Origin: Acidobacteriota bacterium
GTDB taxonomy: Bacteria > Acidobacteriota > Blastocatellia > Chloracidobacteriales > Chloracidobacteriaceae
DNA: 64,000 nucleotides
Direction of reading: 5' to 3'
NCBI GenBank assembly: GCA_016208495.1
Contig: JACQXX010000109.1
Coordinates: forward strand, 1-64,000
Shown: positions 1 through 64,000 of the stretch, one piece after another
How positions within the stretch are numbered: position 1 is the first letter of the stretch
Layout: each line of letters begins with the position of its first letter
The notes under the pieces: model-generated
The model's database searches: none
What the model was told of the DNA's origin: nothing
What the model saw: the letters and a program-made list of their open reading frames with translations, nothing else
Translations under genes and position numbers: made by a program

Positions 1-247
1 CGTTCGGCTTTTCCTCCTTCCCGCTCTTCCTGCTTCCTCTTCCTTTCGCCTCCTTTGCCTTCTTCTTCTCTTTGTTCTTCCGCCTTCACCTGGACTTCTC
101 TTTCTGAATTGACCTTTTTTTATTCAAACAAAGAATTGCTGATATTGTATCCAGCAAAATGATCTGTTTCTGCTTTCTATGGCTCATTTGCATTCCAGGT
201 TATAGCTACCGCATTATTTTCATAATTCATAATTCATAATTCATAAT
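1..247. other. Window edge without a confident gene
   Basis: Positions 1-100 are a strongly pyrimidine-biased tract (CT-rich on the plus strand, purine-rich on the minus strand). I found no reading frame with a believable start on either strand. A plus-strand frame is open from base 1 to a TGA at 160-162, but its composition (Ser/Pro/Phe/Leu-rich) is what the tract would give by chance. Positions 221-248 hold four copies of CATAATT, the first heptamer array of the window. Confidence 0.5.
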
Positions 248-248
248 T
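221..248. repeat. Heptamer array CATAATT x4
   Basis: Four tandem 7-bp units. The array runs into the stop codon of the ADP-ribosylglycohydrolase gene (TCA at 248-250 on the plus strand), so it abuts the 3' end of that gene. Confidence 0.85.
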
Positions 249-1300
249 CAATAGGGTGGCGCCAGCCGCCGGAAACCATGCCCCAGCACAATCAGTAAAA
301 ACAACAGGTTCCGGGCTGGAAGTGCCGGCCAGAAATATCTGACTGGTCGAGCGGATGACCCTGGATCAGCCAGTCGGTCAGCAATGGTTTCCAGAATCCG
401 CCTTCCACGTGGCCAGTCCCAGATTCCAGTACGCCACTGGAGAGGAATTCCCGACTCACCAACCACGGTTCCGGCCAGTGCACCGGTAATCGCGGCCACC
501 GTGTCAGTATCGCCACCCAGGTCAAGCACCGATGTGAGTGTGGCTTCAAAATTCCCAAAATGTCGGTACCAGGCATAAAGCGCAACTGGAACGGTGTGAA
601 ACATATAGCCGGAAACACCTCGCGACAGTCCAAGCCTGTCAGCAAAAGTTTCAACTGAAATCTCTTCATCAATTGCGGCTGACAGCTTTTGGAGCAATTC
701 CCGCCAGTCGGCATCCGTTCCAACCTGATGCAACAGGGCGAGAAAATCTTCTGTGGAAGGTCGTGAGACCGGATTTTCACGCACCACCCAGGCGGCGATA
801 TCGGTCACGGCTTGCGCACCGATTACAGCTTTTGGGTCCGTATGGGTAAGCCGGGTTGATGCCGCAACGAAGGCGTTTCTCAGTTCCTGGTTTTCGGCAA
901 AAAATGCTCCAATCGGTGCCGAACGCATCGCCGGCCCGTTGCCAGCCGAGAAAACTCCGCTCCGACTGGGCGGGAACCCAATCCACAGTTTCAAGGTGGC
1001 TCGCAAGGTGGCCACGCCAATTCCGGCTGGCAGTGAAGCCACCCAGCCACGCAAACACCATCCCAATCGGCTGGTGAAACGCTCGACAGAGTCTGGATGC
1101 GCTAGTAAACTCTGAGCCACGAAAACCGTGTGGTCGGTGTCATCACTCACCATCCCCCAGCCAAAACAAAATCGGTGACGCCAGGTTCCACCATACCATT
1201 TTCGAATTCGTTGTCGGGACAGCCCTTCTGCCGGTAATCCGAGCGCATCCCCGACAGCCGTCCCAAGCATTAACCCTCTCAGCCGTTGTGTTCGATCCAT
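248..1300 (-). CDS. ADP-ribosylglycohydrolase (DraG/ARH family)
   Basis: Predicted to remove ADP-ribose from protein side chains or other ADP-ribosylated substrates in the cytosol. The 350-residue product begins MDRTQRLRGLMLGTAVGDAL and carries both metal-site motifs of the family: SDDTDHT near residues 52-58 and GGDTDT at 262-267, which normally hold two Mg or Mn ions. The frame is open for 91 codons further upstream, but family homology starts at this Met, so 1300 is preferred. The last ~20 residues are hydrophobic and look like a lineage-specific extension. It is divergent from the uridine kinase gene with a gap of about 80 bp. No partner ADP-ribosyltransferase is visible, so the substrate is unknown. 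Confidence 0.85.
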   Translation of the reverse strand: MDRTQRLRGLMLGTAVGDALGLPAEGLSRQRIRKWYGGTWRHRFCFGWGMVSDDTDHTVFVAQSLLAHPDSVERFTSRLGWCLRGWVASLPAGIGVATLRATLKLWIGFPPSRSGVFSAGNGPAMRSAPIGAFFAENQELRNAFVAASTRLTHTDPKAVIGAQAVTDIAAWVVRENPVSRPSTEDFLALLHQVGTDADWRELLQKLSAAIDEEISVETFADRLGLSRGVSGYMFHTVPVALYAWYRHFGNFEATLTSVLDLGGDTDTVAAITGALAGTVVGESGIPLQWRTGIWDWPRGRRILETIADRLADPGSSARPVRYFWPALPARNLLFLLIVLGHGFRRLAPPY

Positions 1301-1378
1301 CTTTTTGTGTGTTTGGAGGAAGCCGTCTGTTGTTTGTGTCCGCATCGGGCGCAGGCGAAGATCAAAATCCACCTTGTT

Positions 1379-2035
1379 ATGCACCGTTACCACGATACTA
1401 ACGCCATGATCATTGGTATCAGTGGCGGCACCGGTTCGGGAAAAACCACTGTCGCCAGGAAAATCATTCAAGCTGTCGGCCCTGAAAGAGTGACCTTTGT
1501 CCAGCAGGATGCCTATTACCGCAACCTGGGAGACATGCCGATTGAACTGCGCCATCGAGTGAACTTTGATCATCCCGATGCTTTTGATACCGAATTACTT
1601 TTAAACCATCTTGAAGCTTTGCGTGAAGGCGAAACCATTGAACAACCAATTTATGACTATGTGACCCACTCACGCAAAGCCGAAGCGATCCATACTGAAC
1701 CACGTCCCGTCATCATTGTTGACGGCATCTTAATTTTCTTCAGTCCACAAATGCGGGCACTGATGGACATGAAAATTTATGTTGATACTGATGCTGATTT
1801 GCGGTTTATCCGCCGATTGGAACGCGACGTTCACGAGCGAGGCCGGTCGGTGGATTCGATTGTCAATCAGTACCTGACGACGGTTCGCCCCATGCATTTG
1901 CAATTTATCGAACCGCTCAAACGCTATGCTGATGTGATCATCCCGAAAGGCGGCGACAACGAAGTCGGCATTGACCTGATCACCGAAAAGATCAAAGCCA
2001 TTCTGGCACGAGCCATTCCAAGCCAACCGGGCTGA
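1379..2035 (+). CDS. udk: Uridine kinase
   Basis: Phosphorylates uridine and cytidine to UMP and CMP in the pyrimidine salvage pathway. The P-loop GISGGTGSGKTT follows the start directly; QQDAYYR, NFDHPDAFD and RRLERDVHERGR are the conserved uridine kinase segments for nucleoside binding and the lid. The protein has about 218 residues, the usual size. Two in-frame starts are possible, 1379 and 1406; neither has a clear ribosome binding site. I chose 1379 because it gives the short leader of about nine residues seen in E. coli Udk. The frame extends back to 1286, which would overlap the divergent neighbour's start and is unlikely. Followed by a GGGGCTGAA-type inverted repeat rather than a classical terminator. 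Confidence 0.9.
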   Translation: MHRYHDTNAMIIGISGGTGSGKTTVARKIIQAVGPERVTFVQQDAYYRNLGDMPIELRHRVNFDHPDAFDTELLLNHLEALREGETIEQPIYDYVTHSRKAEAIHTEPRPVIIVDGILIFFSPQMRALMDMKIYVDTDADLRFIRRLERDVHERGRSVDSIVNQYLTTVRPMHLQFIEPLKRYADVIIPKGGDNEVGIDLITEKIKAILARAIPSQPG

Positions 2036-2071
2036 AAAAACCAGGGCTGAAGATTCGCAAGCTCAGGGCCT

Positions 2072-2216
2072 GGGGCTGAAAAAACAAAGTCTTCAGCCCC
2101 AAACTCAACCTGATACCGATTTGCAATGGTCCCCTCGTATCAGCAAACAGTTAAGTAATTCAATCAGATAAACTTAGCATACTACTGACTACGGACTACT
2201 GACTACAAACTGGTAT
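2072..2216 (+). repeat. Hairpin plus dispersed repeat R1, copy 1
   Basis: GGGGCTGAA (2072-2080) pairs with TTCAGCCCC (2092-2100). Then 2110-2216 is a ~107-bp repeat, here named R1, that begins TGATACCGATTTGCAATGG, contains CTACTGACTAC heptamers and ends AAACTGGTAT; the two ends are near inverted repeats of each other. R1 occurs again at 24413-24519 and, inverted, at 16456-16559. At this copy the end reads TATAAT (2214-2219) only ~10 bp ahead of the sthA AAGGAG, so R1 may supply a -10 box, although I see no good -35. Confidence 0.75.
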
Positions 2217-2248
2217 AATTTTTCAATTAAGGAGCCGAAGCAAGCGTT

Positions 2249-3634
2249 ATGGACTACGATGTTTTGGTTATCGGGACCGGACCAGCCGGACAGCGGGCTG
2301 CCCAAACAGCAGCCAAATACAAACCCAAAGTGGCCGTGGTCGAACGAAATCCACTCGTGGGCGGCGCCTCACTCAATACGGGCACCATTCCATCAAAAAC
2401 CCTGCGCGAAGCCGCTGTTTACCTCTCCGGTCGCCGGTTGCGCGATGTATATGGTGAAAGCTACACGGTGAAAAAAGACGTTACGATGGAAGATCTTGCC
2501 ATCCGATCCCGTCACGTCACCCAGGCTGAACGCGAAGCCGTCAAACGCCGCCTGACGCATAGCCATATCGAAATTTTTCAGGGCGTGGCCTCGTTTGTGG
2601 ACCCGCATACCATTCAAATTGCTGGTGCTCCACGAACTCAAACCATCACAGCAGAAAAAATTATCATTGCCACCGGGACACTGCCTCGCCAGCCGCCAGG
2701 GATTGAATTCCGGCGTGGGCATATTATGGATTCCGATGCCATCCCGGAAATGACTGAAATTCCACGCAGCCTGCTTGTGATTGGGGCCGGGGTGATTGGC
2801 GTCGAATATGCCACCATCTTTGCTTCGCTCAATGTCGAAGTCACGCTTGTGGATGGACGCCCAACCATTCTCGATTTCGTGGACCGCGAAGTGATTGACA
2901 TGCTGATGTATCACATGCGCGATTTGGGAATTTCGATCCGATTGGGCGAAGCCGTGGCCAGTGTCGAATGGGTTCGCAATGACCGCATCGTCGCCACGCT
3001 TGAATCCGGCAAACGCATTATTACTCAAAGTATTCTGGTTGCCACCGGTCGCCGGGCGGCAACTGACAACCTGAATCTGGCGGTGGCTGGACTCCACACG
3101 GATGATTCAGGTCGCCTGAAGGTCAATGATTTCTTCCAGACCGAAGTCCCACACATTTATGCCGCTGGGGATGTAATCGGCTTTCCGTCACTGGCATCCA
3201 CCAGTATGGAACAGGGCCGCAATGCAGCGCGGCATGCCTGTGATCGCGAAGTGTTCCGGCTGAACGAAGTCTACCCTTACGGCATTTACACCATTCCGGA
3301 AATTTCAACCGTCGGCAAAACCGAAGCTGAATTGACCAAAGCCAAAATTCCTTATGAAACGGGCGTGGCACAATATCGCGACATCGTTCGAGGACGCATT
3401 CTGGGCGATAAAGCCGGGATGCTCAAAATTCTGTTTCATCTGGAAACCCATGAAATTCTGGGCGTTCACGCCATCGGCGAAGGTGCCACGGAACTCATTC
3501 ACATTGGTCAGGCGGTGATGGCGCACGGCGGAAAGCTCGACTACTTTGTGGATTCGGTCTTTAACTATCCGACGCTGGCCGAAGCCTACAAAGTCGCCGC
3601 ACTGGATGGAATCAGCAAGCTCAGTTTTGCCTGA
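2249..3634 (+). CDS. sthA: Si-specific NAD(P)+ transhydrogenase (soluble)
   Basis: Cytosolic FAD enzyme that moves reducing equivalents between NADPH and NAD+. It has the pyridine nucleotide-disulfide oxidoreductase fold: FAD motif VIGTGPAG at residues 7-14, a second dinucleotide motif VIGAGVIGVEYA near 176-187, the FAD motif AAGDVIGFPSLA near 306-317 and a dimerisation domain at the C-terminus. The segment where lipoamide dehydrogenases have CxxxxC reads GGASLNTGTIPSKTLRE with no cysteine, which excludes a disulfide reductase and fits the transhydrogenase family. Length 461 against about 466 in E. coli SthA. AAGGAG lies 14 nt ahead of the ATG. It is a single-gene unit, flanked by repeats on both sides. 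Confidence 0.88.
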   Translation: MDYDVLVIGTGPAGQRAAQTAAKYKPKVAVVERNPLVGGASLNTGTIPSKTLREAAVYLSGRRLRDVYGESYTVKKDVTMEDLAIRSRHVTQAEREAVKRRLTHSHIEIFQGVASFVDPHTIQIAGAPRTQTITAEKIIIATGTLPRQPPGIEFRRGHIMDSDAIPEMTEIPRSLLVIGAGVIGVEYATIFASLNVEVTLVDGRPTILDFVDREVIDMLMYHMRDLGISIRLGEAVASVEWVRNDRIVATLESGKRIITQSILVATGRRAATDNLNLAVAGLHTDDSGRLKVNDFFQTEVPHIYAAGDVIGFPSLASTSMEQGRNAARHACDREVFRLNEVYPYGIYTIPEISTVGKTEAELTKAKIPYETGVAQYRDIVRGRILGDKAGMLKILFHLETHEILGVHAIGEGATELIHIGQAVMAHGGKLDYFVDSVFNYPTLAEAYKVAALDGISKLSFA

Positions 3635-3635
3635 A

Positions 3636-3790
3636 CCAGTTTTTCGTCAGTAGTCAGTAGTCAATTAAGCTTATTCAATTGAATAACTTATACCATTCTG
3701 GAATAAAGTTTTTGTGCGTGAGCGCAGTCACGTTATTCGATCAAATGGAGTTCGTGGACGATTGACTACGATCTACTGACGAAAAACTGG
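3636..3790. repeat. 155-bp inverted-repeat element (AGTAGTC family)
   Basis: 3636-3665 and 3761-3790 are inverted repeats of 30 bp with three mismatches; both start from CCAGTTTTTCGTCAGTAG and include AGTAGTC heptamers. The ~95-bp core has no gene. The left arm starts one base after the sthA stop codon. Confidence 0.85.
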
Positions 3791-3917
3791 CATTCGCTAC
3801 TTATTCAAAGAAGACAGTGATTTGAAACTGGGATAAGCAGGATAAGGGAAGCGGGTTCAGCCTGGAGCACATTCTCAAAATTGAAGCCGAACTGAATCTC
3901 TTCTCTGAGGTACCCCA

Positions 3918-4613
3918 ATGAAATCAACCAGTTCAAAACTCCAGACTGTTCTTTTCCTTTCTCTCCTAATGACTGGACTTTGTGTTTCGCAAAGCACCAT
4001 TGCTCAAACCAAACCGCCCAAATACAAAGCTGTGACCGTGGAACTCAGTATTCCAGGGTTTGGAGAACCCCGTATAAGTGAAATTCCATTGAATCATCGC
4101 TTTGGAGGTGGTGGTGGTGGTGGGCGAAGTCTGTGTAGCCTGTCGGCGGAAGAATTAGAGAAAGGTACTGGGATAACAAACTATTCCTTTTCAATGAGTG
4201 CCCGGAATTTCCGTGCCAGCCAGCTTGTTATGGTCAACCTTACTTTGACATTGTACCAGAATAATACTCGGATATTGCCTCAAGATGATGAGCCAGGGAT
4301 TTGCCTCAAAGAAAGGTTATATGTCGGTTATGACGAAGTCCGCGAAGTCTCCCTGCCGCATAACGTCAAGGTCAAACTCTATTTGAAACCGCTAACTCCG
4401 CCTGAGAAAAAACCAAAAGCTAAAGCGGCAGAACCAGTTTCTGAACCAATCGAACCTCAACTCCAGCAAAACACTGCAATTGACGATTCTCAAGCCCTGA
4501 ACCCTGATAAACCCCTATTTCGAATAAGGATGCCGGTGCAGGATTGTGTAGGCCCGATACAACTGTTCAGCCACCAAAACCTGGGCAATTTCATGGGTAA
4601 AGGTCAATTTTGA
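3918..4613 (+). CDS. Secreted protein of unknown function
   Basis: I do not recognise the family. The 231-residue product has a clear Sec signal (MKST..., hydrophobic LFLSLLMTGLCVS, likely cleavage after STIAQ near residue 30). The mature part has a seven-glycine run near residues 64-70 encoded by a slippage-prone GGT run, a central beta-rich portion (about 85-155), and a Pro/Lys/Glu-rich region (about 155-190). The last 33 codons (4515-4613) lie antisense to the 3' end of rlmH. Since RlmH ends with its normal C-terminus, the tail of this protein is probably either read-through into the neighbour after loss of the original stop, or an ORF whose last part is not functional. Confidence 0.6.
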   Translation: MKSTSSKLQTVLFLSLLMTGLCVSQSTIAQTKPPKYKAVTVELSIPGFGEPRISEIPLNHRFGGGGGGGRSLCSLSAEELEKGTGITNYSFSMSARNFRASQLVMVNLTLTLYQNNTRILPQDDEPGICLKERLYVGYDEVREVSLPHNVKVKLYLKPLTPPEKKPKAKAAEPVSEPIEPQLQQNTAIDDSQALNPDKPLFRIRMPVQDCVGPIQLFSHQNLGNFMGKGQF

Positions 4614-4985
4614 GAGCGACCAGCGCCAGTTGGCCCGCTTTCTGACACTTTCAGCCACGCCGGAAAAGCCACCAATGACAAAATAGAGGTCTTTGGTGGC
4701 TTCGTTCTGGTGGCGTTCAATCATTTCCGCCAGTTTTTCAGACGAAACCATCGCTCCCTCAACATCCAAAAGCACCATAAAGGCACTGGCTGGGATTTTT
4801 GCCAGAATAGCGGTTGCTTCCTGTTCCTGAGCCCGCCGGACATCACTGGCGGTTGATTCAGCAGCTTCCCGCACGGTCATGACGTCACATCGGACAAATC
4901 GCCCCAACCGTCCCAGATAATCCTGAGCCAGGGCTGCCAGATGTGGCGATTTCAGCTTGCCGACCGTGATGAAGTGGATTTGCAT
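4515..4985 (-). CDS. rlmH: 23S rRNA (pseudouridine1915-N3)-methyltransferase
   Basis: SPOUT-class methyltransferase that uses S-adenosylmethionine to methylate pseudouridine 1915 in helix 69 of 23S rRNA. The 156-residue product is full length: MQIHFITVGKLK at the start, LDVEGAMVSSEKLAEMI in the middle, FVIGGFSGV as the SAM-loop and an RAYTILHRHPYSK tail that matches the conserved HPYH-type end. In most members the SAM loop reads GGP(D/E)G; here Pro-Asp/Glu is replaced by Phe-Ser, a mild oddity. It is usually linked to rsfS and nadD; here it lies downstream of them on the same strand, separated by a regulator gene and two repeat elements. Confidence 0.92.
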   Translation of the reverse strand: MQIHFITVGKLKSPHLAALAQDYLGRLGRFVRCDVMTVREAAESTASDVRRAQEQEATAILAKIPASAFMVLLDVEGAMVSSEKLAEMIERHQNEATKDLYFVIGGFSGVAESVRKRANWRWSLSKLTFTHEIAQVLVAEQLYRAYTILHRHPYSK

Positions 4986-4995
4986 AAACCCTTTG

Positions 4996-5220
4996 GAATG
5001 AAGAATGAAGAAACAGAATGAAGAAACAGAAACATGTCTTCCTGGCTCTTGATTTGGAGCCCTAAATCACCGCCAATTCCATTTCACAGGCCGTAAACGA
5101 CCTGCCTCAATTCAACCACCGCTCCGCGGCGAAAACCAGAACCGAACCAAATTCGAAAACCCGGAACCCGGAACCCGGAACCCGGAACCCGGAACCCGGC
5201 ATTTTCTTCATTCTTCACTC
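4996..5220. repeat. Composite repeat: ATTCTTC arms, R2 unit and CCCGGAA array
   Basis: GAATGAAGAATGAAGAAAC repeats (4998-5030) face TTCTTCATTCTTC (5203-5215) as an inverted pair. Between them are a dispersed unit R2 at 5086-5139 (CAGGCCGTAAACGACCTG hairpin, then CAATTCAACCACCGC), found again at 38727-38780, and a CCCGGAA array of about six units at 5160-5199. The right arm overlaps the 3' end of the adjacent regulator gene and encodes its last Glu-Glu and stop. Confidence 0.8.
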
Positions 5221-6209
5221 TTCACTCGCTTCTGGTTATAAGGGATGTCGTAAGCGCGCATTTTTTCATACAGATTCTTGCGGCTGATGCCCAAAATTTC
5301 GGCAGCCCGGCTCTTCTGACCACGGGTTGAGCGCAGCACTTCACGGATATAGAGCGCTTCGAGCTGGGCCAGCGTCGGCTGTTGCTTGCGTGAACGGATG
5401 ATCGAAACGGCTGATGCGACCTGTGATGGAAAGACTTCAAGGCCAAGTACTTCCGAACGTGTCAGCAAGACCGCACGCTCAATCAGATGAAAGAGTTCGC
5501 GCACATTTCCTGGAAACGCATACCCGTTGAGCGCTGCCTGACTTTCCGGAGTCAAGGTACAGAGCGGACGGGCATGACGGCGGGCAACCAGTTCTAAAAA
5601 GTATTTTGCCAGGGGGAGAATGTCTTCGCGCCGTTCGCGCAAGGGAGGGAGTTCAAGCGGAATCACGTTCAGCCGATGAAACAAGTCAGCTCGAAAGGCA
5701 CGGCGTGACACTGTTTCAGGCAGATTGATATTGGTCAGGGAAATAAGTCGAGCGTTGAGGGACAGGAGTTGAGTGCCACCAAGTCGGGTAAACCGACGAT
5801 CTTCGATCACCCGCAGCAACTTGGCCTGAGCTGGCTGTGAAAGACCAGTGACTTCATCGAGCACCAGCGTTCCACCTTGCGCGGCTTCAAAACGGCCTGG
5901 TTTGGTTGCCGAAGCACCCGTAAAGGCACCGCGTTCATATCCAAAAAGTTCGGCTTCAAGCAGGTTTTCAGGCAGCGTGCCGCAATCAATTTTGACATAG
6001 GCGCCCGATGCCCGGAGGCTGTGTTCGTGAATCCAGCGGGCGAGTAAATCTTTACCGGTTCCGCTTTCGCCGCTGATGAGGAGGTTCGCTTCGGTGGGCG
6101 CCACTCTGGCGGCTCGCTCCAGGACTTCCCGCATGGCCAGTGACTGAGCCACGATGATGATTCCTGGATCGGCCTTTTCCGCCAGCCGTTTGTCGGTCTG
6201 ATTTTCCAT
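5208..6209 (-). CDS. Sigma54-dependent activator (AAA+/Fis HTH), no sensor domain
   Basis: Bacterial enhancer-binding protein that would use ATP hydrolysis to open sigma54 promoter complexes. From the start MENQTDKRL the 333-residue product has Walker A GESGTGKD at 47-54, the sigma54-contact loop GAFTGA at 94-99, Walker B with LDE at 117-119, arginine-finger/sensor segments (LRERREDI, FPGNVREL), and a Fis-type helix-turn-helix (RAAEILGISRKNLYEKM) near the C-terminus. There is no receiver, GAF, PAS or FHA domain before the AAA+ core, only about 20 residues, so it is either constitutive or controlled by a separate protein. The frame is open upstream to 6254, but those codons come from a GTAGCGA repeat; 6209 is the better start. 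Confidence 0.85.
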   Translation of the reverse strand: MENQTDKRLAEKADPGIIIVAQSLAMREVLERAARVAPTEANLLISGESGTGKDLLARWIHEHSLRASGAYVKIDCGTLPENLLEAELFGYERGAFTGASATKPGRFEAAQGGTLVLDEVTGLSQPAQAKLLRVIEDRRFTRLGGTQLLSLNARLISLTNINLPETVSRRAFRADLFHRLNVIPLELPPLRERREDILPLAKYFLELVARRHARPLCTLTPESQAALNGYAFPGNVRELFHLIERAVLLTRSEVLGLEVFPSQVASAVSIIRSRKQQPTLAQLEALYIREVLRSTRGQKSRAAEILGISRKNLYEKMRAYDIPYNQKRVKSEE

Positions 6210-6217
6210 AGGCGCAC

Positions 6218-6383
6218 AAAAGCGAGTAGCGAGTAGCAAGTAGCGAATGGTCAAACCAGGATTCTTTTACTTTGATATTGCGGTAATCCCTATGCACGGT
6301 TTACTCAACCTGCAGCTTATGAATTCAACTCGTGTTGTCTCTGTTGTTTGACTACTTGCTACTCGCCACTCGCTACTCGCTTT
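6218..6383. repeat. Inverted GTAGCGA-heptamer element
   Basis: AAAGCGAGTAGCGAGTAG (6218-6235, continuing to 6243) pairs with CGCTACTCGCTTT-type sequence at 6351-6383. The ~107-bp core has no gene. The element fills the gap between rsfS (ends 6384) and the activator gene (starts 6209). Confidence 0.85.
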
Positions 6384-6791
6384 CTACTCAGCGTCATTCG
6401 GAATATTGATCCGGCGACCATCGCGCCAGAGGCGTTCCAGGTCATAGAACGCGCGGGTTTCTTTAGTGAAAACGTGGATGATGATGTCACCATAGTCAAA
6501 CAGGATCCACTCGCCAGCACCTTCTTTGTGGTTGGTGTAGGTGCCCTGCTCACCAAGTTTTTTCTCGATTTCAGAGGCAATGGCTTCGGTTTGACGGGTT
6601 GAAGAACCGCTGCACAACAAAAAGTAATCAGCAAAGCTGGTCACCTGGGAAATTTCTAAAATAACAATATCAAAGGCTTTCTTTTCTTGGGCTGCCCGAA
6701 TGGCAGTCCAGAGACGCTCATCCTGAACGTCACTGGCGGAAGAAAGCACCGCATCCAGTTGCGAAGAGGGAGTTGGCATCAATTCGGTCAT
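6384..6791 (-). CDS. rsfS: Ribosome silencing factor
   Basis: Binds ribosomal protein L14 (uL14) on the 50S subunit and blocks joining of the subunits under nutrient limitation. The 135-residue product contains the domain's conserved segments DIVILEISQVTSFADYFLLC, STRQTEAIASEI and GEWILFDYGDIIIHVF. Its ATG overlaps the nadD stop as ATGA, indicating translational coupling. It is the last gene of the rplU-rpmA-obg-nadD-rsfS operon. A ~15-residue N-terminal extension precedes the domain. Confidence 0.93.
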   Translation of the reverse strand: MTELMPTPSSQLDAVLSSASDVQDERLWTAIRAAQEKKAFDIVILEISQVTSFADYFLLCSGSSTRQTEAIASEIEKKLGEQGTYTNHKEGAGEWILFDYGDIIIHVFTKETRAFYDLERLWRDGRRINIPNDAE

Positions 6792-7483
6792 GTGATCTTG
6801 ATTCTACTTTTCTGGTAAAGCTGATACGTGTAGATGTAGCGTTCCACCATCGGCGGAACATATTGCGCGATGGACTTTCCTTGACTGACAGCGGCGCGAA
6901 TTTCCGTTGCGGAAACGTCTAACGCCACCAGATCCGTCAGAAAAATCCGTTTGTTAGGGGCGGTCAGTTCAGTTGAAATTGTTGAGAGCGAAAACCCATT
7001 TCGAAAATCAACCACCCGGTTCTCACCAAATCGTTCGCGATGGAAGGTGGCATCTCCCAGGTCATATCCTGGGCGCGACATCACGATGATGTGGCAGAGG
7101 TCAATGAGCGTCTGAAATTTATACCATTGGTGGAGCATTCCAAACGAATCGGCGCCCATGAGAAAGAAAATATGGGCATTCGGTCCATAGCTGTCGCGAA
7201 ACGTACTCACTGTTTCAACTGTGTAGGGCTTTTCCGGCGCAAACAGTTCAATGGTTGAAACTCGACTGTGTTCCGAATGGAGTGTGGCCAATACGGTCAT
7301 TGCGTGGCGGTGATAGGCCGTGGTCACCTGCTCAAATTGTTTGTGAGGTGGGCTGCAGGTTGGAATAAACAGCAACTCGTCAAAGCTGAACAGACCAATC
7401 AAACTTTCAGCCAGGCGCAAATGACCATAATGAATAGGATCAAAAGTTCCCCCAAACAGTCCAATTCGGCGCGGTGTTCCCAT
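6788..7483 (-). CDS. nadD: Nicotinate-nucleotide adenylyltransferase
   Basis: Adenylates nicotinate mononucleotide to deamido-NAD in NAD biosynthesis. The 231-residue product starts MGTPRRIGLFGGTFDPIH, with the nucleotidyltransferase motif GGTFDPIHYGHL, followed by FIPTCSPPHK (substrate loop) and SATEIRAAV (the second ATP-binding motif). A longer frame reaches 7522, but the chosen ATG lies four bases after the obg stop, with GAGG inside the end of obg as its ribosome binding site. Overlaps rsfS by four bases. Confidence 0.93.
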   Translation of the reverse strand: MGTPRRIGLFGGTFDPIHYGHLRLAESLIGLFSFDELLFIPTCSPPHKQFEQVTTAYHRHAMTVLATLHSEHSRVSTIELFAPEKPYTVETVSTFRDSYGPNAHIFFLMGADSFGMLHQWYKFQTLIDLCHIIVMSRPGYDLGDATFHRERFGENRVVDFRNGFSLSTISTELTAPNKRIFLTDLVALDVSATEIRAAVSQGKSIAQYVPPMVERYIYTYQLYQKSRIKIT

Positions 7484-7487
7484 ACCC

Positions 7488-8567
7488 TCACTCTTCGACA
7501 ACCGCAGTAACAACGGGTTCAACCACGACCGATGGTTGAAAAATTGATGGCGGTGCGGGCTGTTTGGCTTTTAACTCCGTTAATTTCTGGTCAACTCGAT
7601 AGATCAGCGGTTTGACGCCTTCACCCGTAACTGATGAAATCACAAAGAGTTCCAACCCACGGGCCTTGCAAAAATCACGCAGGGCGTCGGTTCGTTCAGA
7701 TGATTGCACCACGTCCTGCTTGGTGGCCACCACGATTTGCGGACGCTCGGCAATCTCAGCATTGTAGAAGCGCAATTCACGCATGATCGTTTCATAGTCC
7801 TGTATCGGATCACGACCTGAAAACTCTGATACATCAATCAAATGGAGCAGCAACCGCGTTCGTTCGACGTGGCGCAAAAACTGCAGGCCAAGGCCGTGGC
7901 CTTCGTGGGCGCCTTCAATCAAGCCTGGAATATCAGCCACAACGAAACTGCGGTAATCTTCCAGTTGAACCACGCCCAGGTTGGGTACCAGTGTGGTAAA
8001 TGGATAGTCGGCAATTTTGGGTCGCGCCGCGGAAATCACTGAAATCAAAGTGGATTTCCCGACATTTGGATATCCGAGCAAGCCAACATCCGCCAGAATT
8101 TTGAGTTCAAGCTGCAGATAGCGCATCTCGCCGGGGTACCCAGGTTCGTGTCGGCGCGGTGCCCGGTTGGTTGACGTCGCAAACTGGGCATTGCCGCGTC
8201 CGCCGCGTCCGCCGGCAACCACCAGCACTCGCTGACCCGGTTCCATTAAATCCGCCACGAGTTCATTGGTATCAAAATCAAAGACCTGGGTGCCAATCGG
8301 TACTTTGACAATCATATCGGCGCCGCTTTTGCCGTGGCAGCAACTGCCCTCGCCGTGTCGGCCACGATCAGCCTTGTATTGTGGGTTATAGCGAAATGAA
8401 AGCAGGGTGTTCATCTGGTCGGAAGCCTCCAGGTACACCGAGCCTCCATTGCCGCCATCCCCTCCGGACGGACCGCCGCGAGGGACAAATTTCTCACGTC
8501 GGAACGCCAAACAGCCGTTCCCACCGTGACCGCCTTCGACATAAATTTTAGCTCGATCAATAAACAT
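7488..8567 (-). CDS. obgE: Obg-family GTPase
   Basis: Conserved GTPase involved in 50S ribosome maturation and stress signalling. The 359-residue product begins [18 protein letters not shown] and has the glycine-rich Obg fold (about 1-158), then the G domain with G1 [10 protein letters not shown]3 [16 protein letters not shown] and a G4 written TKQD where most members have NKxD. The C-terminal extension after the G domain is only about 30 residues and Pro/Val-rich, so the OCT domain is absent, as in many lineages. The ORF extends upstream to 8642, but that part overlaps a terminator-like hairpin and lacks homology. Confidence 0.94.
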
Positions 8568-8572
8568 ATAGC

Positions 8573-8614
8573 AAAAAACACAAAGGCACGGGACTGCTCT
8601 GGTCAGCCCGTGCC
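8573..8614 (-). terminator. Terminator-like hairpin between rpmA and obg
   Basis: On the minus strand GGCACGGG and CTG pair with CAG and CCCGTGCC (arms 8585-8596 and 8604-8614 with one bulged base), followed by TTTGTGTTTTTTG. This has the form of an intrinsic terminator placed inside the operon, 5-50 bp before the obg start. It could lower obg-nadD-rsfS expression relative to the ribosomal protein genes. Confidence 0.6.
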
Positions 8615-8657
8615 CGTGAAGAGTGGAAACCTGTGAGGACAATGAATGCTGGAAAAA

Positions 8658-8951
8658 TTAGACAGCGGCGGCAGCCTGAGCCTGTGGTACCACGGCTGGA
8701 GTTGGATACACGCTGATGTATTTTCCTTTACGTCCCTTGTCTTCGAATTTGACATAGCCGTCAACACAAGCAAACAACGTGTCATCGGAACCGATGCCAA
8801 CATTATTGCCGGGCTTGTATCGTGTCCCGCGCTGACGCACCAAAATCGAACCACCTGTCACAAACTGACCACCAAAACGCTTTACACCAAGGCGTTTTGC
8901 GTTTGAATCGCGACCGTTTCGCGAACTACCGACACCTTTTTTGTGAGCCAT
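8658..8951 (-). CDS. rpmA: 50S ribosomal protein L27 (bL27)
   Basis: Ribosomal protein whose N-terminus reaches the peptidyl-transferase centre. The 97-residue product starts [17 protein letters not shown] and contains [19 protein letters not shown] and [10 protein letters not shown], all signature segments. No cleavable N-terminal extension of the Firmicutes type is present, since the Met directly precedes AHKKG. The C-terminal tail is Ala/Gln-rich. Lies 72 bp after rplU. Confidence 0.96.
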
Positions 8952-9023
8952 AACAAAAACCTCTCTCAACCAATGCGAAATCTTATGATATAGAATTGCC
9001 TGTGAGCAGCGCCACGGACGCCA

Positions 9024-9335
9024 TTAGGCGATGGATTCAATGCGCACCGCCGTAAATCCCTGGCGATGACCTTGTTTCCGCTTGTATTGCTTGCGGCGCT
9101 TGAATTTAAAAACAATGACCTTCGGGCCGCGGCCCTGTTCAACCACAACACCCTTCACGGCGGCACCGTTGACGGTTGGCTGTCCAATTTTGATTTCCGA
9201 GCCATTGGAAAGGACCAACACCTGGTCAAATTCGACCGATTCTCCAACATTGGCTGCCAGGGATGGAAAGCGAACCACTTCCCCTGCCTGAACACGAAAC
9301 TGCTTGCCTCCAGTTAGAACGACTGCGTACGACAC
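9024..9335 (-). CDS. rplU: 50S ribosomal protein L21 (bL21)
   Basis: Large-subunit ribosomal protein that binds 23S rRNA. The 103-residue product MSYAVVLTGGKQFRVQAGE... ends with the conserved KRRKQYKRKQGHRQGFTAVRIESI. First gene of the operon; the strong promoter 9431-9460 gives a leader of about 90 nt in which GGAGGGAG precedes the start. That leader could hold an L21 autoregulatory site, but I cannot show one by eye. Confidence 0.96.
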   Translation of the reverse strand: MSYAVVLTGGKQFRVQAGEVVRFPSLAANVGESVEFDQVLVLSNGSEIKIGQPTVNGAAVKGVVVEQGRGPKVIVFKFKRRKQYKRKQGHRQGFTAVRIESIA

Positions 9336-9430
9336 AAAGGACTCCCTCCAGGGTTTTGATCAACCCTCTCGATGTGATGATATCTTCTTCTGTATTGAAG
9401 CGAAAAAGTGTGCTTTTTGAGAAAAGGGGC

Positions 9431-9460
9431 ATTATACGAACGAAAAAAGGAAATTGTCAA
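9431..9460 (-). promoter_or_regulatory. Sigma70-type promoter of the rplU operon
   Basis: On the minus strand TTGACA (9455-9460) and TATAAT (9431-9436) are perfect consensus boxes with an 18-bp spacer. Transcription would start near 9424, about 90 nt before rplU. This is the strongest housekeeping promoter visible in the window, as expected for ribosomal protein genes. Confidence 0.78.
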
Positions 9461-9654
9461 CCTCAAGGGACAAACTTGGAAGTTTCAAGAATGATCTGGA
9501 AAAGCCCGAAATTAGACTGAAAAATTTACTGGAACCTTTCACCGACTCAAGCGTAAAGGCTCTTCTGAAACTTTTCTTTCCATTTCAGCACTAACTCCCA
9601 AACAATCCGTGAGACAAAACTCCAGGCCATCTTTTATCGTCCCGGAGGTGTATT
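9461..9654. other. Divergent spacer between rplU promoter and regulator gene
   Basis: Together with the rplU leader this makes a 319-bp gene-free stretch. The only further signal I see is CGGAGGT at 9643-9649, a near-perfect ribosome binding site six bases ahead of the TTG start at 9655. Confidence 0.6.
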
Positions 9655-10746
9655 TTGACTCAGTTTCCTTTGTCAAATAAGCCATTATCTACTGGAAGTG
9701 TCTTTCCGATCACATATTCTTGGATGGAACCTAAACCTGAGATCACATCGCTGGTCACGCCACAATCCATTCTTGGGGTCAGCGCCTGGGCACAGGATGC
9801 GCGTTCAATCCTGCACGCCCACGCCTCGCATGACCGTCCCCTGATTTTGATCGGGGAACCCGGTACCGGAAAACGCTTCCTTGCACGCCAACTTCACCAT
9901 TTAAGCCATCGCAGCCACCAGCCGTTTATTGCCATTGAATGCCAAACGCTGTCACCAGCTTCACTCCGGGCGGCATTACTGGGATTGTCCACGATGGGAG
10001 CCAGCACAACCGGGCAAGGGCTGCTGGAACTGGCACGCGGCGGCACGCTTTATCTCGGAGGGCTCGTCGCCTGGCCGGCGGAGTTGTCTGACTTGCTGGC
10101 TCGGATCGACAGTTCGAGTACGCTCCTTCCACCCTTTCCAAAACCGACAGCCAGTTTCCAACCGCATCTGGTGACTTCCCAATCACAGGCACATTTTGAT
10201 GTTCGCCTGGTGTTTGGCCTGTTGCCGGTGGGCGAAGCCGATGCCCGTGAAAGCTGTATTGCTCAGGCCGACCGACTGGTCATTCCACCTCTGCGGGAAC
10301 GCAAAGCCGATATTGAAATGCTGGCTGAACATTTTCTGAGTGAATTTCTGCAAACACTGGGCCGGGAGGACCGATCCCTGGGACCCGATGCCCGACGACG
10401 GCTGCTTGAGTACGAATGGCCGGGCAACATCAAAGAACTCAAAAGTGCGATGCTGTATGCTGTGCACCATCTGCGAACCAAGCCGGTCAGTCTCCCGGAT
10501 TTACCGCCGCCGCTGGGACAGGGCGAGCCACAAGAAAATAATTCATCCCTGAGTGAACTCGCTCAACAAAATCTATCGCTCCAGGACGCAGTTGAAGCTT
10601 TTGAAAAACAACTCATCACCGAAGCGCTCCGCCGCACCGGTGGCCACCAAACACGGGCGGCCCAGATTCTGGGAATCAAATTAACCACCCTCAACATGAA
10701 ACTGGCCCGGTTTGGAATTGACCCGCGAACCATGCGGTTTCAGTAA
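9655..10746 (+). CDS. Degenerate NtrC-family regulator lacking GAFTGA and Walker B
   Basis: A 363-residue relative of sigma54 activators that has lost the parts needed to act on sigma54. Walker A is present (GEPGTGKR, 67-74), and so are LRERKADI, WPGNIKEL and a C-terminal Fis-type helix-turn-helix (RAAQILGIKLTTLNMKL). At the position of GAFTGA the protein reads MGASTTGQ (about 114-121), and the Walker B LFLDE is replaced by LYLGG (132-136), with no acidic residue. It should therefore not hydrolyse ATP normally or contact sigma54, and may work as a DNA-binding repressor or an antagonist of the intact activators nearby. It starts with TTG, supported by GGAGGT six bases upstream. No frameshift is visible; the frame is intact over the full length, which argues for a retained function. 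Confidence 0.8.
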   Translation: MTQFPLSNKPLSTGSVFPITYSWMEPKPEITSLVTPQSILGVSAWAQDARSILHAHASHDRPLILIGEPGTGKRFLARQLHHLSHRSHQPFIAIECQTLSPASLRAALLGLSTMGASTTGQGLLELARGGTLYLGGLVAWPAELSDLLARIDSSSTLLPPFPKPTASFQPHLVTSQSQAHFDVRLVFGLLPVGEADARESCIAQADRLVIPPLRERKADIEMLAEHFLSEFLQTLGREDRSLGPDARRRLLEYEWPGNIKELKSAMLYAVHHLRTKPVSLPDLPPPLGQGEPQENNSSLSELAQQNLSLQDAVEAFEKQLITEALRRTGGHQTRAAQILGIKLTTLNMKLARFGIDPRTMRFQ

Positions 10747-10879
10747 CCTGAAGTATTTTTCCGCTTGAGAGAGAGGCAAGGGGACTGTTTCATCCCTTGC
10801 CCTGCTCTGCGTCTTTGAGTCCCCGTGGGTACTCCGCCTTCCTCACTCCTGCCTTGATCAAACCTTCCACCAGAAGCTC

Positions 10880-11473
10880 TTACAGCGACAAAGTTTCACG
10901 AATAATCGGGTATACCAGCGACAAAAACTGGTTCACAATTCGCCCTGAAACGCCCCAAATCGGATCCCGATCACCATAGTGATAAAAGTACACCGGTCGA
11001 GTCCGACCCAGCACCTGAAACTGGCGGACCTCCAGAGCCTGGGGCTGATCAATGATTGGAATCGGTACTTCAATCAGATATTCAATTTCGTGGGCATTGA
11101 TTTGAAACTCATACGGGTACGGAATCCACCCAACCACTGGTGTAATCAAGTACCCGCTCATGGTCAGGAATTCGTCCATTTCCCCTAGCAATCGCACATC
11201 CTGGCGACTCAGCCCAATTTCCTCCTCGGCCTCACGGAGCGCGGTGACCTGCGGGGTTTGATCTTCCGGATCAACTCGACCACCAGGAAAAGCCACTTCG
11301 CCGCTGTGATCGCGCAGTTTGGTGGAGCGCTTGGTCAACAATAAATGCGGGATATTGTCTTTTGAAAAAATTGGCACAAGCACCGCTGCCGGAATATAGT
11401 CCCAATCAGCACGAATCTGTTTGGAACGCGATGCCAGCAGGTGCGTGACACGATCCGTGATCTCCGGTTTCAT
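10880..11473 (-). CDS. NUDIX hydrolase, CoA pyrophosphatase type
   Basis: Predicted to cleave the diphosphate of coenzyme A or related compounds. The 197-residue product has the NUDIX box GGRVDPEDQTPQVTALREAE followed by EEIGL, and ahead of it the CoA-specific signature LLTKRSTKLRDHSGEVAFPG of the YeaB/NudL group. The start at 11473 is chosen because AAGGAAG lies just upstream; the frame itself is open to 11518. Convergent with the degenerate regulator gene across a 133-bp gap. Confidence 0.85.
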   Translation of the reverse strand: MKPEITDRVTHLLASRSKQIRADWDYIPAAVLVPIFSKDNIPHLLLTKRSTKLRDHSGEVAFPGGRVDPEDQTPQVTALREAEEEIGLSRQDVRLLGEMDEFLTMSGYLITPVVGWIPYPYEFQINAHEIEYLIEVPIPIIDQPQALEVRQFQVLGRTRPVYFYHYGDRDPIWGVSGRIVNQFLSLVYPIIRETLSL

Positions 11474-11565
11474 GGCACTTCCTTCACAAGGTTTCGGTTT
11501 CCGGATATCAATTTCCACTGTGAAACCATTTCAATTCAAGAATTTCCGACCAAAAAGGACTCCTT

Positions 11566-12240
11566 ATGACGCTTTTGGCCCGCTACATTTTTTTTGCCAG
11601 TGGACGGCAAGAACTCAGAAAAAGCTCACGGCACATTGGCCTGACATTGGCTTTGATTCTTACCGGCACGGTCACGACCTTAGCACAGGAACGACCCGCA
11701 AACGAGATTGCCACGCGAATCTCACCTCAAACGACACGCCCGTCCTCGCGTCCCACTCCCCCATCACCCCAACCCGGTGAAGCGGTCAGTTCTGAAACTG
11801 AATCGCCCGAACTAGCGATAGCCAAAGAACTTCGCGCTCTGGTCAAAGCCGTGGAATCAATGCGCGACCAGCAGCAAGCGCAGGTGGCCGTCAGTTTTCT
11901 GCAGGTTCAACAATCACGCTTGAGCACGCTCGAACAACAGATGACCACGACCCGCACCCAACTGACACAGCTCAAGCTCAGACAAGAACAAAACCAGGTT
12001 CGAACAGGCAATATTCGCAACGAATTGATTGGCCGGACAATTCTGGATCAAGCTGAAGGAGAACGAATTATACGCGCTGAAATCCAGGCCGAAGATGCCC
12101 GCTTGCAAAAGGAAATTCTGGCAACCGAGCAACAACTGCTTCTGATGCAGCAGGAATATGATCAAATGAAGTTCGAGACCCAGCAAATTCGTGATCAAAT
12201 TTGGAATTATCTGCGAGCAACTCCCACAACGAATGAATGA
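11566..12240 (+). CDS. Exported coiled-coil protein of unknown function
   Basis: Family not recognised. The 224-residue product has a hydrophobic segment HIGLTLALILTGTVTTLA (about 23-40) that looks like a signal peptide with an unusually long basic n-region (cleavage probably after LAQ), then a Pro/Ser/Thr-rich linker (50-80) and a long heptad-rich helix (about 85-215) full of Gln, Glu and Leu, which predicts an extended coiled coil. AAGGAC precedes the start. The FHA-GAF-PP2C gene follows after 215 bp on the same strand; co-function is possible but not shown. Confidence 0.65.
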   Translation: MTLLARYIFFASGRQELRKSSRHIGLTLALILTGTVTTLAQERPANEIATRISPQTTRPSSRPTPPSPQPGEAVSSETESPELAIAKELRALVKAVESMRDQQQAQVAVSFLQVQQSRLSTLEQQMTTTRTQLTQLKLRQEQNQVRTGNIRNELIGRTILDQAEGERIIRAEIQAEDARLQKEILATEQQLLLMQQEYDQMKFETQQIRDQIWNYLRATPTTNE

Positions 12241-12455
12241 AGATTGATGACATTTGACACTCAGCCAGACTACAATCAGGGCTTCTACATAATCTGCTTG
12301 ACCATCGTTCGCACAATTCAAAAAAAGGTAGTCAGCCATTAATCTGGCCAATGAATTTTTTAGGTGGCCAGAGTGTTGCCGATCCCTGCAACGTGTCAGG
12401 TGAATTTCTCGAATTTCTTCATTTCTAAAAACTCTGGAGTTGAATTCTCGCCGCC

Positions 12456-14228
12456 ATGTACTCACTGATCATTCGTTCACCTGGTTACCCGCCTCAGAAA
12501 GTTCGTCTGGTCCGTCCACAAAATACCATTGGACGTTCGGTTCGGGCTGACATTGCAATTCCAGATTCTTTTGCTTCGCGCCTGCATGCACGCCTTCAGG
12601 CTGAAGAAAACGGATATATCCTGGAAGATTTGCAAAGCGCCAATGGCACCTACTTCAATGGAATGCGGGTGAGTGTGCCGATTCGGCTCAAACCGGGAGA
12701 TGTGATTCGGATTGGTGAAACGGATCTGGAATTTGCCAGCGATACCATTCACTCAGTCAGTAACCTTTCACGGACAGCCGTGTTTCTGGCCGATAGTTTG
12801 CCAGCCGCCGCTCCGGAAGCGACGATTGGGATGGCCGGATTTCGGGCAACGGATGAAATTCTGGGACGTGCCTCCGGGCAATTAGGTGGAAAAACCTCAA
12901 TGGTGGCACCAAAGATGCCCAGCGGCGCCAGTGCCATCGAGGTCAGCGGGCCACCGACCGATCCCAAACGCCGGTTGCTCGCCCTGGTCAGCAAGGTGGG
13001 TGTGGCACTTTTATCCAACTCTGACTTAGACGAAGTGTTGGACCAGGTAATGAACATCGTCTTTGAATCCCTGCCGGTTGAGCGGGGGTATTTGATGATG
13101 AGCAATGAAAACCAGTCGGAACCAAATGCCAGTTCGCTCATCTGCAAGGTGGCCCGTGTGGGAGGAAAATCCATCAGTGGAGAGGTGACCTTGAGCCGCC
13201 ATATCACTGAACAGGTGCTGGTGGCCCGAACGGCGGTTCTGACGCTGAATGCCCAGCAGGATCCACGATTTGCCGGCCAGCAATCCATTGTGCTTTCCGG
13301 GACCCGGTCCGTGATGGCGGTCCCGCTTGCGCTGGGTGATCAGGTTCACGGGCTCATTTATGTTGAAAACCCCTATGAGCAACGCTTTACCCCAGATGAT
13401 CTGGAGGTGTTGACCACCATCGCCAGCGTGGCGGTGATTAAAATTGAAAATGCTCGATTGCTGGAAGAACGGCTGGAAAAACAACGCCTTGAAGAAGAAG
13501 TAGCCCTGGCCGGACGAATTCAGGCTTCGATGCTGCCACGCTGCGACCCGGAACTGCCTGGTTTTGAACTGGCTGGACTTTCACGACCAGCGGCTGGGGT
13601 GAGCGGCGACTATTATGATTACATCCGGATTTCAGACAGCCATCTGGCCGTCGTGATTGGTGACGTTACAGGCCACGGTATTTCATCCGGGTTGCTGATG
13701 GCACTTGCCAAAGGTGGTCTGTTAAATCAGGTCATTATTTCGAGCAAAGCCGAAGACGTGATGACCGCCATGAACACGTTGATTTATGAAAATGGGAGTC
13801 GGCGTGACCTGATGACCTTCTGCTACCTGCTCGTCAACCTCTACTCCGGTGAAATCTCGCTCTCAAATGCGGGCCACCCCTTTCCGTACTGGTTCCAATC
13901 CCCAACCCGAACTGTTCACAGCATCGAAATTGGGGCGTATCCACTGGGGGCAAAAGCCCTGGCGGTCTATCCGGCCCAAACTCTCACCATGTCCGTCGGC
14001 GATGTGATCGTAATCTATAGTGACGGGATTGTTGAGCTGCAAAATACACGCAAAGAACAACTTGGCTATCAACGATTTGAAACCATGATCCGCGATATTG
14101 CCCATAAACCGGCGCGTGAAATTTGCGAAGGACTGGTGGAATCAGCTTTGAAATTTTCAGCCGGGTGTCTCCCCGAAGATGATATTACGGTTGTCGTTCT
14201 CAAACGCCGACCACCGCTCGTCCGCTGA
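12456..14228 (+). CDS. FHA-GAF-PP2C (SpoIIE/RsbU-type) phosphatase
   Basis: Cytosolic signalling phosphatase. Domains in order: FHA at about 1-95, with GRS, SRLHA and NGT in the phosphothreonine-binding positions; a linker; GAF at about 180-345; a short coiled coil (LEERLEKQRLEEEVALAGRI); and a PPM/SpoIIE phosphatase domain at about 375-585. The metal-binding motifs GDYYD, GDVTGHG and SDGIVE are intact, so the enzyme should be active. Such proteins remove phosphate from Ser/Thr on anti-sigma-factor antagonists or other targets. The FHA implies recruitment by a Ser/Thr kinase; one is encoded at 60951-62708, but no partner lies next to this gene. Full length for the architecture (590 residues). 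Confidence 0.9.
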   Translation: MYSLIIRSPGYPPQKVRLVRPQNTIGRSVRADIAIPDSFASRLHARLQAEENGYILEDLQSANGTYFNGMRVSVPIRLKPGDVIRIGETDLEFASDTIHSVSNLSRTAVFLADSLPAAAPEATIGMAGFRATDEILGRASGQLGGKTSMVAPKMPSGASAIEVSGPPTDPKRRLLALVSKVGVALLSNSDLDEVLDQVMNIVFESLPVERGYLMMSNENQSEPNASSLICKVARVGGKSISGEVTLSRHITEQVLVARTAVLTLNAQQDPRFAGQQSIVLSGTRSVMAVPLALGDQVHGLIYVENPYEQRFTPDDLEVLTTIASVAVIKIENARLLEERLEKQRLEEEVALAGRIQASMLPRCDPELPGFELAGLSRPAAGVSGDYYDYIRISDSHLAVVIGDVTGHGISSGLLMALAKGGLLNQVIISSKAEDVMTAMNTLIYENGSRRDLMTFCYLLVNLYSGEISLSNAGHPFPYWFQSPTRTVHSIEIGAYPLGAKALAVYPAQTLTMSVGDVIVIYSDGIVELQNTRKEQLGYQRFETMIRDIAHKPAREICEGLVESALKFSAGCLPEDDITVVVLKRRPPLVR

Positions 14229-14376
14229 TGACAAGGTGACAAGGTGACAAGATGACAGGGTGACACAACGACAGGGTGACACAACGACAGGGGGCAGGTA
14301 CAACCAAAGCGAATTGTTTTACGACTCACTACTCGCTACTCGCTATTATGCGCTACTCGCTTTGGGGGTTCTTGTT
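14229..14376 (+). repeat. GTGACAAG-type tandem repeats and GTAGCGA remnant
   Basis: 14229-14292 holds TGACAAGG octamers and two 16-bp units of GACAGGGTGACACAAC. 14326-14361 carries CTACTCGCTA-type heptamers. The upstream part of the next open frame (from 14260) is encoded by these repeats and is not part of the real protein. Confidence 0.75.
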
Positions 14377-15222
14377 ATGCGTCTGTCGTTGATTTTTGTT
14401 TGCCTGTTGACAGCCTGCTCAACCCTGGGAAATTCCAACACCTCACCGCTGGTTGTGTCGCCCACGAATACAAATGCCTCAAATCAACTCATTGATCGCG
14501 TGCGGGTTCCAGTTGGGTATCAGCGATTGAAACCGCCAACTGGGAGCTTTGCCAACTGGTTGCAGCACCTCAAGCTCAAACCTGGTACTCCTGCCGTTCA
14601 CCTTTTTGATGGTTCACTGAAGAGAAACCAAAGCGCACACGTTGCGGTGGTTGACATTGATACTGGCACCACTGATTTGCAGCAATGTGCCGATGCCGTG
14701 ATGCGGCTTCGGGCTGAATATCTCTTTTCATCCGGAAAAAAATCTAAAATTGCCTTCAATTTTACCAGCGGCTTTCGGTGTGATTTTGCAAAGTGGGCCG
14801 AAGGGTACCGCCCTGAAGTCACCGGAAATACTGTGCGCTGGGTCAAAACGGCTTCAACCGATGGTTCTTACAAAAGCTTTCGGGAATATCTGATCCCAGT
14901 TTTTACCTATGCGGGAACGGCATCGCTCAGTCAGGAACTGAAACCAGTTTCCAACACCCGCGAAATTGAAATCGGCGATGTTTTTATTCAAGGAGGGTTT
15001 CCAGGCCATGCCGTGATTGTGGTGGATGTGGCCACGCATCAACAAACCAAAGAACGGCTGTTTTTGCTGGCTCAAAGCTATATGCCCGCCCAGGAAATCC
15101 ACCTTCTACGCAATCCAACCAATAATCAACTCAACCCATGGTACAGCGCGAATTTTCAAGGAAATGTTGAAACACCAGAATGGACTTTTCCTCCTGGCAG
15201 CCTGAAGCGGTTTGGTGAGTAG
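14377..15222 (+). CDS. DUF4846 lipoprotein
   Basis: Predicted outer- or inner-membrane lipoprotein of the DUF4846 family; its biochemical role is unknown. From MRLSLIFVCLLTACS the lipobox LTAC gives a lipidated Cys at residue 14. The mature 268-residue domain contains VPVGYQRL near its start, LFDGSLK, and EIGDVFIQGGFPGHAVIVVD, which are the features I associate with the family. A longer frame starts at 14260, but its first 39 residues come from tandem repeats and would bury the signal peptide, so 14377 is chosen. Confidence 0.75.
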   Translation: MRLSLIFVCLLTACSTLGNSNTSPLVVSPTNTNASNQLIDRVRVPVGYQRLKPPTGSFANWLQHLKLKPGTPAVHLFDGSLKRNQSAHVAVVDIDTGTTDLQQCADAVMRLRAEYLFSSGKKSKIAFNFTSGFRCDFAKWAEGYRPEVTGNTVRWVKTASTDGSYKSFREYLIPVFTYAGTASLSQELKPVSNTREIEIGDVFIQGGFPGHAVIVVDVATHQQTKERLFLLAQSYMPAQEIHLLRNPTNNQLNPWYSANFQGNVETPEWTFPPGSLKRFGE

Positions 15223-15255
15223 TCAGGAAGAGCGAAGTAGCGAGTCGCGAACAGA

Positions 15256-15410
15256 AAGCGAGTAGTGAGTAGCGAGTAGTGAGTAGCAAGTTGCAAACAG
15301 TCAATCCAGGATCAATTCCCAGTTTAATTCAAATGATTGCTCTGAAAATAAAAGGTTTATAGACAGGTGCTCTGTCTGACTACTCGCAACTCGCAACTCA
15401 CTACTCGCTT
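15256..15410. repeat. Inverted GTAGCGA-heptamer element
   Basis: AAGCGAGTAGTGAGTAGCGA (from 15256, array to 15294) faces CAACTCACTACTCGCTT (15378-15410 with its heptamers) in inverted orientation, with an AT-rich ~80-bp core. Same arm sequence as the element at 6218-6383. It fills the gap between two convergent genes and may serve as a bidirectional terminator. Confidence 0.85.
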
Positions 15411-15777
15411 ACTTGAGCCCTTCTTCCCCAGCCTGCCTGAGAAACGCCCAGGTGAAAATACTGGAATGATTATCCTGCCACGTCACACCCAGCGCATATC
15501 GCCCGACGTGGTGCATCGAAGTTACTTCAAATTTTGTGACATCACCGAGCAGTGGAAGACTGAGCGAGCGTTTTTTCTTTTCAGGCTCAACGGGGACTTC
15601 TTCAACCAGTTTGGGATGTGGATTTTCGCCACGTTCCTGAGCACAGGTGGCACAAGGGCAAACCCGCCGAAGGCTCATCAATCGGAACACGCTTTTTTCA
15701 CCATCGCGCCACACCAGTTCCATGGTGGCAGTTGAGCGGCTCACATTGACCGCTTCCGGAAATAATTCACCTGACAT
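15409..15777 (-). CDS. DUF971 (GBBH-like) domain protein
   Basis: 122-residue protein of the DUF971 family, often found near iron-sulfur or Mrp-type assembly genes; function not established. The core motif RLMSLRRVCPCATCAQE has the three clustered cysteines CPCATC, and the family's ending segment HHVGRYALGVTWQDNHSSIF is complete. The start MSGELFPE is chosen over an upstream Met at 15855, which would add 26 unrelated residues. The last bases lie in the repeat arm at 15378-15410. Confidence 0.8.
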   Translation of the reverse strand: MSGELFPEAVNVSRSTATMELVWRDGEKSVFRLMSLRRVCPCATCAQERGENPHPKLVEEVPVEPEKKKRSLSLPLLGDVTKFEVTSMHHVGRYALGVTWQDNHSSIFTWAFLRQAGEEGLK

Positions 15778-15971
15778 AGTCGGATTCTTCCTTCGATTGT
15801 GGTTGTAATTGCTGGAAATATGGGGCTTTCCCCATGGGGTGTTTGGTGATAACATACGCCCCTCTTATCGCCGGGCGCAATCCAAGCAAACGGCACTTTT
15901 TTCAGCAATCCCAAATATCATCCCAAACACGATACCCAAATCCAACATCACTGTGTAAGGAAACGTCTGCC

Positions 15972-16454
15972 ATGTCTTCAGAAACCCCACGCGAATTGAA
16001 AGTGGGCGATCCCGCACCAGCTTTCAGTTTACAAACCGGCGACGGAACCACCGTCAACCTGTCTGATTTCAAAGGTCAGCGCGTCGTGCTTTATTTCTAT
16101 CCACGCGACAACACACCAGGATGCACCCGTGAAGCCTGTGGGTTTCGCGATGACCTGGCCAAACTCAATTCCCTGCGCGCTCAGGTGCTGGGAGTGAGCA
16201 CCGATAGTGTGGCGTCGCACAAAAAATTTACCGAGCAATACCAGCTCAATTTTCCGTTGCTTTCCGACCCGGAAATGACAGTCTCGCAGGCATATGGCGT
16301 CTGGCAGGAAAAAAGCAACTATGGGAAAAAATACTTCGGCATTGTTCGAACGACCTTCATCATTGATGAAGAGGGCAACATCAGCCGGATCTTCCGTCGG
16401 GTGAAAGTTGATGGGCACACTGAAAAAGTGCTCGAAGCTTTAGCTGCCAAATAA
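15972..16454 (+). CDS. bcp: Thioredoxin-dependent thiol peroxidase (BCP/PrxQ)
   Basis: Reduces hydrogen peroxide and organic peroxides, and is itself recycled by thioredoxin. The 160-residue product has the peroxidatic site YPRDNTPGCTREACGF, with peroxidatic and resolving Cys separated by four residues, as in the 2-Cys BCP subclass. The whole AhpC/TSA fold is present up to KVLEALAA. The frame is open to 15834, but homology begins at MSSETPRELKVGDPAP. Divergent from the DUF971 gene with 194 bp between. Confidence 0.92.
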   Translation: MSSETPRELKVGDPAPAFSLQTGDGTTVNLSDFKGQRVVLYFYPRDNTPGCTREACGFRDDLAKLNSLRAQVLGVSTDSVASHKKFTEQYQLNFPLLSDPEMTVSQAYGVWQEKSNYGKKYFGIVRTTFIIDEEGNISRIFRRVKVDGHTEKVLEALAAK

Positions 16455-16455
16455 G

Positions 16456-16559
16456 ACCAGTTTGTAGTCAGTAGTCAGTAGTCAGTAGTTCGCTCAGTTT
16501 ATTTGGTTGAACCACTTGACTATTTGCTCATACCGAAGATTTCGTTGCAAAGTGGCATA
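16456..16559 (-). repeat. Dispersed repeat R1, copy 2 (inverted)
   Basis: Begins ACCAGTTTGTAGTCAGTAG and ends GCAAAGTGGCATA; it is the reverse complement of the copies at 2110-2216 and 24413-24519. It contains three AGTAGTC heptamers and starts two bases after the bcp stop codon. Confidence 0.8.
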
Positions 16560-16621
16560 CGACCATTTTGGAATGAACCCTTGCATTACGGGAAAGCTAA
16601 AGTATTGAAGAAATTGTATTT

Positions 16622-16653
16622 CCCTGAACCCTGAACCCTGAACCCTGAACCCT
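16622..16653. repeat. CCCTGAA heptamer array
   Basis: About four and a half units of CCCTGAA, 55 bp before the acetyltransferase gene. Confidence 0.85.
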
Positions 16654-16708
16654 CAATGGTACAAGGTCAGTCCCTCCCAACAACCGATCCCAATCAAAGC
16701 TGTTTTCC

Positions 16709-17218
16709 ATGGAAATTCCGATTCTTACCACTGAGCGCCTGTTGATGCGGGCATTTCGTGAATCAGACCTTGATGAGTACGCCGCCATGTGTGCTGATCC
16801 GGAGGTCATGCGCTACCTGGGCGAAGGTCACACGCTGGCCCGGTGGGAAGCCTGGCGGCAGATGGCCATGATCATGGGTCACTGGCAATTACGTGGATAC
16901 GGAATGTGGGCAGTCGAAGAAAAATCAACTGGAAAATTGCTGGGCCGAATCGGGTGTTTTTACCCCGAAGGCTGGCCCGGATTTGAAATCGGCTGGACAC
17001 TGAGCCGTACTGCCTGGGGCAAAGGATTTGCCACCGAAGGGGCCCGGGCGGCTCTCGACTTTGCGTTTCACAGGCTCGATCAAGATCACGTCATTAGTTT
17101 GATTCGTCCCGACAACCAGGCTTCCATTCGCGTGGCAGAACGCCTTGGCGAATCGCTCGAAGGCTCAGTCACTCTCTTCGGAGGCGAAGCGCTGATTTAT
17201 GGGATTCATCGTCCCTGA
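16709..17218 (+). CDS. GNAT acetyltransferase (RimJ/RimL type)
   Basis: Transfers acetyl from acetyl-CoA to an amine; substrate unknown. The 169-residue product begins IPILTTERLLMRAFRESDLD, typical of the RimJ/RimL branch (acetyltransf_3), and has ..TAWGKGFATEGARAALDFAF, the motif A pyrophosphate-binding loop, then SIRVAERLG. The family includes N-terminal ribosomal protein acetylases, aminoglycoside acetylases and many small-molecule enzymes; the sequence does not decide among them. Confidence 0.85.
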   Translation: MEIPILTTERLLMRAFRESDLDEYAAMCADPEVMRYLGEGHTLARWEAWRQMAMIMGHWQLRGYGMWAVEEKSTGKLLGRIGCFYPEGWPGFEIGWTLSRTAWGKGFATEGARAALDFAFHRLDQDHVISLIRPDNQASIRVAERLGESLEGSVTLFGGEALIYGIHRP

Positions 17219-17439
17219 GAACCAGGGGCTGAGGGCTCAGGGCTGAAGAAGACCTGAAGCTATCTGAGCCTGTTTTCAATCCTTCGGCTCCAGGTCCGAA
17301 AAAGCCAGATCCCAGACAACTCTCACAAATTCTAAGAAAAAAAATATCCAACACCATTCAGGCCAAACATCTACCCGAATACTCACTTCTGACGATCTCA
17401 CTTTATCTTTGTGTTTTCTTTCACTTCGGAGTCTATTCA

Positions 17440-19698
17440 ATGAAGGTTCGTTCTTTGTCTTTGTTGTGCCTGGCACTCTTTTTTTCAACCATACCGGGCA
17501 TTGCCCAACACGCGGGAACTGCGTCTCAGAACCTGCTCAAACCCCGAACCCCGAACCCTGAACCCCGAGTTCAGTCAACTCAGCAGAAAAAAGAGTTGAC
17601 CCTCGATGATGTGGCAACCCCATTTCGATTTTTTGGGGATACCGCCGATGTGCAATGGCTGCCTGACGGACAGGCATATTTGATCGAAAATCCATCCGGC
17701 GGCGGATTGGCCAAAGTTGACGTTGCAACTGGCCGGATGACGCCGTTTCACGATGCCCCGCGAATTGCTCAAGGGTTAAAAACCACTGGGCTAGGTGACT
17801 CAGAGGCCAATATTTTGGCGTCACTCAGCAATTGCACATTCAACGCCGGGTACACAGCGGCTCTTTTTGATTACAAAAACGATCTCTTTGCCTGCGATCT
17901 GACCACCGGTAAAGCTATTCGGCTGACCAATTCACCAGATAAAAGCGAACTCGAAGCCAGTTTCAGCCCTGATGGACAGTGGGTTGCCTTTGTTCGTGAT
18001 TCCAATCTGTTTGTGGTTTCCGTGGCTGACGGCAAAGAGCGCGCGCTCACTCAGGACGGAAGCGAGAAGATCTTCAACGGTTATCTCGATTGGGTGTATG
18101 AAGAAGAAGTCTATGGTCGCGGTACCAAACGCGCCTACTGGTGGGCCCCCAATTCATCGGGTCTGGCTTATCTGCGGATTGACGACACTCAGGTGCCGCC
18201 CTTTACGGTGATTGATGACCTGGTGCCGGCCCAAAAGATCGAAGTCACCAACTATCCGAAAGTCGGTGATCCCAACCCACTGGTCAAACTTGGCGTCGCC
18301 AGCGTCCAGGCTGGAAGCACTCAATGGATGGACCTGTCGGCCTACCAGCCGATTGAATTCCTCATCACCCGTGTCGGCTGGAAGCCTGATTCAACCAGCG
18401 TGGTGTTTGAAGTCCAGGATCGAATTCAAACCTGGATGGACCTGAATCTGGGCAATGCGCAGTCTGGAAAACTCCAAAAGCTGGTGCGCGAAGAAAGTAA
18501 AGCCTGGGTGGATGTGGTGGAATTGCCGCTCTGGATACCAGATGGCACCTTTTACTGGCTCAGTGACCGCTCTGGATATCGCCACCTCTATCACTTTGGG
18601 GCTGATGGCAAACTGATCGCTGCCGTGACCAAAGGCAACTGGGATGTGCGTGACTTTCACGGTGTTTCAGCCGATGGCTGGGCTTACTTTTCAGGAACTG
18701 AACGCTCGTCAATTGGCAATGATGTGTATCGCATCAAAACCGACGGCTCGGGCCTGCAACGCTTGAGCAATCAGAACGGCACCCACACAGCCAGCTTCAG
18801 CCCGGCACTCAATGCCTTTGTTGATACCTGGAGCAACCTGACCAAAGCCCCGAAATCACAACTCTTGAGCAATAACGGGACGCTGATTCGCACACTGGCT
18901 GAAAATAAAGACAACCCGTTGCGCGAATACAATGTAGGCAGCAGCGAACTGCTCAAAGTCTCCACCCGCGATGGCTTTGAAATGAATGCGCTGATGATCA
19001 AGCCGCCTGATTTCGACCCGACGAAGAAATATCCGGTATTGACTCACACCTACGGCGGTCCTGGTTCGCCCCAGGTGCGCGACTCCTGGATTGGCCGCTG
19101 GACACTCTGGCATCTGTTTATGGCCCAAAAAGGCTATATCGTCTGGATTTGCGATAACCGATCCGCCAGCAACAAAGGTGTGGCTTCGGCCCACCCAGTC
19201 TATCGGAATCTGGGCGAACTGGAATTACGCGATTTGGAAGACGGTGTCAGCTACTTGAAAAAACTCCCCTATGTTGACGGGAGTCGGATTGGGATCTGGG
19301 GCTGGAGTTACGGCGGCTATATGACCGCTTATGCCCTGACGCACAGCACCACCTTTAAAGTCGGGATTGCCGGCGCTCCGGTCACCGATTGGAGAAACTA
19401 CGATTCAATTTATACCGAGCGGTATATGGGACTTCCCATGGATAATCCAGAAGGCTACCGCAAAAGCTCGGTGCTCGAAGCGGCTGGAAATCTTCACGGC
19501 AAACTGCTGCTGATCCACGGACTCATTGACGACAACGTTCACCCGCAAAACAGCGTGCAGTTGATCGAAGCCTTGCAAAAAGCTGGGAAACAGTTTGACT
19601 TTATGGTGTATCCAGCTTCACGGCACGGTGTTTCCCAACCACATCGAGTCAAACACCTCCAAAAACTGATGACACGGTTCATCACAGAAAATCTTTAA
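17440..19698 (+). CDS. Dipeptidyl peptidase IV (S9B family), exported
   Basis: Serine exopeptidase predicted to remove N-terminal X-Pro or X-Ala dipeptides from peptides in the periplasm. The 752-residue product has a Sec signal ending near GIAQ, a beta-propeller domain (about 65-480) containing DWVYEEEVYGRG, the double-Glu motif that binds the substrate amino terminus, and an alpha/beta hydrolase domain with GWSYGGY (Ser623), IDDNVH (Asp near 697) and SRHG (His729). Residues 33-43 (LKPRTPNPEPR) are encoded by an AACCCCG heptamer array at 17539-17569, so a tandem repeat forms the linker after the signal peptide. The POT transporter follows 21 bp downstream; the pair would form a peptide-use operon. 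Confidence 0.92.
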   Translation: MKVRSLSLLCLALFFSTIPGIAQHAGTASQNLLKPRTPNPEPRVQSTQQKKELTLDDVATPFRFFGDTADVQWLPDGQAYLIENPSGGGLAKVDVATGRMTPFHDAPRIAQGLKTTGLGDSEANILASLSNCTFNAGYTAALFDYKNDLFACDLTTGKAIRLTNSPDKSELEASFSPDGQWVAFVRDSNLFVVSVADGKERALTQDGSEKIFNGYLDWVYEEEVYGRGTKRAYWWAPNSSGLAYLRIDDTQVPPFTVIDDLVPAQKIEVTNYPKVGDPNPLVKLGVASVQAGSTQWMDLSAYQPIEFLITRVGWKPDSTSVVFEVQDRIQTWMDLNLGNAQSGKLQKLVREESKAWVDVVELPLWIPDGTFYWLSDRSGYRHLYHFGADGKLIAAVTKGNWDVRDFHGVSADGWAYFSGTERSSIGNDVYRIKTDGSGLQRLSNQNGTHTASFSPALNAFVDTWSNLTKAPKSQLLSNNGTLIRTLAENKDNPLREYNVGSSELLKVSTRDGFEMNALMIKPPDFDPTKKYPVLTHTYGGPGSPQVRDSWIGRWTLWHLFMAQKGYIVWICDNRSASNKGVASAHPVYRNLGELELRDLEDGVSYLKKLPYVDGSRIGIWGWSYGGYMTAYALTHSTTFKVGIAGAPVTDWRNYDSIYTERYMGLPMDNPEGYRKSSVLEAAGNLHGKLLLIHGLIDDNVHPQNSVQLIEALQKAGKQFDFMVYPASRHGVSQPHRVKHLQKLMTRFITENL

Positions 19699-19719
19699 TG
19701 AGACAAAGGATTGACACTC

Positions 19720-21177
19720 ATGATCTATGGATTAATCGTCGGTTTGCTGATCCTTGGCCCGCTCCTGGTTTTAGGAGGTGCCAATCTACTTCGGGTAATT
19801 CTTGAGAAAGCTGGTCACCCATCAGGACTTGCCATCTTGTTTCTGACCGAAGTCTGGGAACGGTTGAGCTACTACGGGATGCGCGCGTTGCTGGTGTTGT
19901 ACATGGTCGAAGCGATGACAGGCGGTGGGTTTGGGTTTGCAAATGCCAAAGCCACTCAGATTTATGGGTATTACACCTCAGCCGTTTACCTCACCGCAAT
20001 TCCAGGCGGATGGATTGCGGATAACATCCTGGGCGCCAAAAATGCAGTTATTTTGGGCGGGATTATCATCGCACTGGGACAGTTTACCCTGGCGGCTCCA
20101 TCGCCGGAGGTTTTCTACCTGGGATTGTTTTTGATCATCATTGGCACTGGTTTCTTGAAACCCAATATCAGCGCCATGGTTGGGGCGCTCTACAAGCAAG
20201 GCGATGTCCGGCGAGATGCAGGGTTTTCAATCTTCTATATGGGAATCAACTTAGGAGCATTGCTTGCCCCGCTGACCTGTGGCTTTGTGGCCCAGGACCC
20301 ACGGTTTAAAGCCTGGTTGATTCAATCAGGTGTTGATCCACATACCTGCTGGCGGTGGGCTTTTGCAGTCGCTGGGTTTGGAATGTCTCTGGGCGTAATG
20401 CAATTCCTGTTTGGTCGCAAATACCTGGAGGCAGTCGGCAATCGCCCAATTGGTAAATCGGCCTCAGCCGAAGCCGTTGCCAATGCGAAAAGTCAGCAAC
20501 CTGAAGGGTATGACAAGCCAATCACCAGGGAAGACTATAAACGGCTGGGCGCAGTTATCATTTTTTGTACCTTTGCGGTACTGTTTTGGGCCGTGTTTGA
20601 ACAGGCGGGGTCCAGTCTGACGTTGTTTGCCGATCAGATGACCAACAACCAGGTTCTGGGAATCCCTTACCCATCAAGTTACTATCAGTCAGTCAATCCA
20701 TTTTTCATTATTGCTCTGACACCGCTTTTTGCCTGGATGTGGGTGAAATGGGGTGAAAAACAACCTTCAACCCCTTTGAAATTCGGGATTGGGTTGTTCT
20801 TTGTCGGTGTGGGATTTGTAGTTGCGGCTTATGCCTCATCAATCGCGGGCAGCACCAACGCCAAAGTGGCAGCCTGGTGGTTGATCGCAGTTTACTTTAT
20901 TCACACCGTTGGTGAACTGTGCCTCAGCCCGGTTGGACTCAGTACGATGACCAAACTGGCCCATCCAAAGCTGGTCGGCATGGTCATGGGGATTTGGTTT
21001 CTGGCACCGGCTATCGGCAACTTCATTGGTGGCTTTGTGGCCGGGTATTTCGACGCGAAGGATCCAGCCATTGTTGTGAAGTTGTTTGGCATTTTAGGGT
21101 GTGTTGCCATTGGGGGAGGGGTCGTGATGGCGCTACTCACTCCGGTTATTCGGAAGCTGATGGGCAATGTGAGATAA
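19720..21177 (+). CDS. Proton-dependent oligopeptide transporter (POT/PTR2)
   Basis: Inner-membrane symporter that takes up di- and tripeptides with protons. The 485-residue product shows EVWERLSYYGMR (the ExxER motif coupled to proton translocation) in helix 1, GGWIADNILGAKNAVILGG (family signature) and GTGFLKPNISAMVG, and about 14 hydrophobic segments. The start ATG at 19720 is chosen over a TTG at 19711 because AAAGGA at 19705-19710 is correctly spaced only for the ATG. It lies 21 bp downstream of the DPP-IV gene, whose dipeptide products it could import. Confidence 0.92.
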   Translation: MIYGLIVGLLILGPLLVLGGANLLRVILEKAGHPSGLAILFLTEVWERLSYYGMRALLVLYMVEAMTGGGFGFANAKATQIYGYYTSAVYLTAIPGGWIADNILGAKNAVILGGIIIALGQFTLAAPSPEVFYLGLFLIIIGTGFLKPNISAMVGALYKQGDVRRDAGFSIFYMGINLGALLAPLTCGFVAQDPRFKAWLIQSGVDPHTCWRWAFAVAGFGMSLGVMQFLFGRKYLEAVGNRPIGKSASAEAVANAKSQQPEGYDKPITREDYKRLGAVIIFCTFAVLFWAVFEQAGSSLTLFADQMTNNQVLGIPYPSSYYQSVNPFFIIALTPLFAWMWVKWGEKQPSTPLKFGIGLFFVGVGFVVAAYASSIAGSTNAKVAAWWLIAVYFIHTVGELCLSPVGLSTMTKLAHPKLVGMVMGIWFLAPAIGNFIGGFVAGYFDAKDPAIVVKLFGILGCVAIGGGVVMALLTPVIRKLMGNVR

Positions 21178-21214
21178 GCACCAGGTCTCCAGTTTGTTAC
21201 CCACAAAAACCAAA

Positions 21215-21252
21215 GGGCGGTTCACCATTCAGGTGAACCACCCTTTTTTATT
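21215..21252 (+). terminator. Intrinsic terminator after the DPP-IV/POT operon
   Basis: GGGCGGTTCACC pairs with GGTGAACCACCC (one mismatch, loop ATTCA) and is followed by TTTTTTATTTC. It lies between convergent genes. On the minus strand the run after the stem is weaker. Confidence 0.85.
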
Positions 21253-21294
21253 TCTACTTCACTACTTCACTATTTCGCTACTTCACTATTTCGC

Positions 21295-22788
21295 TCATTT
21301 TTTCGCTTTGGCCGCTTTGACCAGCTTTGGTTGGAGCGGGTCGAAGTCGCCCATTTTGAGAATGGTCGGAGTCACTTTCAGTGCGCTCAGGTCTTTTTCA
21401 AAGACTTTGTAGTCACCAACCAGCACGATGACCGGTGTGGAGACATTCAACTGCCGTTTGGCGAAGTCCTGCGCCTGGGCAACCGTCACGCCATTCACGT
21501 TGGGGATAAATTCATCCAGGGTCTTGAGGTTCTGTCCAAGGTGGATGGTGGTTGCCACCTGCTCCATCACAGCCTGAATAGATTGCAATTCCTGGACAAA
21601 GTCTCCGGTGGTGGCCAGCTTGCGGGTGGCCAGTTCTTCGTCGGGAATTGTTTCCGCTTGAATGCGCTTCATCTCATCCAGAAAAATCTGGACGACTTCA
21701 AAGGTAGACTGGGCTTTGGTGCTGCACCGGGTTCGGAAGAGTCCAATCCCTCGGCCAGCCACCAGATTGCTCCGGGCGCCATAACTCAAACCACGTTTAA
21801 TGCGGATTTCCTTATTGAGCCGGGCTGAGTATCCATCCCCCAACACGCTATTCATCACCAGTCCCTGGAAGTACCGGGGATCAATCTGGGTAATGCCTGG
21901 ATGTCCAACCCGGACTTCGGTTTGGGCCGCGCCTGGTTTATCAATCACCACACATTGAAGTTGTTTGGCCATCGTCGGTTGTGTCAATCGGGCCGCTTTG
22001 GGCGCCTTGCCGGGCTTCCAGGCGCCAAAGGCTTTTTCAGCTTTGGCAAAGGCTTCGTCTGGGGAAATATCGCCGCCAACCACCAGGAAAGAAGTGTTGG
22101 GGACATAGTTTTGCTTATAGAAATTGACCACCTGGGCACGGGTCAGTTTTTTGAGTGTATCGGGCGTTCCCATCAGCGGTGTTCCAGCCGGGGTCATTCC
22201 AAACACAAGGCGGCGCAGGGCAGTGTCGGCAACAAAGGACGGCGTGCCATACTCAACCTGTAATTCACCCAGAAGCTGCTCGCGAAGCCGTTCGATTTCC
22301 TGCGGTTTAAACGCCGCGTTTTGAACCAGATCGGCCACCAGTTCAAACCCAAGCTGGCTGTGTTCGGTGAGAACGGCTGATGAAATTTCGGCTGATTCAT
22401 AAGCGGCGCTGGCTGAAAGGGTGCCGCCGATTGAATCAATCGCTCCGGCAATCTCCTGAGCACTGCGGGTTTGTGTCCCCTGATCAAGCATTCGGGCGGT
22501 GAAAAAGGCCAGTCCGGGGGTTGAGGTTCCCGCTGTGGCCGAACCAGCTTCAGTGACCAGTTGCAGGGCGACAATTGGCAGGCTGTGATCTTCCACGACA
22601 TATACCCGAAGTTGATTGGGCAGCGTTTTTGAGACAACCTTTGGAAAAGCGACTGATTTGGGCGGGTCCAATGGCGGGAGCTTTTGATATTGCGCCTGAT
22701 TGGGTTGAAAAAATCCACTCATCACAACCAGTGCTGGCAGTACCAGACTGAGCAGATACATTTTTTTCATGCGATTGAATGTTCTCAT
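21295..22788 (-). CDS. M16 peptidase-like protein, inactive subunit
   Basis: Second partner of a bacterial M16B pair. The 497-residue product has a signal peptide (MKKMYLLSLVLPALVVMSGF) and two M16 domains. Where active members have HxxEH, this one reads FFTARMLDQ, so the zinc site is absent. The C-terminal domain keeps the substrate-positioning motif RGLSYGARS. Known M16B heterodimers pair an HxxEH subunit with such an R/Y subunit. Its start codon overlaps the stop of the catalytic gene by four bases, which supports an obligate 1:1 complex in the periplasm. The stop is preceded by a Lys/Ala-rich tail. Confidence 0.9.
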   Translation of the reverse strand: MRTFNRMKKMYLLSLVLPALVVMSGFFQPNQAQYQKLPPLDPPKSVAFPKVVSKTLPNQLRVYVVEDHSLPIVALQLVTEAGSATAGTSTPGLAFFTARMLDQGTQTRSAQEIAGAIDSIGGTLSASAAYESAEISSAVLTEHSQLGFELVADLVQNAAFKPQEIERLREQLLGELQVEYGTPSFVADTALRRLVFGMTPAGTPLMGTPDTLKKLTRAQVVNFYKQNYVPNTSFLVVGGDISPDEAFAKAEKAFGAWKPGKAPKAARLTQPTMAKQLQCVVIDKPGAAQTEVRVGHPGITQIDPRYFQGLVMNSVLGDGYSARLNKEIRIKRGLSYGARSNLVAGRGIGLFRTRCSTKAQSTFEVVQIFLDEMKRIQAETIPDEELATRKLATTGDFVQELQSIQAVMEQVATTIHLGQNLKTLDEFIPNVNGVTVAQAQDFAKRQLNVSTPVIVLVGDYKVFEKDLSALKVTPTILKMGDFDPLQPKLVKAAKAKK

Positions 22789-24173
22789 TTGGCACCTCCG
22801 GCAGTTCCTTTGGTTGTGTCGGCGGCTTCGGGTAAGGACACGTAAATTACCGTTCGATTCTGGGGGGTGAAGTACTTTTTGGCCACGGCCTGAACATCAG
22901 CGATGGAAACCGCCTGCAACTGCTCCATATCTGTCAGGGCGCGATTCGGATCGCCAAAAAATGTTGCCGCCTGGCCCAGCGCTTCAGCCCGTTCCATCAG
23001 CGATTGCCAGCCATTGAGTTTCGAAGCCAGCAATTGATTCTTTGCCTTTTGGAGCTCTGATTCTGTGACGCCTGAGGTCTGCAGTTTTTCAATCTCAGCC
23101 AGCAAGGATTTTTCACCTTCTGGTAAAGTTTTTTCCGGCGCCAGCGTGGCAACAAAACTGAACAGATTGGGATGTTCTGAAAAATACCCGCTCCCATTGG
23201 CCTCAGTGGCCAGCCCCTGCTGGTACACCAGTGATTGATAGAGGCGTGAGCTTTGACCATTAGAAAGGATGGCGCCCAACAACCTGAGGGCATAGCTGTC
23301 AGAGTGACCATTCCCTGGGGTATGAAATGCAATCCTGACCTGTGGCAATGGGGCATTTGGGTCTTTGTAGGTCAACCGGCGCTCGGCTGTCTGGGGCGGC
23401 TCAACCACGGTAATGCGGGTAATCGGCTGCGAACTGGCCGAAATCGGGCTGAAGTATTCTTTGATGACTGGAAGGATTGCCGCTGAATCAAAATCTCCGG
23501 AAAGCACCAGCGTTGCATTGTTTGGCGCATAAAAGGACTGATGAAACTCATTCACATCAGCCAGTGTCGCCCGGTTCAGGTCTTCCATGCTGCCAATGGT
23601 CGTGTGCTGGTACGGATGTTTGGTAAACACCGACGCATACAGGATTTCATCAACCATTCCATAAGGCGCATTTTCAACTGACTGACGGCGTTCTTCTTTG
23701 ACGACATCGCGCTCAGATCGAAAATTTTCTTCAGTGACGGCCAATGCCCCCATGCGGTCAGCTTCGGCCCACAGCAACCGTTTCAAATGATGTGATGGGA
23801 CAATTTCCAAATACACGGTCACATCATCATTAGTAAACGCGTTGTTCATTCCGCCGACATCTTCAGTCAACCGGTCAATGGATTCACTGGGCAGGTTTTT
23901 TGTTCCTTTAAACATTAAATGCTCAAACAAATGGGCAAAGCCGGTGCGTCCGGGACGCTCATCTTTTGAGCCAACATGATACCAGACCTGGATTGCAACC
24001 AGCGGCAGCCGATGGTCCTCGTGCAGCACCACCTTGAGGCCATTGGGCAATTCAGCCGTTTGGATCTTTAATTTCGGAAGTTTGGTTTGAGCCTGGGTTG
24101 GGCTCCAGTTCAAACCCGTGCTCAACATCACACACACCAACGCCAGGAGCGTCAGCATTTTTTGCTTTGGCAT
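22785..24173 (-). CDS. M16 zinc peptidase, catalytic subunit, exported
   Basis: Zinc metallopeptidase of the pitrilysin/insulinase family, predicted periplasmic. From MPKQKMLTLLALVCVML the 463-residue product has a signal peptide (cleavage near TQAQ) and the inverted zinc motif HLFEH (His81, Glu84, His85), with the third ligand expected in the downstream EERRQSVENAPYG segment. The C-terminal M16 domain is complete. The start at 24173 is supported by GGTGAG just upstream; the longer frame to 24263 would hide the signal peptide. First gene of a two-gene operon with the inactive subunit. Confidence 0.92.
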   Translation of the reverse strand: MPKQKMLTLLALVCVMLSTGLNWSPTQAQTKLPKLKIQTAELPNGLKVVLHEDHRLPLVAIQVWYHVGSKDERPGRTGFAHLFEHLMFKGTKNLPSESIDRLTEDVGGMNNAFTNDDVTVYLEIVPSHHLKRLLWAEADRMGALAVTEENFRSERDVVKEERRQSVENAPYGMVDEILYASVFTKHPYQHTTIGSMEDLNRATLADVNEFHQSFYAPNNATLVLSGDFDSAAILPVIKEYFSPISASSQPITRITVVEPPQTAERRLTYKDPNAPLPQVRIAFHTPGNGHSDSYALRLLGAILSNGQSSRLYQSLVYQQGLATEANGSGYFSEHPNLFSFVATLAPEKTLPEGEKSLLAEIEKLQTSGVTESELQKAKNQLLASKLNGWQSLMERAEALGQAATFFGDPNRALTDMEQLQAVSIADVQAVAKKYFTPQNRTVIYVSLPEAADTTKGTAGGAK

Positions 24174-24328
24174 ACTCACCAACCTCAATGTTTGAAAATA
24201 TAAGTGCAGACGGCAACCGATGCAGGGTAACGGGGAAAATAAAAATTGCAACCCTTTCAGCAAATGATACCATTTTGGGCTGGTGGTATCGGGTCATAAG
24301 CGCCAGGATACGGAAAATTGAGTGTGTT

Positions 24329-24555
24329 TGAGACAAAAGAAGATAGGGAGACAAGGAGACATCAAAAAACCAGTTCTTATGAACCAAACTCACCTCCGAT
24401 CAGAAGCAGGGATTGATACCAATTTGCAATGAAATCGTCGGATTAGAGAATAGTCAAATAGTTCAATCAAATAAATTTAGTGAACTACTGACTACAGGCT
24501 ACTGACTACAAACTGGTATGAGACTATCAGTTTTTGTCTCCTTGTCTCCTTGTTC
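24329..24555. repeat. Nested repeat: GGAGACAA arms around dispersed repeat R1, copy 3
   Basis: This is most of a 489-bp gene-free stretch (24174-24662). AGGGAGACAAGGAGACATC (24345-24363) faces GTCTCCTTGTCTCCTTG (24537-24553) in inverted orientation. Inside lies R1 copy 3 at 24413-24519 (TGATACCAATTTGCAATGA to AAACTGGTAT). The outer arms flank R1 closely on both sides, which suggests that one element landed in the other or that they spread together. Confidence 0.75.
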
Positions 24556-24662
24556 TCTGTCCAGATCGGGTTCCTGGGAAAGCAATTGGGCTGGATTTAC
24601 CTAAAAGTAAATCCAGCCCAAAAATCAATATAGGACCAGGTTTGATCAGCAATCCAGACCGC

Positions 24663-25109
24663 TTACTGTTTTTGCTTTGAAGGATCCGGCTGAGGTCTGA
24701 GTTTTGATGGAGTCTCAGCCTTCCGGACTTCCGTCGGCGCGTTTTTTCGCGCATCTCGTAACTTTTCCATATTTTCCTTGGTCTTGAGTACTCGACCTTG
24801 CGCGTCTTTTTTGAGGCCCTCAGTCGGTGTTTTGACAACGATATCAAACTCTTTCGCCGGTAAGCCGGTTGGGGACTTCACCTCATTTCCAGGGGGAAGC
24901 GGGGGAGGCGTGGGAAGAGCCTGATTTGGTGCTGGTGACGCCGGTGGAGGCGTTACCGGTTGAGCCCCCTGAGGTTGAGCAGGTTGATTGCCTGGACCAC
25001 TTGATTGGGTTTCAGTTTTACACCCAACCCCCAGCATAAGAACTGAGCAGACCAAGGCCACTGATAACAGTTGAATTGCAGAAACAAATGAACGTTTTGA
25101 ACCACGCAT
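24663..25109 (-). CDS. Small proline-rich lipoprotein of unknown function
   Basis: Family not recognised. The 148-residue product has an n-region MRGSKRSF, a hydrophobic stretch and lipobox LGVGC (Cys at about residue 30). The mature part is a Pro/Gln-rich spacer (35-75) followed by a Lys/Arg/Glu-rich segment (75-148). Such proteins often span from the membrane into the periplasm. It is 50 bp downstream of the cyclophilin genes on the same strand and may be in their operon. Confidence 0.65.
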   Translation of the reverse strand: MRGSKRSFVSAIQLLSVALVCSVLMLGVGCKTETQSSGPGNQPAQPQGAQPVTPPPASPAPNQALPTPPPLPPGNEVKSPTGLPAKEFDIVVKTPTEGLKKDAQGRVLKTKENMEKLRDARKNAPTEVRKAETPSKLRPQPDPSKQKQ

Positions 25110-25159
25110 AAGACTTTACTACCTCAAAAAAATTCCAACACCGTTGACCACCAAACGAC

Positions 25160-25912
25160 TTATGGCTGAACGGTTGCTTTGTGAATGATCACTGCTGTGA
25201 TCGGTCGGTCGTTACGACCAGTTGGAGCCGTGGCAATTTTATCAACCACTTCCATTCCCTCAAGCACACGACCAAAAATCGTGTAGTTGGACGGAAGCGG
25301 ATACGGCTTGTGCATAATGAAAAACTGGCTGCCGTTGGTATTCGGGCCACGATTGGCCATGGCCACCATGCCTGCGGCATATCCGGTTTGATAGAGTGGG
25401 GACCCAGCATTGATTTCGTCGTCAAATTCCCCACCCCAGGCAGATTCGCCTCCGGTGCCATTGCCATTTGGATCGCCGCCTTGAATCATAAAGCCATTGA
25501 TGACTCGATGAAAGGTAAGCCCATCATAAAATCCCCGGCTGGTCAGCAACCGGAAATTCTCACAGGTTTTTGGGGCATCCTGAGTGAGAAGCTCAAACCG
25601 AATCGTGCCGAAATTGGTTTCAAGCGTCACCTGCGGAACCGTTACCGGTGCGGGTGCGGGCGCAGGAGCAGGTGGTTTGGCGGCAGCCGGTTTCGGAGCA
25701 ACTGGCTTACGTCGGCGGGTGGTGCGCTTTTTCTGACTGGTTTTGGTCGTCTTTTTCCGTGTTTGCTGACCTGAAACAGCCGATGAATCAAATGTCAGGC
25801 CACTGGTCACAACCAGCACAATCATTCCAATCACCATCCAGACTGACCGTCCAGATCGAAAGGGCCTTGCCAGTTCTCCCAGTCGCGGCAGGATCAAGCT
25901 TCCAATGATCAT
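25160..25912 (-). CDS. Cyclophilin-type peptidyl-prolyl isomerase, membrane-anchored
   Basis: Cis-trans prolyl isomerase. The 250-residue product has one N-terminal membrane segment (WMVIGMIVLVVTSGL, about 25-40), a Lys/Arg-rich then Ala/Pro-rich linker (50-90) and a complete cyclophilin domain (about 92-250) with FHRVINGFMIQGGDP and GSQFFIM, which contain the catalytic Arg and the proline-pocket residues. The start lies three bases after the stop of the upstream lipoprotein cyclophilin, whose end provides a G-rich ribosome binding site. The linker probably lets the domain work at a distance from the membrane. Middle cyclophilin of three. Confidence 0.9.
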   Translation of the reverse strand: MIIGSLILPRLGELARPFRSGRSVWMVIGMIVLVVTSGLTFDSSAVSGQQTRKKTTKTSQKKRTTRRRKPVAPKPAAAKPPAPAPAPAPVTVPQVTLETNFGTIRFELLTQDAPKTCENFRLLTSRGFYDGLTFHRVINGFMIQGGDPNGNGTGGESAWGGEFDDEINAGSPLYQTGYAAGMVAMANRGPNTNGSQFFIMHKPYPLPSNYTIFGRVLEGMEVVDKIATAPTGRNDRPITAVIIHKATVQP

Positions 25913-25915
25913 GGT

Positions 25916-26611
25916 TTAGCCCCCCATCTCAACGACTTTGGCGCTGGTGATCACCATTTTGGAGAGTGGCCTGTCGTCTTGACCAACCGGGGAGGTGGCA
26001 ATCGCGTCCACCACATTCTGCCCTTTGGTCACCCGACCAAAAATCGTGTACTGAGGTGGCAAGGGGTACGTTTTGTGCATGATGAAAAACTGGCTGCCGT
26101 TGGTGTTTGGACCACGATTGGCCATGGCCACAATGCCTGGTTTATATCCACCCTGATACAGTGGCGAACGAGGATTGATTTCATCATCAAAGGTTCCACC
26201 CCAGGCGGATTCGCCTCCGGTTCCATTCCCATTAGGATCTCCACCTTGAATCATGAACCCATTGATGACCCGGTGAAAGACCAGATTATTGTAATACCCG
26301 CGGTTCGCCAGCAATCGGAAATTATCACAGGCTTTTGGGGCATCATCGGTTAACAATTCAATCTCAATCGTGCCTTTGTTGGTCACCAATGTGGCAACCA
26401 GTTTTTTCCCGGGCTCAGTTTGGGCCGGTTTGGTCTCACCTGACGGGGTCGTCGGAACGGAGGGTGACTCAGGTTTAGAGGGTGACGTCGGCGTTGCAGG
26501 TGACGAAGGGGCTGGCGGCGCTTCAGGTTGGCACCCCTGGGCCAGAAAGCCAGCTAAACATAAACACAACACACCAATGGTCCGAAAAAGAGATTTCAGT
26601 GAATTTGACAT
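25916..26611 (-). CDS. Cyclophilin-type peptidyl-prolyl isomerase, lipoprotein
   Basis: Prolyl isomerase with lipobox LAQGC (Cys27), then a Ser/Thr/Pro-rich spacer (28-65) and a cyclophilin domain (68-231) that keeps FHRVINGFMIQGGDP and GSQFFIM. Predicted to act in the periplasm, bound to a membrane. The domain is very similar to the next gene's (25160-25912) over long identical stretches such as NGNGTGGESAWGG, so the two are recent tandem duplicates with different anchors. Translationally coupled to that gene by a 3-nt gap. Confidence 0.92.
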   Translation of the reverse strand: MSNSLKSLFRTIGVLCLCLAGFLAQGCQPEAPPAPSSPATPTSPSKPESPSVPTTPSGETKPAQTEPGKKLVATLVTNKGTIEIELLTDDAPKACDNFRLLANRGYYNNLVFHRVINGFMIQGGDPNGNGTGGESAWGGTFDDEINPRSPLYQGGYKPGIVAMANRGPNTNGSQFFIMHKTYPLPPQYTIFGRVTKGQNVVDAIATSPVGQDDRPLSKMVITSAKVVEMGG

Positions 26612-26812
26612 AGATTTTTGGATGAGTCAGTTGAGCTGGGGAACGCCTTGTGTCTGCCCTGGTGTCGCCTCAAGGGCAAAATGGTTCCCAATTTGGAAAA
26701 ATTTAAGGTTAAAACACCAAACCCGCTCTGGCAAAGCACTTGCCGGCGGGCTTGTCGAAACGCGAACAGGTTCAGGATTCCTGAAGGGACAACCGTTTAT
26801 TCGCACCGAAGG

Positions 26813-27310
26813 TCAGGCGTTGACTTCTTCCACCGTTGCCCGCTGGATTGTTACCGGAGTCAATGGCCGATCACGATGATCGGTCGGGGTGGTCGCAATC
26901 GAATCAACTACGTCCTGACCAGCAATCACACGACCAAAAATGGTGTAATTTGGCGGAAGTGCGGCCCGTTTGTGCATGATGAAAAACTGACTGCCGTTGG
27001 TGTTTGGTCCCCGGTTGGCCATCGCCACCGTTCCCGGTACATACCCGGTTTGATAGATGGCCGAGGACGGATTGATTTCATCGGCGAAGGTCCGCCCCCA
27101 GACTGATTCCCCGCCAGCACCAGTCCCAGTCGGATCGCCACCCTGGATCATAAACCCGTTGATCACCCGGTGAAAGATAATGCCCTGATAGTACCCGCGC
27201 TCAACCAGTAATTTAAAATTTTCGGTCGTTTTTGGGGCATCCTGGGTTAAAAGCTCAAAACGAATCGTGCCTTTGCTGGTCTCAAGTGTGGCAATCAATT
27301 TTGTAGACAT
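26813..27310 (-). CDS. Cyclophilin-type peptidyl-prolyl isomerase, cytosolic
   Basis: 165-residue single-domain cyclophilin without signal or anchor, beginning STKLIATLETSKGTIRFELL. The catalytic segment FHRVINGFMIQGGDPTGTG and GSQFFIM are intact. It is the outermost of three tandem cyclophilin genes and is 201 bp upstream of the lipoprotein copy, so it may be transcribed separately. Its domain differs more from the other two than they do from each other. Confidence 0.92.
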   Translation of the reverse strand: MSTKLIATLETSKGTIRFELLTQDAPKTTENFKLLVERGYYQGIIFHRVINGFMIQGGDPTGTGAGGESVWGRTFADEINPSSAIYQTGYVPGTVAMANRGPNTNGSQFFIMHKRAALPPNYTIFGRVIAGQDVVDSIATTPTDHRDRPLTPVTIQRATVEEVNA

Positions 27311-27333
27311 GGTGTTTTTCCGTTGAAAGAGAG

Positions 27334-27530
27334 GGGTTCAGGGTTCAGGGTTCAGGTTCAGGGTTCAGGGTTCAGGGTTCAGGGTTCAGGGTTCAGGGTT
27401 CAGGGTTCAGGGTTCAGGGTTTTCGAAACCAGGAACTAACCACTAATCACTAACCACTAGCTACTAAAGGGTTCAAGGTTCAGGGTTTCGAACATTTGCC
27501 CTTTCCGTCCTTTTTGTCCTTTTGTTAAAT
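27334..27530. repeat. GGGTTCA array and composite element between divergent genes
   Basis: About twelve GGGTTCA units with a few deletions (27334-27420), then GAACTAACCACTAATCACTA heptamers (27434-27465), then GGGTTTCGAACATTTGCCC and CCGTCCTTTTTGTCC (27484-27521), a diverged copy of the TTTTCGAATTTATGTCC core seen at 41899, 60834 and 62819. It lies between divergently transcribed genes, so the promoters of both must sit within or beside it. Confidence 0.85.
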
Positions 27531-27535
27531 CAGTT

Positions 27536-28957
27536 ATGAATCGAAAAGCACTGGGAAACCTTTTGATTGTGGGATTGCTCATCGTGGTGATGGTGGGCCT
27601 CAATCTGTTGTTTTATCGTGATAGCCGCGAAGAAACCGAGACCGAGCAGCGTGCGGATCGTTCGACGTATTCGGGCCGAACCTATGGATTGCTGGGCTAT
27701 TTCACGTTGCTCGAAGAATCGAAAATCCCGGTTGGTCGGTGGCGACAACAATTCACCGAACTCAAAAACTCGCCCACAACCAAAGTATTGGTCATTGTTT
27801 CCCCGTCGCCAATTCACTTTCCAACCAAAGAAGAAATCACCGCGTTGCAGGAGTGGGTCCATCAGGGAGGCACGGCGGTGATTATTGACCGCTCAATCAA
27901 ACTTGATTTCACTGGGTTTACGCTGGAGACTGGCTACTTGCCACCGGTTGCAACCAGCCAGCCCAACGAAACGCCACAGCCTCGGCGGGCTTATCCCTGG
28001 CAACCAACCAGCACTCTCTATGGTGTTGATCAAATTGAACTTTCAGAGTTTGCCAGCAGTCTTCAACTTTCCCTTTCAGAAGCAACCAAACCTCAGGTGA
28101 CTCCTCCCTGGGCAACACAATCCGAAGAACCAACTCCCGAGACGGCTGAAGAAGCCGAAGAATGGGTTGAAGATCCCGACCTGGAAGAAGACTCCGAAGC
28201 AATTCCAGCACAACAACTTCCAGCGAAAGTGGCTCAACCCGTGGCAACCGACGATGCCGTGTATTTACCGCTCGCTGGGGTTGACCATTTTTCAATCCTG
28301 GCCCAGTTGAAATATGGTCAGGGAAATTTTCTGTGCCTGTCAGATGAATTTATTTTCGCCAACAACGGCATTTCCAGGGCGGACAATGCCATTCTTGGTC
28401 TCAACCTGGCGAGTGCCGTACTTGATGCGGTCAATAAACAGTACCCCAATGATAAAAATCAGATCCTGTTTGATGAATTTCATCACGGCTACCATAGCGG
28501 CGGCCCAAACTATGCCACTCTGGCCGGATATTTTCGCGGTTCGCCGATTCCATGGCTGATGTGGCAGTTTGCGTTTTTGGGATTGTTTATCGTGTTTACT
28601 TATGGCCGCCGGTTTGCCCGCCCGGTGCCGCTCAAACGGGTCAACCGGGCCAGTTCGTTAGAATATGTTTCGGCCATGGCGCAAATCCAGCTTGTCGCCA
28701 AAAGCTATGATCTGGCGATTGAGAATATCTATAACCGGTTCCATCGGGTTTTGTGCCGGTACGGTGGTGTACCGACCAATGTCAGAATTGACCGCATTGC
28801 CACGGCGGTCGCTTCGCGGGGACAGGTTGATGCCACCGAACTCATCCGTATACTCCAACGCTGCCAGGAAGTCCTCAATGGTAAAGCAATTACCGAAAAG
28901 GAAATGTTGCACCTGACCCAAAAGATTCGGGAAATTGAGCACAAGATTGGAAGCTGA
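27536..28957 (+). CDS. DUF4350 membrane protein
   Basis: Inner-membrane protein of the DUF4350 type; function unknown. The 473-residue product has an N-terminal membrane helix (LLIVGLLIVVMVGLNLLF, 8-25), a periplasmic DUF4350 region (about 45-270) whose core YFTLLEESKIPVGRW and VLVIVSPSP fit the family, an acidic low-complexity insertion (about 195-235), and a second helix (WLMWQFAFLGLFIVFTYG, about 340-357) followed by a cytosolic helical domain. In related genomes such genes belong to a MoxR/DUF58/DUF4129 cluster; here none of those partners is next to it. Confidence 0.75.
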   Translation: MNRKALGNLLIVGLLIVVMVGLNLLFYRDSREETETEQRADRSTYSGRTYGLLGYFTLLEESKIPVGRWRQQFTELKNSPTTKVLVIVSPSPIHFPTKEEITALQEWVHQGGTAVIIDRSIKLDFTGFTLETGYLPPVATSQPNETPQPRRAYPWQPTSTLYGVDQIELSEFASSLQLSLSEATKPQVTPPWATQSEEPTPETAEEAEEWVEDPDLEEDSEAIPAQQLPAKVAQPVATDDAVYLPLAGVDHFSILAQLKYGQGNFLCLSDEFIFANNGISRADNAILGLNLASAVLDAVNKQYPNDKNQILFDEFHHGYHSGGPNYATLAGYFRGSPIPWLMWQFAFLGLFIVFTYGRRFARPVPLKRVNRASSLEYVSAMAQIQLVAKSYDLAIENIYNRFHRVLCRYGGVPTNVRIDRIATAVASRGQVDATELIRILQRCQEVLNGKAITEKEMLHLTQKIREIEHKIGS

Positions 28958-28974
28958 TGAATTGAGGCGGAAGG

Positions 28975-29143
28975 CTGGGGGCTGAAGAATTCAGCCTCCG
29001 GTGGTGGCGCCTCCAAAGCGAGGCTGACCACCGGCTAACTTTGCTCTATCCCTCCGGGATGAGAACCAAAAGCCTACACGTAAAAGCAAGCCTTAAGCCC
29101 GACTTCTTCAGCCCGAAGTTTTCAGCCCGGTTTCTTCAGCCCT
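28975..29143. repeat. GGGGCTGAA and CCGGTGGT inverted repeats
   Basis: GGCTGGGGGCTGAAG (28975-28989) faces several CTTCAGCCC copies (29104-29142). Inside is CCGGTGGT, which pairs with ACCACCGG around CGAGGCTG. The last unit lies one base before the start of the oligopeptidase gene, so the repeat forms its whole upstream region. Confidence 0.65.
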
Positions 29144-31183
29144 ATGCTTTCGCCACCAAAAACCCTTCCGATTGAAATCATCGAAAACCTGCACGGACAC
29201 ACAATTATTGACCCTTACCGCTGGCTCGAAACCGGTGAGACACCGGCGGTTCAGGAATGGACAGCTCAGCAAAATGCCCACTGCCGGGCGTTGCTGGATG
29301 CCTTTCCGCATCGTGAATACCTGCGGGAACAGGTCACCAGGTGTGCCCAGCTCGGTGCAATTTCGACGCCTTCGGTGTATGGGGGAAAATACTTTTGGAC
29401 CAAACGGTCAGGACTGCAAAACCAGGCAGTACTGTATGTTCGCGAGATACTTTCTGGGCCAGACCGGGTCTTAGTTGATCCAAATACCTTGAGTGAACAT
29501 GGAACAGTGACGCTGGACTGGTGGTTTCCGTCACCGGATGGTACCAAAGTCGCCATCGGCCTCTCAGACAATGGAAGCGAGTTGAGCACCCTGTCAATTT
29601 TGGATGTTGCGACGCGACACTACCTGCCAGATACCATCCCCGATACCCGATTTGCCTCACTGGCGTGGATGCCGGATGGTCACGGGTTTTATTACACTCG
29701 CTATCCTGGCCGGGGAACACGACCAACCGGACAGGAACACTATCACCGGTGGATCTACTTTCATCGTCTGGGAACTGATTTCGAGACGGATCCGGTCATT
29801 TTTGGCCCCAGCCGTAAACCGGAAGAATATTTTCACGTGCAGGTCTCCCCTTCGGGCCGCTATGTGCTGGTGACGGCTTCGCGGACCTTCGATTACCAGG
29901 ACCTGTACCTGCTTGATTTGCGAAGCGATTCCGGGTTTGTTCCAATTGTCGAAAACATCAATGCGTCTTTTTTTGGCGAAATCGTGGGTGACTCGCTCCT
30001 GATTCGCACCAACTGGAATGCTCCCCGGTTTTGCCTGATGAAGGTCAAATTGTCTGAATTGAAAGCGCCCTGGAGCATGGTTGTGCGCCAGTCGTCTTCT
30101 GTTTTGACCTCCTTTGCCGTTACCCACGGTCAGTTTGTGGTGTGTTCGTACCTGACCCGAGCCCAATCGGAGTTGCGGGTGTTTGACCTGGAAAGTGCCT
30201 TCACGATTTCAGTGCCGGTGCCGAAACACAGCACCATCACCACCCTTTCAGCGAAATGGGATTCCGCCGAAGTTTTTTTCAGTCTAACGTCATTTGCGAT
30301 TCCAACCACGATTTATCGCTTTGAGATTGAAAAACAATCGCTGGACGTGTTTGCCCAGATTGAGTCCATGGTTGACCCGGCCAGCTATGTCGTCAAACAA
30401 GTCAACTTTCCATCACTTGACCAGATACCGGTCACAATGTTTATCGTTCACCGCAAACATCTGAAATTCAATGGGATGTCGCCAACAATCCTGACCGGGT
30501 ACGGAGGGTTTAATATCAGCCGGACGCCTGAATTTTTGGGGTCATTTTTAACACTGCTCGATGCGGGTGCGGTGTACGCGCTTCCCAACATACGCGGAGG
30601 CGGTGAATATGGCGAAGACTGGCACAAGGCTGGAATGCTCAGCCGGAAACAGAATGGGTTTGATGACTTTCTCTGCGCGGCGGAGTACCTGATCCAGCAC
30701 CAGTATACCTGCCCTGAAAAACTGGCGATTCAGGGGGGCAGCAACGGCGGATTGCTGGTTGGCGCCGCCCTGACCCAGCGTCCGGATTTGTTTCGGGCCG
30801 TGGTTTGTCAGGTGCCATTACTTGATATGCTGCGCTATCACCATTTTTTGATTGCACGAACGTGGATTCCCGAATATGGTTGTGCGGAAGACCGAGACGC
30901 GTTTCAGTGGCTTATGGCATACTCTCCCTACCACCACGTCACGCCAATAACGCCATATCCAGCCGTTCTGCTTATGACTGCCGAATCCGACACCCGGGTA
31001 GATCCACTTCACGCCCGAAAAATGGCGGCTCGACTGCAAGCGGCAACATCATCAGGGTATCCAATTTTGCTTCGGGTCGAATCCCAGGCCGGTCACGGCG
31101 TTGGGAAACCGACCATCAAACGCATCGAGGAAAGTGTTGATGTGCTGAGCTTTCTCACTGCTCAGCTTGGAATTTCGCTGTAA
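29144..31183 (+). CDS. Prolyl oligopeptidase (S9A), cytosolic
   Basis: Endopeptidase that cuts after proline in short peptides. The 679-residue product lacks a signal peptide and begins with the S9A segment PIEIIENLHGHTIIDPYRWLE. It has a seven-blade propeller that limits access to the active site, then the hydrolase domain with GGSNGG (Ser533), SDTRVDP (Asp616) and GHG (His651). GGGEYGEDWHKAGM is the conserved segment before the nucleophile. It would complete breakdown of peptides imported by the transporter at 19720-21177. Confidence 0.92.
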   Translation: MLSPPKTLPIEIIENLHGHTIIDPYRWLETGETPAVQEWTAQQNAHCRALLDAFPHREYLREQVTRCAQLGAISTPSVYGGKYFWTKRSGLQNQAVLYVREILSGPDRVLVDPNTLSEHGTVTLDWWFPSPDGTKVAIGLSDNGSELSTLSILDVATRHYLPDTIPDTRFASLAWMPDGHGFYYTRYPGRGTRPTGQEHYHRWIYFHRLGTDFETDPVIFGPSRKPEEYFHVQVSPSGRYVLVTASRTFDYQDLYLLDLRSDSGFVPIVENINASFFGEIVGDSLLIRTNWNAPRFCLMKVKLSELKAPWSMVVRQSSSVLTSFAVTHGQFVVCSYLTRAQSELRVFDLESAFTISVPVPKHSTITTLSAKWDSAEVFFSLTSFAIPTTIYRFEIEKQSLDVFAQIESMVDPASYVVKQVNFPSLDQIPVTMFIVHRKHLKFNGMSPTILTGYGGFNISRTPEFLGSFLTLLDAGAVYALPNIRGGGEYGEDWHKAGMLSRKQNGFDDFLCAAEYLIQHQYTCPEKLAIQGGSNGGLLVGAALTQRPDLFRAVVCQVPLLDMLRYHHFLIARTWIPEYGCAEDRDAFQWLMAYSPYHHVTPITPYPAVLLMTAESDTRVDPLHARKMAARLQAATSSGYPILLRVESQAGHGVGKPTIKRIEESVDVLSFLTAQLGISL

Positions 31184-31253
31184 GGAGTGTCAGACCTTGA
31201 TTTGGTATTTGAAAGCACCACAGGACAAGCTGGGAGACGCCAGACATTTCAGA

Positions 31254-33425
31254 ATGAGTCGGTTGGTACTGAGCCTGATGCTGGTACTCACCCTAAGTCT
31301 CGCCACTGGAATGACTTCAGCGTATCAAGGAGGGGGAGGATACACACTACAGGTTGGCTCAACCAATGACGAAGCCGCCGCTCGGGCCCAGGTCGCCCAA
31401 CTCAAGGCGGCGGGTCATACGGCGTATTATGTCCGCGCCGAAATCCCCGGCAAAGGCACCTGGTATCGGATTCGAGTTGGTCGGTTTGGATCTCCGGCGG
31501 ATGCCCAGCGCTACTCACGCACACTCGGCGGAAAGAGCACATTTGCCACTTCGTACGACGGCCCCAATGGATCGCCGAATTCGCGCGTTCCAGCCGTCCA
31601 ACCATCAGCCGTCGCGACCAAAACTCCAACGTCATCAACCACTTCGAAACCTAAAACTGATCCTGCCAAAATTGCGGCCAGTAAGTCGCCCGCCAAACCG
31701 GATGCCGGCAAATCCACCCCTGGTAAAGTGGCGAAGCCCGACACCAGCAAACCTGGCGCGACCCTGAGTAAACCTGACAGCGCTTCAGTGAACAAAACAT
31801 TAACTCAGCCCAAAACTGAAATTGCCAGGAACACACCACCTCCTTCAAAATCGAAATCAGCCGAATCAAAGGCTTCCGTTCCAGTTCAACCCAAAAACAC
31901 TCCGTCGGAAGTGAAACTGGAAATGCCTACCCTGGCAGTGGCAAGCAAAATTTCCCGGAGCACCCAGTTAATCCCCCTGCCAAAAGAGACATCGAAACCA
32001 GTTCCATTTCAAGAACCCACGCCATCCGTTGACCTGACGGCATCGAAACTTGAACCTGGGAAAGGGCCATCAAGTCGCCAGGAATTGAGTTCAAAGCCCG
32101 CCTCGCCAACATCGGCTCGCCCGTGGATTGCCGAAGCCAGTCGCAAAGAAAAAGGTGAGGAAGTGGCATCGCTGACATTGCCGAATTTAGGAAACCCACT
32201 GCCTCCCGAAAGCGGGTTGTCAGGCGGGGTTGGGATGAAACTGGTTGAAGCCAGTACAACCAAAGCCCTCGTCGAAGCCGCTCCGGCCAGGCCACCGGCG
32301 CCAAAGCTGGTCAAACCTCATCCACCAATCAAATTGCCAGCACTGCTTGCGGCAGCACCGACCTCGTTCAAAGCCAAAGATTTACCCTCGTTGCTTGGGG
32401 CGCCTGAACCACAGCCAACTGGCTGGGTCAGACAATATCCAACCCTTCGAAGTGACTTAACCCGCGTGTTTTTTGTTGATCCCGCCCGTGGCTGGACGGC
32501 TGGGATTCAAGGAACGGTACTTTCAACCGAAGATGGCGGAGAAACCTGGAATTCGCAGTCAGTCGGAGTGCGAGGCACCGTTAACGATTTGTTCTTTATT
32601 GATCGGCTCCGTGGCTGGGCATTGATTGGCGGCACGCTTGGCACTCAGGCGCGAGACCTTCGTGATGAGCAGGTGCTGGTCAAAACCGAAGATGGCGGGA
32701 AAACCTGGCAGCGGCTGGCGGAAATGGACGCCCTGTCGGTGCATTTTGTCAGCCCTCACATTGGCTATGCGGCTGGAAATTATGGCGCTTTGCTCAAAAC
32801 TGAAAATGGCGGAAAAACCTGGGCCCGCTGTGGATCACTCGAAGCAACACTCAATAAATCGGTCAAGCTCCAGGATGCCATTTTTTCTTTTACCCGAGTC
32901 AAATTCCTTGATTCCCAAACCGGCTGGGCGATTGGCAATTATTACGGCACTGGCAGCGTCCAGGCTGGCGGCCTTTTTTCCACTCACGATGGTGGTCTGA
33001 CCTGGGAAAAAGCAAACGTATCGCTGACCGCCTCCCGCGCGGAGCTGATGAATGTGCATTTCTTCGACAAGTTGCATGGTTCTCTGACCGCTGAAACCTA
33101 TCAAGGCGATAGCCGCTATTTGACGCAATTTCAGACAGCGGATGGTGGCAAAACCTGGATTGAGCGGACCACAACCTTCCCTGGCTATCACGTTACGACC
33201 TTTACCGACCCATCCACCGGCTGGACAATTGGGAACCGTCCGTTGCGACTCAATGGCCCAACCTTTGAAACCGGGTTCTGGAAGACGCAGGATGGCGGCC
33301 AGACCTGGAAAGAAGAAACCGCCCTGCCGGGAATGCGGCTCTATGATGTGTTCTTTTTGGAATCAGGCGTGGGCTGGGCCGTCGGCGAGCGTGGACTGGT
33401 GCTCAAGTATGTCCCGCGCAGCTAA
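31254..33425 (+). CDS. Exported SPOR-domain protein with YCF48/BNR propeller
   Basis: 723-residue exported protein of unknown role. After a signal peptide (MSRLVLSLMLVLTLSLATGM) there is a SPOR domain (about 27-105: YTLQVGSTNDEAAARAQVAQ, WYRIRVGRF), which in known proteins binds denuded peptidoglycan. A Pro/Ser/Lys-rich disordered region spans about 110-410. The C-terminal ~300 residues carry six Asp-box-like motifs (TEDGGETW, TEDGGKTW, TENGGKTW, THDGGLTW, TADGGKTW, TQDGGQTW) of a YCF48/BNR beta-propeller. The frame is open back to 31167, but that part overlaps the previous gene. Its TAA stop lies inside the terminal repeat of the MITE-like element 33421-33540. Confidence 0.8.
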   Translation: MSRLVLSLMLVLTLSLATGMTSAYQGGGGYTLQVGSTNDEAAARAQVAQLKAAGHTAYYVRAEIPGKGTWYRIRVGRFGSPADAQRYSRTLGGKSTFATSYDGPNGSPNSRVPAVQPSAVATKTPTSSTTSKPKTDPAKIAASKSPAKPDAGKSTPGKVAKPDTSKPGATLSKPDSASVNKTLTQPKTEIARNTPPPSKSKSAESKASVPVQPKNTPSEVKLEMPTLAVASKISRSTQLIPLPKETSKPVPFQEPTPSVDLTASKLEPGKGPSSRQELSSKPASPTSARPWIAEASRKEKGEEVASLTLPNLGNPLPPESGLSGGVGMKLVEASTTKALVEAAPARPPAPKLVKPHPPIKLPALLAAAPTSFKAKDLPSLLGAPEPQPTGWVRQYPTLRSDLTRVFFVDPARGWTAGIQGTVLSTEDGGETWNSQSVGVRGTVNDLFFIDRLRGWALIGGTLGTQARDLRDEQVLVKTEDGGKTWQRLAEMDALSVHFVSPHIGYAAGNYGALLKTENGGKTWARCGSLEATLNKSVKLQDAIFSFTRVKFLDSQTGWAIGNYYGTGSVQAGGLFSTHDGGLTWEKANVSLTASRAELMNVHFFDKLHGSLTAETYQGDSRYLTQFQTADGGKTWIERTTTFPGYHVTTFTDPSTGWTIGNRPLRLNGPTFETGFWKTQDGGQTWKEETALPGMRLYDVFFLESGVGWAVGERGLVLKYVPRS

Positions 33426-33540
33426 GTACCTTGCCGAAAATTCCCAGACATTTTGAACCACGAAACACACAAAATACACGAAAAGAATCAAACACTTACC
33501 AAATCCAATATCTCAGAAAATTTATGGCAAGGTACTTAGC
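33421..33540. mobile_element. MITE-like element M1, copy 1
   Basis: 120-bp element with perfect 15-bp terminal inverted repeats: GCTAAGTACCTTGCC (33421-33435) and GGCAAGGTACTTAGC (33526-33540). The inside is close to identical to the element at 44236-44354, including AACCACGAAACACAC and AATCCAATATCTCAG. It has no coding capacity. It supplies the stop codon of the preceding gene. Confidence 0.85.
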
Positions 33541-33760
33541 AGGAACAAAAGAACGAGTAGCGAGGAGTCAAGTTTGAAGAGTGAAGTATAGCTTTTCAGA
33601 GAAATATTTCCCTGGTGCTTCTTCTGACAATATCTCAAAACCATTGAAATATTTGGATTTATTTTTCGTGTATTTCGTGTGTTTCGTGGTTTCTTACTAT
33701 GCCATGTTTTTCTCGTATTGAATTCACATCGAATAAAGTGTGTCACCAAACATAAACTAT
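33541..33760. repeat. Gene-free stretch with partial inverted M1 copy
   Basis: Around 33625-33705 the reverse strand reads AACCACGAAACACACGAAAT and ACACGAAAAA, then ...TTTTGAGATATTGTC, matching the inside of element M1 but without good terminal repeats. I read it as a decayed third copy in the opposite direction. Nothing else is evident. Confidence 0.6.
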
Positions 33761-33762
33761 GA

Positions 33763-33815
33763 ACAGAAAAAACCGCGTGAATCTCAATCAACTAGATTCA
33801 CGCGGTTTTGTTTTT
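33763..33815. terminator. Bidirectional intrinsic terminator
   Basis: AAAACCGCGTGAATCT (33769-33784) and AGATTCACGCGGTTTT (33794-33809) form a perfect 16-bp stem with a 9-nt loop. It is followed by GTTTTT on the plus strand and by a run of T on the minus strand. It is placed 18 bp after the stop of the minus-strand gene 33833-35254. Confidence 0.9.
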
Positions 33816-33832
33816 GCCGATATGGGTTGGGG

Positions 33833-35254
33833 TTAGTCTTCGAGCGGCGGGTAGGTAAATGGATGATTGGCCAAAACGGCCCGCATATTGACCTGACCGA
33901 GCAGCGTCTCAAGGAAGGTCCCAAACAGGTGATTGACTTTGAGGAGTTCTTCCAGATTGCGGGCGGCAACGACTTCTTCCAAAAAATGCTCGTATTCGTC
34001 CCAATCCTTATACATTAAATATTTCAACGTCGTGTCGCGATAAACCGTGATCTGCTCGATGAGTGGTACGACTTTCGACTTGTCGGCTTTTTCTTCAAAC
34101 CGGCGCAGGTGGCACAGCAGCCGCCAGGTATCGCTCCGCAATCGAAGCGACTGCTCCAGTTTGGTTTGGAAGGTGTCAAACACCATGCTGCCATCAAATT
34201 CGGGGTCAAAAACCTGGGCCAGCGAAACGATGGATTGCTGGAAACAATCTCGAAGCAACCCGTGTGAGTTTTCGACTTTGGCGTAGATGGGCGGCGCCTG
34301 CCGCAGGTGAACAAATCCGATCAGTTCACGGCCAAAGACCTTGCGCAGTTCCATTTCCAGCGCATACACCGTCGCGTCAACCGCTTCAGAAACCGTCACC
34401 TGGAGATCTGGGATTTTCATCACCCGCATGTTGAGAAACTCAATCAACATTTCGGCTTCAGCATTGATCAAGGTAAAAATCAGAATTGAATCCTTGAGCG
34501 GACGATCCTGGCTCAAGTCGGTCTGGATAAAATCGAGGTAGCGCAGCAGGCGATAGAATTCGAGGAAAATCTTGGCCATGTCCTGCCGCAACAAATCGTT
34601 TGGGATGCTTTTGACAATCACCGACAATCGCTGGTTTTCAATCCGGTCATATTGCGGTTTGAACTTATAGATCATCAGCAGATCAATATACCGGCAGCGT
34701 TTGATCTCGCGGTTGATCAGTTTTCCCATGCTGGTAAAGGACTGAAAACTGACTGACGACAACCGGGTCAAATCATCAATCAACACCCGCATATCCGCCA
34801 GACTCTCGGTCAGGAGTGCGAGTGAATCTTCCGGTGTCGGCTGGGTCAACAACCGTTCCACCAGGCTGTCCATGGTATGAACTCGCTTGAGATGGCCTTC
34901 GATGTAGTGATTAAACCGTTTTACACCGACGCTGTCCGCATTCATGATTTCGCCGCAGAGATAGCTCATCCGCAGGGTGGCATTCCGAACAATCCGCAAT
35001 TCTTCGGTAAAATCGCGCCGGACGATGTCTTTGAGTTCCTGTTCCGAAAGCGGATGGTTTTTGATGCGAAAAAATCGGTCAAAGCACTTGATCCACATTT
35101 CCAGTTCAAACAGAAATGCGGTTTTGTGCTCCCTCCCCAAAATATCAAGCCAGCGATTTAAGGAAGTCCGGCTGCTTTCAAAACCCTGTCTGTCAGCCCC
35201 TTCTTGTGTTTCGAGAAAATCGCCGGGTTTGGTTCGGAGTAGCGGATCGCTCAT
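33833..35254 (-). CDS. Large helical protein of unknown function
   Basis: 473-residue soluble protein that I cannot assign. From MSDPLLRTKPGDF it is predicted to be almost entirely alpha-helical and rich in charged residues and Leu, with no signal peptide, membrane helix, glycine-rich loop or cysteine motif. Distinctive stretches are IKCFDRFFRIKNHPLSEQEL, RRDFTEELRIVRNATLRMSY and LIYLxR-like Arg/Leu patterns. A longer frame reaches 35317, but the added part has no supporting ribosome binding site. It is divergent from the histidine kinase gene, 283 bp apart, and has its own strong terminator. Confidence 0.75.
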   Translation of the reverse strand: MSDPLLRTKPGDFLETQEGADRQGFESSRTSLNRWLDILGREHKTAFLFELEMWIKCFDRFFRIKNHPLSEQELKDIVRRDFTEELRIVRNATLRMSYLCGEIMNADSVGVKRFNHYIEGHLKRVHTMDSLVERLLTQPTPEDSLALLTESLADMRVLIDDLTRLSSVSFQSFTSMGKLINREIKRCRYIDLLMIYKFKPQYDRIENQRLSVIVKSIPNDLLRQDMAKIFLEFYRLLRYLDFIQTDLSQDRPLKDSILIFTLINAEAEMLIEFLNMRVMKIPDLQVTVSEAVDATVYALEMELRKVFGRELIGFVHLRQAPPIYAKVENSHGLLRDCFQQSIVSLAQVFDPEFDGSMVFDTFQTKLEQSLRLRSDTWRLLCHLRRFEEKADKSKVVPLIEQITVYRDTTLKYLMYKDWDEYEHFLEEVVAARNLEELLKVNHLFGTFLETLLGQVNMRAVLANHPFTYPPLED

Positions 35255-35537
35255 GACTTGCGTCCTAAAAATCAGTTTGGGATGTTCGGGGTTTGGTGGT
35301 GACAAATCGAGGTGCAAAAAAGCTCGATGGTTATACTCTACAAGCTGTCAAAACTCAAGAATGAGTTGGACTTTCAGGCGTTGGCTGATTTTGATTCAGG
35401 CACGCAAATTGCTTCTTTGAACGCTCCAGGTCACCTGGAGAATGAAGAATTGAAAAACCTGTTTTCTATTGGTCTGGAGTCAGGTTTCTCAATTTTTCAT
35501 TCTTCATTCTCAATTCTTCATTCATTCGAGGTTTTCC

Positions 35538-37082
35538 ATGCGGATTCGAACCCAGTTGTTTTTTGGAATCGTGTTACTGATGTTGGGATTGATCGGCGTT
35601 CAATGCTGGCTGCAAATGCGTCAACTTCAGGCAATTGAACGTGAACTGACCGAAGTCGCCACCAATTTGTCTCAGGCGTTCTATTTTAAGAGCGGGACTG
35701 AGTTCAAACCCGGTGACCCGGAACTCAAAACCTGGCAGGAGTTTCAAGGAGAACCTCAACACTTACCGGCACCTGATCCGTCACAAACCAAGATGAGAAT
35801 TCGGGTTCCAGCCCAAGGTGAAAAATTCCAAATTCCAATTCCTCCAGGTCAGTTCCCTATCCCCAATCAAAGTGCGGACCAGGGCACCACGACATTCGAA
35901 GAACAAACTGATCCGAAAAATCCTCAACAGCCCAAGAAAAAGCTGGTCATTACCCGAGTAACCACTGATGTCACCGAAGATGGAAAACAAGCCAGGTCGG
36001 AATATACCGTCGTTCACCCAGAGGGAACGCCTGGGCATCACGTCAGCCTGCCTCGCATCCAGGCACGGATCGTCGAAGCTGAAGCAACGCCTGACCGACT
36101 GATTGTCATTAGTGGCGCTCCAGGGGGTGAAAAACGAATTCCGCTTCCGACATCACGCTCGACACAGGTGATCCAAACCACGCTCCAACAAGGGTTAATC
36201 GCTGGCGTCCTGCTCCTGCTGGCTGGTTTCTTTGCCTCGGCGATGATTGCCCATCGGCTGACGTCTCCGCTCCGTCAGTTGATGGCTGGGGTTGAAGCCC
36301 TGGAACGAGGACAACTGGGAACTCAAATTCAGGTCACCTCCAAAGGTGAGTTAGGCGAACTGCAAACCACGTTCAATCGGATGTCCGCCCGGCTGGCTGA
36401 GCTTGAAGAGGAAAAACAAACCTGGAAAGCCCGTGAACACTTAGCTGAACTGGGCGACCTGGCTCGCGGATTGGCGCATACACTTCGCAATCCACTCAAT
36501 ACACTTGGGTTAGCCGTCGAAGAGCTGGCATCAACCACCGCTGACGGCAGCCAGGATTTGGTGACAACCGCACGTGGTCAGATTCGGCGGATTGACCACT
36601 GGCTGCGGTCATTTTTGGCGCTTGGCGCCGGAGGAGCGGCGGAACCAGACATTGTTGACATTCGCGATCTGGTTCAGGATGTTGCTTTTGAAGCCATCCA
36701 GCTTGGCAACGACATTGAAATCACGTCCTGTTCCGAGCCCATGAAAGCCCTGGTTGTCCCGCCCGCACTTCGCTCGGCATTGGCTAATCTGATCAACAAT
36801 GCCGTCGAAGCCGCTCCGGAACATTCCCCTGTCACCGTGTCGGTCACCAGAGTTGAACAAACAGGTCTCATCCGCATTGCCGACCGTGGACCAGGGCTTC
36901 CGGATGAGGTGAAACGACGGTTGTTTACCCCACATATCACCACCAAAACCGGTGGCTCGGGGATGGGCATTTTTTTGGCGAAACAATTGATTGAAGGCGG
37001 TCACGGTGGGAAACTGGAGTTTCAAGATAACCCGGACGGCGGTACGATAGCCGTCATCTCCATACCACTCAACATCAAGTAA
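35538..37082 (+). CDS. Membrane sensor histidine kinase with HAMP
   Basis: Two-component sensor. The 514-residue product starts MRIRTQLFFGIVLLML (membrane helix 6-26), has a periplasmic sensor region of about 190 residues with no recognised domain, a second helix (GLIAGVLLLLAGFFASAMIA, 219-238), HAMP (about 238-295), a HisKA dimerisation helix with phospho-acceptor His314 (AHTLRNPLN), and a HATPase domain (about 405-512) with NLINNAVEA, DRGPGLP and GGSGMGIFLAKQ. The longer frame from 35469 is encoded by TTCATTC repeats and is discarded. Its gene is 150 bp upstream of an NtrC-type regulator gene, which is its probable partner. Confidence 0.92.
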   Translation: MRIRTQLFFGIVLLMLGLIGVQCWLQMRQLQAIERELTEVATNLSQAFYFKSGTEFKPGDPELKTWQEFQGEPQHLPAPDPSQTKMRIRVPAQGEKFQIPIPPGQFPIPNQSADQGTTTFEEQTDPKNPQQPKKKLVITRVTTDVTEDGKQARSEYTVVHPEGTPGHHVSLPRIQARIVEAEATPDRLIVISGAPGGEKRIPLPTSRSTQVIQTTLQQGLIAGVLLLLAGFFASAMIAHRLTSPLRQLMAGVEALERGQLGTQIQVTSKGELGELQTTFNRMSARLAELEEEKQTWKAREHLAELGDLARGLAHTLRNPLNTLGLAVEELASTTADGSQDLVTTARGQIRRIDHWLRSFLALGAGGAAEPDIVDIRDLVQDVAFEAIQLGNDIEITSCSEPMKALVVPPALRSALANLINNAVEAAPEHSPVTVSVTRVEQTGLIRIADRGPGLPDEVKRRLFTPHITTKTGGSGMGIFLAKQLIEGGHGGKLEFQDNPDGGTIAVISIPLNIK

Positions 37083-37227
37083 GAATGAAGAATTGAGAAT
37101 GAAGAATTAATCGGTTCTTGGTTCTTGGTTCTTGGAAGGTATTGATCCCTAAGCACTAAGCACCAAGTACTAACCACTAACCATTTGTATTTTCTTCATT
37201 CTTCATTCTTCATTCTTCATTCTTTTA
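37083..37227. repeat. Inverted ATTCTTC-heptamer element with TTCTTGG and ACTAACC arrays
   Basis: GAATGAAGAATTGAGAATG (37083-37101) faces a CTTCATT array (37194-37224). Between them are three TTCTTGG units (37114-37135) and ACTAAGC/ACTAACC units (37150-37186). It sits between the histidine kinase and response regulator genes. Confidence 0.85.
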
Positions 37228-37232
37228 GGCCC

Positions 37233-38591
37233 ATGTCCCACCCATATCAGCTCCTGGTTGTCGAAGATGAAAATGCTCAACGGCGGTTGATCGCCGATAT
37301 TCTGCGCAAGGATGGATTTCAGGTTCAGGAAGCGGCATCAGGAATTGCCGCACTGGAAATCCTTGAGAATCAATCAGTTGATCTTGTGCTATGCGACTGG
37401 CGAATGCCTGGCATGAGCGGTGGCGAGGTACTGACCGAGGTTCGCAAACGGCAGTATCCCTGCTCGTTTATCGTGATGACCGCCTATGGTTCGATTGCCC
37501 ATGCGGTTGAAGCAGTGCGCCTTGGTGCTGACGACTATCTGGCCAAACCCTTTGAAAAAGAAGCGCTCCTGCTGGCAATTCAGCGCGTCTTGCGCACCAA
37601 AAAGCTCGAACAGGAAAATCTCCGGCTCCGCGAGGAAATTGTCCAGCGCGATCAGTGTGGCGAGATTTTTGGCCAGGCTGAATCCATGCAGCGCCTCTAT
37701 CGGACGCTGAAAAAAGTAGCGATCACTGATGCCACGGTCCTGATTCAAGGCGAATCCGGCACCGGCAAGGAACTGGTCGCCCGGACGCTCCACACCGAAA
37801 GCCCACGGGCCAAGGCCCCGTTCGTGGCCGTCAACTGTGCCGCCATTCCTGAAACACTCATGGAAAGCGAGTTGTTTGGGTATGAAAAAGGGGCGTTTAC
37901 GGGGGCTCAAAAACGACGGGAAGGCAAATTTGAAGAAGCCGAGGGCGGTACACTTTTCCTGGATGAAGTGCCGTCCATGCCGCTCTCGCTTCAGGCGACA
38001 CTCCTGCGCGTACTTCAGGAACGCCGGTTTACTCGACTTGGCGGACGTGGCGAAGTGTCGTGCAATGTTCGCATCATTGCCGCCTCAAATCGGGACCTCC
38101 CCCGACTGGTCAGCGAAGGTGCTTTCCGTGAAGATCTCTACTACCGCCTCAACGTCGTTCCACTTACCATCCCACCGCTGCGTGAACGTCGTGAAGATAT
38201 ATCCCTCCTGGTTTCAATCTTTACCAAACAAGCCGAAGCCCGCTATAACGTCACGGTCGAACCCTTCCCTCCTGCTGTATTGCGCTGTCTGATGGAATAC
38301 TCCTGGCCGGGGAATGTGCGCGAACTCTCAAACGTCGTCGAACGGCTGGTCCTTCTGACCGACAACGGCAAAGTGACCCTTGACGATTTACCCGAGGAAA
38401 TTCGCCGCCCAACCTCTCAACCTGGGTGCCCATTCCGCCTTCCGGCCTCGGGAATTGTCTGGGAGGAAATGGAGGAAGGACTGTTGCGTCAAGCACTTGA
38501 TCAGGCCGCCGGAAACCGGTCGGTGGCCGCAAAACTCCTTGGCATGAGTTACAAAACTTTCCTCTATCGGCTTGAGAAATTTGGAATGTAA
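37233..38591 (+). CDS. NtrC-type response regulator (sigma54 activator)
   Basis: The 452-residue product has a receiver domain (1-125) with phospho-acceptor Asp55 in LVLCDWRMPG and Lys105 in AKPF; an AAA+ domain with Walker A GESGTGKE (173-180), GAFTGA (220-225) and FLDE (242-245); and a Fis-type helix-turn-helix (SVAAKLLGMSYKTFLYRL) at the end. All motifs needed to activate sigma54 are intact. The start MSHPYQLLV is preceded by G-rich AGGC only, but the longer frame from 37185 is made of heptamer repeats. It pairs with the histidine kinase upstream, and a -24/-12 promoter lies 580 bp downstream of its stop. Confidence 0.93.
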   Translation: MSHPYQLLVVEDENAQRRLIADILRKDGFQVQEAASGIAALEILENQSVDLVLCDWRMPGMSGGEVLTEVRKRQYPCSFIVMTAYGSIAHAVEAVRLGADDYLAKPFEKEALLLAIQRVLRTKKLEQENLRLREEIVQRDQCGEIFGQAESMQRLYRTLKKVAITDATVLIQGESGTGKELVARTLHTESPRAKAPFVAVNCAAIPETLMESELFGYEKGAFTGAQKRREGKFEEAEGGTLFLDEVPSMPLSLQATLLRVLQERRFTRLGGRGEVSCNVRIIAASNRDLPRLVSEGAFREDLYYRLNVVPLTIPPLRERREDISLLVSIFTKQAEARYNVTVEPFPPAVLRCLMEYSWPGNVRELSNVVERLVLLTDNGKVTLDDLPEEIRRPTSQPGCPFRLPASGIVWEEMEEGLLRQALDQAAGNRSVAAKLLGMSYKTFLYRLEKFGM

Positions 38592-38900
38592 GTCTTTCGG
38601 GTTCCGGGGTCCGGGTTTTCAGAAGGGATGAGGGATGAGGGATGAAGGATGAAAGAAATCACCCTCTCACCGTGTCATTCGGTCATCTGGTCTGGGTTCC
38701 GGGTTTTCGAATTTTGATCCTTTTTTGCAGGCCGTAAACGACCTGCCTCAATTCAACCACCGCGGCGGCGGCGAAAACCAGGACACAATGACAGGATGAC
38801 ATGGGGACAAAATGACATGGTGAAAAGGTGATTTCTTTCATCCCTCATCCCTCTTCCCTTCGAAAAACCCGGAACCCAGAACCCAGAACCCTAATTCTTC
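38592..38900. repeat. Nested 293-bp palindromic element with three heptamer families
   Basis: Left arm 38599-38680 reads in order GGGTTCC units, GGGATGA units, AAGAAATCACC and CACCGTGTCATT. Right arm 38811-38891 is the reverse complement in mirror order (AATGACATGGTG, GGTGATTTCTT, TCATCCC units, then GGAACCC/AGAACCC units). Between the arms lie GGGTTCCGGGTTTTCGAATT, a copy of unit R2 (38727-38780) and ATGACAGG-type repeats. This is the first half of a 671-bp gene-free stretch. Confidence 0.85.
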
Positions 38901-39170
38901 ATTTTCTTGAAATCCCTATATCAGGAATCAATCTCCTCAAATGAGGAACTCATCTCTGCTTCGAACCACTGGTTTCTCTGAAATTCGCTTTGGGAGACTG
39001 TGCGGCTGAAAAGAATTTTGCCTGATTTGAAATCTTTTGAATCCTTTTTTTAGATGAAAATCAACTTGTTCTAATCATTCGCTTTATTTTTTAACTGGCT
39101 AATCTGTTGTGGAAATTGTATTTCCCTGACCCCTGACCCCTGACCCCTGTTTCTCGGATTTTCGCACTTG
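38901..39170. other. Gene-free leader region upstream of the sigma54 promoter
   Basis: AT-rich, with a CCCTGAC heptamer array at 39124-39150. This is where an enhancer site for the NtrC-type regulator would be expected (about 80-200 bp upstream of -24), but I could not define an inverted repeat with confidence. Confidence 0.5.
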
Positions 39171-39186
39171 TGGCACAGTGGTTGCC
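39171..39186 (+). promoter_or_regulatory. Sigma54 (-24/-12) promoter
   Basis: TGGCAC (39171-39176), five bases, then TTGCC (39182-39186). The GG and GC doublets are 12 bp apart, as required, and match the -24/-12 consensus. Transcription would start near 39197, about 66 nt before the triple-repeat protein gene. An intact NtrC-type activator is encoded just upstream. Confidence 0.72.
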
Positions 39187-39262
39187 CATAGGTACATCGT
39201 TCAGTTCGATTGAGGAGACACCGTTTCATTCCCTATAACCTAATTTTGGAGCACAACACAGT

Positions 39263-40204
39263 ATGCGAAACAGAAACTTTTCCCTTCTTGCATTTACCGT
39301 CTGGTTTTTGGCGACATTCATCATTACCCCCAATTTCACTGCCCATGCCCAGGGCCCACACGTTCTTCGGACGCCAGATGAACGCAATGTTTTCATTTTG
39401 GGCAAAGATAAGCCGACCCGCATCAACGTCAATGACCTGGCTGATGGGGAAACCAAAACGCTGACTGTCAACAACAGCAATATCGCGGTTACCCGCAAGG
39501 GCGATAGTCTGACCGTGCTCGTTGATGGCAAAGAAGTGAAGGACCTCGACGGAATGCCCGGCGAAGCCGGCAAACGAGTATTTGTTATGACTGATCACGA
39601 AGGTGCCCACCCAATTGATGGCCTTACTGATGGACAGGTCATGATCTTCCGTGAAAAAGATGGCAATGGCGTGGTGAGCAACACCAAACTGATTATCACC
39701 AATCAGGGCAAAAACCTTACTGTTTTTCAAAATGATGCCAAAACTGAATACAACGTCGCGGACTTTGCCGAAGGTGAATCCCGAACGATTGTGAGTGGAA
39801 AAGCCACGATCACGGCCACTCGCAAAGGCGAAGCGTTTGTCCTGGCCAAGGACGGCAAAGAATTTCCCGCCGAGCCAGTGATGATCCGGATGCGCGGCGA
39901 CCACTTCAAAGTTGCGGCGCCTGGTGATGCCAAAGAAGGCGACCACAAGTTTGTGTTTGTTGAAAAAATCGAAAAGACCGATGGCCAAACCAAGGTCAGA
40001 ATGCATGAATCATCCGTCAACGTGATGCTTGATGATTCTCAGGAACTGATGATTCATAACAACGGCCAGGTCCAGAAACATTCCTTGAAAGATATGAATG
40101 ACGGCGAAACCCGCACCTTCACCTCCGGCAACGACACCATTTTGGTGACCAAAAAAGACGGCCACTTCCAGGTGATGGTCAACAAACAAGGTTCGGTAAA
40201 CTAA
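39263..40204 (+). CDS. Secreted protein of three ~110-residue repeats
   Basis: Not recognised as a known family. The 313-residue product has a signal peptide (cleavage near AHAQ, residue 30). A 38-residue motif recurs at about 54-91, 163-201 and 273-310, spaced 109 and 110 residues. Its shared pattern is (N/S)(V/L)xD(L/F/M)xxGE(T/S)(K/R)T followed by ...I.VT(R/K)KG..F.V...G(K)E. The segments between motifs (VFVMTDHEGAHP, VFVEKIEKTDGQ) also look beta-rich, so the repeat unit is about 110 residues. No cysteine or catalytic motif is seen. TGGAG precedes the start, and a sigma54 promoter lies at 39171-39186. It is transcribed as a single gene, closed by a terminator at 40241-40290. Possible roles are an envelope or extracellular binding protein. 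Confidence 0.8.
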   Translation: MRNRNFSLLAFTVWFLATFIITPNFTAHAQGPHVLRTPDERNVFILGKDKPTRINVNDLADGETKTLTVNNSNIAVTRKGDSLTVLVDGKEVKDLDGMPGEAGKRVFVMTDHEGAHPIDGLTDGQVMIFREKDGNGVVSNTKLIITNQGKNLTVFQNDAKTEYNVADFAEGESRTIVSGKATITATRKGEAFVLAKDGKEFPAEPVMIRMRGDHFKVAAPGDAKEGDHKFVFVEKIEKTDGQTKVRMHESSVNVMLDDSQELMIHNNGQVQKHSLKDMNDGETRTFTSGNDTILVTKKDGHFQVMVNKQGSVN

Positions 40205-40240
40205 TCCCAGAATTTTTGATCGTCTCTCGAAAGATTGCGT

Positions 40241-40290
40241 GGGGTTTGAGGTTTAAGAACAGGTTCTTGACCTCAAGCCCCCATTTTTTT
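40241..40290 (+). terminator. Intrinsic terminator
   Basis: GGGGTTTGAGGT pairs with ACCTCAAGCCCC (one bulge region, with TTAAGAAC and GGTTCTTG extending the stem), followed by ATTTTTTTG. It closes the triple-repeat gene and separates it from the beta-lactamase-fold gene. Confidence 0.88.
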
Positions 40291-40340
40291 GCCCAGATAC
40301 CATCAGCCCGATTCAGGCTTCTCTCTTTAAAGGTATTGTT

Positions 40341-41861
40341 ATGCAAACTGCTCTGATTCCGTTCATTCTGGCCCTTCAGGTGTGTTTTCCAGGCTTGAGT
40401 TTTTGTCAGTCACCTGCTCCGGCACAAACCTCCCAGCAACCGTCACCAAATCAACCAGCACCATCCTTGTCCAAAGCTGATCGTGACCGCATTCAAAATC
40501 ATGGGCAGGAGTTTGTCAGTGCTGTAAGCTCTGGATCACCAGAAACCGCACTCACCACTGCCCAGAAGATTTTTTCCGAGGAGACCCTGACGCGTCTGGG
40601 GGCGCCCAAACTCTCCGAAAGTATAGTTTCAAAATACAAAAGCCTGGGCGAACTGGAATTTCACCATGCGGAGTTGATGGAACTTCCAATAGGTGACCGA
40701 ATCAGCCGGGTGCTGCATGTTTTTGCCAGATCTAAAGCTTCAGGCTGGCTGGACTTTCAATTTCGCGTCGAACCCAATCCACCTTATAGATTGAAAGAAC
40801 TGGTATTTATCGCCAACGTCGCCGAACCGGTGTACCTGCCAAACGGAGATATTTCCGACGCCACGACGCTCAAATGGCTCAACCAGTACATTGATACACT
40901 GATTGAAGCCAATGATCTTTCCGGCAGCGTGTTGATTTCACAAGCCGGAAAACCGCTGTTGGAACGAGCCTTTGGCTTTGCTGATGCCAAACGGACTCAA
41001 AAAATCACTCCTGAGACCGGGTTTAACCTTGGCTCAGGCAACAAGATGTTCACGGCCATTGCCATTGCCCAACTGGTTGAGCAGGGCAAATTGAAATACT
41101 CTGACCCACTCATTGAGTTTCTTCCTGATTTTCCCGATCCGGCCTTTGCCCGCAAAGTGACCATTCACCACCTGCTCTCGCACACCTCGGGGATCAATGA
41201 ATACTGGACACCCGAATTTAATCAACAGCGGACTCAGATGAAGGATCTCAAGCAGTTCCTTCCCTGGATTTATAAAGTTGGAACAGGGTTTGAACCCGGA
41301 AGCCAGTTTGCCTATAGCAATTCGAACTTCATCCTGGCCGGTCTGATCATCGAAAAAGCCAGTCGGATGGACTATTTTGAGTACATCCGCCAGCATATTT
41401 ACAAGCCACTGGGAATGACTGCGTCAGATTCTTATCTGATGGATGGATCGGTGCCCAACCTGGCGTCTCCACTGAAAAAGACACCAACCGGGTGGGAATT
41501 TGCCCCGCATGGGCGCCGGGGTTCTTCAGCCGGAGGTGGATTTTCCACCCCCCGCGATATTTTAAAATATGCCCGGGGTTTGGCCAGTGGAAAGCTTGTT
41601 TCCCCAGCCAGTTTCAAACTCCTGACAACTTCAAAAACCAGAGCGCTCAATTCATCCACCGACTATGGATATGGGTTTATCCTCGAACAGCATGGCATGC
41701 TCGCTTCCTACGGCCACGGGGGGATTGCTTCGGGTGTGAATTTTGAATTCCGTCATTTTCCGCAACTTGACCTGACGGTGGTGCTGTTTTGCAACCAGGA
41801 CAATGGCGCCTATGACGATCTGCGCAAAAACATCATCAAGCTGGTTTCAGGGGTTCGGTAA
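40341..41861 (+). CDS. Serine beta-lactamase-fold hydrolase, exported
   Basis: 506-residue class C beta-lactamase/D-aminopeptidase-like protein with a signal peptide (MQTALIPFILALQVCF...). An N-terminal domain of about 140 residues (45-185) looks like the NTF2-like/DUF3471-type leader found in such proteins. The catalytic domain (about 180-500) has SGNK (Ser232, Lys235) as the SxxK motif, YSN (Tyr325) as the second motif, and GHGG near residue 459 in the KTG position. The family includes esterases, peptidases and beta-lactamases; the sequence gives no reason to call it a resistance enzyme. Transcribed apart from the preceding gene. Confidence 0.87.
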   Translation: MQTALIPFILALQVCFPGLSFCQSPAPAQTSQQPSPNQPAPSLSKADRDRIQNHGQEFVSAVSSGSPETALTTAQKIFSEETLTRLGAPKLSESIVSKYKSLGELEFHHAELMELPIGDRISRVLHVFARSKASGWLDFQFRVEPNPPYRLKELVFIANVAEPVYLPNGDISDATTLKWLNQYIDTLIEANDLSGSVLISQAGKPLLERAFGFADAKRTQKITPETGFNLGSGNKMFTAIAIAQLVEQGKLKYSDPLIEFLPDFPDPAFARKVTIHHLLSHTSGINEYWTPEFNQQRTQMKDLKQFLPWIYKVGTGFEPGSQFAYSNSNFILAGLIIEKASRMDYFEYIRQHIYKPLGMTASDSYLMDGSVPNLASPLKKTPTGWEFAPHGRRGSSAGGGFSTPRDILKYARGLASGKLVSPASFKLLTTSKTRALNSSTDYGYGFILEQHGMLASYGHGGIASGVNFEFRHFPQLDLTVVLFCNQDNGAYDDLRKNIIKLVSGVR

Positions 41862-41868
41862 TCCCCGT

Positions 41869-41968
41869 CAGGGTTCAGGGTTCAGGGTTTGGGGTTCAGG
41901 GTTTCGAATTTATGTCCTTTTCGTCCTTTATGTCCTTTATGTCTTTTAAACCTCGAACCCTAAACCCG
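41869..41968. repeat. Composite element C1: GGGTTCA arm, TTCGAATTT core, inverted arm
   Basis: GGGTTCA units (41870-41905) lead into GGGTTTCGAATTTATGTCC and CTTTTCGTCCTTTATGTCC (core 41899-41947), then AAACCTCGAACCC and TAAACCC (41948-41968) in inverted orientation. The core recurs at 60834 and 62819, diverged at 27484, and inverted at 44375. Confidence 0.85.
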
Positions 41969-42000
41969 ATTTCAGTGGGATTTTATTTTCTTCCGACTCC

Positions 42001-42987
42001 CTAAAAGTAAGATGACCATTGTTTCATTCTCTCAGGGGCAATGATGGTGGCATACATCCCACAGCATTCCATGCTGTGGGCAAATGCCGACATGGCCATC
42101 ATCAATGGGAATTGAGTCCAAATCTGGAGATTGTGGATCCCCATCACCTGACCAAATCGAAACCACCGGCGACTATCGAGCAACATATGCCAGAGCATGG
42201 TCACTATCGGTTCAAAGATTGTGGTTCGACGAATCCACTGGTTGGGATAATTTGGATCAAGTCGGCGCAACCAGTAGATTTCATACCCATAGCGAAAATG
42301 AACGCGATGCCACCAGTACAATGAAAAAACATGAAGGACTTGTTGCTGCGGTTCTAACACGATCTTTCGTCCATCATCGGTCATTTTACGGTAGAGGAGC
42401 GAAGGCGAAAGCGTGCGCCCATACTCGGTTTCATAGTAATACTGATGGAAGACGTCAGCTCGAAAGGCGACATTGTTTGACTGCCACCCGACAGCAGGAA
42501 AAGTTTCTGTCGCCGAGCGTTTACCAATAATCCAGCCAAATGTAATCGAAGCGACACTGCGCATCCGTGCGGTGTACGGCTCCAACCCCCGGTGACTGCG
42601 AAACAGGGTAATGCCGACCGTGACATCCGCACCCTGGTTGATCCGGCTCACAAGACTGTCGAGCCATTGGGGCATAAGCCACGTGTCGGAATCGCTAAAA
42701 GCCAGAATTTCACCCGAAGCCTCGCTGGCACCGAGATTTTTCATTTTGTAATAATGTTCCTGTTCAGACACGACCATTTTTACCCTGTGAAAATCCGTCA
42801 ACCCCAGCTCCATTTCCTGTAATTCCTGAATTTGTTGGGCCGTGCCGACAATGATGACTTCCACGTGATTGAGCGGGAATGACTGTTGTTTGAGCGTGTC
42901 AAGAAACGTCACAAAGGAACCTTCATTGCGTGGGGCGTTGTATCCTTCAACAATGACGGAAACCAGAGGAGGAGGCTGATGTGTCAT
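42001..42987 (-). CDS. Family 2 glycosyltransferase
   Basis: Inverting GT-A glycosyltransferase, likely acting on an envelope or exopolysaccharide at the inner face of the membrane. The 328-residue product begins PPLVSVIVEGYNAPRNEGSF, has the nucleotide-sugar site FSDSDTWLMP (DSD in the DxD position) and an acceptor-binding segment near TETFPAVGWQSNNVAFRADV. A hydrophobic C-terminal portion (QFPLMMAMSAFAHSMECCGM) may associate with the membrane. Its ATG directly follows the TAA of the family 4 glycosyltransferase gene, so the two are translationally coupled. The sugar is unknown. Confidence 0.88.
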   Translation of the reverse strand: MTHQPPPLVSVIVEGYNAPRNEGSFVTFLDTLKQQSFPLNHVEVIIVGTAQQIQELQEMELGLTDFHRVKMVVSEQEHYYKMKNLGASEASGEILAFSDSDTWLMPQWLDSLVSRINQGADVTVGITLFRSHRGLEPYTARMRSVASITFGWIIGKRSATETFPAVGWQSNNVAFRADVFHQYYYETEYGRTLSPSLLYRKMTDDGRKIVLEPQQQVLHVFSLYWWHRVHFRYGYEIYWLRRLDPNYPNQWIRRTTIFEPIVTMLWHMLLDSRRWFRFGQVMGIHNLQIWTQFPLMMAMSAFAHSMECCGMYATIIAPERMKQWSSYF

Positions 42988-44202
42988 TTAACAGTGCTCC
43001 TGAGCGACATTCATTTTATTTCGAGAGCCTTCCAACACTTTCTGATAAATGGCCAGAAGTTGATGAAGATATGTGTCCTGGCCAAACTTTTCAAGCATGC
43101 GCTGGCGACCGGCACGGCCCAGACGTTCAGCCAGCTCCTGATCGGTCAGAATCGTCAATAATCGTTCGGCAAGGATCTGGTCATCACCTGGAGGAACCAG
43201 AAAACCGGTTTCACCTTCTTTAACAATCTCAAGCGAGCCTCCGCAGGCCGTTGCAACCACGGCAGTCCCCCGCATCATGGCTTCAGTGGTGATATTGCCA
43301 AAGGGTTCAGCCCATCGTGACGGCACAACCTGGACCCAGGCAGAAGCCAGGCGGCAGGCAAGTTCAGATTGAGAAAGATGTCCCAGGAACCGCACGTGAT
43401 CAGTGAGACGCAATTGGTTCACCAGGTCTATCAGAGACTGTTTTTCTGGACCATCGCCAGCAATCCAAAATTGCAAAAGTGGAAGGCGGGAAATAATTCT
43501 GGCCGTGGCTCGAATGGCAACGTCAATGCCTTTTTCTTTTACCAACCGACCAGCGAAGGCAATAATCGGAGGGGAACTCAGCGGCGGGCGCTCGGGCTGG
43601 AGCGGCACCAGGTTATGGAGGACCCCGGCGACGTCAATGCCTTCCGCTCTCAACCGCTGCCCGACAGCTTCACTATTGGCAATGATCATTCGAAAATTCA
43701 TGTGTTGCGCCTGCCACAACTTTAACTGAAGCATCACCGGTACCCAGTCACGCAAGGGCACACACCCCTGTTGATAACAGACCCACCCGGCTTGAAAACC
43801 GCAAGATTCACCATTTGGTAAGAGTTTAATTCCCGTTGGACAGATGGGGCGATACCAAACCACATGGTAGAGACTGGGAACAAGATTCAACAACGGAAGA
43901 ATCAATGGTGAAATCTGACTCAAAAGCATTCGCACATGGACCAGATCAGGCTGAAACTCGTTGAGCACCTGATGCAACCGCCAGTAAGCTGATGGATTTG
44001 CGGTCTGAAGGAGGGTTCGAAACCGGGACATGGTTCCAAAACAGTGATAGTCAGCCCTGGATTCAACATTGAGCGGCGCGGCTGAACTCGCAAAGATTCG
44101 GGCGTCGTGACCGATGGCTCGCAAAGAGTCCCGGATGGCCAGGGTTTGAATCTCCGCACCCCCAAATGGATAGCTGTAATCGTTCACCAAAAGCACCTTC
44201 AT
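42988..44202 (-). CDS. Family 4 glycosyltransferase (GT-B)
   Basis: Retaining GT-B glycosyltransferase. The 404-residue product starts MKVLLVNDYSYPFGGAEIQT, has the glycine-rich loop after the first strand, IAFAGRLVKEKGIDVAI for the start of the second Rossmann domain, and the donor-sugar motif EPFGNITTEAMMRGTAVVA (EX7E). An alternative start at 44220 adds six residues; neither has a strong ribosome binding site. It is the upstream gene of a two-gene glycosyltransferase operon, and a MITE-like element lies 34 bp upstream. Confidence 0.88.
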   Translation of the reverse strand: MKVLLVNDYSYPFGGAEIQTLAIRDSLRAIGHDARIFASSAAPLNVESRADYHCFGTMSRFRTLLQTANPSAYWRLHQVLNEFQPDLVHVRMLLSQISPLILPLLNLVPSLYHVVWYRPICPTGIKLLPNGESCGFQAGWVCYQQGCVPLRDWVPVMLQLKLWQAQHMNFRMIIANSEAVGQRLRAEGIDVAGVLHNLVPLQPERPPLSSPPIIAFAGRLVKEKGIDVAIRATARIISRLPLLQFWIAGDGPEKQSLIDLVNQLRLTDHVRFLGHLSQSELACRLASAWVQVVPSRWAEPFGNITTEAMMRGTAVVATACGGSLEIVKEGETGFLVPPGDDQILAERLLTILTDQELAERLGRAGRQRMLEKFGQDTYLHQLLAIYQKVLEGSRNKMNVAQEHC

Positions 44203-44235
44203 ACGTTCACTGAAAGCCACAACTGAAATCAGGAT

Positions 44236-44354
44236 GATAAGTACCTTACCGAAAATTTCCAGACATTTTAACCACGAAACACACGAACTACACGAAAAGA
44301 ATCAAACACTTACCCAATCCAATATCTCAGGAAACTTATGAAAAGGTACTTATC
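44236..44354. mobile_element. MITE-like element M1, copy 2
   Basis: 119-bp element with terminal inverted repeats GATAAGTACCTT (44236-44247) and AAGGTACTTATC (44343-44354). The inside matches copy 1 (33421-33540) nearly base for base (AACCACGAAACACAC, AATCAAACACTTACC, AATCCAATATCTCAG). No coding capacity. Confidence 0.85.
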
Positions 44355-44565
44355 ATTGAAGGATCAGGGGTCAGGGTTTTAGGAAAAGACAAAAAGGGCA
44401 TAAGGGACGAAAAGGACAAAAAAGATGTAAGGACGCTATGGCTTTGAATGGTACCCAATTCGAAAACCCAGAACCCTGGAAGAATGACAGAATGACACAA
44501 TGCAAGGTGACAGGGGATTTTTTTCATCCCTCATCCCTTGGTTTCGGCCCGGAGCCCTGGACTCC
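44355..44565. repeat. Composite element, inverted core orientation
   Basis: GGGGTCAGGGTTTT (44367-44380), then AAAAGACAAAAAGGGC and GGACGAAAAGGACAAAA, which is the reverse complement of the TGTCCTTTTCGTCC core, then CGAAAACCCAGAACCCTGG (44461-44479). After it come ATGACAGAATGACAC octamers. With copy 2 of M1 it fills the 363-bp gap between the glycosyltransferase and the redox genes. Confidence 0.75.
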
Positions 44566-47500
44566 TCACACATATTTAATACCAACTTTCGAGAGGAACT
44601 CTTTCGGTGGGACGCTTCCGATCATGGCAAACACAACATCGTTTGGGACCACGGCCAGTTCTTTTTTGCCGCGCACAGATTCCAAAACCACTTCCCCGTC
44701 ACGGATTTCGCGAATTGCAGCACCAAAATAGGCTTTGACCCGTCCCTTATCAATGCAGTAATAGACCCACATTTTGTTTTCGAGGGTCAGATCTTTCGGA
44801 AAGTCAGATCGAACCACCAGCGTTACCTCATTGCCACCTTCCTCTGAAAAAACAACCGTGCCGTCAGGTTGGCGTTTCCCGGCTAAATCAACTGCCGCTT
44901 CAACTGCCGAGTTTCCAGCACCGACCACCATGACCTTCTGATTTTGATACTCACTGGCTGTCTTCAGCCGATAGCGAACACGATCCTCAGTTTCACCAGG
45001 AACACCGAGTCTTCGTGGCTCCCCAGCATTTCCAATCGCCAAAATCACTTTCCGGACTCGATACCCATCCGGGTTCTTCACGGTTCTCACCAGAAAGAAC
45101 CCCTCGTTTTTTTCAAGCCCGGTACAGCCTTCAAATTCGTGAATTTTTAACCCAAGCCGAGACACTGAGTCATCCCACCACGAAATCATGCGTTCCTTCA
45201 GATCACCTGTTCCCTCTAACTTAATCGGCCCTAATTGAGCATCATCCGGGACAAAAGGATTAAAGGCGACATATTTTCCAGCCGGATATTTCTCGGCAAT
45301 CGTGGCATAGCGTCGGCCCTGCTCCAATGCCAGATAGCGCACCCCTTTCTCCGCCGCCCGAGCCGTGGCCGCCAGACCTGCCGGGCCAATGCCGATAATC
45401 GCCACATCATATTCAACCTCGGGCAGTGGGGGTTGATGACTGAGGAGTTCAACAATTTTGTCAATCGCGGTGCGGCCTTCCCGGATGGCATTTCGAATCA
45501 ATGGCACTCCCGAAACATCCCCGACCAGGTAAATTCCAGGCACATCGAAGGTTTCAAAGCCTTCGGTGGCACTTTTGCGGAGCGGCTTGGGCGGTTCGCG
45601 AATTTCCAGCTTGGTGTTGATCAACACACACGATTGGGGCACGGTTGGGCAGGCTTGCTGACATCCGGTATCCTCCATGCATTGTTCATAATTCACCACC
45701 ACCGCGTGATGCTCCTGCTCGTCAAAGCCCAGAACATCCTGCGGACAAGCCAAAATACAGGCGTGGCAGCCAATACACGTTTCATAATTGATGATTGGGT
45801 GCGGAACTGGTCGCTCTTTGGCCGAAGTTTTGGCGAGTTCCCGCTGCACAGCCGACTCCCAATGATCGGCATAGCGGGTATCGTTAAATTTGGGTCGGGC
45901 TTCTTGAAAATCAATCACCTGACCGCTGAGGCGTTGCAAAATCTGGCGGCGGCGAAAGACATCCAGCAACAAAAATCCGGTGGCGGCAACCGGAATCACA
46001 CTCAAAAACAATGTCCAATCTGTCAGGCACATACCGCCGAACCGGGCGCCCAGCGATGTCCATTCCCAGGCTTTCCCACCCCGATAGGCATCCCCAATCG
46101 AAATCACCGGCTTTTCTTTTCCGGGTGGATGAAGCGCCGCAATGACCTGCCGATCTTTGCCATGTTGCGGATGGCACGAGGCACAATCCATTTGAGACGC
46201 ATTGGCAATCACGTCAAGCTGATGCGAGGTATCAACCCCAAGGGACTGACTATGACACACAGCACATTTGTTTCGGTCAATGGTTCGGATAGCCGCCGGA
46301 GTGGCAAAGGAAGTATGACAACTGGAACATTTCCAGTCCTGATTGACAGAAGCCGCCATATGCACCAGATGAAATTGTTCCTTCGGCGAGAGGTATTCCG
46401 GCAAAACCATATGTGGATTCAGCGGTTTGGTCCAGATCCAGGTGCCATCCACGATTGGATATCCAATCCCGCCGCCGTGGGGTGCTGTCAGTTTCGTGCC
46501 ATCGGCTTTGACCGCTTTGGGGTGCCTTGGACGTTCACGATGACAATCCACACACATGCTTCGGGAAACGTGACCGGGTTCAAATTTCAACCCTTTATGT
46601 TCGGTATGACAATCGGTACATCCAACCCCAACCCGGTCATGGGGTTCAATGACCTTTGGATTAAAATGGCTGGTCTGATGGCAATCAACACATTGGACCT
46701 GCATGCTCCCGTTGCGTGGGTGACACACCGCGCATTTGTTTTCAACCAATCCATTTGCCACCAGTTTATGACGTAACCGGCTCATCACCAGTGGCGATTG
46801 ATCCACGAGTTCTTCAGCTTTGAGTGAATGTGGGCTGGAAACCGGCCCTGGCGAATACATCTTCTCCCAGGCAAAGATGGCGATAATCACGGCCAGCAGG
46901 GTTACGGCACCAACCGTAAACAAGTACCCGCGTGGCCAGGGCAGGGTCAAATCACTGGTGGGAAGCCAGTGAAACCGCCATTTCCCAAGGTAGAGATTGT
47001 GTTCCTCAAGCACCGGGTCCGGCTTTTGGGGCCGGAGCACTGATTCGTCGTGAAGTTTTTGCTTATTTTCAATCGCCTGTTTACGGCGTTCCCAAAACAC
47101 CGTCATGGCTTGTTGAAAGTCTTTTCGATCTTCATCCGGCAAGGCGGTAATCGAAGTCAACAATCCGGCCAGATCACGTTGCAGACGGGCTTTGTTTAAG
47201 AGCAGCGTCGAATTTCGCGATGTGGGCTGTACGGGAACGACCTTTCCCTGATAGGACACCTGGAGTGGCGCGCCCTGGACCCGCTGACGGGCCAGCAGTT
47301 TCTGTAAATCCGACACCTGAATCATGACCCGTTCGGCGTTTCGATTGGCAGCCGAAACTTCAACCACCCGATGGTGAGCATCAGATGGGCCTAACTGTTC
47401 AAAAATAAGGTCAATTTCCTGGATTAATTCACTAAACCATTGATCCATCTGTGGATCTTTGGCCCCAGGCACCACGACCGAATCAAAAAGCAGGTCAATT

Positions 47501-48093
47501 TCCTGGATCAGGTCTTGAAAGACCTGTTTGATCTCAACCGCACTGGCCGGGCTTTTTCCAGCCACCCGGAGATGAACGGCTTTTTCAGACAGCGGCGCCA
47601 GATCAATGGTTGGTGCTTCCTGTGCTTCAGGAGTTATCGCCGGTGCATTCAGGGCAGCGGCGACAATTGCCGCGCCATTTTCTATCATCACCGTTGAAGG
47701 TCCTTCTGGCCCAACCAGTCCCGCGTCGGTTAATAACTGAGCTCCCCGATTTCCCGCGGTAAACGAGTCAAAGTACCGTTCGACATCCAGGATCAATTCG
47801 TGCTGCTTGACAGTGGTCCGAACCAGAAACACCCCGATCTGAATCATGTCTCCGGTCTCCAGATACACCAGATCCGTGAGTTTCCCATTCACCAGCGTGC
47901 CGTTTGATTTGGAAAGATTGGTCAGCCAAAACAACCCCGCGACTTCGCAAATCCCGGCGTGCATTCGTGAAACGGTTGGGTGATTGAGTAGCAAATCGTT
48001 TTCAAAGGCGGATCCAATGGTCAACCCATCACGCTCGATGCTTAACTCATAGCGGCCCCAATCCTTTTTGCGAATGACGTAGCGTGAAAGCAT
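44566..48093 (-). CDS. FHA-heptaheme-ferredoxin-flavoprotein fusion
   Basis: A 1175-residue redox protein with in-out-in topology. Residues 1-95 are an FHA domain (GSAFENDLLLNH, SRMHAG, SNGTLVNG). About 100-385 is a helical linker. One membrane helix (389-409) leads to a periplasmic section with seven CxxCH c-heme motifs, at Cys 454, 468, 492, 514, 589, 610 and 637. A second helix (692-712) returns to the cytosol, where ferredoxin cysteines 773, 776, 779, 783 and 805, 811, 815, 822 could bind [4Fe-4S] clusters. The rest is a thioredoxin-reductase-like flavoprotein with GIGPAG (900-905) and VVGAGNSAVEAA (1056-1067). The FAD motif GIYLVGDVSGVPLIRNA (853-869) precedes the GxGxxG motif, as in a circular permutation. 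Likely passes electrons between NAD(P)H and periplasmic hemes. The partner gene is 380 bp upstream on the same strand. Confidence 0.85.
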   Translation of the reverse strand: MLSRYVIRKKDWGRYELSIERDGLTIGSAFENDLLLNHPTVSRMHAGICEVAGLFWLTNLSKSNGTLVNGKLTDLVYLETGDMIQIGVFLVRTTVKQHELILDVERYFDSFTAGNRGAQLLTDAGLVGPEGPSTVMIENGAAIVAAALNAPAITPEAQEAPTIDLAPLSEKAVHLRVAGKSPASAVEIKQVFQDLIQEIDLLFDSVVVPGAKDPQMDQWFSELIQEIDLIFEQLGPSDAHHRVVEVSAANRNAERVMIQVSDLQKLLARQRVQGAPLQVSYQGKVVPVQPTSRNSTLLLNKARLQRDLAGLLTSITALPDEDRKDFQQAMTVFWERRKQAIENKQKLHDESVLRPQKPDPVLEEHNLYLGKWRFHWLPTSDLTLPWPRGYLFTVGAVTLLAVIIAIFAWEKMYSPGPVSSPHSLKAEELVDQSPLVMSRLRHKLVANGLVENKCAVCHPRNGSMQVQCVDCHQTSHFNPKVIEPHDRVGVGCTDCHTEHKGLKFEPGHVSRSMCVDCHRERPRHPKAVKADGTKLTAPHGGGIGYPIVDGTWIWTKPLNPHMVLPEYLSPKEQFHLVHMAASVNQDWKCSSCHTSFATPAAIRTIDRNKCAVCHSQSLGVDTSHQLDVIANASQMDCASCHPQHGKDRQVIAALHPPGKEKPVISIGDAYRGGKAWEWTSLGARFGGMCLTDWTLFLSVIPVAATGFLLLDVFRRRQILQRLSGQVIDFQEARPKFNDTRYADHWESAVQRELAKTSAKERPVPHPIINYETCIGCHACILACPQDVLGFDEQEHHAVVVNYEQCMEDTGCQQACPTVPQSCVLINTKLEIREPPKPLRKSATEGFETFDVPGIYLVGDVSGVPLIRNAIREGRTAIDKIVELLSHQPPLPEVEYDVAIIGIGPAGLAATARAAEKGVRYLALEQGRRYATIAEKYPAGKYVAFNPFVPDDAQLGPIKLEGTGDLKERMISWWDDSVSRLGLKIHEFEGCTGLEKNEGFFLVRTVKNPDGYRVRKVILAIGNAGEPRRLGVPGETEDRVRYRLKTASEYQNQKVMVVGAGNSAVEAAVDLAGKRQPDGTVVFSEEGGNEVTLVVRSDFPKDLTLENKMWVYYCIDKGRVKAYFGAAIREIRDGEVVLESVRGKKELAVVPNDVVFAMIGSVPPKEFLSKVGIKYV

Positions 48094-48121
48094 GGCGAAC
48101 CTGGAGGCAAAATGAAGAATG

Positions 48122-48478
48122 TGATTAGTGGTTAGTGGTTAGTGGTTAGTGGTGCCAGTGAAGAGTTGAAGCCGTTTTGGTTCTCAACCCACGAAGTGGG
48201 CGCCGGCTCGTAGCCCAGGGCGAGTCTTCGAGCCCTGGGAATTCGGGTCATTCCCCGCCTTTTCCCCGCCCGGCCAGCCGCCGTAGGCGGCGGCTGGCCG
48301 GGCGGGGGTGAAGAGGCAACGGTTTCCCAGGGTTGCACCCTGGGCTACAAGCCTGCCACCCGCTTCGCGGGTTCAAGAACAATTTTCTTTCAAATCAATA
48401 CCTTACGGAAATTCCAAGAATTTCCAAACAGTCTCTAACCACTAACCACCAATCACTAATCACTAACCACTAATCAAC
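48122..48478. repeat. Multi-layer palindromic element with perfect 20-bp hairpin
   Basis: Outer layer: GGTTAGT heptamers (48125-48152) against ACTAACC units (48437-48470). Middle layer: 48180-48242 and 48325-48381 are imperfect inverted repeats (ACCCACGAAGTGGG and GTAGCCCAGGG-type sequence). Centre: 48264-48283 and 48288-48307 are a perfect 20-bp inverted repeat of very high GC (arm CCCCGCCCGGCCAGCCGCCG) with the loop TAGG. It fills the 380-bp gap between the two redox genes. The middle layer resembles GTAGCCCAGGGT...ACCCTGGG repeats common in several phyla. Confidence 0.85.
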
Positions 48479-51173
48479 GCCACAGGTAATAAATTACTTG
48501 AAAAATATGCGCCAACAACAACACCAGCATAAATGAAGTGGTGATGACATGCGGAGGAAGCCAGAGCCGTAATGCCCGATGAAGGTAAATCAGGGCGTCA
48601 ATCCGCCGGGCTGTCACGGCGGCTTCGACAATCCGCTTGAAAATCACCTGTTCTGATTTGGTTTTGAGCCTGGTTTGATCTGCCTGAAAAACCCAGGTCA
48701 TGGCTTCCAATAATACATCCAGCGGCTCCCGATAGAGATAATTGCGAAATAAAAATGAAAGGGAGGTGGTGAGTTTCAGGACCCGGTCACGTGCTGGAAG
48801 AAAGTATTGAAGAAAATCTGATTCGGTTTGATGCTCCCGCGCCTGACATTGGGCGGTTTCAAGCAAATCGGCGATTTCCTGATAGAGTTCTTCCCGGCGA
48901 CGGACCAAATCCTCAAGCAATAAAGGCTCTTCTTCGATTTGGGTCAACAATCGCGGGCCAAGTTGATAGATCAGGATACCCACCAACCCGGTTAAAATCA
49001 CCAGATCAAACGATATCATCAATGCCGTGGTCAGCAAACCACCTAAACTGGTGCCTCCGTGGAGTAAAATCACCAGCCCGGCAATCACTCCGGCATACGT
49101 ATGGCCAAGCATCCAGTAGCGAAGTGGTCCAACCCGGTGTTTCCAAATCTGGCGTCTGATTGGGTAGGTCATCACCACCGCAATTCCAAACAAACCCACA
49201 CATCCCGAGATCCAGCGCAGGTTCATCCAGCTTGTTCCCCACAGCGGCGTCCCCAAGCCATATTCAACAATGCCTGAAACGATACTGCCACACATGAGAA
49301 TCGTCATCACAATTCCAGCCAGATGGGCCCTGCGCTTCAGGACATCAACCTGTGCCGTATTCCCAACCAGCGTGGTTTCTTCACTCGTTCGAAAGGCTTT
49401 GCCGGTAATAGCCCCTAACTCTTCAAAATACTGAGTGGGCGAGACGCGCATCAGTGCCCCAGTCGGGCAATTTTCCTCACAACTATACTTGTGGTCCGAA
49501 TAGAGGGCTGCGCCAGTGGTATCCGTTGGGTTGAGCGGTGTTCCTGTACAGAGGTTGCATTTAATCGCAACCAGATCCTCGACCGATGTGACCAGCTTTG
49601 GGGGTTCCACCTTCAGACCGAGTCGGTGAAGCCAGTCGTGGAGGGTGTTTGGGTTCCGGGTTCCGGGTTCCGGGTTCCGGGTCTGTTTTCCTTGTGTCCA
49701 GCCAATCAATGAAAAAATTGATGTACTGGAAAACGACGACGATGAGGATTTCCCGCCACCGGATGGGCTTTTCGGCACAGGCGCGCCAGATTGAGAAGCT
49801 CGGGGAGCCGATAAAATCGGCAGCGTCGCCTTGGGTTTGGCGGGAGGTTTGGGCGGGGCTAATTCACTGCGTGGAATCAACGAAATCGCATTGTATGGGC
49901 ATTGCGTGGCGCAATCCCCACACCCGATACACAGTTTGGTATCAATATCTACTTTGCCTCCGGCAAATCGAGCAATAGCCCCTGTCGGGCAACCCGTGAG
50001 GCACTCCGGATCTTTACAATGCAAACAAACGGCTGGAGACAACAAATTCTGAGTTCGGGTTGACATCAGTGTTGCCTGTGGCCGAACAAAATGAATCCCC
50101 CGGCGGGTCAACCGTGAATGGTGATGCACCATGTGACAGGCTCGTGAGCAGTTTCCACACCGCACACACAGATCCATATCCATCAAGAGCAAATTGGTGG
50201 CATCAGACAGACCCTTATCCAATATTCGCGCCTGGGCCTGCTGAACTTCAGGGGTGAACGTCAGAGAGTCTCCGGGTTGAATCGGGGTCCCAACCGAAGC
50301 ATATGGAATAAAAGCCCGCCGCACAGCGGCCAGCAATTCGGGCCGGGTTTTCAGTTCGGTCACGGGGATTTCCAAAACTTCGGTTCGGCTGAGCGTAACC
50401 ACCTTGTAGGGCCACCGGGCTTCGGGATATTCCAATACATTCAGCCCCAAACAATGCCCTGGCCCCAAAAAATCAGCGAAATCATCCCCTTGATCGCGAC
50501 GATCTGGCGCAATTCGCTTGACCCAGCCTTCTTTGATCAGAATCAATTGCTCGACTGAACTGCCTTCCCGACACAGGTCATGCCCGCGTGCCAAAACGGT
50601 AAATTCAGCAATATCAACCAGTTGATCACGAACCTCAGCCGGTATGGCCAGCGCGGTCAAAGCAAACTCACGTCCCTTATTGCGGTACGTCAGGTCCAGT
50701 GCCGTTCCGAATTTTTGGAGCTTCCGCAAAATCCGCAGGGCCGGGCGCTGCACTTCGAGCACGGTCATTCCCTGCTGAGCATGGGCCTTGACGGTATAGG
50801 TCTGGGAGGTGCCGGACAAAACCGCCATTTCCCCAAACGGGCGGCCTTTTCCAACTTCACCAATCGGTTCAACTCGTCTGTCTATAAAGACTTGAGCCAG
50901 GCCATCAACCACAATGAAAAACGTATTGGTTTCCCATTCACCTTGTTTGAGGACTTCGGCGCCAGGTGGATAAACCAGCAGCCTGAAATAGGGCCCGACC
51001 TTCTTTCCAGGACCATAATTGCGACCATAAAGTGCTACCTCCAGGTCAACTCCAAATTTGTACCCAAGTCCTGGCTCGACTTCGGCCAGTTCCTCCAAAG
51101 CACTGATGGATTTAATCGCTCCAAGAATGGTGTGGTGATCTTTAATTTCCTGCGGCTGGGAAATATCACTCAT
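48474..51173 (-). CDS. Twin cNMP-binding, four-cluster ferredoxin, b-type membrane protein
   Basis: 899-residue protein. Residues 65-150 and 190-275 are cyclic-nucleotide-binding-like domains (GKGRPFGEMAVLSGT in the first is the phosphate-binding cassette pattern; the second is degenerate, FLGPGHCLGLNVLE). An NrfC/HybA-like ferredoxin follows with clusters from Cys 336/339/342/346, 383/386/391/395, 415/418/421/425 and 539/542/565/569. The last pair is split from the rest by a ~100-residue linker that includes KQTRNPEPGTRNPNT (496-510), encoded by a GGGTTCC array. About five membrane helices follow (614-634, 652-669, 688-705, 712-735, 875-897) with His617, 691, 705, 875 and 889, which could ligate b-hemes. 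The start at 51173 is preferred over 51200 because GGAG lies upstream. Predicted to exchange electrons with the heptaheme protein encoded next to it. Confidence 0.85.
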   Translation of the reverse strand: MSDISQPQEIKDHHTILGAIKSISALEELAEVEPGLGYKFGVDLEVALYGRNYGPGKKVGPYFRLLVYPPGAEVLKQGEWETNTFFIVVDGLAQVFIDRRVEPIGEVGKGRPFGEMAVLSGTSQTYTVKAHAQQGMTVLEVQRPALRILRKLQKFGTALDLTYRNKGREFALTALAIPAEVRDQLVDIAEFTVLARGHDLCREGSSVEQLILIKEGWVKRIAPDRRDQGDDFADFLGPGHCLGLNVLEYPEARWPYKVVTLSRTEVLEIPVTELKTRPELLAAVRRAFIPYASVGTPIQPGDSLTFTPEVQQAQARILDKGLSDATNLLLMDMDLCVRCGNCSRACHMVHHHSRLTRRGIHFVRPQATLMSTRTQNLLSPAVCLHCKDPECLTGCPTGAIARFAGGKVDIDTKLCIGCGDCATQCPYNAISLIPRSELAPPKPPAKPKATLPILSAPRASQSGAPVPKSPSGGGKSSSSSFSSTSIFSLIGWTQGKQTRNPEPGTRNPNTLHDWLHRLGLKVEPPKLVTSVEDLVAIKCNLCTGTPLNPTDTTGAALYSDHKYSCEENCPTGALMRVSPTQYFEELGAITGKAFRTSEETTLVGNTAQVDVLKRRAHLAGIVMTILMCGSIVSGIVEYGLGTPLWGTSWMNLRWISGCVGLFGIAVVMTYPIRRQIWKHRVGPLRYWMLGHTYAGVIAGLVILLHGGTSLGGLLTTALMISFDLVILTGLVGILIYQLGPRLLTQIEEEPLLLEDLVRRREELYQEIADLLETAQCQAREHQTESDFLQYFLPARDRVLKLTTSLSFLFRNYLYREPLDVLLEAMTWVFQADQTRLKTKSEQVIFKRIVEAAVTARRIDALIYLHRALRLWLPPHVITTSFMLVLLLAHIFQVIYYLWR

Positions 51174-51594
51174 AAAGAACAAGCTCCGGGGGCGTCCCAA
51201 TTCACAACAAAGGATTCATATCACACCGCACCCCAAGTACCCACTCTGGGTAACGGCCTGGTTGGATCGCTTTCAGATGGAAGGAAAAGAGTCTACCAGT
51301 CAAACCTCAGACACCACTGATTGCTCAGAATGTTACCTTACCATACAACCCTGGTGTTGGCTTATTTAGGGAAATGAGAATCTGATGCGGGGGAAGAATT
51401 TTATTTTGGGATAGGAACGAAGTGAAAAATTGTGTCCAAATCGAGCGGGGACTATAGCAGCAGTCGTGCATTTTGTGGCAAAAGAAGAGCTGTTGAAACG
51501 AGACGGGTTACTGGAATTTACCGATCTTCCACAAAGATAAATAAATCCTGTGTCGCGGCAGGAATTTTTTGAGAAGTAATTGGTACTAAAATTA
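51174..51594. other. 421-bp gene-free stretch without clear signals
   Basis: No heptamer array, which is unusual for this window. TCCTG and CAGGA around 51548-51566 form a weak hairpin followed on the minus strand by TTTATTTATC and could end the transcript of the BNR gene. A promoter for the cNMP-binding redox gene should be here, but I see no convincing boxes. Confidence 0.5.
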
Positions 51595-54500
51595 TTACTT
51601 TACTTTGATCAAACCAGAAACTGCCTGCCCGCTATTCCCTGCCGCATCCTGAGCGGTCACTCGAATTCGGGCCGCTTTAGCTTTGGAAAGGGTCGAGGGT
51701 ACATCCCAGGTGTAGACCTGAACCATTCCTGAAAGTCCCGTCACAATCACTTCATCAAAGGTTGCACCGTCAGCCGCATACTGAAGATCCTGGGCCATGA
51801 CGCCGACGTTGTCGGTTGAACTCCAGGTAATTGAAACCGGTTTACCGCGCTTGAGCTTGGATGGAACCCCAATTGACGACACCGTTGGTGGTTGCGTATC
51901 GGGCGGGGACAAGACGCGAAAACTGGTTACCGCCTGATTATTCGCCCGATTGGCATCTTCGATAATGCCCGCCACATCAGCCATCACACTCACAAACACG
52001 GGTCCAGGTCTGGTACTGCCCGGAATCGAAAACGTCAATGAAAGCGGTAGCCGAGTCCCAGGGTTGATGGGTTGGGTCTGGACCAGTCCAAGGGTAATAT
52101 CATCCTCGTCAATTTGAGGATCCGTTGAAAACACGATCCGGTTGGTCACGGCATCGGCCCGGAAGTTTCCAACATTGTGCAGATCAAACGTCAAGGTCAC
52201 GCGCTCTCCAGCCAGTCTGGCGGGTGGATCAACCTGCAGGTTTTCAGGTGTCAAATCTGGTCGTGGAGCGTGCGGGTTGGTGGCAAGTTGAAACATTGCG
52301 CGACCATAGGTGGCCGCATAAATCACCCCGGTTCTGGCGTTGGCGGTCAAATCAGTCACCACCACATTTGGCAGGCCATAACTGAACGGCACCCACGATT
52401 CGCCGCGATTGCGGCTTCGATAGACACCAATATCGGTGCCGACATACACCGTTGAACTATCGGTGGGATCAATCAGCACCACATTGGCTGGAATATTTGG
52501 CAGCGTCTGACTGACATCCCGAAAGGTCAAACCACCGTCGGTGGTTTTAAAGACGTGGCCAGTTCCAAACCCTGAGACCACCACAAAAGCGACATTGGGA
52601 TCAGCCGGATCAATCGTTACCCGGCGAATCACCCGATCAGGGATTCCAGCCACCCGGTTGAAGGTCGCCCCGCCATCCGTTGAACGACTCAGCACGCCAT
52701 CACTTGAACCGACATACACCAGGCTCGGGTTGAGCCTCGTCACCGCAATCGCTGAAATGGTGCCGAGCGGTGTTGAGGTCAAATCCTGTTCTGAAGTCCG
52801 GGCCCAGTGGCGGCCCATATCTTCAGTGCGCCAGAGCCGATACGTTCCAAAATACAGCGCCTTTGGATTGATTGGGTCAATCACAATTGGAGCATAAAAC
52901 GAGGCCCGTTCACGGCTGAATGTCTCTGGAATTGTCAGGTCAACAAAACTATTGCCACCATTGAGCGACCGCAAGATACTGGTGTAAATATAGGTTGTGT
53001 AAACAGTTTGTGGGTTTTCATAGTCAACGACGGTATAGCCGCCATCGCCATAGCTCACCTGCTGCCAGACCAGGCTTCCAGTGTTTTTCAGCGTGCCGTT
53101 ATCCTGGGTGCCGCCAAACATGATGTTCGGGTCAGTCGGGTGTAGGGCCAGACCAACGTGCTGGGTCAGTGCCAGATTGCCGTTGATATCGGCAAAGCTC
53201 AGCCCCGCATCACGAGATTGGTAAATGCCGCCATCACACCCAAAATACACGATGTTTGGGTCAACCGGGTCAAACGCAATTGCATGCTGGTCAGGATGGA
53301 TATTCCCCACACCAACCACCAGATTTGACCAGGAACGACCTCCGTCCATTGATTTGATGACGTCAATTTCTCCCAGGTAAATCACCATCGGATCATTGGG
53401 CGCCACCGCAATATAGTGGTCATACCAGCATTGCAACCCACAGAAAATGCTGCTGTTCGGCAACAACACCCAGGTTTCGCCGCTGTCGGTTGATTTGTAG
53501 ACACCGAAATATTGTGCCGTTCCCAAAATCGAGGCATAGAGAATATTGGGTGAGGAAGGCGCAATGGCCAGCCGCATTCGGCGAATCAACGGCAACGGTG
53601 GCAATCCAGTTGACTTGAGCTGCCACGTTTTTCCGCCGTCCGTGGATTTATACACACCATTGTCTGATGAACCCGGATATGAAGCGGCGGCATAGACCAC
53701 ATTGCCATCCAGCGGGTTAATGGCCAGATCGTGGATACCGCTGACTTCGGTCAGTTGGAGCGTTCGCGTCCAGGTTTTTCCACCATTGGTTGTCAGCCAG
53801 ACACCCGTTGGCTGAATGTCACCGGTTTCAGTATCCCGCGACGAAGCCACGCCGATCCAGACAATATCCGGGTTTTTAGGATGGATAATCACCTTGGAAA
53901 TCGCGGCATATTCCAGCTCGGCAAACGCCAGATGCTCCCAGGTCGCGCCAGCATCGGTGGATTTCAACACACCGGCGCCAAAGTAACGCGGCTGATTCAA
54001 CACGTTGACGTGATTGACATCACCTGTTCCAACATAGAGCACGTTCGGATCCGCTTTGGCAATTGCAATCGCCCCCGCCGTCAACGACGGCTCAAAGTCG
54101 GTCAGGGGCGTCCAGCTTGCGCCTCCGTTTTCAGTCTTCCAGACACCGCCGGTCGCCGAAGCGATATAAATCACCTGCCGGTTGGTCGGATGCACGGCAA
54201 TTCCGCTGATTCGCCCAGAAACGTTTCCCCACTCTGGCGGAAGTGACTTCGCTGGGGCGGGTCCAATCGAACGCCATTCATTCCCGGCAATCGTGCGGGA
54301 TTCACCAAGGGTGGCTTCAACGCGCTGACGTTCACGAATGGCTTTGACCCGCGCTCCGGTTGGAATTGAATTGGTCGGATACAGTCGCTCCTGCCAGAAC
54401 CAGTCGGCTCTTGCTTCCGGGTCATCTTCAAAGACAGTTTGACCTGATTGAAAGGGTTTTGGCTCCTGTTGCGCCTGAATGGTTTGCACCGGATTCAAAT

Positions 54501-54597
54501 AACAAAGCCATCCACCGATAAGTCCGACAACTGGAATCAACCACCTGACCTGAAGAAACCAGATATGAACCACTTTTAAAATATTGGACTTCCGCAT
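51595..54597 (-). CDS. Exported sortilin/BNR-type propeller protein with CARDB domain
   Basis: 1000-residue exported protein. The N-terminus has a hydrophobic signal or anchor (WLIPVVGLIGGWLCYL, about 19-34). Residues about 105-760 form BNR/VPS10-type beta-propellers with about ten Asp-box motifs (TENGGASW, TNGGKTW, TDGGKTW, TDSGETW, MDGGRSW, TDGGATF, TDGGLTF, NRGESW) and many HPTNPxxxY-like strands. Residues 790-890 are a CARDB-like domain (PDLTPENLQVDPP...), and 905-1000 look like a fibronectin/Ig-type domain. The role is unknown; such proteins are often cell-surface glycan binders or glycosidases without a clear catalytic site. Divergent from the Rpn-like gene with 214 bp between. Confidence 0.82.
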   Translation of the reverse strand: MRKSNILKVVHIWFLQVRWLIPVVGLIGGWLCYLNPVQTIQAQQEPKPFQSGQTVFEDDPEARADWFWQERLYPTNSIPTGARVKAIRERQRVEATLGESRTIAGNEWRSIGPAPAKSLPPEWGNVSGRISGIAVHPTNRQVIYIASATGGVWKTENGGASWTPLTDFEPSLTAGAIAIAKADPNVLYVGTGDVNHVNVLNQPRYFGAGVLKSTDAGATWEHLAFAELEYAAISKVIIHPKNPDIVWIGVASSRDTETGDIQPTGVWLTTNGGKTWTRTLQLTEVSGIHDLAINPLDGNVVYAAASYPGSSDNGVYKSTDGGKTWQLKSTGLPPLPLIRRMRLAIAPSSPNILYASILGTAQYFGVYKSTDSGETWVLLPNSSIFCGLQCWYDHYIAVAPNDPMVIYLGEIDVIKSMDGGRSWSNLVVGVGNIHPDQHAIAFDPVDPNIVYFGCDGGIYQSRDAGLSFADINGNLALTQHVGLALHPTDPNIMFGGTQDNGTLKNTGSLVWQQVSYGDGGYTVVDYENPQTVYTTYIYTSILRSLNGGNSFVDLTIPETFSRERASFYAPIVIDPINPKALYFGTYRLWRTEDMGRHWARTSEQDLTSTPLGTISAIAVTRLNPSLVYVGSSDGVLSRSTDGGATFNRVAGIPDRVIRRVTIDPADPNVAFVVVSGFGTGHVFKTTDGGLTFRDVSQTLPNIPANVVLIDPTDSSTVYVGTDIGVYRSRNRGESWVPFSYGLPNVVVTDLTANARTGVIYAATYGRAMFQLATNPHAPRPDLTPENLQVDPPARLAGERVTLTFDLHNVGNFRADAVTNRIVFSTDPQIDEDDITLGLVQTQPINPGTRLPLSLTFSIPGSTRPGPVFVSVMADVAGIIEDANRANNQAVTSFRVLSPPDTQPPTVSSIGVPSKLKRGKPVSITWSSTDNVGVMAQDLQYAADGATFDEVIVTGLSGMVQVYTWDVPSTLSKAKAARIRVTAQDAAGNSGQAVSGLIKVK

Positions 54598-54811
54598 AAA
54601 ACTGGATATTTCTCGAATAAAATAGCGTGGGATTTTTTATAAAAGACGTGCAACCATAGCCGATCCAGGTGGAAAGACTCAAGGATGCTTTGGCAGCCGG
54701 CTCTGTGGTACTCTTTCGCCATCCCAGTTTTGCCATCAATCACTTTGATTCACCTACATTCTGCGTCGAGCTAACCAACTTTCTTAAAGATTAAAAGAAA
54801 GGTACCAAAAC

Positions 54812-55858
54812 ATGGAAGAAACGATCTCCCGTGACGACTATGACAGTCCCTGGAAAGAAGCACTTGATGAATATTTTAAGGATTTTCTGGAATTGCTGTT
54901 TCCCATGGTCCATGACGGAATTGACTGGAGTATTCCTCCTCAGTCACGTGACAAAGAACTTCAGAAAGTGACAGCCACCGCTCAACAGAGGCGGCAGGTA
55001 GCTGATAAGCTGAAGGAAGTACAAACCCTTGATGGAAGAACGAGATGGGTGCTCATTCACATCGAAGTTCAGAGCCAATGGGAAGCCGACTTTGCCAAGC
55101 GGATTTTCCGATTTGACGCCCGGATATATGATGAATTTGATAAACAAGTCATCAGTCTGGTGGTACTTGGCGATGGATTACCAGACTGGAAGCCAAGCCA
55201 GTTTGGCTGGTCATTCTGGGGATATGAGATGAAAGTTCGGTTTCCTATCGTGAAACTGATCAACTTGCATGCTGAAGGACTCGAACAAAGTCAAAATCGG
55301 TTTGCGCCCATTGTGCTCGCCCATCTCAAAACCATGGAGACGAAAAACGAAGCTCAAACCCGGCGCGAATGGAAGTTTCGAATTGTCCGCTCACTCTATG
55401 AGCGAGGCTATTCGGCTGAAGATGTGCGAAAATTGTTTCGCATTGTAGATTGGTTTATGCAGTTACCTGAAGAACTTGAGCGCAAGTTTCAGGCAGATTT
55501 AGAAGAATATGAGGAGCAACATCATATGCCATACATTACCAGCATCGAACGAATGGCCGAAGCTCGTGGCGAAGCTCGTGGCGAAGCTCGTGGCGAAGCT
55601 CGTGGCGAAGCTCGTGGCGAAGCTCGTGGCGAAGCTCGTGGCGAAGCCCGTGGCGAAGCTCGTGGTTTAGTTAAAGGTCGAATTCAGTCCAAAATCGAAA
55701 CGCTTCTGATGACGCTTGATGCCCGTTTCGGCACACTTCCACCAGCTCTGGTTGAAAAAATTCAGTCCATTGATGATGAACCACAGCTCACCAGCCTCCA
55801 ACGAACGGCGGTTTTAGTGACAACCCTTGATGAATTCACCACTGAGCTTGGAAAATAA
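54812..55858 (+). CDS. Rpn/YhgA-like PD-(D/E)XK nuclease with GEAR repeat
   Basis: 348-residue protein of the Rpn/transposase_31-like group (also called DUF4351-containing). The N-terminal PD-(D/E)XK-type fold is indicated by DSPWKEALDEYFKDFLELLF, with VLIHIEVQSQ as the probable catalytic strand (E-x-Q in place of E-x-K) and IFRFDARIYDEF after it. Residues 250-285 are nine copies of Glu-Ala-Arg-Gly encoded by 12-bp units at 55559-55666. The C-terminus (LLMTLDARFGTLPPALVEKI) resembles DUF4351. AGAAAGG precedes the start. Rpn proteins promote RecA-independent recombination in E. coli; the role here is inferred from family only. Confidence 0.78.
   Translation: MEETISRDDYDSPWKEALDEYFKDFLELLFPMVHDGIDWSIPPQSRDKELQKVTATAQQRRQVADKLKEVQTLDGRTRWVLIHIEVQSQWEADFAKRIFRFDARIYDEFDKQVISLVVLGDGLPDWKPSQFGWSFWGYEMKVRFPIVKLINLHAEGLEQSQNRFAPIVLAHLKTMETKNEAQTRREWKFRIVRSLYERGYSAEDVRKLFRIVDWFMQLPEELERKFQADLEEYEEQHHMPYITSIERMAEARGEARGEARGEARGEARGEARGEARGEARGEARGLVKGRIQSKIETLLMTLDARFGTLPPALVEKIQSIDDEPQLTSLQRTAVLVTTLDEFTTELGK
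55559..55666 (+). repeat. 12-bp minisatellite GAAGCTCGTGGC x9, in frame
   Basis: Nine tandem 12-bp units. Seven are identical, the eighth has one change (CCC) and the ninth one (GGT). They encode (Glu-Ala-Arg-Gly)9 inside the Rpn-like nuclease gene. The near identity of the units means recent expansion and probable length variation between strains. Confidence 0.95.
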
Positions 55859-55973
55859 AGGCATGGTCAGTACCACCCGTGTGAGCGGGCGGGCTCTCAA
55901 TCCTTAATTTCAGATCAACCGCCTGAAGGCGGAACTCTCAACAAAAACCTCCACTTACGAAGGATGCCAGACC

Positions 55974-57128
55974 GTGTCTGTTTCGAACCTCAACAACCCT
56001 GAAGTCCTTGAACTTGTCCGTGACACCGCCGAATATATCCGCTATCTGAAAACGCTTGGGGTGTCACACCTTGGCGGTGCCGCCGACATCCCCGTTGATG
56101 TGCCGGCACCTCGACCGAAAGTCCAGGAACTGCCACCTCAAACATCATTGCTGAGAGAGGAATTGCCAGCCAGCAAACCATTACCTGACCCAGTTTCCGT
56201 GCAGGTTCAGGAAGCCCCACCCGCACCAGTTCAAGCCGAATCAACGATAACTGTATCTATTGAGCCAGCTTCCCTTCCCGAACCTGCCCTTCTGGAATCA
56301 CTTCCGACGCTTCCTCCAATCGAAGTGCCGCCCATTGTTTCATCAACCATTCCCCCTGCCCCGCCAGTGGATCAATCCGAATCATCGCAACCTGAACCAG
56401 TTCCGGAGATTCCCACCATGCGCCTGATCAAAGTCACACCAGCGGCTTCAACAAAAAGTACCGCCAAATCAAAACCACAAGTCTCATTGTTTGATATGTT
56501 TGATGCTGAACCCGAACCACCAGCACCGGCAGCGGCAGCGCCCGTGCCTGAACCACAGGACGCCTGTTTGCAGGATATCCGTGATGAAATTGGCGATTGT
56601 CAGCGGTGCAAACTGGCCTCGGGCCGTCACCATATTGTCTTCGGCGATGGAAATCCACATGCCAGACTGGTTTTTGTTGGTGAAGCTCCCGGTGCAGATG
56701 AAGACGCCAGCGGTGTGCCGTTTGTCGGGCGGGCCGGTCAACTCCTCAACAAAATCATCGAAGCCATCGGCATGAAACGGGAAGATGTCTATATCTGCAA
56801 CGTGGTCAAATGCCGTCCACCCGAAAACCGAACGCCGGAACGCGACGAAATTGACGCCTGTCAGGGCTTCCTGCATCGCCAACTGGCGATCATCAAACCA
56901 AAAATCATTGTTTCGCTTGGGGCACCAGCAGCCTTCACGCTACTCGGAGATTCCCGCATCGGACGCATCAGTGAAATTCGCGGCAATTTCTATGATTATC
57001 GGGGAACGCCACTGATGATCACATTTCATCCGGCGTATTTGCTCCGAACTCCTGAAAAAAAACGCGAAGTATGGGAGGACATGAAAAAAGTTCGCGCCTT
57101 CTTGCGTGGCGAACTCAAACTTGAATAG
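55974..57128 (+). CDS. Uracil-DNA glycosylase, family 4, with long N-terminal extension
   Basis: Removes uracil from DNA at the start of base excision repair. The family 4 (thermostable, iron-sulfur) domain covers about residues 195-384, with [50 protein letters not shown] and HPAYLLR; the four cysteines of the [4Fe-4S] cluster are present. The first ~190 residues are a short helical head ([20 protein letters not shown]) and a Pro/Glu/Val-rich disordered arm, a length unusual for a 200-residue enzyme. It starts with GTG, supported by AAGGA nine bases upstream. The CHAT-protein gene starts 20 bp after its stop, so the two are probably one operon. Confidence 0.9.
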
Positions 57129-57148
57129 CGTTTTAGGAGAAACTCTCT

Positions 57149-60100
57149 ATGCGACTTCGCCCGACGTTCCCCGTTCTGCTCAAGACGTGCGTTGGATTCA
57201 TTGTGGTGCTTCTCATCCCGCCAACCATCCTGGGAAGCACCGCTCACGCCCTCACCCCAACCTGTCAGGTGCCGGCCTCTTCAATCAATTTCCCGACTCA
57301 ATCCGATCAACCAGCATCTGAATCCACTCAGGATTTATCCAAACCGCAGGTTCGTGACCTCAAAGGCGGCGAAGTCCACACGTATCAGGTGGTTCTCGAA
57401 GCCGGGCAGTACTGGCAGGCGGTGGTCGAGCAACAAGGAATTGACGTTCTGGTCACGGTTTTCGACCCCAAAGACAGGCAGGTGTATTTTCTCGATAGCC
57501 CAAATGGAAGATCGGGACCGGAGCGAATTTTTCTAGTTGCTGTCACCAGCGGCCTCCACCGACTTGAAGTCCGACCTGCTGAACCGGCTGCTGAACCTGG
57601 GCAATACACAATTCAGGCTGAACCAGTGCGTAAGGCAACCAGCCTGGATCAGGCACGGATGGATGGCGAACTGGCTTTCGGACAGGGCATGCAGTTTTAC
57701 CAGCAGAGCACCAAAGAGTCATTTGAACAGGCACTGGTTCAGTATGATCTGGCACGACGCGCCTTTCAGACCAGTGGCGATAAGTTGCTCGAAGCCCAGA
57801 CTTTGACGTTCAAAGTTCTGGCGATGGACACCCTGGGTGATAAAGAACAGGCACTGAAACTTGCCTATGAACTTCTGGCGCTTTGGAAAGCTGTAGACAA
57901 CCGGGTTGAAGAGGTCCGAACACTCAACTACATCGGACTTGCCTGCAATACACAAGGCAATCATCTCAAAGCTCTGGAAACCCTCAATCAAGCCGCTGAC
58001 CGCTTGAAAGGAATTCACGATCCGTCGGTTGAAGCTCTGACCAGGACCAATCTTGGCGTGGTGTATGGTGATTTAGGCGAATCCCGCAAAGCTCTGGCGG
58101 CCTTTACGACTGCCCAACCCGTCTGGCGCGAGCTGCATGACAAATTCAACGAAAATACTGGATTGCTCAATATTGGCCAGTGTTTGTATCAGCTTGGTGA
58201 AACGCCAAAAGCCATTGAATCAATTGAAGCGGCGCTTCAACTGGCCCACGAAATCAACGATCCGCTGGGTGAAAGTCAGGCGGCGCAGGCGCTATCAGGG
58301 ATCTTTCGTGCGCTGGGGCAATACCCGAAAGCATTGAGTTTCGCCCAACAAACCCTCAAGTTGCGGCAGGTTGCTGGTGATCGGTTTGGTGAAACCTCTG
58401 CCCTCAACGAACTTGGATTGACCTACTACAGTCTTGGCCAGTACCAAAAAAGTCTTGAACTCCACCAGCAAGCGCTGACTTTAGCTCGTGAGACAAAAGC
58501 CTATTTGACCGAAACCCGCATTCTGGTCAACCTTGGGGTGGCCTATACAACACTCAAGGACTACAAAAAAGGACTTCAGGCTCTCCAGCAAGCACTGGTC
58601 CTGCTTAAAAAAGGAGATGACCGGTTTACCGAAGCCGCCGCCCTGGAAAATCTTGGGGCGATTTATTCGGACACCGGCAACTATCGCAAATCACTTGAGT
58701 ATTATCACCGCTGTCACAAACTGGATCTGGCTGTCGGCCTGCCGCGCAATATCGGATATTCGTTGTATCGGCTGGGAATTGGCTATCATAACCTCGATAA
58801 CTGGCCCAAAGCGCTGCAGTATCTCACTTCAGCCCTGGAAACATTTCAAAAAGTTCAGGATCCACGATGCGAAGCATCCGCCTACTTTGCCCTGGCCCGC
58901 ACGCTCAGTGCCCAGGGACGGTATCAAGAGGCGCTCGAACGGGTTGAAAAAGCAATCGAAGTCGCTGAAGCAATCCGCCAAAATGTCCAGGGGGACGAAT
59001 TTCGGTCCTCATTTTTTGCCACCGTGCAGGATTACTTTGAACTGAAAATCGAACTGCTGATGCGGCTTCATAAAAAATCTCCTGAAGCTGGACATCATCT
59101 CGCGGCTCTCCAGTCAAACGAACAGGCCCGCGCCCGAAGCCTGCTGGAACTCCTGACGGAAAGCCAGGCCAATATCCGCGAAGGCATCGCCCCGGAACTA
59201 CTTGCCAAAGAACAAGAAGTGAAAGTCCGATTGACTTCCAAGCTTGAACGTCTGACTCAACTACTCAGTGGGAACGCTCCCAGTGAGGAACAAGCCACGC
59301 TTCAAAAGGAAATTGATGGGTTAAAAACCGAGTATCGGGAAGTTCAAAACCAGATTCGTACGCAAAGTCCCCACTACGCGGCCCTGACTCAACCTCAGCC
59401 ACTGACCGCCCAGGAAATTCAAACCCAGGTCGTAGACAGCGAAACGGCCTTACTTGAGTATGCGCTGTGCGAAACAACGAGTTATCTGTGGGTCGTCACC
59501 CCGACAGGCGTGAAATCCTTTTCGTTGCCCCCACGTGATGTGATCGAAAAAAAGGCCCGGCAGGTGCGTGAATTCCTCCTTGAGCGAACCAATACAAAGC
59601 CAGTTTCAACCTCCACTCAGGGTTCAAAGTCAAAGGCGTCTCGGAATCTGCAGAAGGGTTCAGATCAACGGAAAGTGCGTGTCAGCCAGGCTGACCAGCA
59701 GTTCTTTCAAGCCGCAGCCCAACTCAGTCAGATGATTCTGGGACCAGCGGCTCAGGACCTGACCAACAAACGACTGGTGATTGTCCCTGACGGCGCCCTT
59801 CAATACATTCCGTTTAGCGCGCTCTGTCTTCCCAGCCCAACTCTCAACCAAACCAAACCCGGAACCCGATATACCGAACCACTGATTGTGCGACACGAAA
59901 TCGTAACCTTGCCTTCAGCCTCGACACTGGCAGTCCTGCGACACGAAACTGCCAGTCGGCAACCCGCGCCAAACCAGCTTGTGATTCTGGCTGACCCAGT
60001 TTTTGGAGGCGATGATGATGATCGCGTATCATCAATGAAGTCAGCATCTTCCCTTCAACCGTCACCAACTGGGCTACAACCTGAATCAACCAGTGGTCTG

Positions 60101-60757
60101 GCCAGCGAGTATGTTGCCACTCGATTACTTGGTCGCAGTGAAGACACAGCATCCTCAGATTCAAGAAGCAGTCTTCAGATTCCGCGCCTGTTTTTCACCC
60201 GTGACGAAGCCAACCAGATTTTGAATCTGGCAGGTGAAACAACCACGCTCAAAGCGCTTGATTTCTCAGTGAATCGAGCCCTGATTTCAGAAGGCCGGTT
60301 GAGTTCTTATCGGTACATTCACTTTGCCACGCACGGGTGGCTTGATGCCGAACATCCAGAGTTTTCAGCGCTACTGCTGTCCATGGTCAATGAGAAAGGT
60401 GAACCCCAGGACGGCTTCCTGCGGGCCCTCGAAATCTTCAATTTAAACCTACCCGCCGAAATGGTGGTTCTTTCCGCCTGTCAAACCGGACTCGGCAAAG
60501 AAATCAAGGGTGAAGGTGTGGTTGGGCTGACGCGTGGGTTTATGTATGCCGGTGCCAAACGGGTTGTGGTCAGCCTCTGGAGCGTCAGTGACAAAGCCAC
60601 CGCCGATCTGATGACGCGCTTTTACCAGAAGATCTTTCGGGAAGGAATGCCGCCAGCGGCTGCCCTGCGAGCTGCCCAACTCGAACTCTGGCAAAGTGAA
60701 AAATGGCGAGCACCATTTTTCTGGGCACCATTTGTGATTCAGGGCGAGTGGAAGTGA
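57149..60757 (+). CDS. Exported TPR-CHAT protease-like protein
   Basis: 1202-residue protein with a signal peptide or anchor (about 10-35, ending AHA), a PPC-like beta domain (about 55-150: GGEVHTYQVVLEAGQYW), some ten TPR repeats (about 165-660) and a C-terminal CHAT domain (about 870-1200) with the caspase-like dyad HFATHG (His1062) and LSACQTGLG (Cys1111). The frame is complete, with AGGAGA eight bases before the start. A Ser/Thr/Lys-rich loop splits the CHAT domain near residues 825-850. TPR-CHAT proteins act as proteases in several defence and death pathways, but the exported form with PPC domain is widespread and of unknown function. Operon with the UDG gene. Confidence 0.88.
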   Translation: MRLRPTFPVLLKTCVGFIVVLLIPPTILGSTAHALTPTCQVPASSINFPTQSDQPASESTQDLSKPQVRDLKGGEVHTYQVVLEAGQYWQAVVEQQGIDVLVTVFDPKDRQVYFLDSPNGRSGPERIFLVAVTSGLHRLEVRPAEPAAEPGQYTIQAEPVRKATSLDQARMDGELAFGQGMQFYQQSTKESFEQALVQYDLARRAFQTSGDKLLEAQTLTFKVLAMDTLGDKEQALKLAYELLALWKAVDNRVEEVRTLNYIGLACNTQGNHLKALETLNQAADRLKGIHDPSVEALTRTNLGVVYGDLGESRKALAAFTTAQPVWRELHDKFNENTGLLNIGQCLYQLGETPKAIESIEAALQLAHEINDPLGESQAAQALSGIFRALGQYPKALSFAQQTLKLRQVAGDRFGETSALNELGLTYYSLGQYQKSLELHQQALTLARETKAYLTETRILVNLGVAYTTLKDYKKGLQALQQALVLLKKGDDRFTEAAALENLGAIYSDTGNYRKSLEYYHRCHKLDLAVGLPRNIGYSLYRLGIGYHNLDNWPKALQYLTSALETFQKVQDPRCEASAYFALARTLSAQGRYQEALERVEKAIEVAEAIRQNVQGDEFRSSFFATVQDYFELKIELLMRLHKKSPEAGHHLAALQSNEQARARSLLELLTESQANIREGIAPELLAKEQEVKVRLTSKLERLTQLLSGNAPSEEQATLQKEIDGLKTEYREVQNQIRTQSPHYAALTQPQPLTAQEIQTQVVDSETALLEYALCETTSYLWVVTPTGVKSFSLPPRDVIEKKARQVREFLLERTNTKPVSTSTQGSKSKASRNLQKGSDQRKVRVSQADQQFFQAAAQLSQMILGPAAQDLTNKRLVIVPDGALQYIPFSALCLPSPTLNQTKPGTRYTEPLIVRHEIVTLPSASTLAVLRHETASRQPAPNQLVILADPVFGGDDDDRVSSMKSASSLQPSPTGLQPESTSGLASEYVATRLLGRSEDTASSDSRSSLQIPRLFFTRDEANQILNLAGETTTLKALDFSVNRALISEGRLSSYRYIHFATHGWLDAEHPEFSALLLSMVNEKGEPQDGFLRALEIFNLNLPAEMVVLSACQTGLGKEIKGEGVVGLTRGFMYAGAKRVVVSLWSVSDKATADLMTRFYQKIFREGMPPAAALRAAQLELWQSEKWRAPFFWAPFVIQGEWK

Positions 60758-60761
60758 AGCC

Positions 60762-60950
60762 GGGTTCCGGGTTCCAGGTTCCGGGTTCCGGGTTCCGGGT
60801 TCCGGGTTCCGGGTTCCGGGTTCCGGGTTCCGGGTTTTCGAATTTCTGTCCTTTTCGTCCTTATTGTCTTTTAAACCTTGAACCCTAAACCCAGAACCCT
60901 AAACCCTGAACCCAGAACCCAGAACCCTAAACCCTGAACCCTGAACCCTA
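60762..60950. repeat. Composite element C2: GGGTTCC array, core, inverted array
   Basis: About ten GGGTTCC units (60762-60835), core TTTTCGAATTTCTGTCC with CTTTTCGTCCTTATTGTC (60834-60871), then AACCCTAAACCCAGAACCC-type units (60872-60950). It fills the whole gap between two convergent genes and ends exactly at the stop of the kinase gene. Confidence 0.9.
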
Positions 60951-62708
60951 CTATCCCACCTCTTTCAACACCCGAAAGCCCAGCCGGTTGGTACGGCAAT
61001 CTGGCAATTCGACCTGTGACTGTGCCGAACGGCAAAAAGGAGCAATGTCGGCCCAACTTCCGCCCCGTGACAGGCGGTAGGTTCGGGTTGTGTCTGTGCC
61101 CAGGGCATTCTGGCACAGTTCCCGAACATTGCCGTGCATGTCATAAAGCCCCCAGTCGTTGGGGAGTTTTTGACCAACCGGATGAGTGCGATGACTGGAA
61201 TTGTCAATATACCACCCCATCAGTTCCAGCGTCCCGGCATAGGGACCGAGGGTCCCCGCCCGGCAGGCATATTCCCACTCGCTTTCGGTCGGAAGCCGAT
61301 AACTTGAGGTGCGTTCTTTTTTATTGAGTCGTTTGAGAAACTCCTGTACCTCTTCCCAGCCAATACTCTCAACCGGCAATCGGGTGTTGCCTTTAAAGAA
61401 TGAGGGCGCCGTCCCCATCACCGCTTTCCATTCTTCCTGGGTCACTGGATACACCCCAAGATAAAACGGTTGGGAGATGATGACTTCCTGCTGTCGTTCG
61501 TCCCGACTGCGCCCGGCTTCGGTTTCAGGTGACCCCATCATAAAAGTGCCTGTGCGAATCAAAACAAACTCCATTTTGAGCCGGTTCTTGAATTCGCGAG
61601 GCACATCCGGAACTGGAATCCGCCCGGCTGGTTGAGCTGGTGGAATCACCCCAGCTTCTGGGGGATTTTTTCGCTTCCCTTTTCCAGTCAAGGTCTCAAC
61701 CATTGAATTAAAAATTGGAATGATGATCCGTTTGGCCCGCACAATGGTTGGAGCTTCCGGCTGATCAGTTGGCGGTACCAGAGCAGCCATCTGTAGCGCT
61801 GAGGTCGAATAGCCAGACGCGGGTGGGAAACTTTGTTCGATAGAATCTTGAGGAACGAAATCAGTTGGTACCACGCCAGAGACAGCCGGCATACCGCCTG
61901 AAACAGTCACCGCCTGCACGGCCTGGAGCATTTCAACTGCCGAAGCAAACCGCTCGGTAAAATACATCCGGGTGGCTCGATCCAGAACTGAGGCCAGTCC
62001 AGGATTTACTGACGAAAGAAACGACTGCCACTTCACAGCTCCGGTTTGAGGATCAGTGGGCAAATCCTTGGGCCCGATCCCGGTCAAGGCACAAATCGCG
62101 GTCATTCCCAGGCTGAACAAATCGCTGGCCAGTACCGGACGACCAGCAGCCTGTTCGAGCGGCATATACCCTGGCGTTCCAATCCGGGTGGTGGCTTCCT
62201 CGTGGGCACCGATGACCCCACGCGCAATCCCAAAATCAATCAGAACCGGCAGGCGATCCCGCCGCCGAAAAATAATGTTGCTCGGCTTGATGTCACGATG
62301 AATGATGTTTTTGGAATGCACATACTGAAGTACAGGCAGCAAGCCCACAAGCATGGCGACGACTTCCGATTCGCTCAGGCGACCAGTTTTGCGAATCCGC
62401 TCAATCAGGGTCTGACCCTCAACCCATTCCTGAATCAGGTAGAAATTCCCACCTTCGGCAAAATAGGCAAACAGTTTGGGAATTTGGCCCAATGGCGACT
62501 GCTCCCCGAGGCGTTCCAAAATGGCGGCTTCTTCCTTGAAACGTTCAATCAATTCCTGTTGCAGTGTCCGATCAGTGGCCGGTTTCAACTGTTTTAAGAC
62601 ACATCGGCGATTGGACGGAAGATGGGTGTCTTCGACCAGAAACGTCTCGCCATAGGCACCCTGTCCAAGTTGTTGCAACACACGGTAGCGATTGCTGAGC
62701 AGTGCCAT
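60951..62708 (-). CDS. Ser/Thr protein kinase fused to FGE-sulfatase-type domain
   Basis: 585-residue Hanks-type kinase. Kinase domain about 7-270: GQGAYG, catalytic Lys39, HRDIKPSN (Asp139), LIDFGIA (Asp158) and the activation segment GTPGYMPLEQ are intact. A linker (270-365) leads to a formylglycine-generating-enzyme-like domain (about 365-585: FVLIRTGTFMMGSPETEAG, YPVTQEEWKAVMG, RLPTESEWEYACRAG, GLYDMHGNVRELCQN, NRLGFRVLKEVG). There is no membrane helix, so it is cytosolic. In kinase fusions the FGE-type domain is thought to bind ligands or targets rather than oxidise sulfatase cysteine. Targets could include the FHA proteins encoded at 12456-14228 and 44566-48093. The gene is bracketed by composite elements C2 and C3 in the same orientation. 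Confidence 0.9.
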   Translation of the reverse strand: MALLSNRYRVLQQLGQGAYGETFLVEDTHLPSNRRCVLKQLKPATDRTLQQELIERFKEEAAILERLGEQSPLGQIPKLFAYFAEGGNFYLIQEWVEGQTLIERIRKTGRLSESEVVAMLVGLLPVLQYVHSKNIIHRDIKPSNIIFRRRDRLPVLIDFGIARGVIGAHEEATTRIGTPGYMPLEQAAGRPVLASDLFSLGMTAICALTGIGPKDLPTDPQTGAVKWQSFLSSVNPGLASVLDRATRMYFTERFASAVEMLQAVQAVTVSGGMPAVSGVVPTDFVPQDSIEQSFPPASGYSTSALQMAALVPPTDQPEAPTIVRAKRIIIPIFNSMVETLTGKGKRKNPPEAGVIPPAQPAGRIPVPDVPREFKNRLKMEFVLIRTGTFMMGSPETEAGRSRDERQQEVIISQPFYLGVYPVTQEEWKAVMGTAPSFFKGNTRLPVESIGWEEVQEFLKRLNKKERTSSYRLPTESEWEYACRAGTLGPYAGTLELMGWYIDNSSHRTHPVGQKLPNDWGLYDMHGNVRELCQNALGTDTTRTYRLSRGGSWADIAPFCRSAQSQVELPDCRTNRLGFRVLKEVG

Positions 62709-62710
62709 AG

Positions 62711-62901
62711 AGTTAGGGTTCAGGGTTCAGGGTTCAGGGTTCAGGGTTCAGGGTTCAGGGTTCAGGGTTCAGGGTTCAGGGTTCAGGGTTCAGGGTTCAG
62801 GGTTCAGGGTTCAGGGTTCAGGGTTTTCGAATTTATGTCCTTTTTGTCCGTTTCGTTCTTTTTGTCTTTTAAACCCTAAACCCTGAACCCTGAACCCTGA
62901 G
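62711..62901. repeat. Composite element C3: GGGTTCA x15, core, inverted array
   Basis: Fifteen uninterrupted GGGTTCA units (62716-62820), core TTTTCGAATTTATGTCC with CTTTTTGTCC and TTTGTCTTTTAAA (62819-62872), then ACCCTAAACCCTGAACCC units (62871-62900). The array starts eight bases upstream of the kinase start codon. With the following AT-rich sequence it makes up a 326-bp gene-free stretch. Confidence 0.92.
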
Positions 62902-63034
62902 TGCATTCTACCTGCCCAACACCTCGCTTGCATACTATCAGCCGCAACAAAATCTGGAATGCTGATTGCTCCTTATCAAAGCAGGTTGGTTTTGAGGAAA
63001 TTGCCCCACATTCGGCGGAGGTGCGACAACCACT

Positions 63035-63487
63035 ATGAATTTACCTCAACTGCTTGAATTTAAACGCAACGACCTGATTACCGAAGCCCTCGGAATCCTG
63101 AATCAGGCCCGGCTCTCTCATTATGACGAAGCTGGATACACCCAACGGCGATTGTATCTGATCCGGCTCTATGACTTGATGACTCAATGTATTGAACAAA
63201 ATGACATGGTTCCAATGCTCAATTACATCAAGACATTGGCTGAGGAACGCTTTACCACTGGATTTGACCTTTCCGAAGTTCAAATGGCTTTCAATGTCAT
63301 GGAAGAGGTGATCTGGAAACACATTCTGACGGACCTTCCAGCGGAAAAATACCCAGAAGCCCTGGGCATGATCAGTACTGTGCTGGGAACCGGAAAAGAT
63401 TATCTGGCCAATATGTATGTTTCGATGGCCAGTCAGCACAAAGCCACCTCGATGGATCTGTCAGCTTTGTATCAGAAAGCCAGGTAA
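63035..63487 (+). CDS. Small helical protein, RsbRD N-domain-like
   Basis: 150-residue all-helical cytosolic protein. The pattern (LPQLLEFKRNDLITEALGIL at the start, then YDLMTQCIEQ, LAEERFTTGFDLSEVQMAF and VMEEVIWKHIL) resembles the non-heme globin-like N-terminal domain of RsbR/RsbRD stressosome proteins, but the match is by pattern only. No STAS domain is attached. If correct, it would belong to the partner-switching pathway in which the RsbU-type phosphatase at 12456-14228 acts. No ribosome binding site stronger than GGAGG at about 63018 is present. Confidence 0.5.
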   Translation: MNLPQLLEFKRNDLITEALGILNQARLSHYDEAGYTQRRLYLIRLYDLMTQCIEQNDMVPMLNYIKTLAEERFTTGFDLSEVQMAFNVMEEVIWKHILTDLPAEKYPEALGMISTVLGTGKDYLANMYVSMASQHKATSMDLSALYQKAR

Positions 63488-63507
63488 TGGGCTAAAGACT
63501 TCGGGCT

Positions 63508-63633
63508 CAGGGCTGGGGGCTGAAGACTTTGGGTTGAAGAATTGGTTTTATTTCATCCCTCATCCTTCATCCCTCATCCCTTCCTTTGCTCCGAGTCTTC
63601 GAGTCTTCAGCCCCAAGCCCTCAGCCCCAAGAT
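63508..63633. repeat. Inverted GGGGCTGA-type repeat with CATCCCT array
   Basis: GGGCTCAGGGCTGGGGGCTG (63508-63527) and AAGACT face AGTCTTCAGCCCCAAGCCC and TCAGCCCC (63604-63630). In the centre are CATCCCT heptamers (63555-63581). Same design as the other elements. Confidence 0.8.
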
Positions 63634-63634
63634 T

Positions 63635-64000
63635 TCACGGTCGGACAAATACCTTGTAAGTGTACTGAATTGTCTTTTCCTCGCCAGGTTTGAGTGGAAT
63701 GTCCCACGTGATGCGTGAGGTTGGGTTGATGGCCTGAATCGCAACCGCCAGTTTTTCGGGTTTGCCCAATTCAGCCGCCGTGATGACTTCGCCGCGAACT
63801 GTTTTCTTGATTGAAAGTTTGATGTTTGTGGGTTTGAAGTTTTTCACTTTGAGCGTGCCGGTGACGGTCACGGCGTCATAGTCATACCCATAGCGTTTTT
63901 TCGCATTCTGCACCCGTTCGGTTTCCAACTCCTGGCGTTCAACCCGCACATCCGTCGCCACCGTCAATTTCAACAACGTGCTGGCGCTTTTCGGTGTGTA
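63635..64000 (-). CDS. DUF4139-like protein, C-terminal part (cut by window edge)
   Basis: The frame is open to the end of the window and continues beyond it; only the last ~122 codons are seen. The segment VTVTGTLKVKNFKPTNIKL, then IKKTVRGEVITAA and ITWDIPLKPGEEKTIQYTYK, has the beta-sandwich pattern of the end of DUF4139/mucoidy-inhibitor-like proteins, which are usually exported. An internal TTG at 63976 is not the real start. Confidence 0.6.
   Translation of the reverse strand, partial: YTPKSASTLLKLTVATDVRVERQELETERVQNAKKRYGYDYDAVTVTGTLKVKNFKPTNIKLSIKKTVRGEVITAAELGKPEKLAVAIQAINPTSRITWDIPLKPGEEKTIQYTYKVFVRP

Follow-up and report, generated by a model that had tools for sequence, protein, structure and literature searches.

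A conserved two-gene module of Acidobacteriota combining FHA and cNMP-binding-type domains with a predicted path for electrons across the inner membrane

Introduction

CbcL, ImcH and CymA pass electrons from quinol at the cytoplasmic membrane to periplasmic multiheme cytochromes, and CbcL combines b-type and multiheme c domains. Members of the ferric reductase/NADPH oxidase superfamily transfer electrons from NAD(P)H through FAD and two b-hemes, held by His residues ~13–14 apart in two helices, to the outside. The Geobacter Ext cluster extHIJKLMNOPQS, described in connection with selenite and tellurite, groups multiheme cytochromes with an inner-membrane b-type cytochrome, and the same paper names ImcH and CbcL (PMC5877670). 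For iron-oxidising Gallionellaceae, a "Forkhead-associated protein" with 10 heme motifs (cluster 403; 27 of 87 genomes) appears in a published table, without comment there (Table 1 of PMC10734462).

Here we describe two neighbouring genes, a and b, in a stretch of 64,000 nucleotides (the window) from a bacterium of the class Blastocatellia, phylum Acidobacteriota. An earlier note on this DNA had proposed that they form an outward NAD(P)H-to-periplasm conduit, gated by a Ser/Thr phosphoprotein and a small nucleotide. The two open reading frames span 44566–51173 on the minus strand, b being transcribed before a, and the parts that the note had assigned to each protein were recovered by Pfam, by alignment of relatives and in structure models (Table 1).

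The module would share with CbcL, ImcH and CymA the transfer of electrons from the membrane to periplasmic multiheme cytochromes; those systems are quinol-fed, whereas here an iron–sulfur and flavin entry is built in on the soluble side, together with FHA and cNMP-binding-type (CNB) domains. The two His pairs of b, spaced 14 apart (invariant in 58 and in 9 aligned rows), would give a ligand pattern like that of the ferric reductase superfamily if they hold the putative b-hemes, but the module has five helices, an iron–sulfur relay, a YpdA/TrxR-like flavoprotein and a heptaheme exit. The FNR-type FAD and NAD(P)H domains of that superfamily were found neither among 25 of the 26 Pfam families of a nor among the 17 of 17 of b, and the flavoprotein is of the Pyr_redox type and is carried on a, not on the membrane-domain chain b. 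The ferredoxin of b resembles those of the DsrMKJOP, polysulfide and arsenate reductases, from which the module differs in that a and b have no molybdopterin or DsrK-type part and b no NrfD-type match. Ext has multiheme cytochromes as well, but also a Rieske protein, a bc-type cytochrome b and a porin-like protein, and the available part of its description mentions no FHA, CNB or NAD(P)H part (PMC5877670); no Rieske or bc-type cytochrome b match was seen among the module proteins scanned with Pfam. The Gallionellaceae entry pairs an FHA name with ten c-heme motifs on a single protein (PMC10734462). A search of the full-text literature by title and abstract, whose partial coverage with few subscription papers makes any absence weak, returned no description of the pair. 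Its domains and general task are known, and we cannot place the combination in a named family.

Table 1 Features of the two-gene module in the window
Feature	Positions	Strand	Basis
Gene a, 1175 aa: FHA / helix / seven c-hemes / helix / 2[4Fe-4S] / NAD(P)H flavoprotein	44566-48093	-	ORF, Pfam, model
a, FHA domain, ~residues 20-92	47818-48036	-	PF00498 1.3e-12; GarA and OdhI among profile matches; conserved residues
a, transmembrane helix 1, 388-408	46870-46932	-	Model helix; hydropathy of relatives
a, heptaheme domain, 422-655, seven CxxCH and seven further His	46129-46830	-	Alignment of relatives
a, transmembrane helix 2, 690-716, then basic stretch	45946-46026	-	Model helix; hydropathy of relatives; charges
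a, 2[4Fe-4S] ferredoxin domain, 765-830	45604-45801	-	Pfam Fer4_10 2.1e-8
a, YpdA/TrxR/FNR-like NAD(P)H flavoprotein, 893-1173, without CxxC	44575-45417	-	Pfam, TIGR04018, Foldseek 7a76
Gene b, 899 aa: CNB / CNB / 16-Cys ferredoxin / five-helix cytochrome-b-like domain	48474-51173	-	ORF, Pfam, alignment, model
b, CNB1, 62-150, Q124 at conserved-Arg position	50724-50990	-	Pfam, alignment, fold comparison
b, CNB2, 179-292, phosphate cassette without conserved Arg	50298-50639	-	Alignment, fold comparison
b, four-cluster-type ferredoxin, Cys 336-425 (12 Cys)	49866-50177	-	NCBIfam DsrO 72.4 bits (cut-off 200); 6cz7_B 1.3e-18
b, last four ferredoxin Cys (539, 542, 565, 569)	49455-49568	-	Invariant in 58 rows
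b, five-helix membrane domain, 611-899; H691/H705 in helix 3, H875/H889 in helix 5	48477-49343	-	Alignments A2, A5; model helices
Repeat element filling the b-a gap	48122-48476		32-nt inverted repeats at ends, one overlapping the b stop codon

Results

We characterized the parts of a by comparison with families, models and solved structures. Pfam matched FHA (25–87), Cytochrom_c3_2 (9.2e-9), a Fer4 dicluster (~765–817) and Pyr_redox_3 (899–1173; 3.7e-29), and the PDB profile search returned YpdA and the FHA proteins GarA and OdhI. The flavoprotein resembles the bacillithiol reductase YpdA and TrxR-like FNR proteins in fold and sequence: Foldseek on the model retrieved YpdA, TrxR and FNR structures (7a76 at 2.3e-17), and YpdA (TIGR04018) was the best NCBIfam model. 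By contrast with YpdA itself, the score was 134.9 bits against a cut-off of 339.9, and the domain is fused here to a ferredoxin and a membrane heme protein. There are eight CxxCH strings in a; because the eighth (residue 773) is the CIGCH motif of the ferredoxin domain, we count seven c-hemes, and a total of eight is ruled out. When the heme domains of 21 chosen FHA-heme proteins were aligned (A4; alignment A3 comprises part of the a frames), all seven CxxCH motifs and seven further His, H422, H485, H499, H539, H575, H578 and H644 in window numbering, were invariant, as would be expected for seven bis-His hemes.

Gene b, taken to start at the ATG at 51173 with a TTG at 51200 as a possible alternative, gave two cNMP_binding stretches (7.6e-21) and several Fer4 matches in Pfam. 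Its PDB profile matches included the regulatory CNBs of PKG and PKA and the ferredoxin subunits 6cz7_B and 2vpw_B, which we take to be ArrB and PsrB, respectively. The ferredoxin resembles the DsrO, TtrB, NrfC and ArrB models of NCBIfam, the DsrO score and that of ArrB (47.5 bits) both lying below cut-off. In alignment A2, made of the window's copy and 57 of 66 b frames (58 rows), the 16 iron–sulfur Cys, H691, H705, H875, H889 and H865 were invariant, and the four membrane His of the two pairs were kept in the nine divergent membrane domains of alignment A5, which include unfused relatives and Sphingobium. The model places each pair, H691/H705 and H875/H889, within a single helix at a spacing of 14. 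Two His pairs ~14 residues apart in two helices are the usual geometry for two stacked b-hemes. Since the PDB profile search detected no solved relative of the membrane domain by sequence, the putative binding of heme b rests on the conservation and spacing of these His. No NrfD-type Pfam match occurred in b (17 of 17 families) or in the scanned window neighbours, and the membrane proteins of relatives gave weak, sub-threshold matches to Ni_hydr_CYTB and DUF4405.

In the structure models, a has two long hydrophobic helices and b has five. Mean pLDDT was 73.0 for a, where the FHA domain (85–95) and most of the flavoprotein (85–97) were confident and the heme domain (~40–86) and linker low, and 73.8 for b, where the CNB and membrane parts mostly reached 70–97 and the ferredoxin region mostly stayed below 60. 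VIA-align matched CNB1 with the CNB of the M. loti channel (Z 15.0, rmsd 2.4, 128 aligned) and CNB2 with Gmet_1532 (Z 14.0, rmsd 2.4, 124 aligned), only CNB-type chains being among the matches listed for the b model. Basic residues occupy the loop between helices 2 and 3 of b, the stretch before its helix 5 and the stretch after helix 2 of a; therefore, a cytosolic location is predicted for the FHA, CNB, iron–sulfur and flavin parts and a periplasmic one for the c-hemes. The residues flanking helix 1 of a are not decisive. This predicted topology and the conserved ligands of complementary cofactors fit one conduit, as had been proposed.

We then addressed whether the sensing domains keep their binding sites. 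Phosphothreonine-binding FHA domains carry the motif G-R, S-R-x-H and N-G. The FHA domain of a retains most of these residues across 41 rows (G27 in 41, R28 in 30, S42 in 40, R43 in 40, H45 in 32 and N69 in 41), with Ser in place of Arg at 28 in the window. Gating by a phosphoprotein, a claim weakened here, has the conserved FHA residues as its one basis. The phosphate cassette of CNB1 has Glu in 57 and Arg in 56 of 58 rows; this FGE and Arg make ligand binding plausible in relatives. The window's copy keeps Glu115 and has Q124 for the Arg, and CNB2 shows no conserved Arg in 58 rows, with a Glu one place off in 39 of them. Gating may therefore be possible for the family and is weak for this copy, for which control by a small nucleotide, part of the original proposal, is doubtful to judge from these residues.

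To see how regularly a and b occur together, we scanned GTDB genomes with the b alignment, which returned 224 relatives; the best 80 of these gave 75 loci, of which 73 are titled as Acidobacteriota groups, one as Actinomycetota under an Acidobacteria scaffold name (L073) and one as Raoultibacter (L146; L and G numbers denote loci and genomes). At least 600 bp behind b were available in 62 loci, the 13 with less being left out, and an FHA-heme gene lay directly behind b in 59 of the 62. These 59 include two with the FHA part only, at contig ends (L107, L133), one with six heme motifs (L087) and one in two frames (L104). The other three are L096, where a short frame intervenes and the FHA-heme gene is 420 bp away, L119, where that gene lies in a frame overlapping b, and L146, an unspecific ferredoxin match judged to be no b relative and kept in the denominator. 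In the phylum sample, a seven-heme gene adjoined b on the same strand in 16 of 16 fetched neighbourhoods (L052–L067). Among 162 genomes of the class, 72 had both genes, 7 only b, 3 only a and 80 neither (E limits 1e-60 for b and 1e-25 for a; Fisher value 1.2e-33, which ignores shared ancestry). Five b-only genomes look by position like contig-end or fragment cases (G304, G338, G339, G347, G396), and in G305 and G311 the match is a distant one that reads through stops; the a-only genomes are two with a at a contig start (G325, G361) and G425. The homologues are thus mostly found together, with 72 genomes holding both against 10 holding one, and the link that the earlier note drew from adjacency and complementary cofactors holds. 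Chance adjacency is ruled out by this linkage and co-occurrence, which support a and b as one conserved unit.

In the window, a gap of ~380 bp between b and a is occupied by a repeat element that recurs many times in this genome (~40 places scored, being 40 of 364 candidates), which could uncouple their transcription here. The same genome holds a second adjacent b–a pair, whose genes lie ~60 bp apart and whose b paralogue, on contig 92, has the CNB1 Arg that is Gln in the window; G051 and G283 also have two pairs each. A protein kinase gene (60954–62708) lies ~10 kb from the pair, with no further evidence of a link.

The module is also found in other arrangements of its parts. Several families split a into an FHA-heptaheme gene (mostly 470–515 aa) and a ferredoxin–flavoprotein gene (mostly 515–655 aa). 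Of 46 split loci, 12 showed no flavoprotein gene on the strand of b up to 4 kb from it; among these 12, L111 is cut short and L105 and L139 hold less than 4 kb there; NAD(P)H as an obligatory input, implied by the original proposal, thus finds no general backing. L070, from another family of the class, and L068, L149 and L150, from other classes, have a CNB-ferredoxin gene separate from a membrane gene of 260–312 aa, which is followed by a decaheme gene without a Pfam FHA match in all four loci; a separate gene encodes a flavoprotein with two FHA domains in L068 and L149, and no FHA was seen in any protein scanned in L070 and L150. In L158 and L159, three successive genes encode a flavoprotein–CNB2–ferredoxin protein, the membrane domain and an FHA–helix–10 hemes–helix–FHA protein. 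L160 has the first and third of these in the same order with a membrane-domain match between them. Outside the Acidobacteriota, sampled through a plasmid collection with 12 Sphingobium records, the one record examined, pMSHV of Sphingobium herbicidovorans, has the three-gene form in the gene order of L158 and L159, its FHA match being sub-threshold (17.6 against the Pfam cut-off of 20.7). The flavoprotein is therefore part of the heme protein in the window and of the CNB protein elsewhere, which argues strongly that the parts serve one machine; this re-fusion across classes also supplies a testable subunit map.

An LVIVD-repeat cytochrome with nine or ten CxxCH emerged as a third partner by co-occurrence. 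It was present in 78 of the 162 class genomes, 76 of them among the 82 genomes with a or b; of the other two, G123 carries the unfused form of the module (L070), and the second is G313. The LVIVD cytochrome was missing from six module genomes (G326, G333, G340, G361, G395, G400). As a control, a 9-heme cytochrome (the L065 protein) occurred in 53 class genomes, 37 with and 16 without the module, an imperfect comparison because this protein differs from the LVIVD query in length and in the E limit used and is linked to the module in some genomes. The 16 of 53 weaken the 9-heme genes found beside the pair as a fixed partner. Across 217 phylum genomes, the membrane domain was found in 40 and the LVIVD cytochrome in 20, all of which had the membrane domain. 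The LVIVD gene lay near b in only 9 of the 75 scan loci (flanks of 10 kb or less). It fell within the fetched stretch of the module (~20 kb; 25 kb for L153) in L057, L058, L063, L147, L150, L151, L153, L159 and L160, where L147 is the same place as L161 and six of the nine stretches seeded the LVIVD profile. G029 has it on one contig with the module, and in the window's genome it lies on another contig (L162), followed by genes with 9, 9 and 4 motifs. Scores against the ExtM model were 85.8 (L057) and 64 (L153) bits, far below the cut-off of 800, and those against ExtN and ExtO weak, at 27.4 bits each; by these scores, the heme part is distantly related to ExtM of Geobacter. The LVIVD cytochrome is a concrete candidate partner of the module.

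Discussion

The linkage, the invariant cofactor ligands and the re-fusions lead us to infer that a and b are probably two subunits of an inner-membrane complex that carries electrons from NAD(P)H or ferredoxin to periplasmic cytochromes, bypasses quinone and is adjusted or assembled through its FHA and CNB domains. On the cytosolic side, NAD(P)H would supply electrons to the FAD domain of a; where this domain is lacking, the donor would be a soluble ferredoxin or flavodoxin. The electrons would then pass through the 2[4Fe-4S] domain of a to the four-cluster ferredoxin of b. Two b-hemes, one held by H691/H875 on the inner side and one by H705/H889 on the outer side, would carry them across the membrane, and the seven c-hemes of a would hand them to periplasmic multiheme cytochromes, chiefly the LVIVD nona- or decaheme cytochrome. 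The FHA domain and the CNB pair would sit on the cytosolic side near the step from cluster to b-heme. We consider less likely than not the more specific version in which second-messenger binding and Ser/Thr phosphorylation switch the electron flux directly through CNB and FHA, and in which the module represents a new, quinone-independent class of electron exit feeding a dedicated LVIVD-propeller cytochrome.

The same complex could run in reverse, with the membrane potential driving electrons from periplasmic multiheme cytochromes to ferredoxin or NAD(P)+; extracellular reductants could, for example, be their source. Nothing in the anatomy fixes the direction, so that the parts fit the conduit of the earlier note while its outward sense is left unsupported by them. 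We regard reversal as rather unlikely, however, because inward transfer to the potential of NAD(P)H is uphill against the membrane potential and because many carriers are Blastocatellia, which are thought to be mostly heterotrophs. In favour of inward flow, the ten-heme Forkhead-associated protein, which may or may not belong to this family, is tabulated for iron-oxidising Gallionellaceae (PMC10734462).

The membrane domain might instead oxidise quinol or reduce quinone, the iron–sulfur/flavin arm and the c-hemes forming alternative branches, as in complexes of the Psr, Dsr or Cbc type. Such a quinone-linked complex would agree with the sub-threshold matches of the relatives' membrane proteins and with the ferredoxin of b, as DsrO, TtrB, NrfC and ArrB are subunits of largely quinone-linked enzymes. 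Yet the straight chain of cofactors needs no quinone, and with Pfam giving no NrfD-type match in b, we think this reading unlikely.

FHA and CNB are signalling folds that recur with the redox core in separate lineages, and the module could on that ground serve mainly as a redox sensor, relaying the state of periplasmic cytochromes to these domains, which would then pass signals on to kinases or enzymes; the presence of a full NAD(P)H reductase and of a multiheme partner that co-occurs with the module fits flux better, and the CNB1 site is altered in the window's copy, making a mainly sensory role very unlikely. That a and b act independently and are merely co-regulated is highly improbable: adjacency alone does not prove contact, but the flavoprotein sits on the heme protein here and on the CNB-ferredoxin protein in Sphingobium and L158–L160, and the one-gene class genomes, apart from G425, are by position either distant forms or cases of contig ends or fragments.

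If the quinone-bypassing complex that we favour is real, many Acidobacteriota would own a dedicated wire, free of quinone and equipped with signalling domains, that links cytosolic reductant with multiheme cytochromes of the periplasm. The module would then offer a handle on whether electron export can be switched post-translationally rather than by gene expression, and on the multiheme cytochromes of Acidobacteriota, whose substrates are described as mostly unknown for the wastewater genomes of one study (PMC8100337).

Repeat element and other features of the window

The gap between the two genes of the module, b (cyclic-nucleotide-binding-like domains, ferredoxin and membrane domain) and a (FHA, c-hemes and flavoprotein), holds a repeat element bounded by 32-nt inverted repeats and containing a further inverted repeat whose two 20-nt arms match perfectly; one end of the element overlaps the stop codon of b. 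The element was scored at approximately 40 places genome-wide (114 match lines; 40 of the 364 candidates scored). A Pfam scan at 0.001 gave no match for the GEAR-repeat protein.

Further features of the window
Feature	Position	Location
Repeat element	48122-48476	between b and a
Protein with consecutive GEAR repeats	54812-55858	
Protein kinase domain fused to FGE-sulfatase (formylglycine-generating-like) domain	60954-62708	

Neighbors of the module's relatives

Two loci with module relatives encode FHA proteins that are possible further regulators: one directly before the flavoprotein-CNB-ferredoxin gene (L160, 2141-3046; sub-threshold DUF4388 match), the other a two-FHA protein inside the operon (L149, 4654-5655). 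The record of L073, titled Actinomycetota bacterium but with a scaffold named Acidobacteria, is probably mislabelled.

L071 (1272-4292 with 7020-9387) encodes a 1007-aa protein that carries 40 CxxCH motifs, close to membrane-domain and ferredoxin-flavoprotein genes, relatives of the module's two ends; this set may be a simpler sister conduit. At L065, an HbpS-like protein (15145-16815) adjoins the multiheme cluster, and the LVIVD-repeat cytochrome of Sphingobium herbicidovorans pMSHV has a neighbor annotated as a heme-binding protein. In the window's own genome, on a different contig (contig 2) from the a/b pair, the gene of an LVIVD cytochrome precedes three others that encode 9, 9, and 4 CxxCH motifs (L162, 7222-14860); this cluster is likely the periplasmic partner of the pair.
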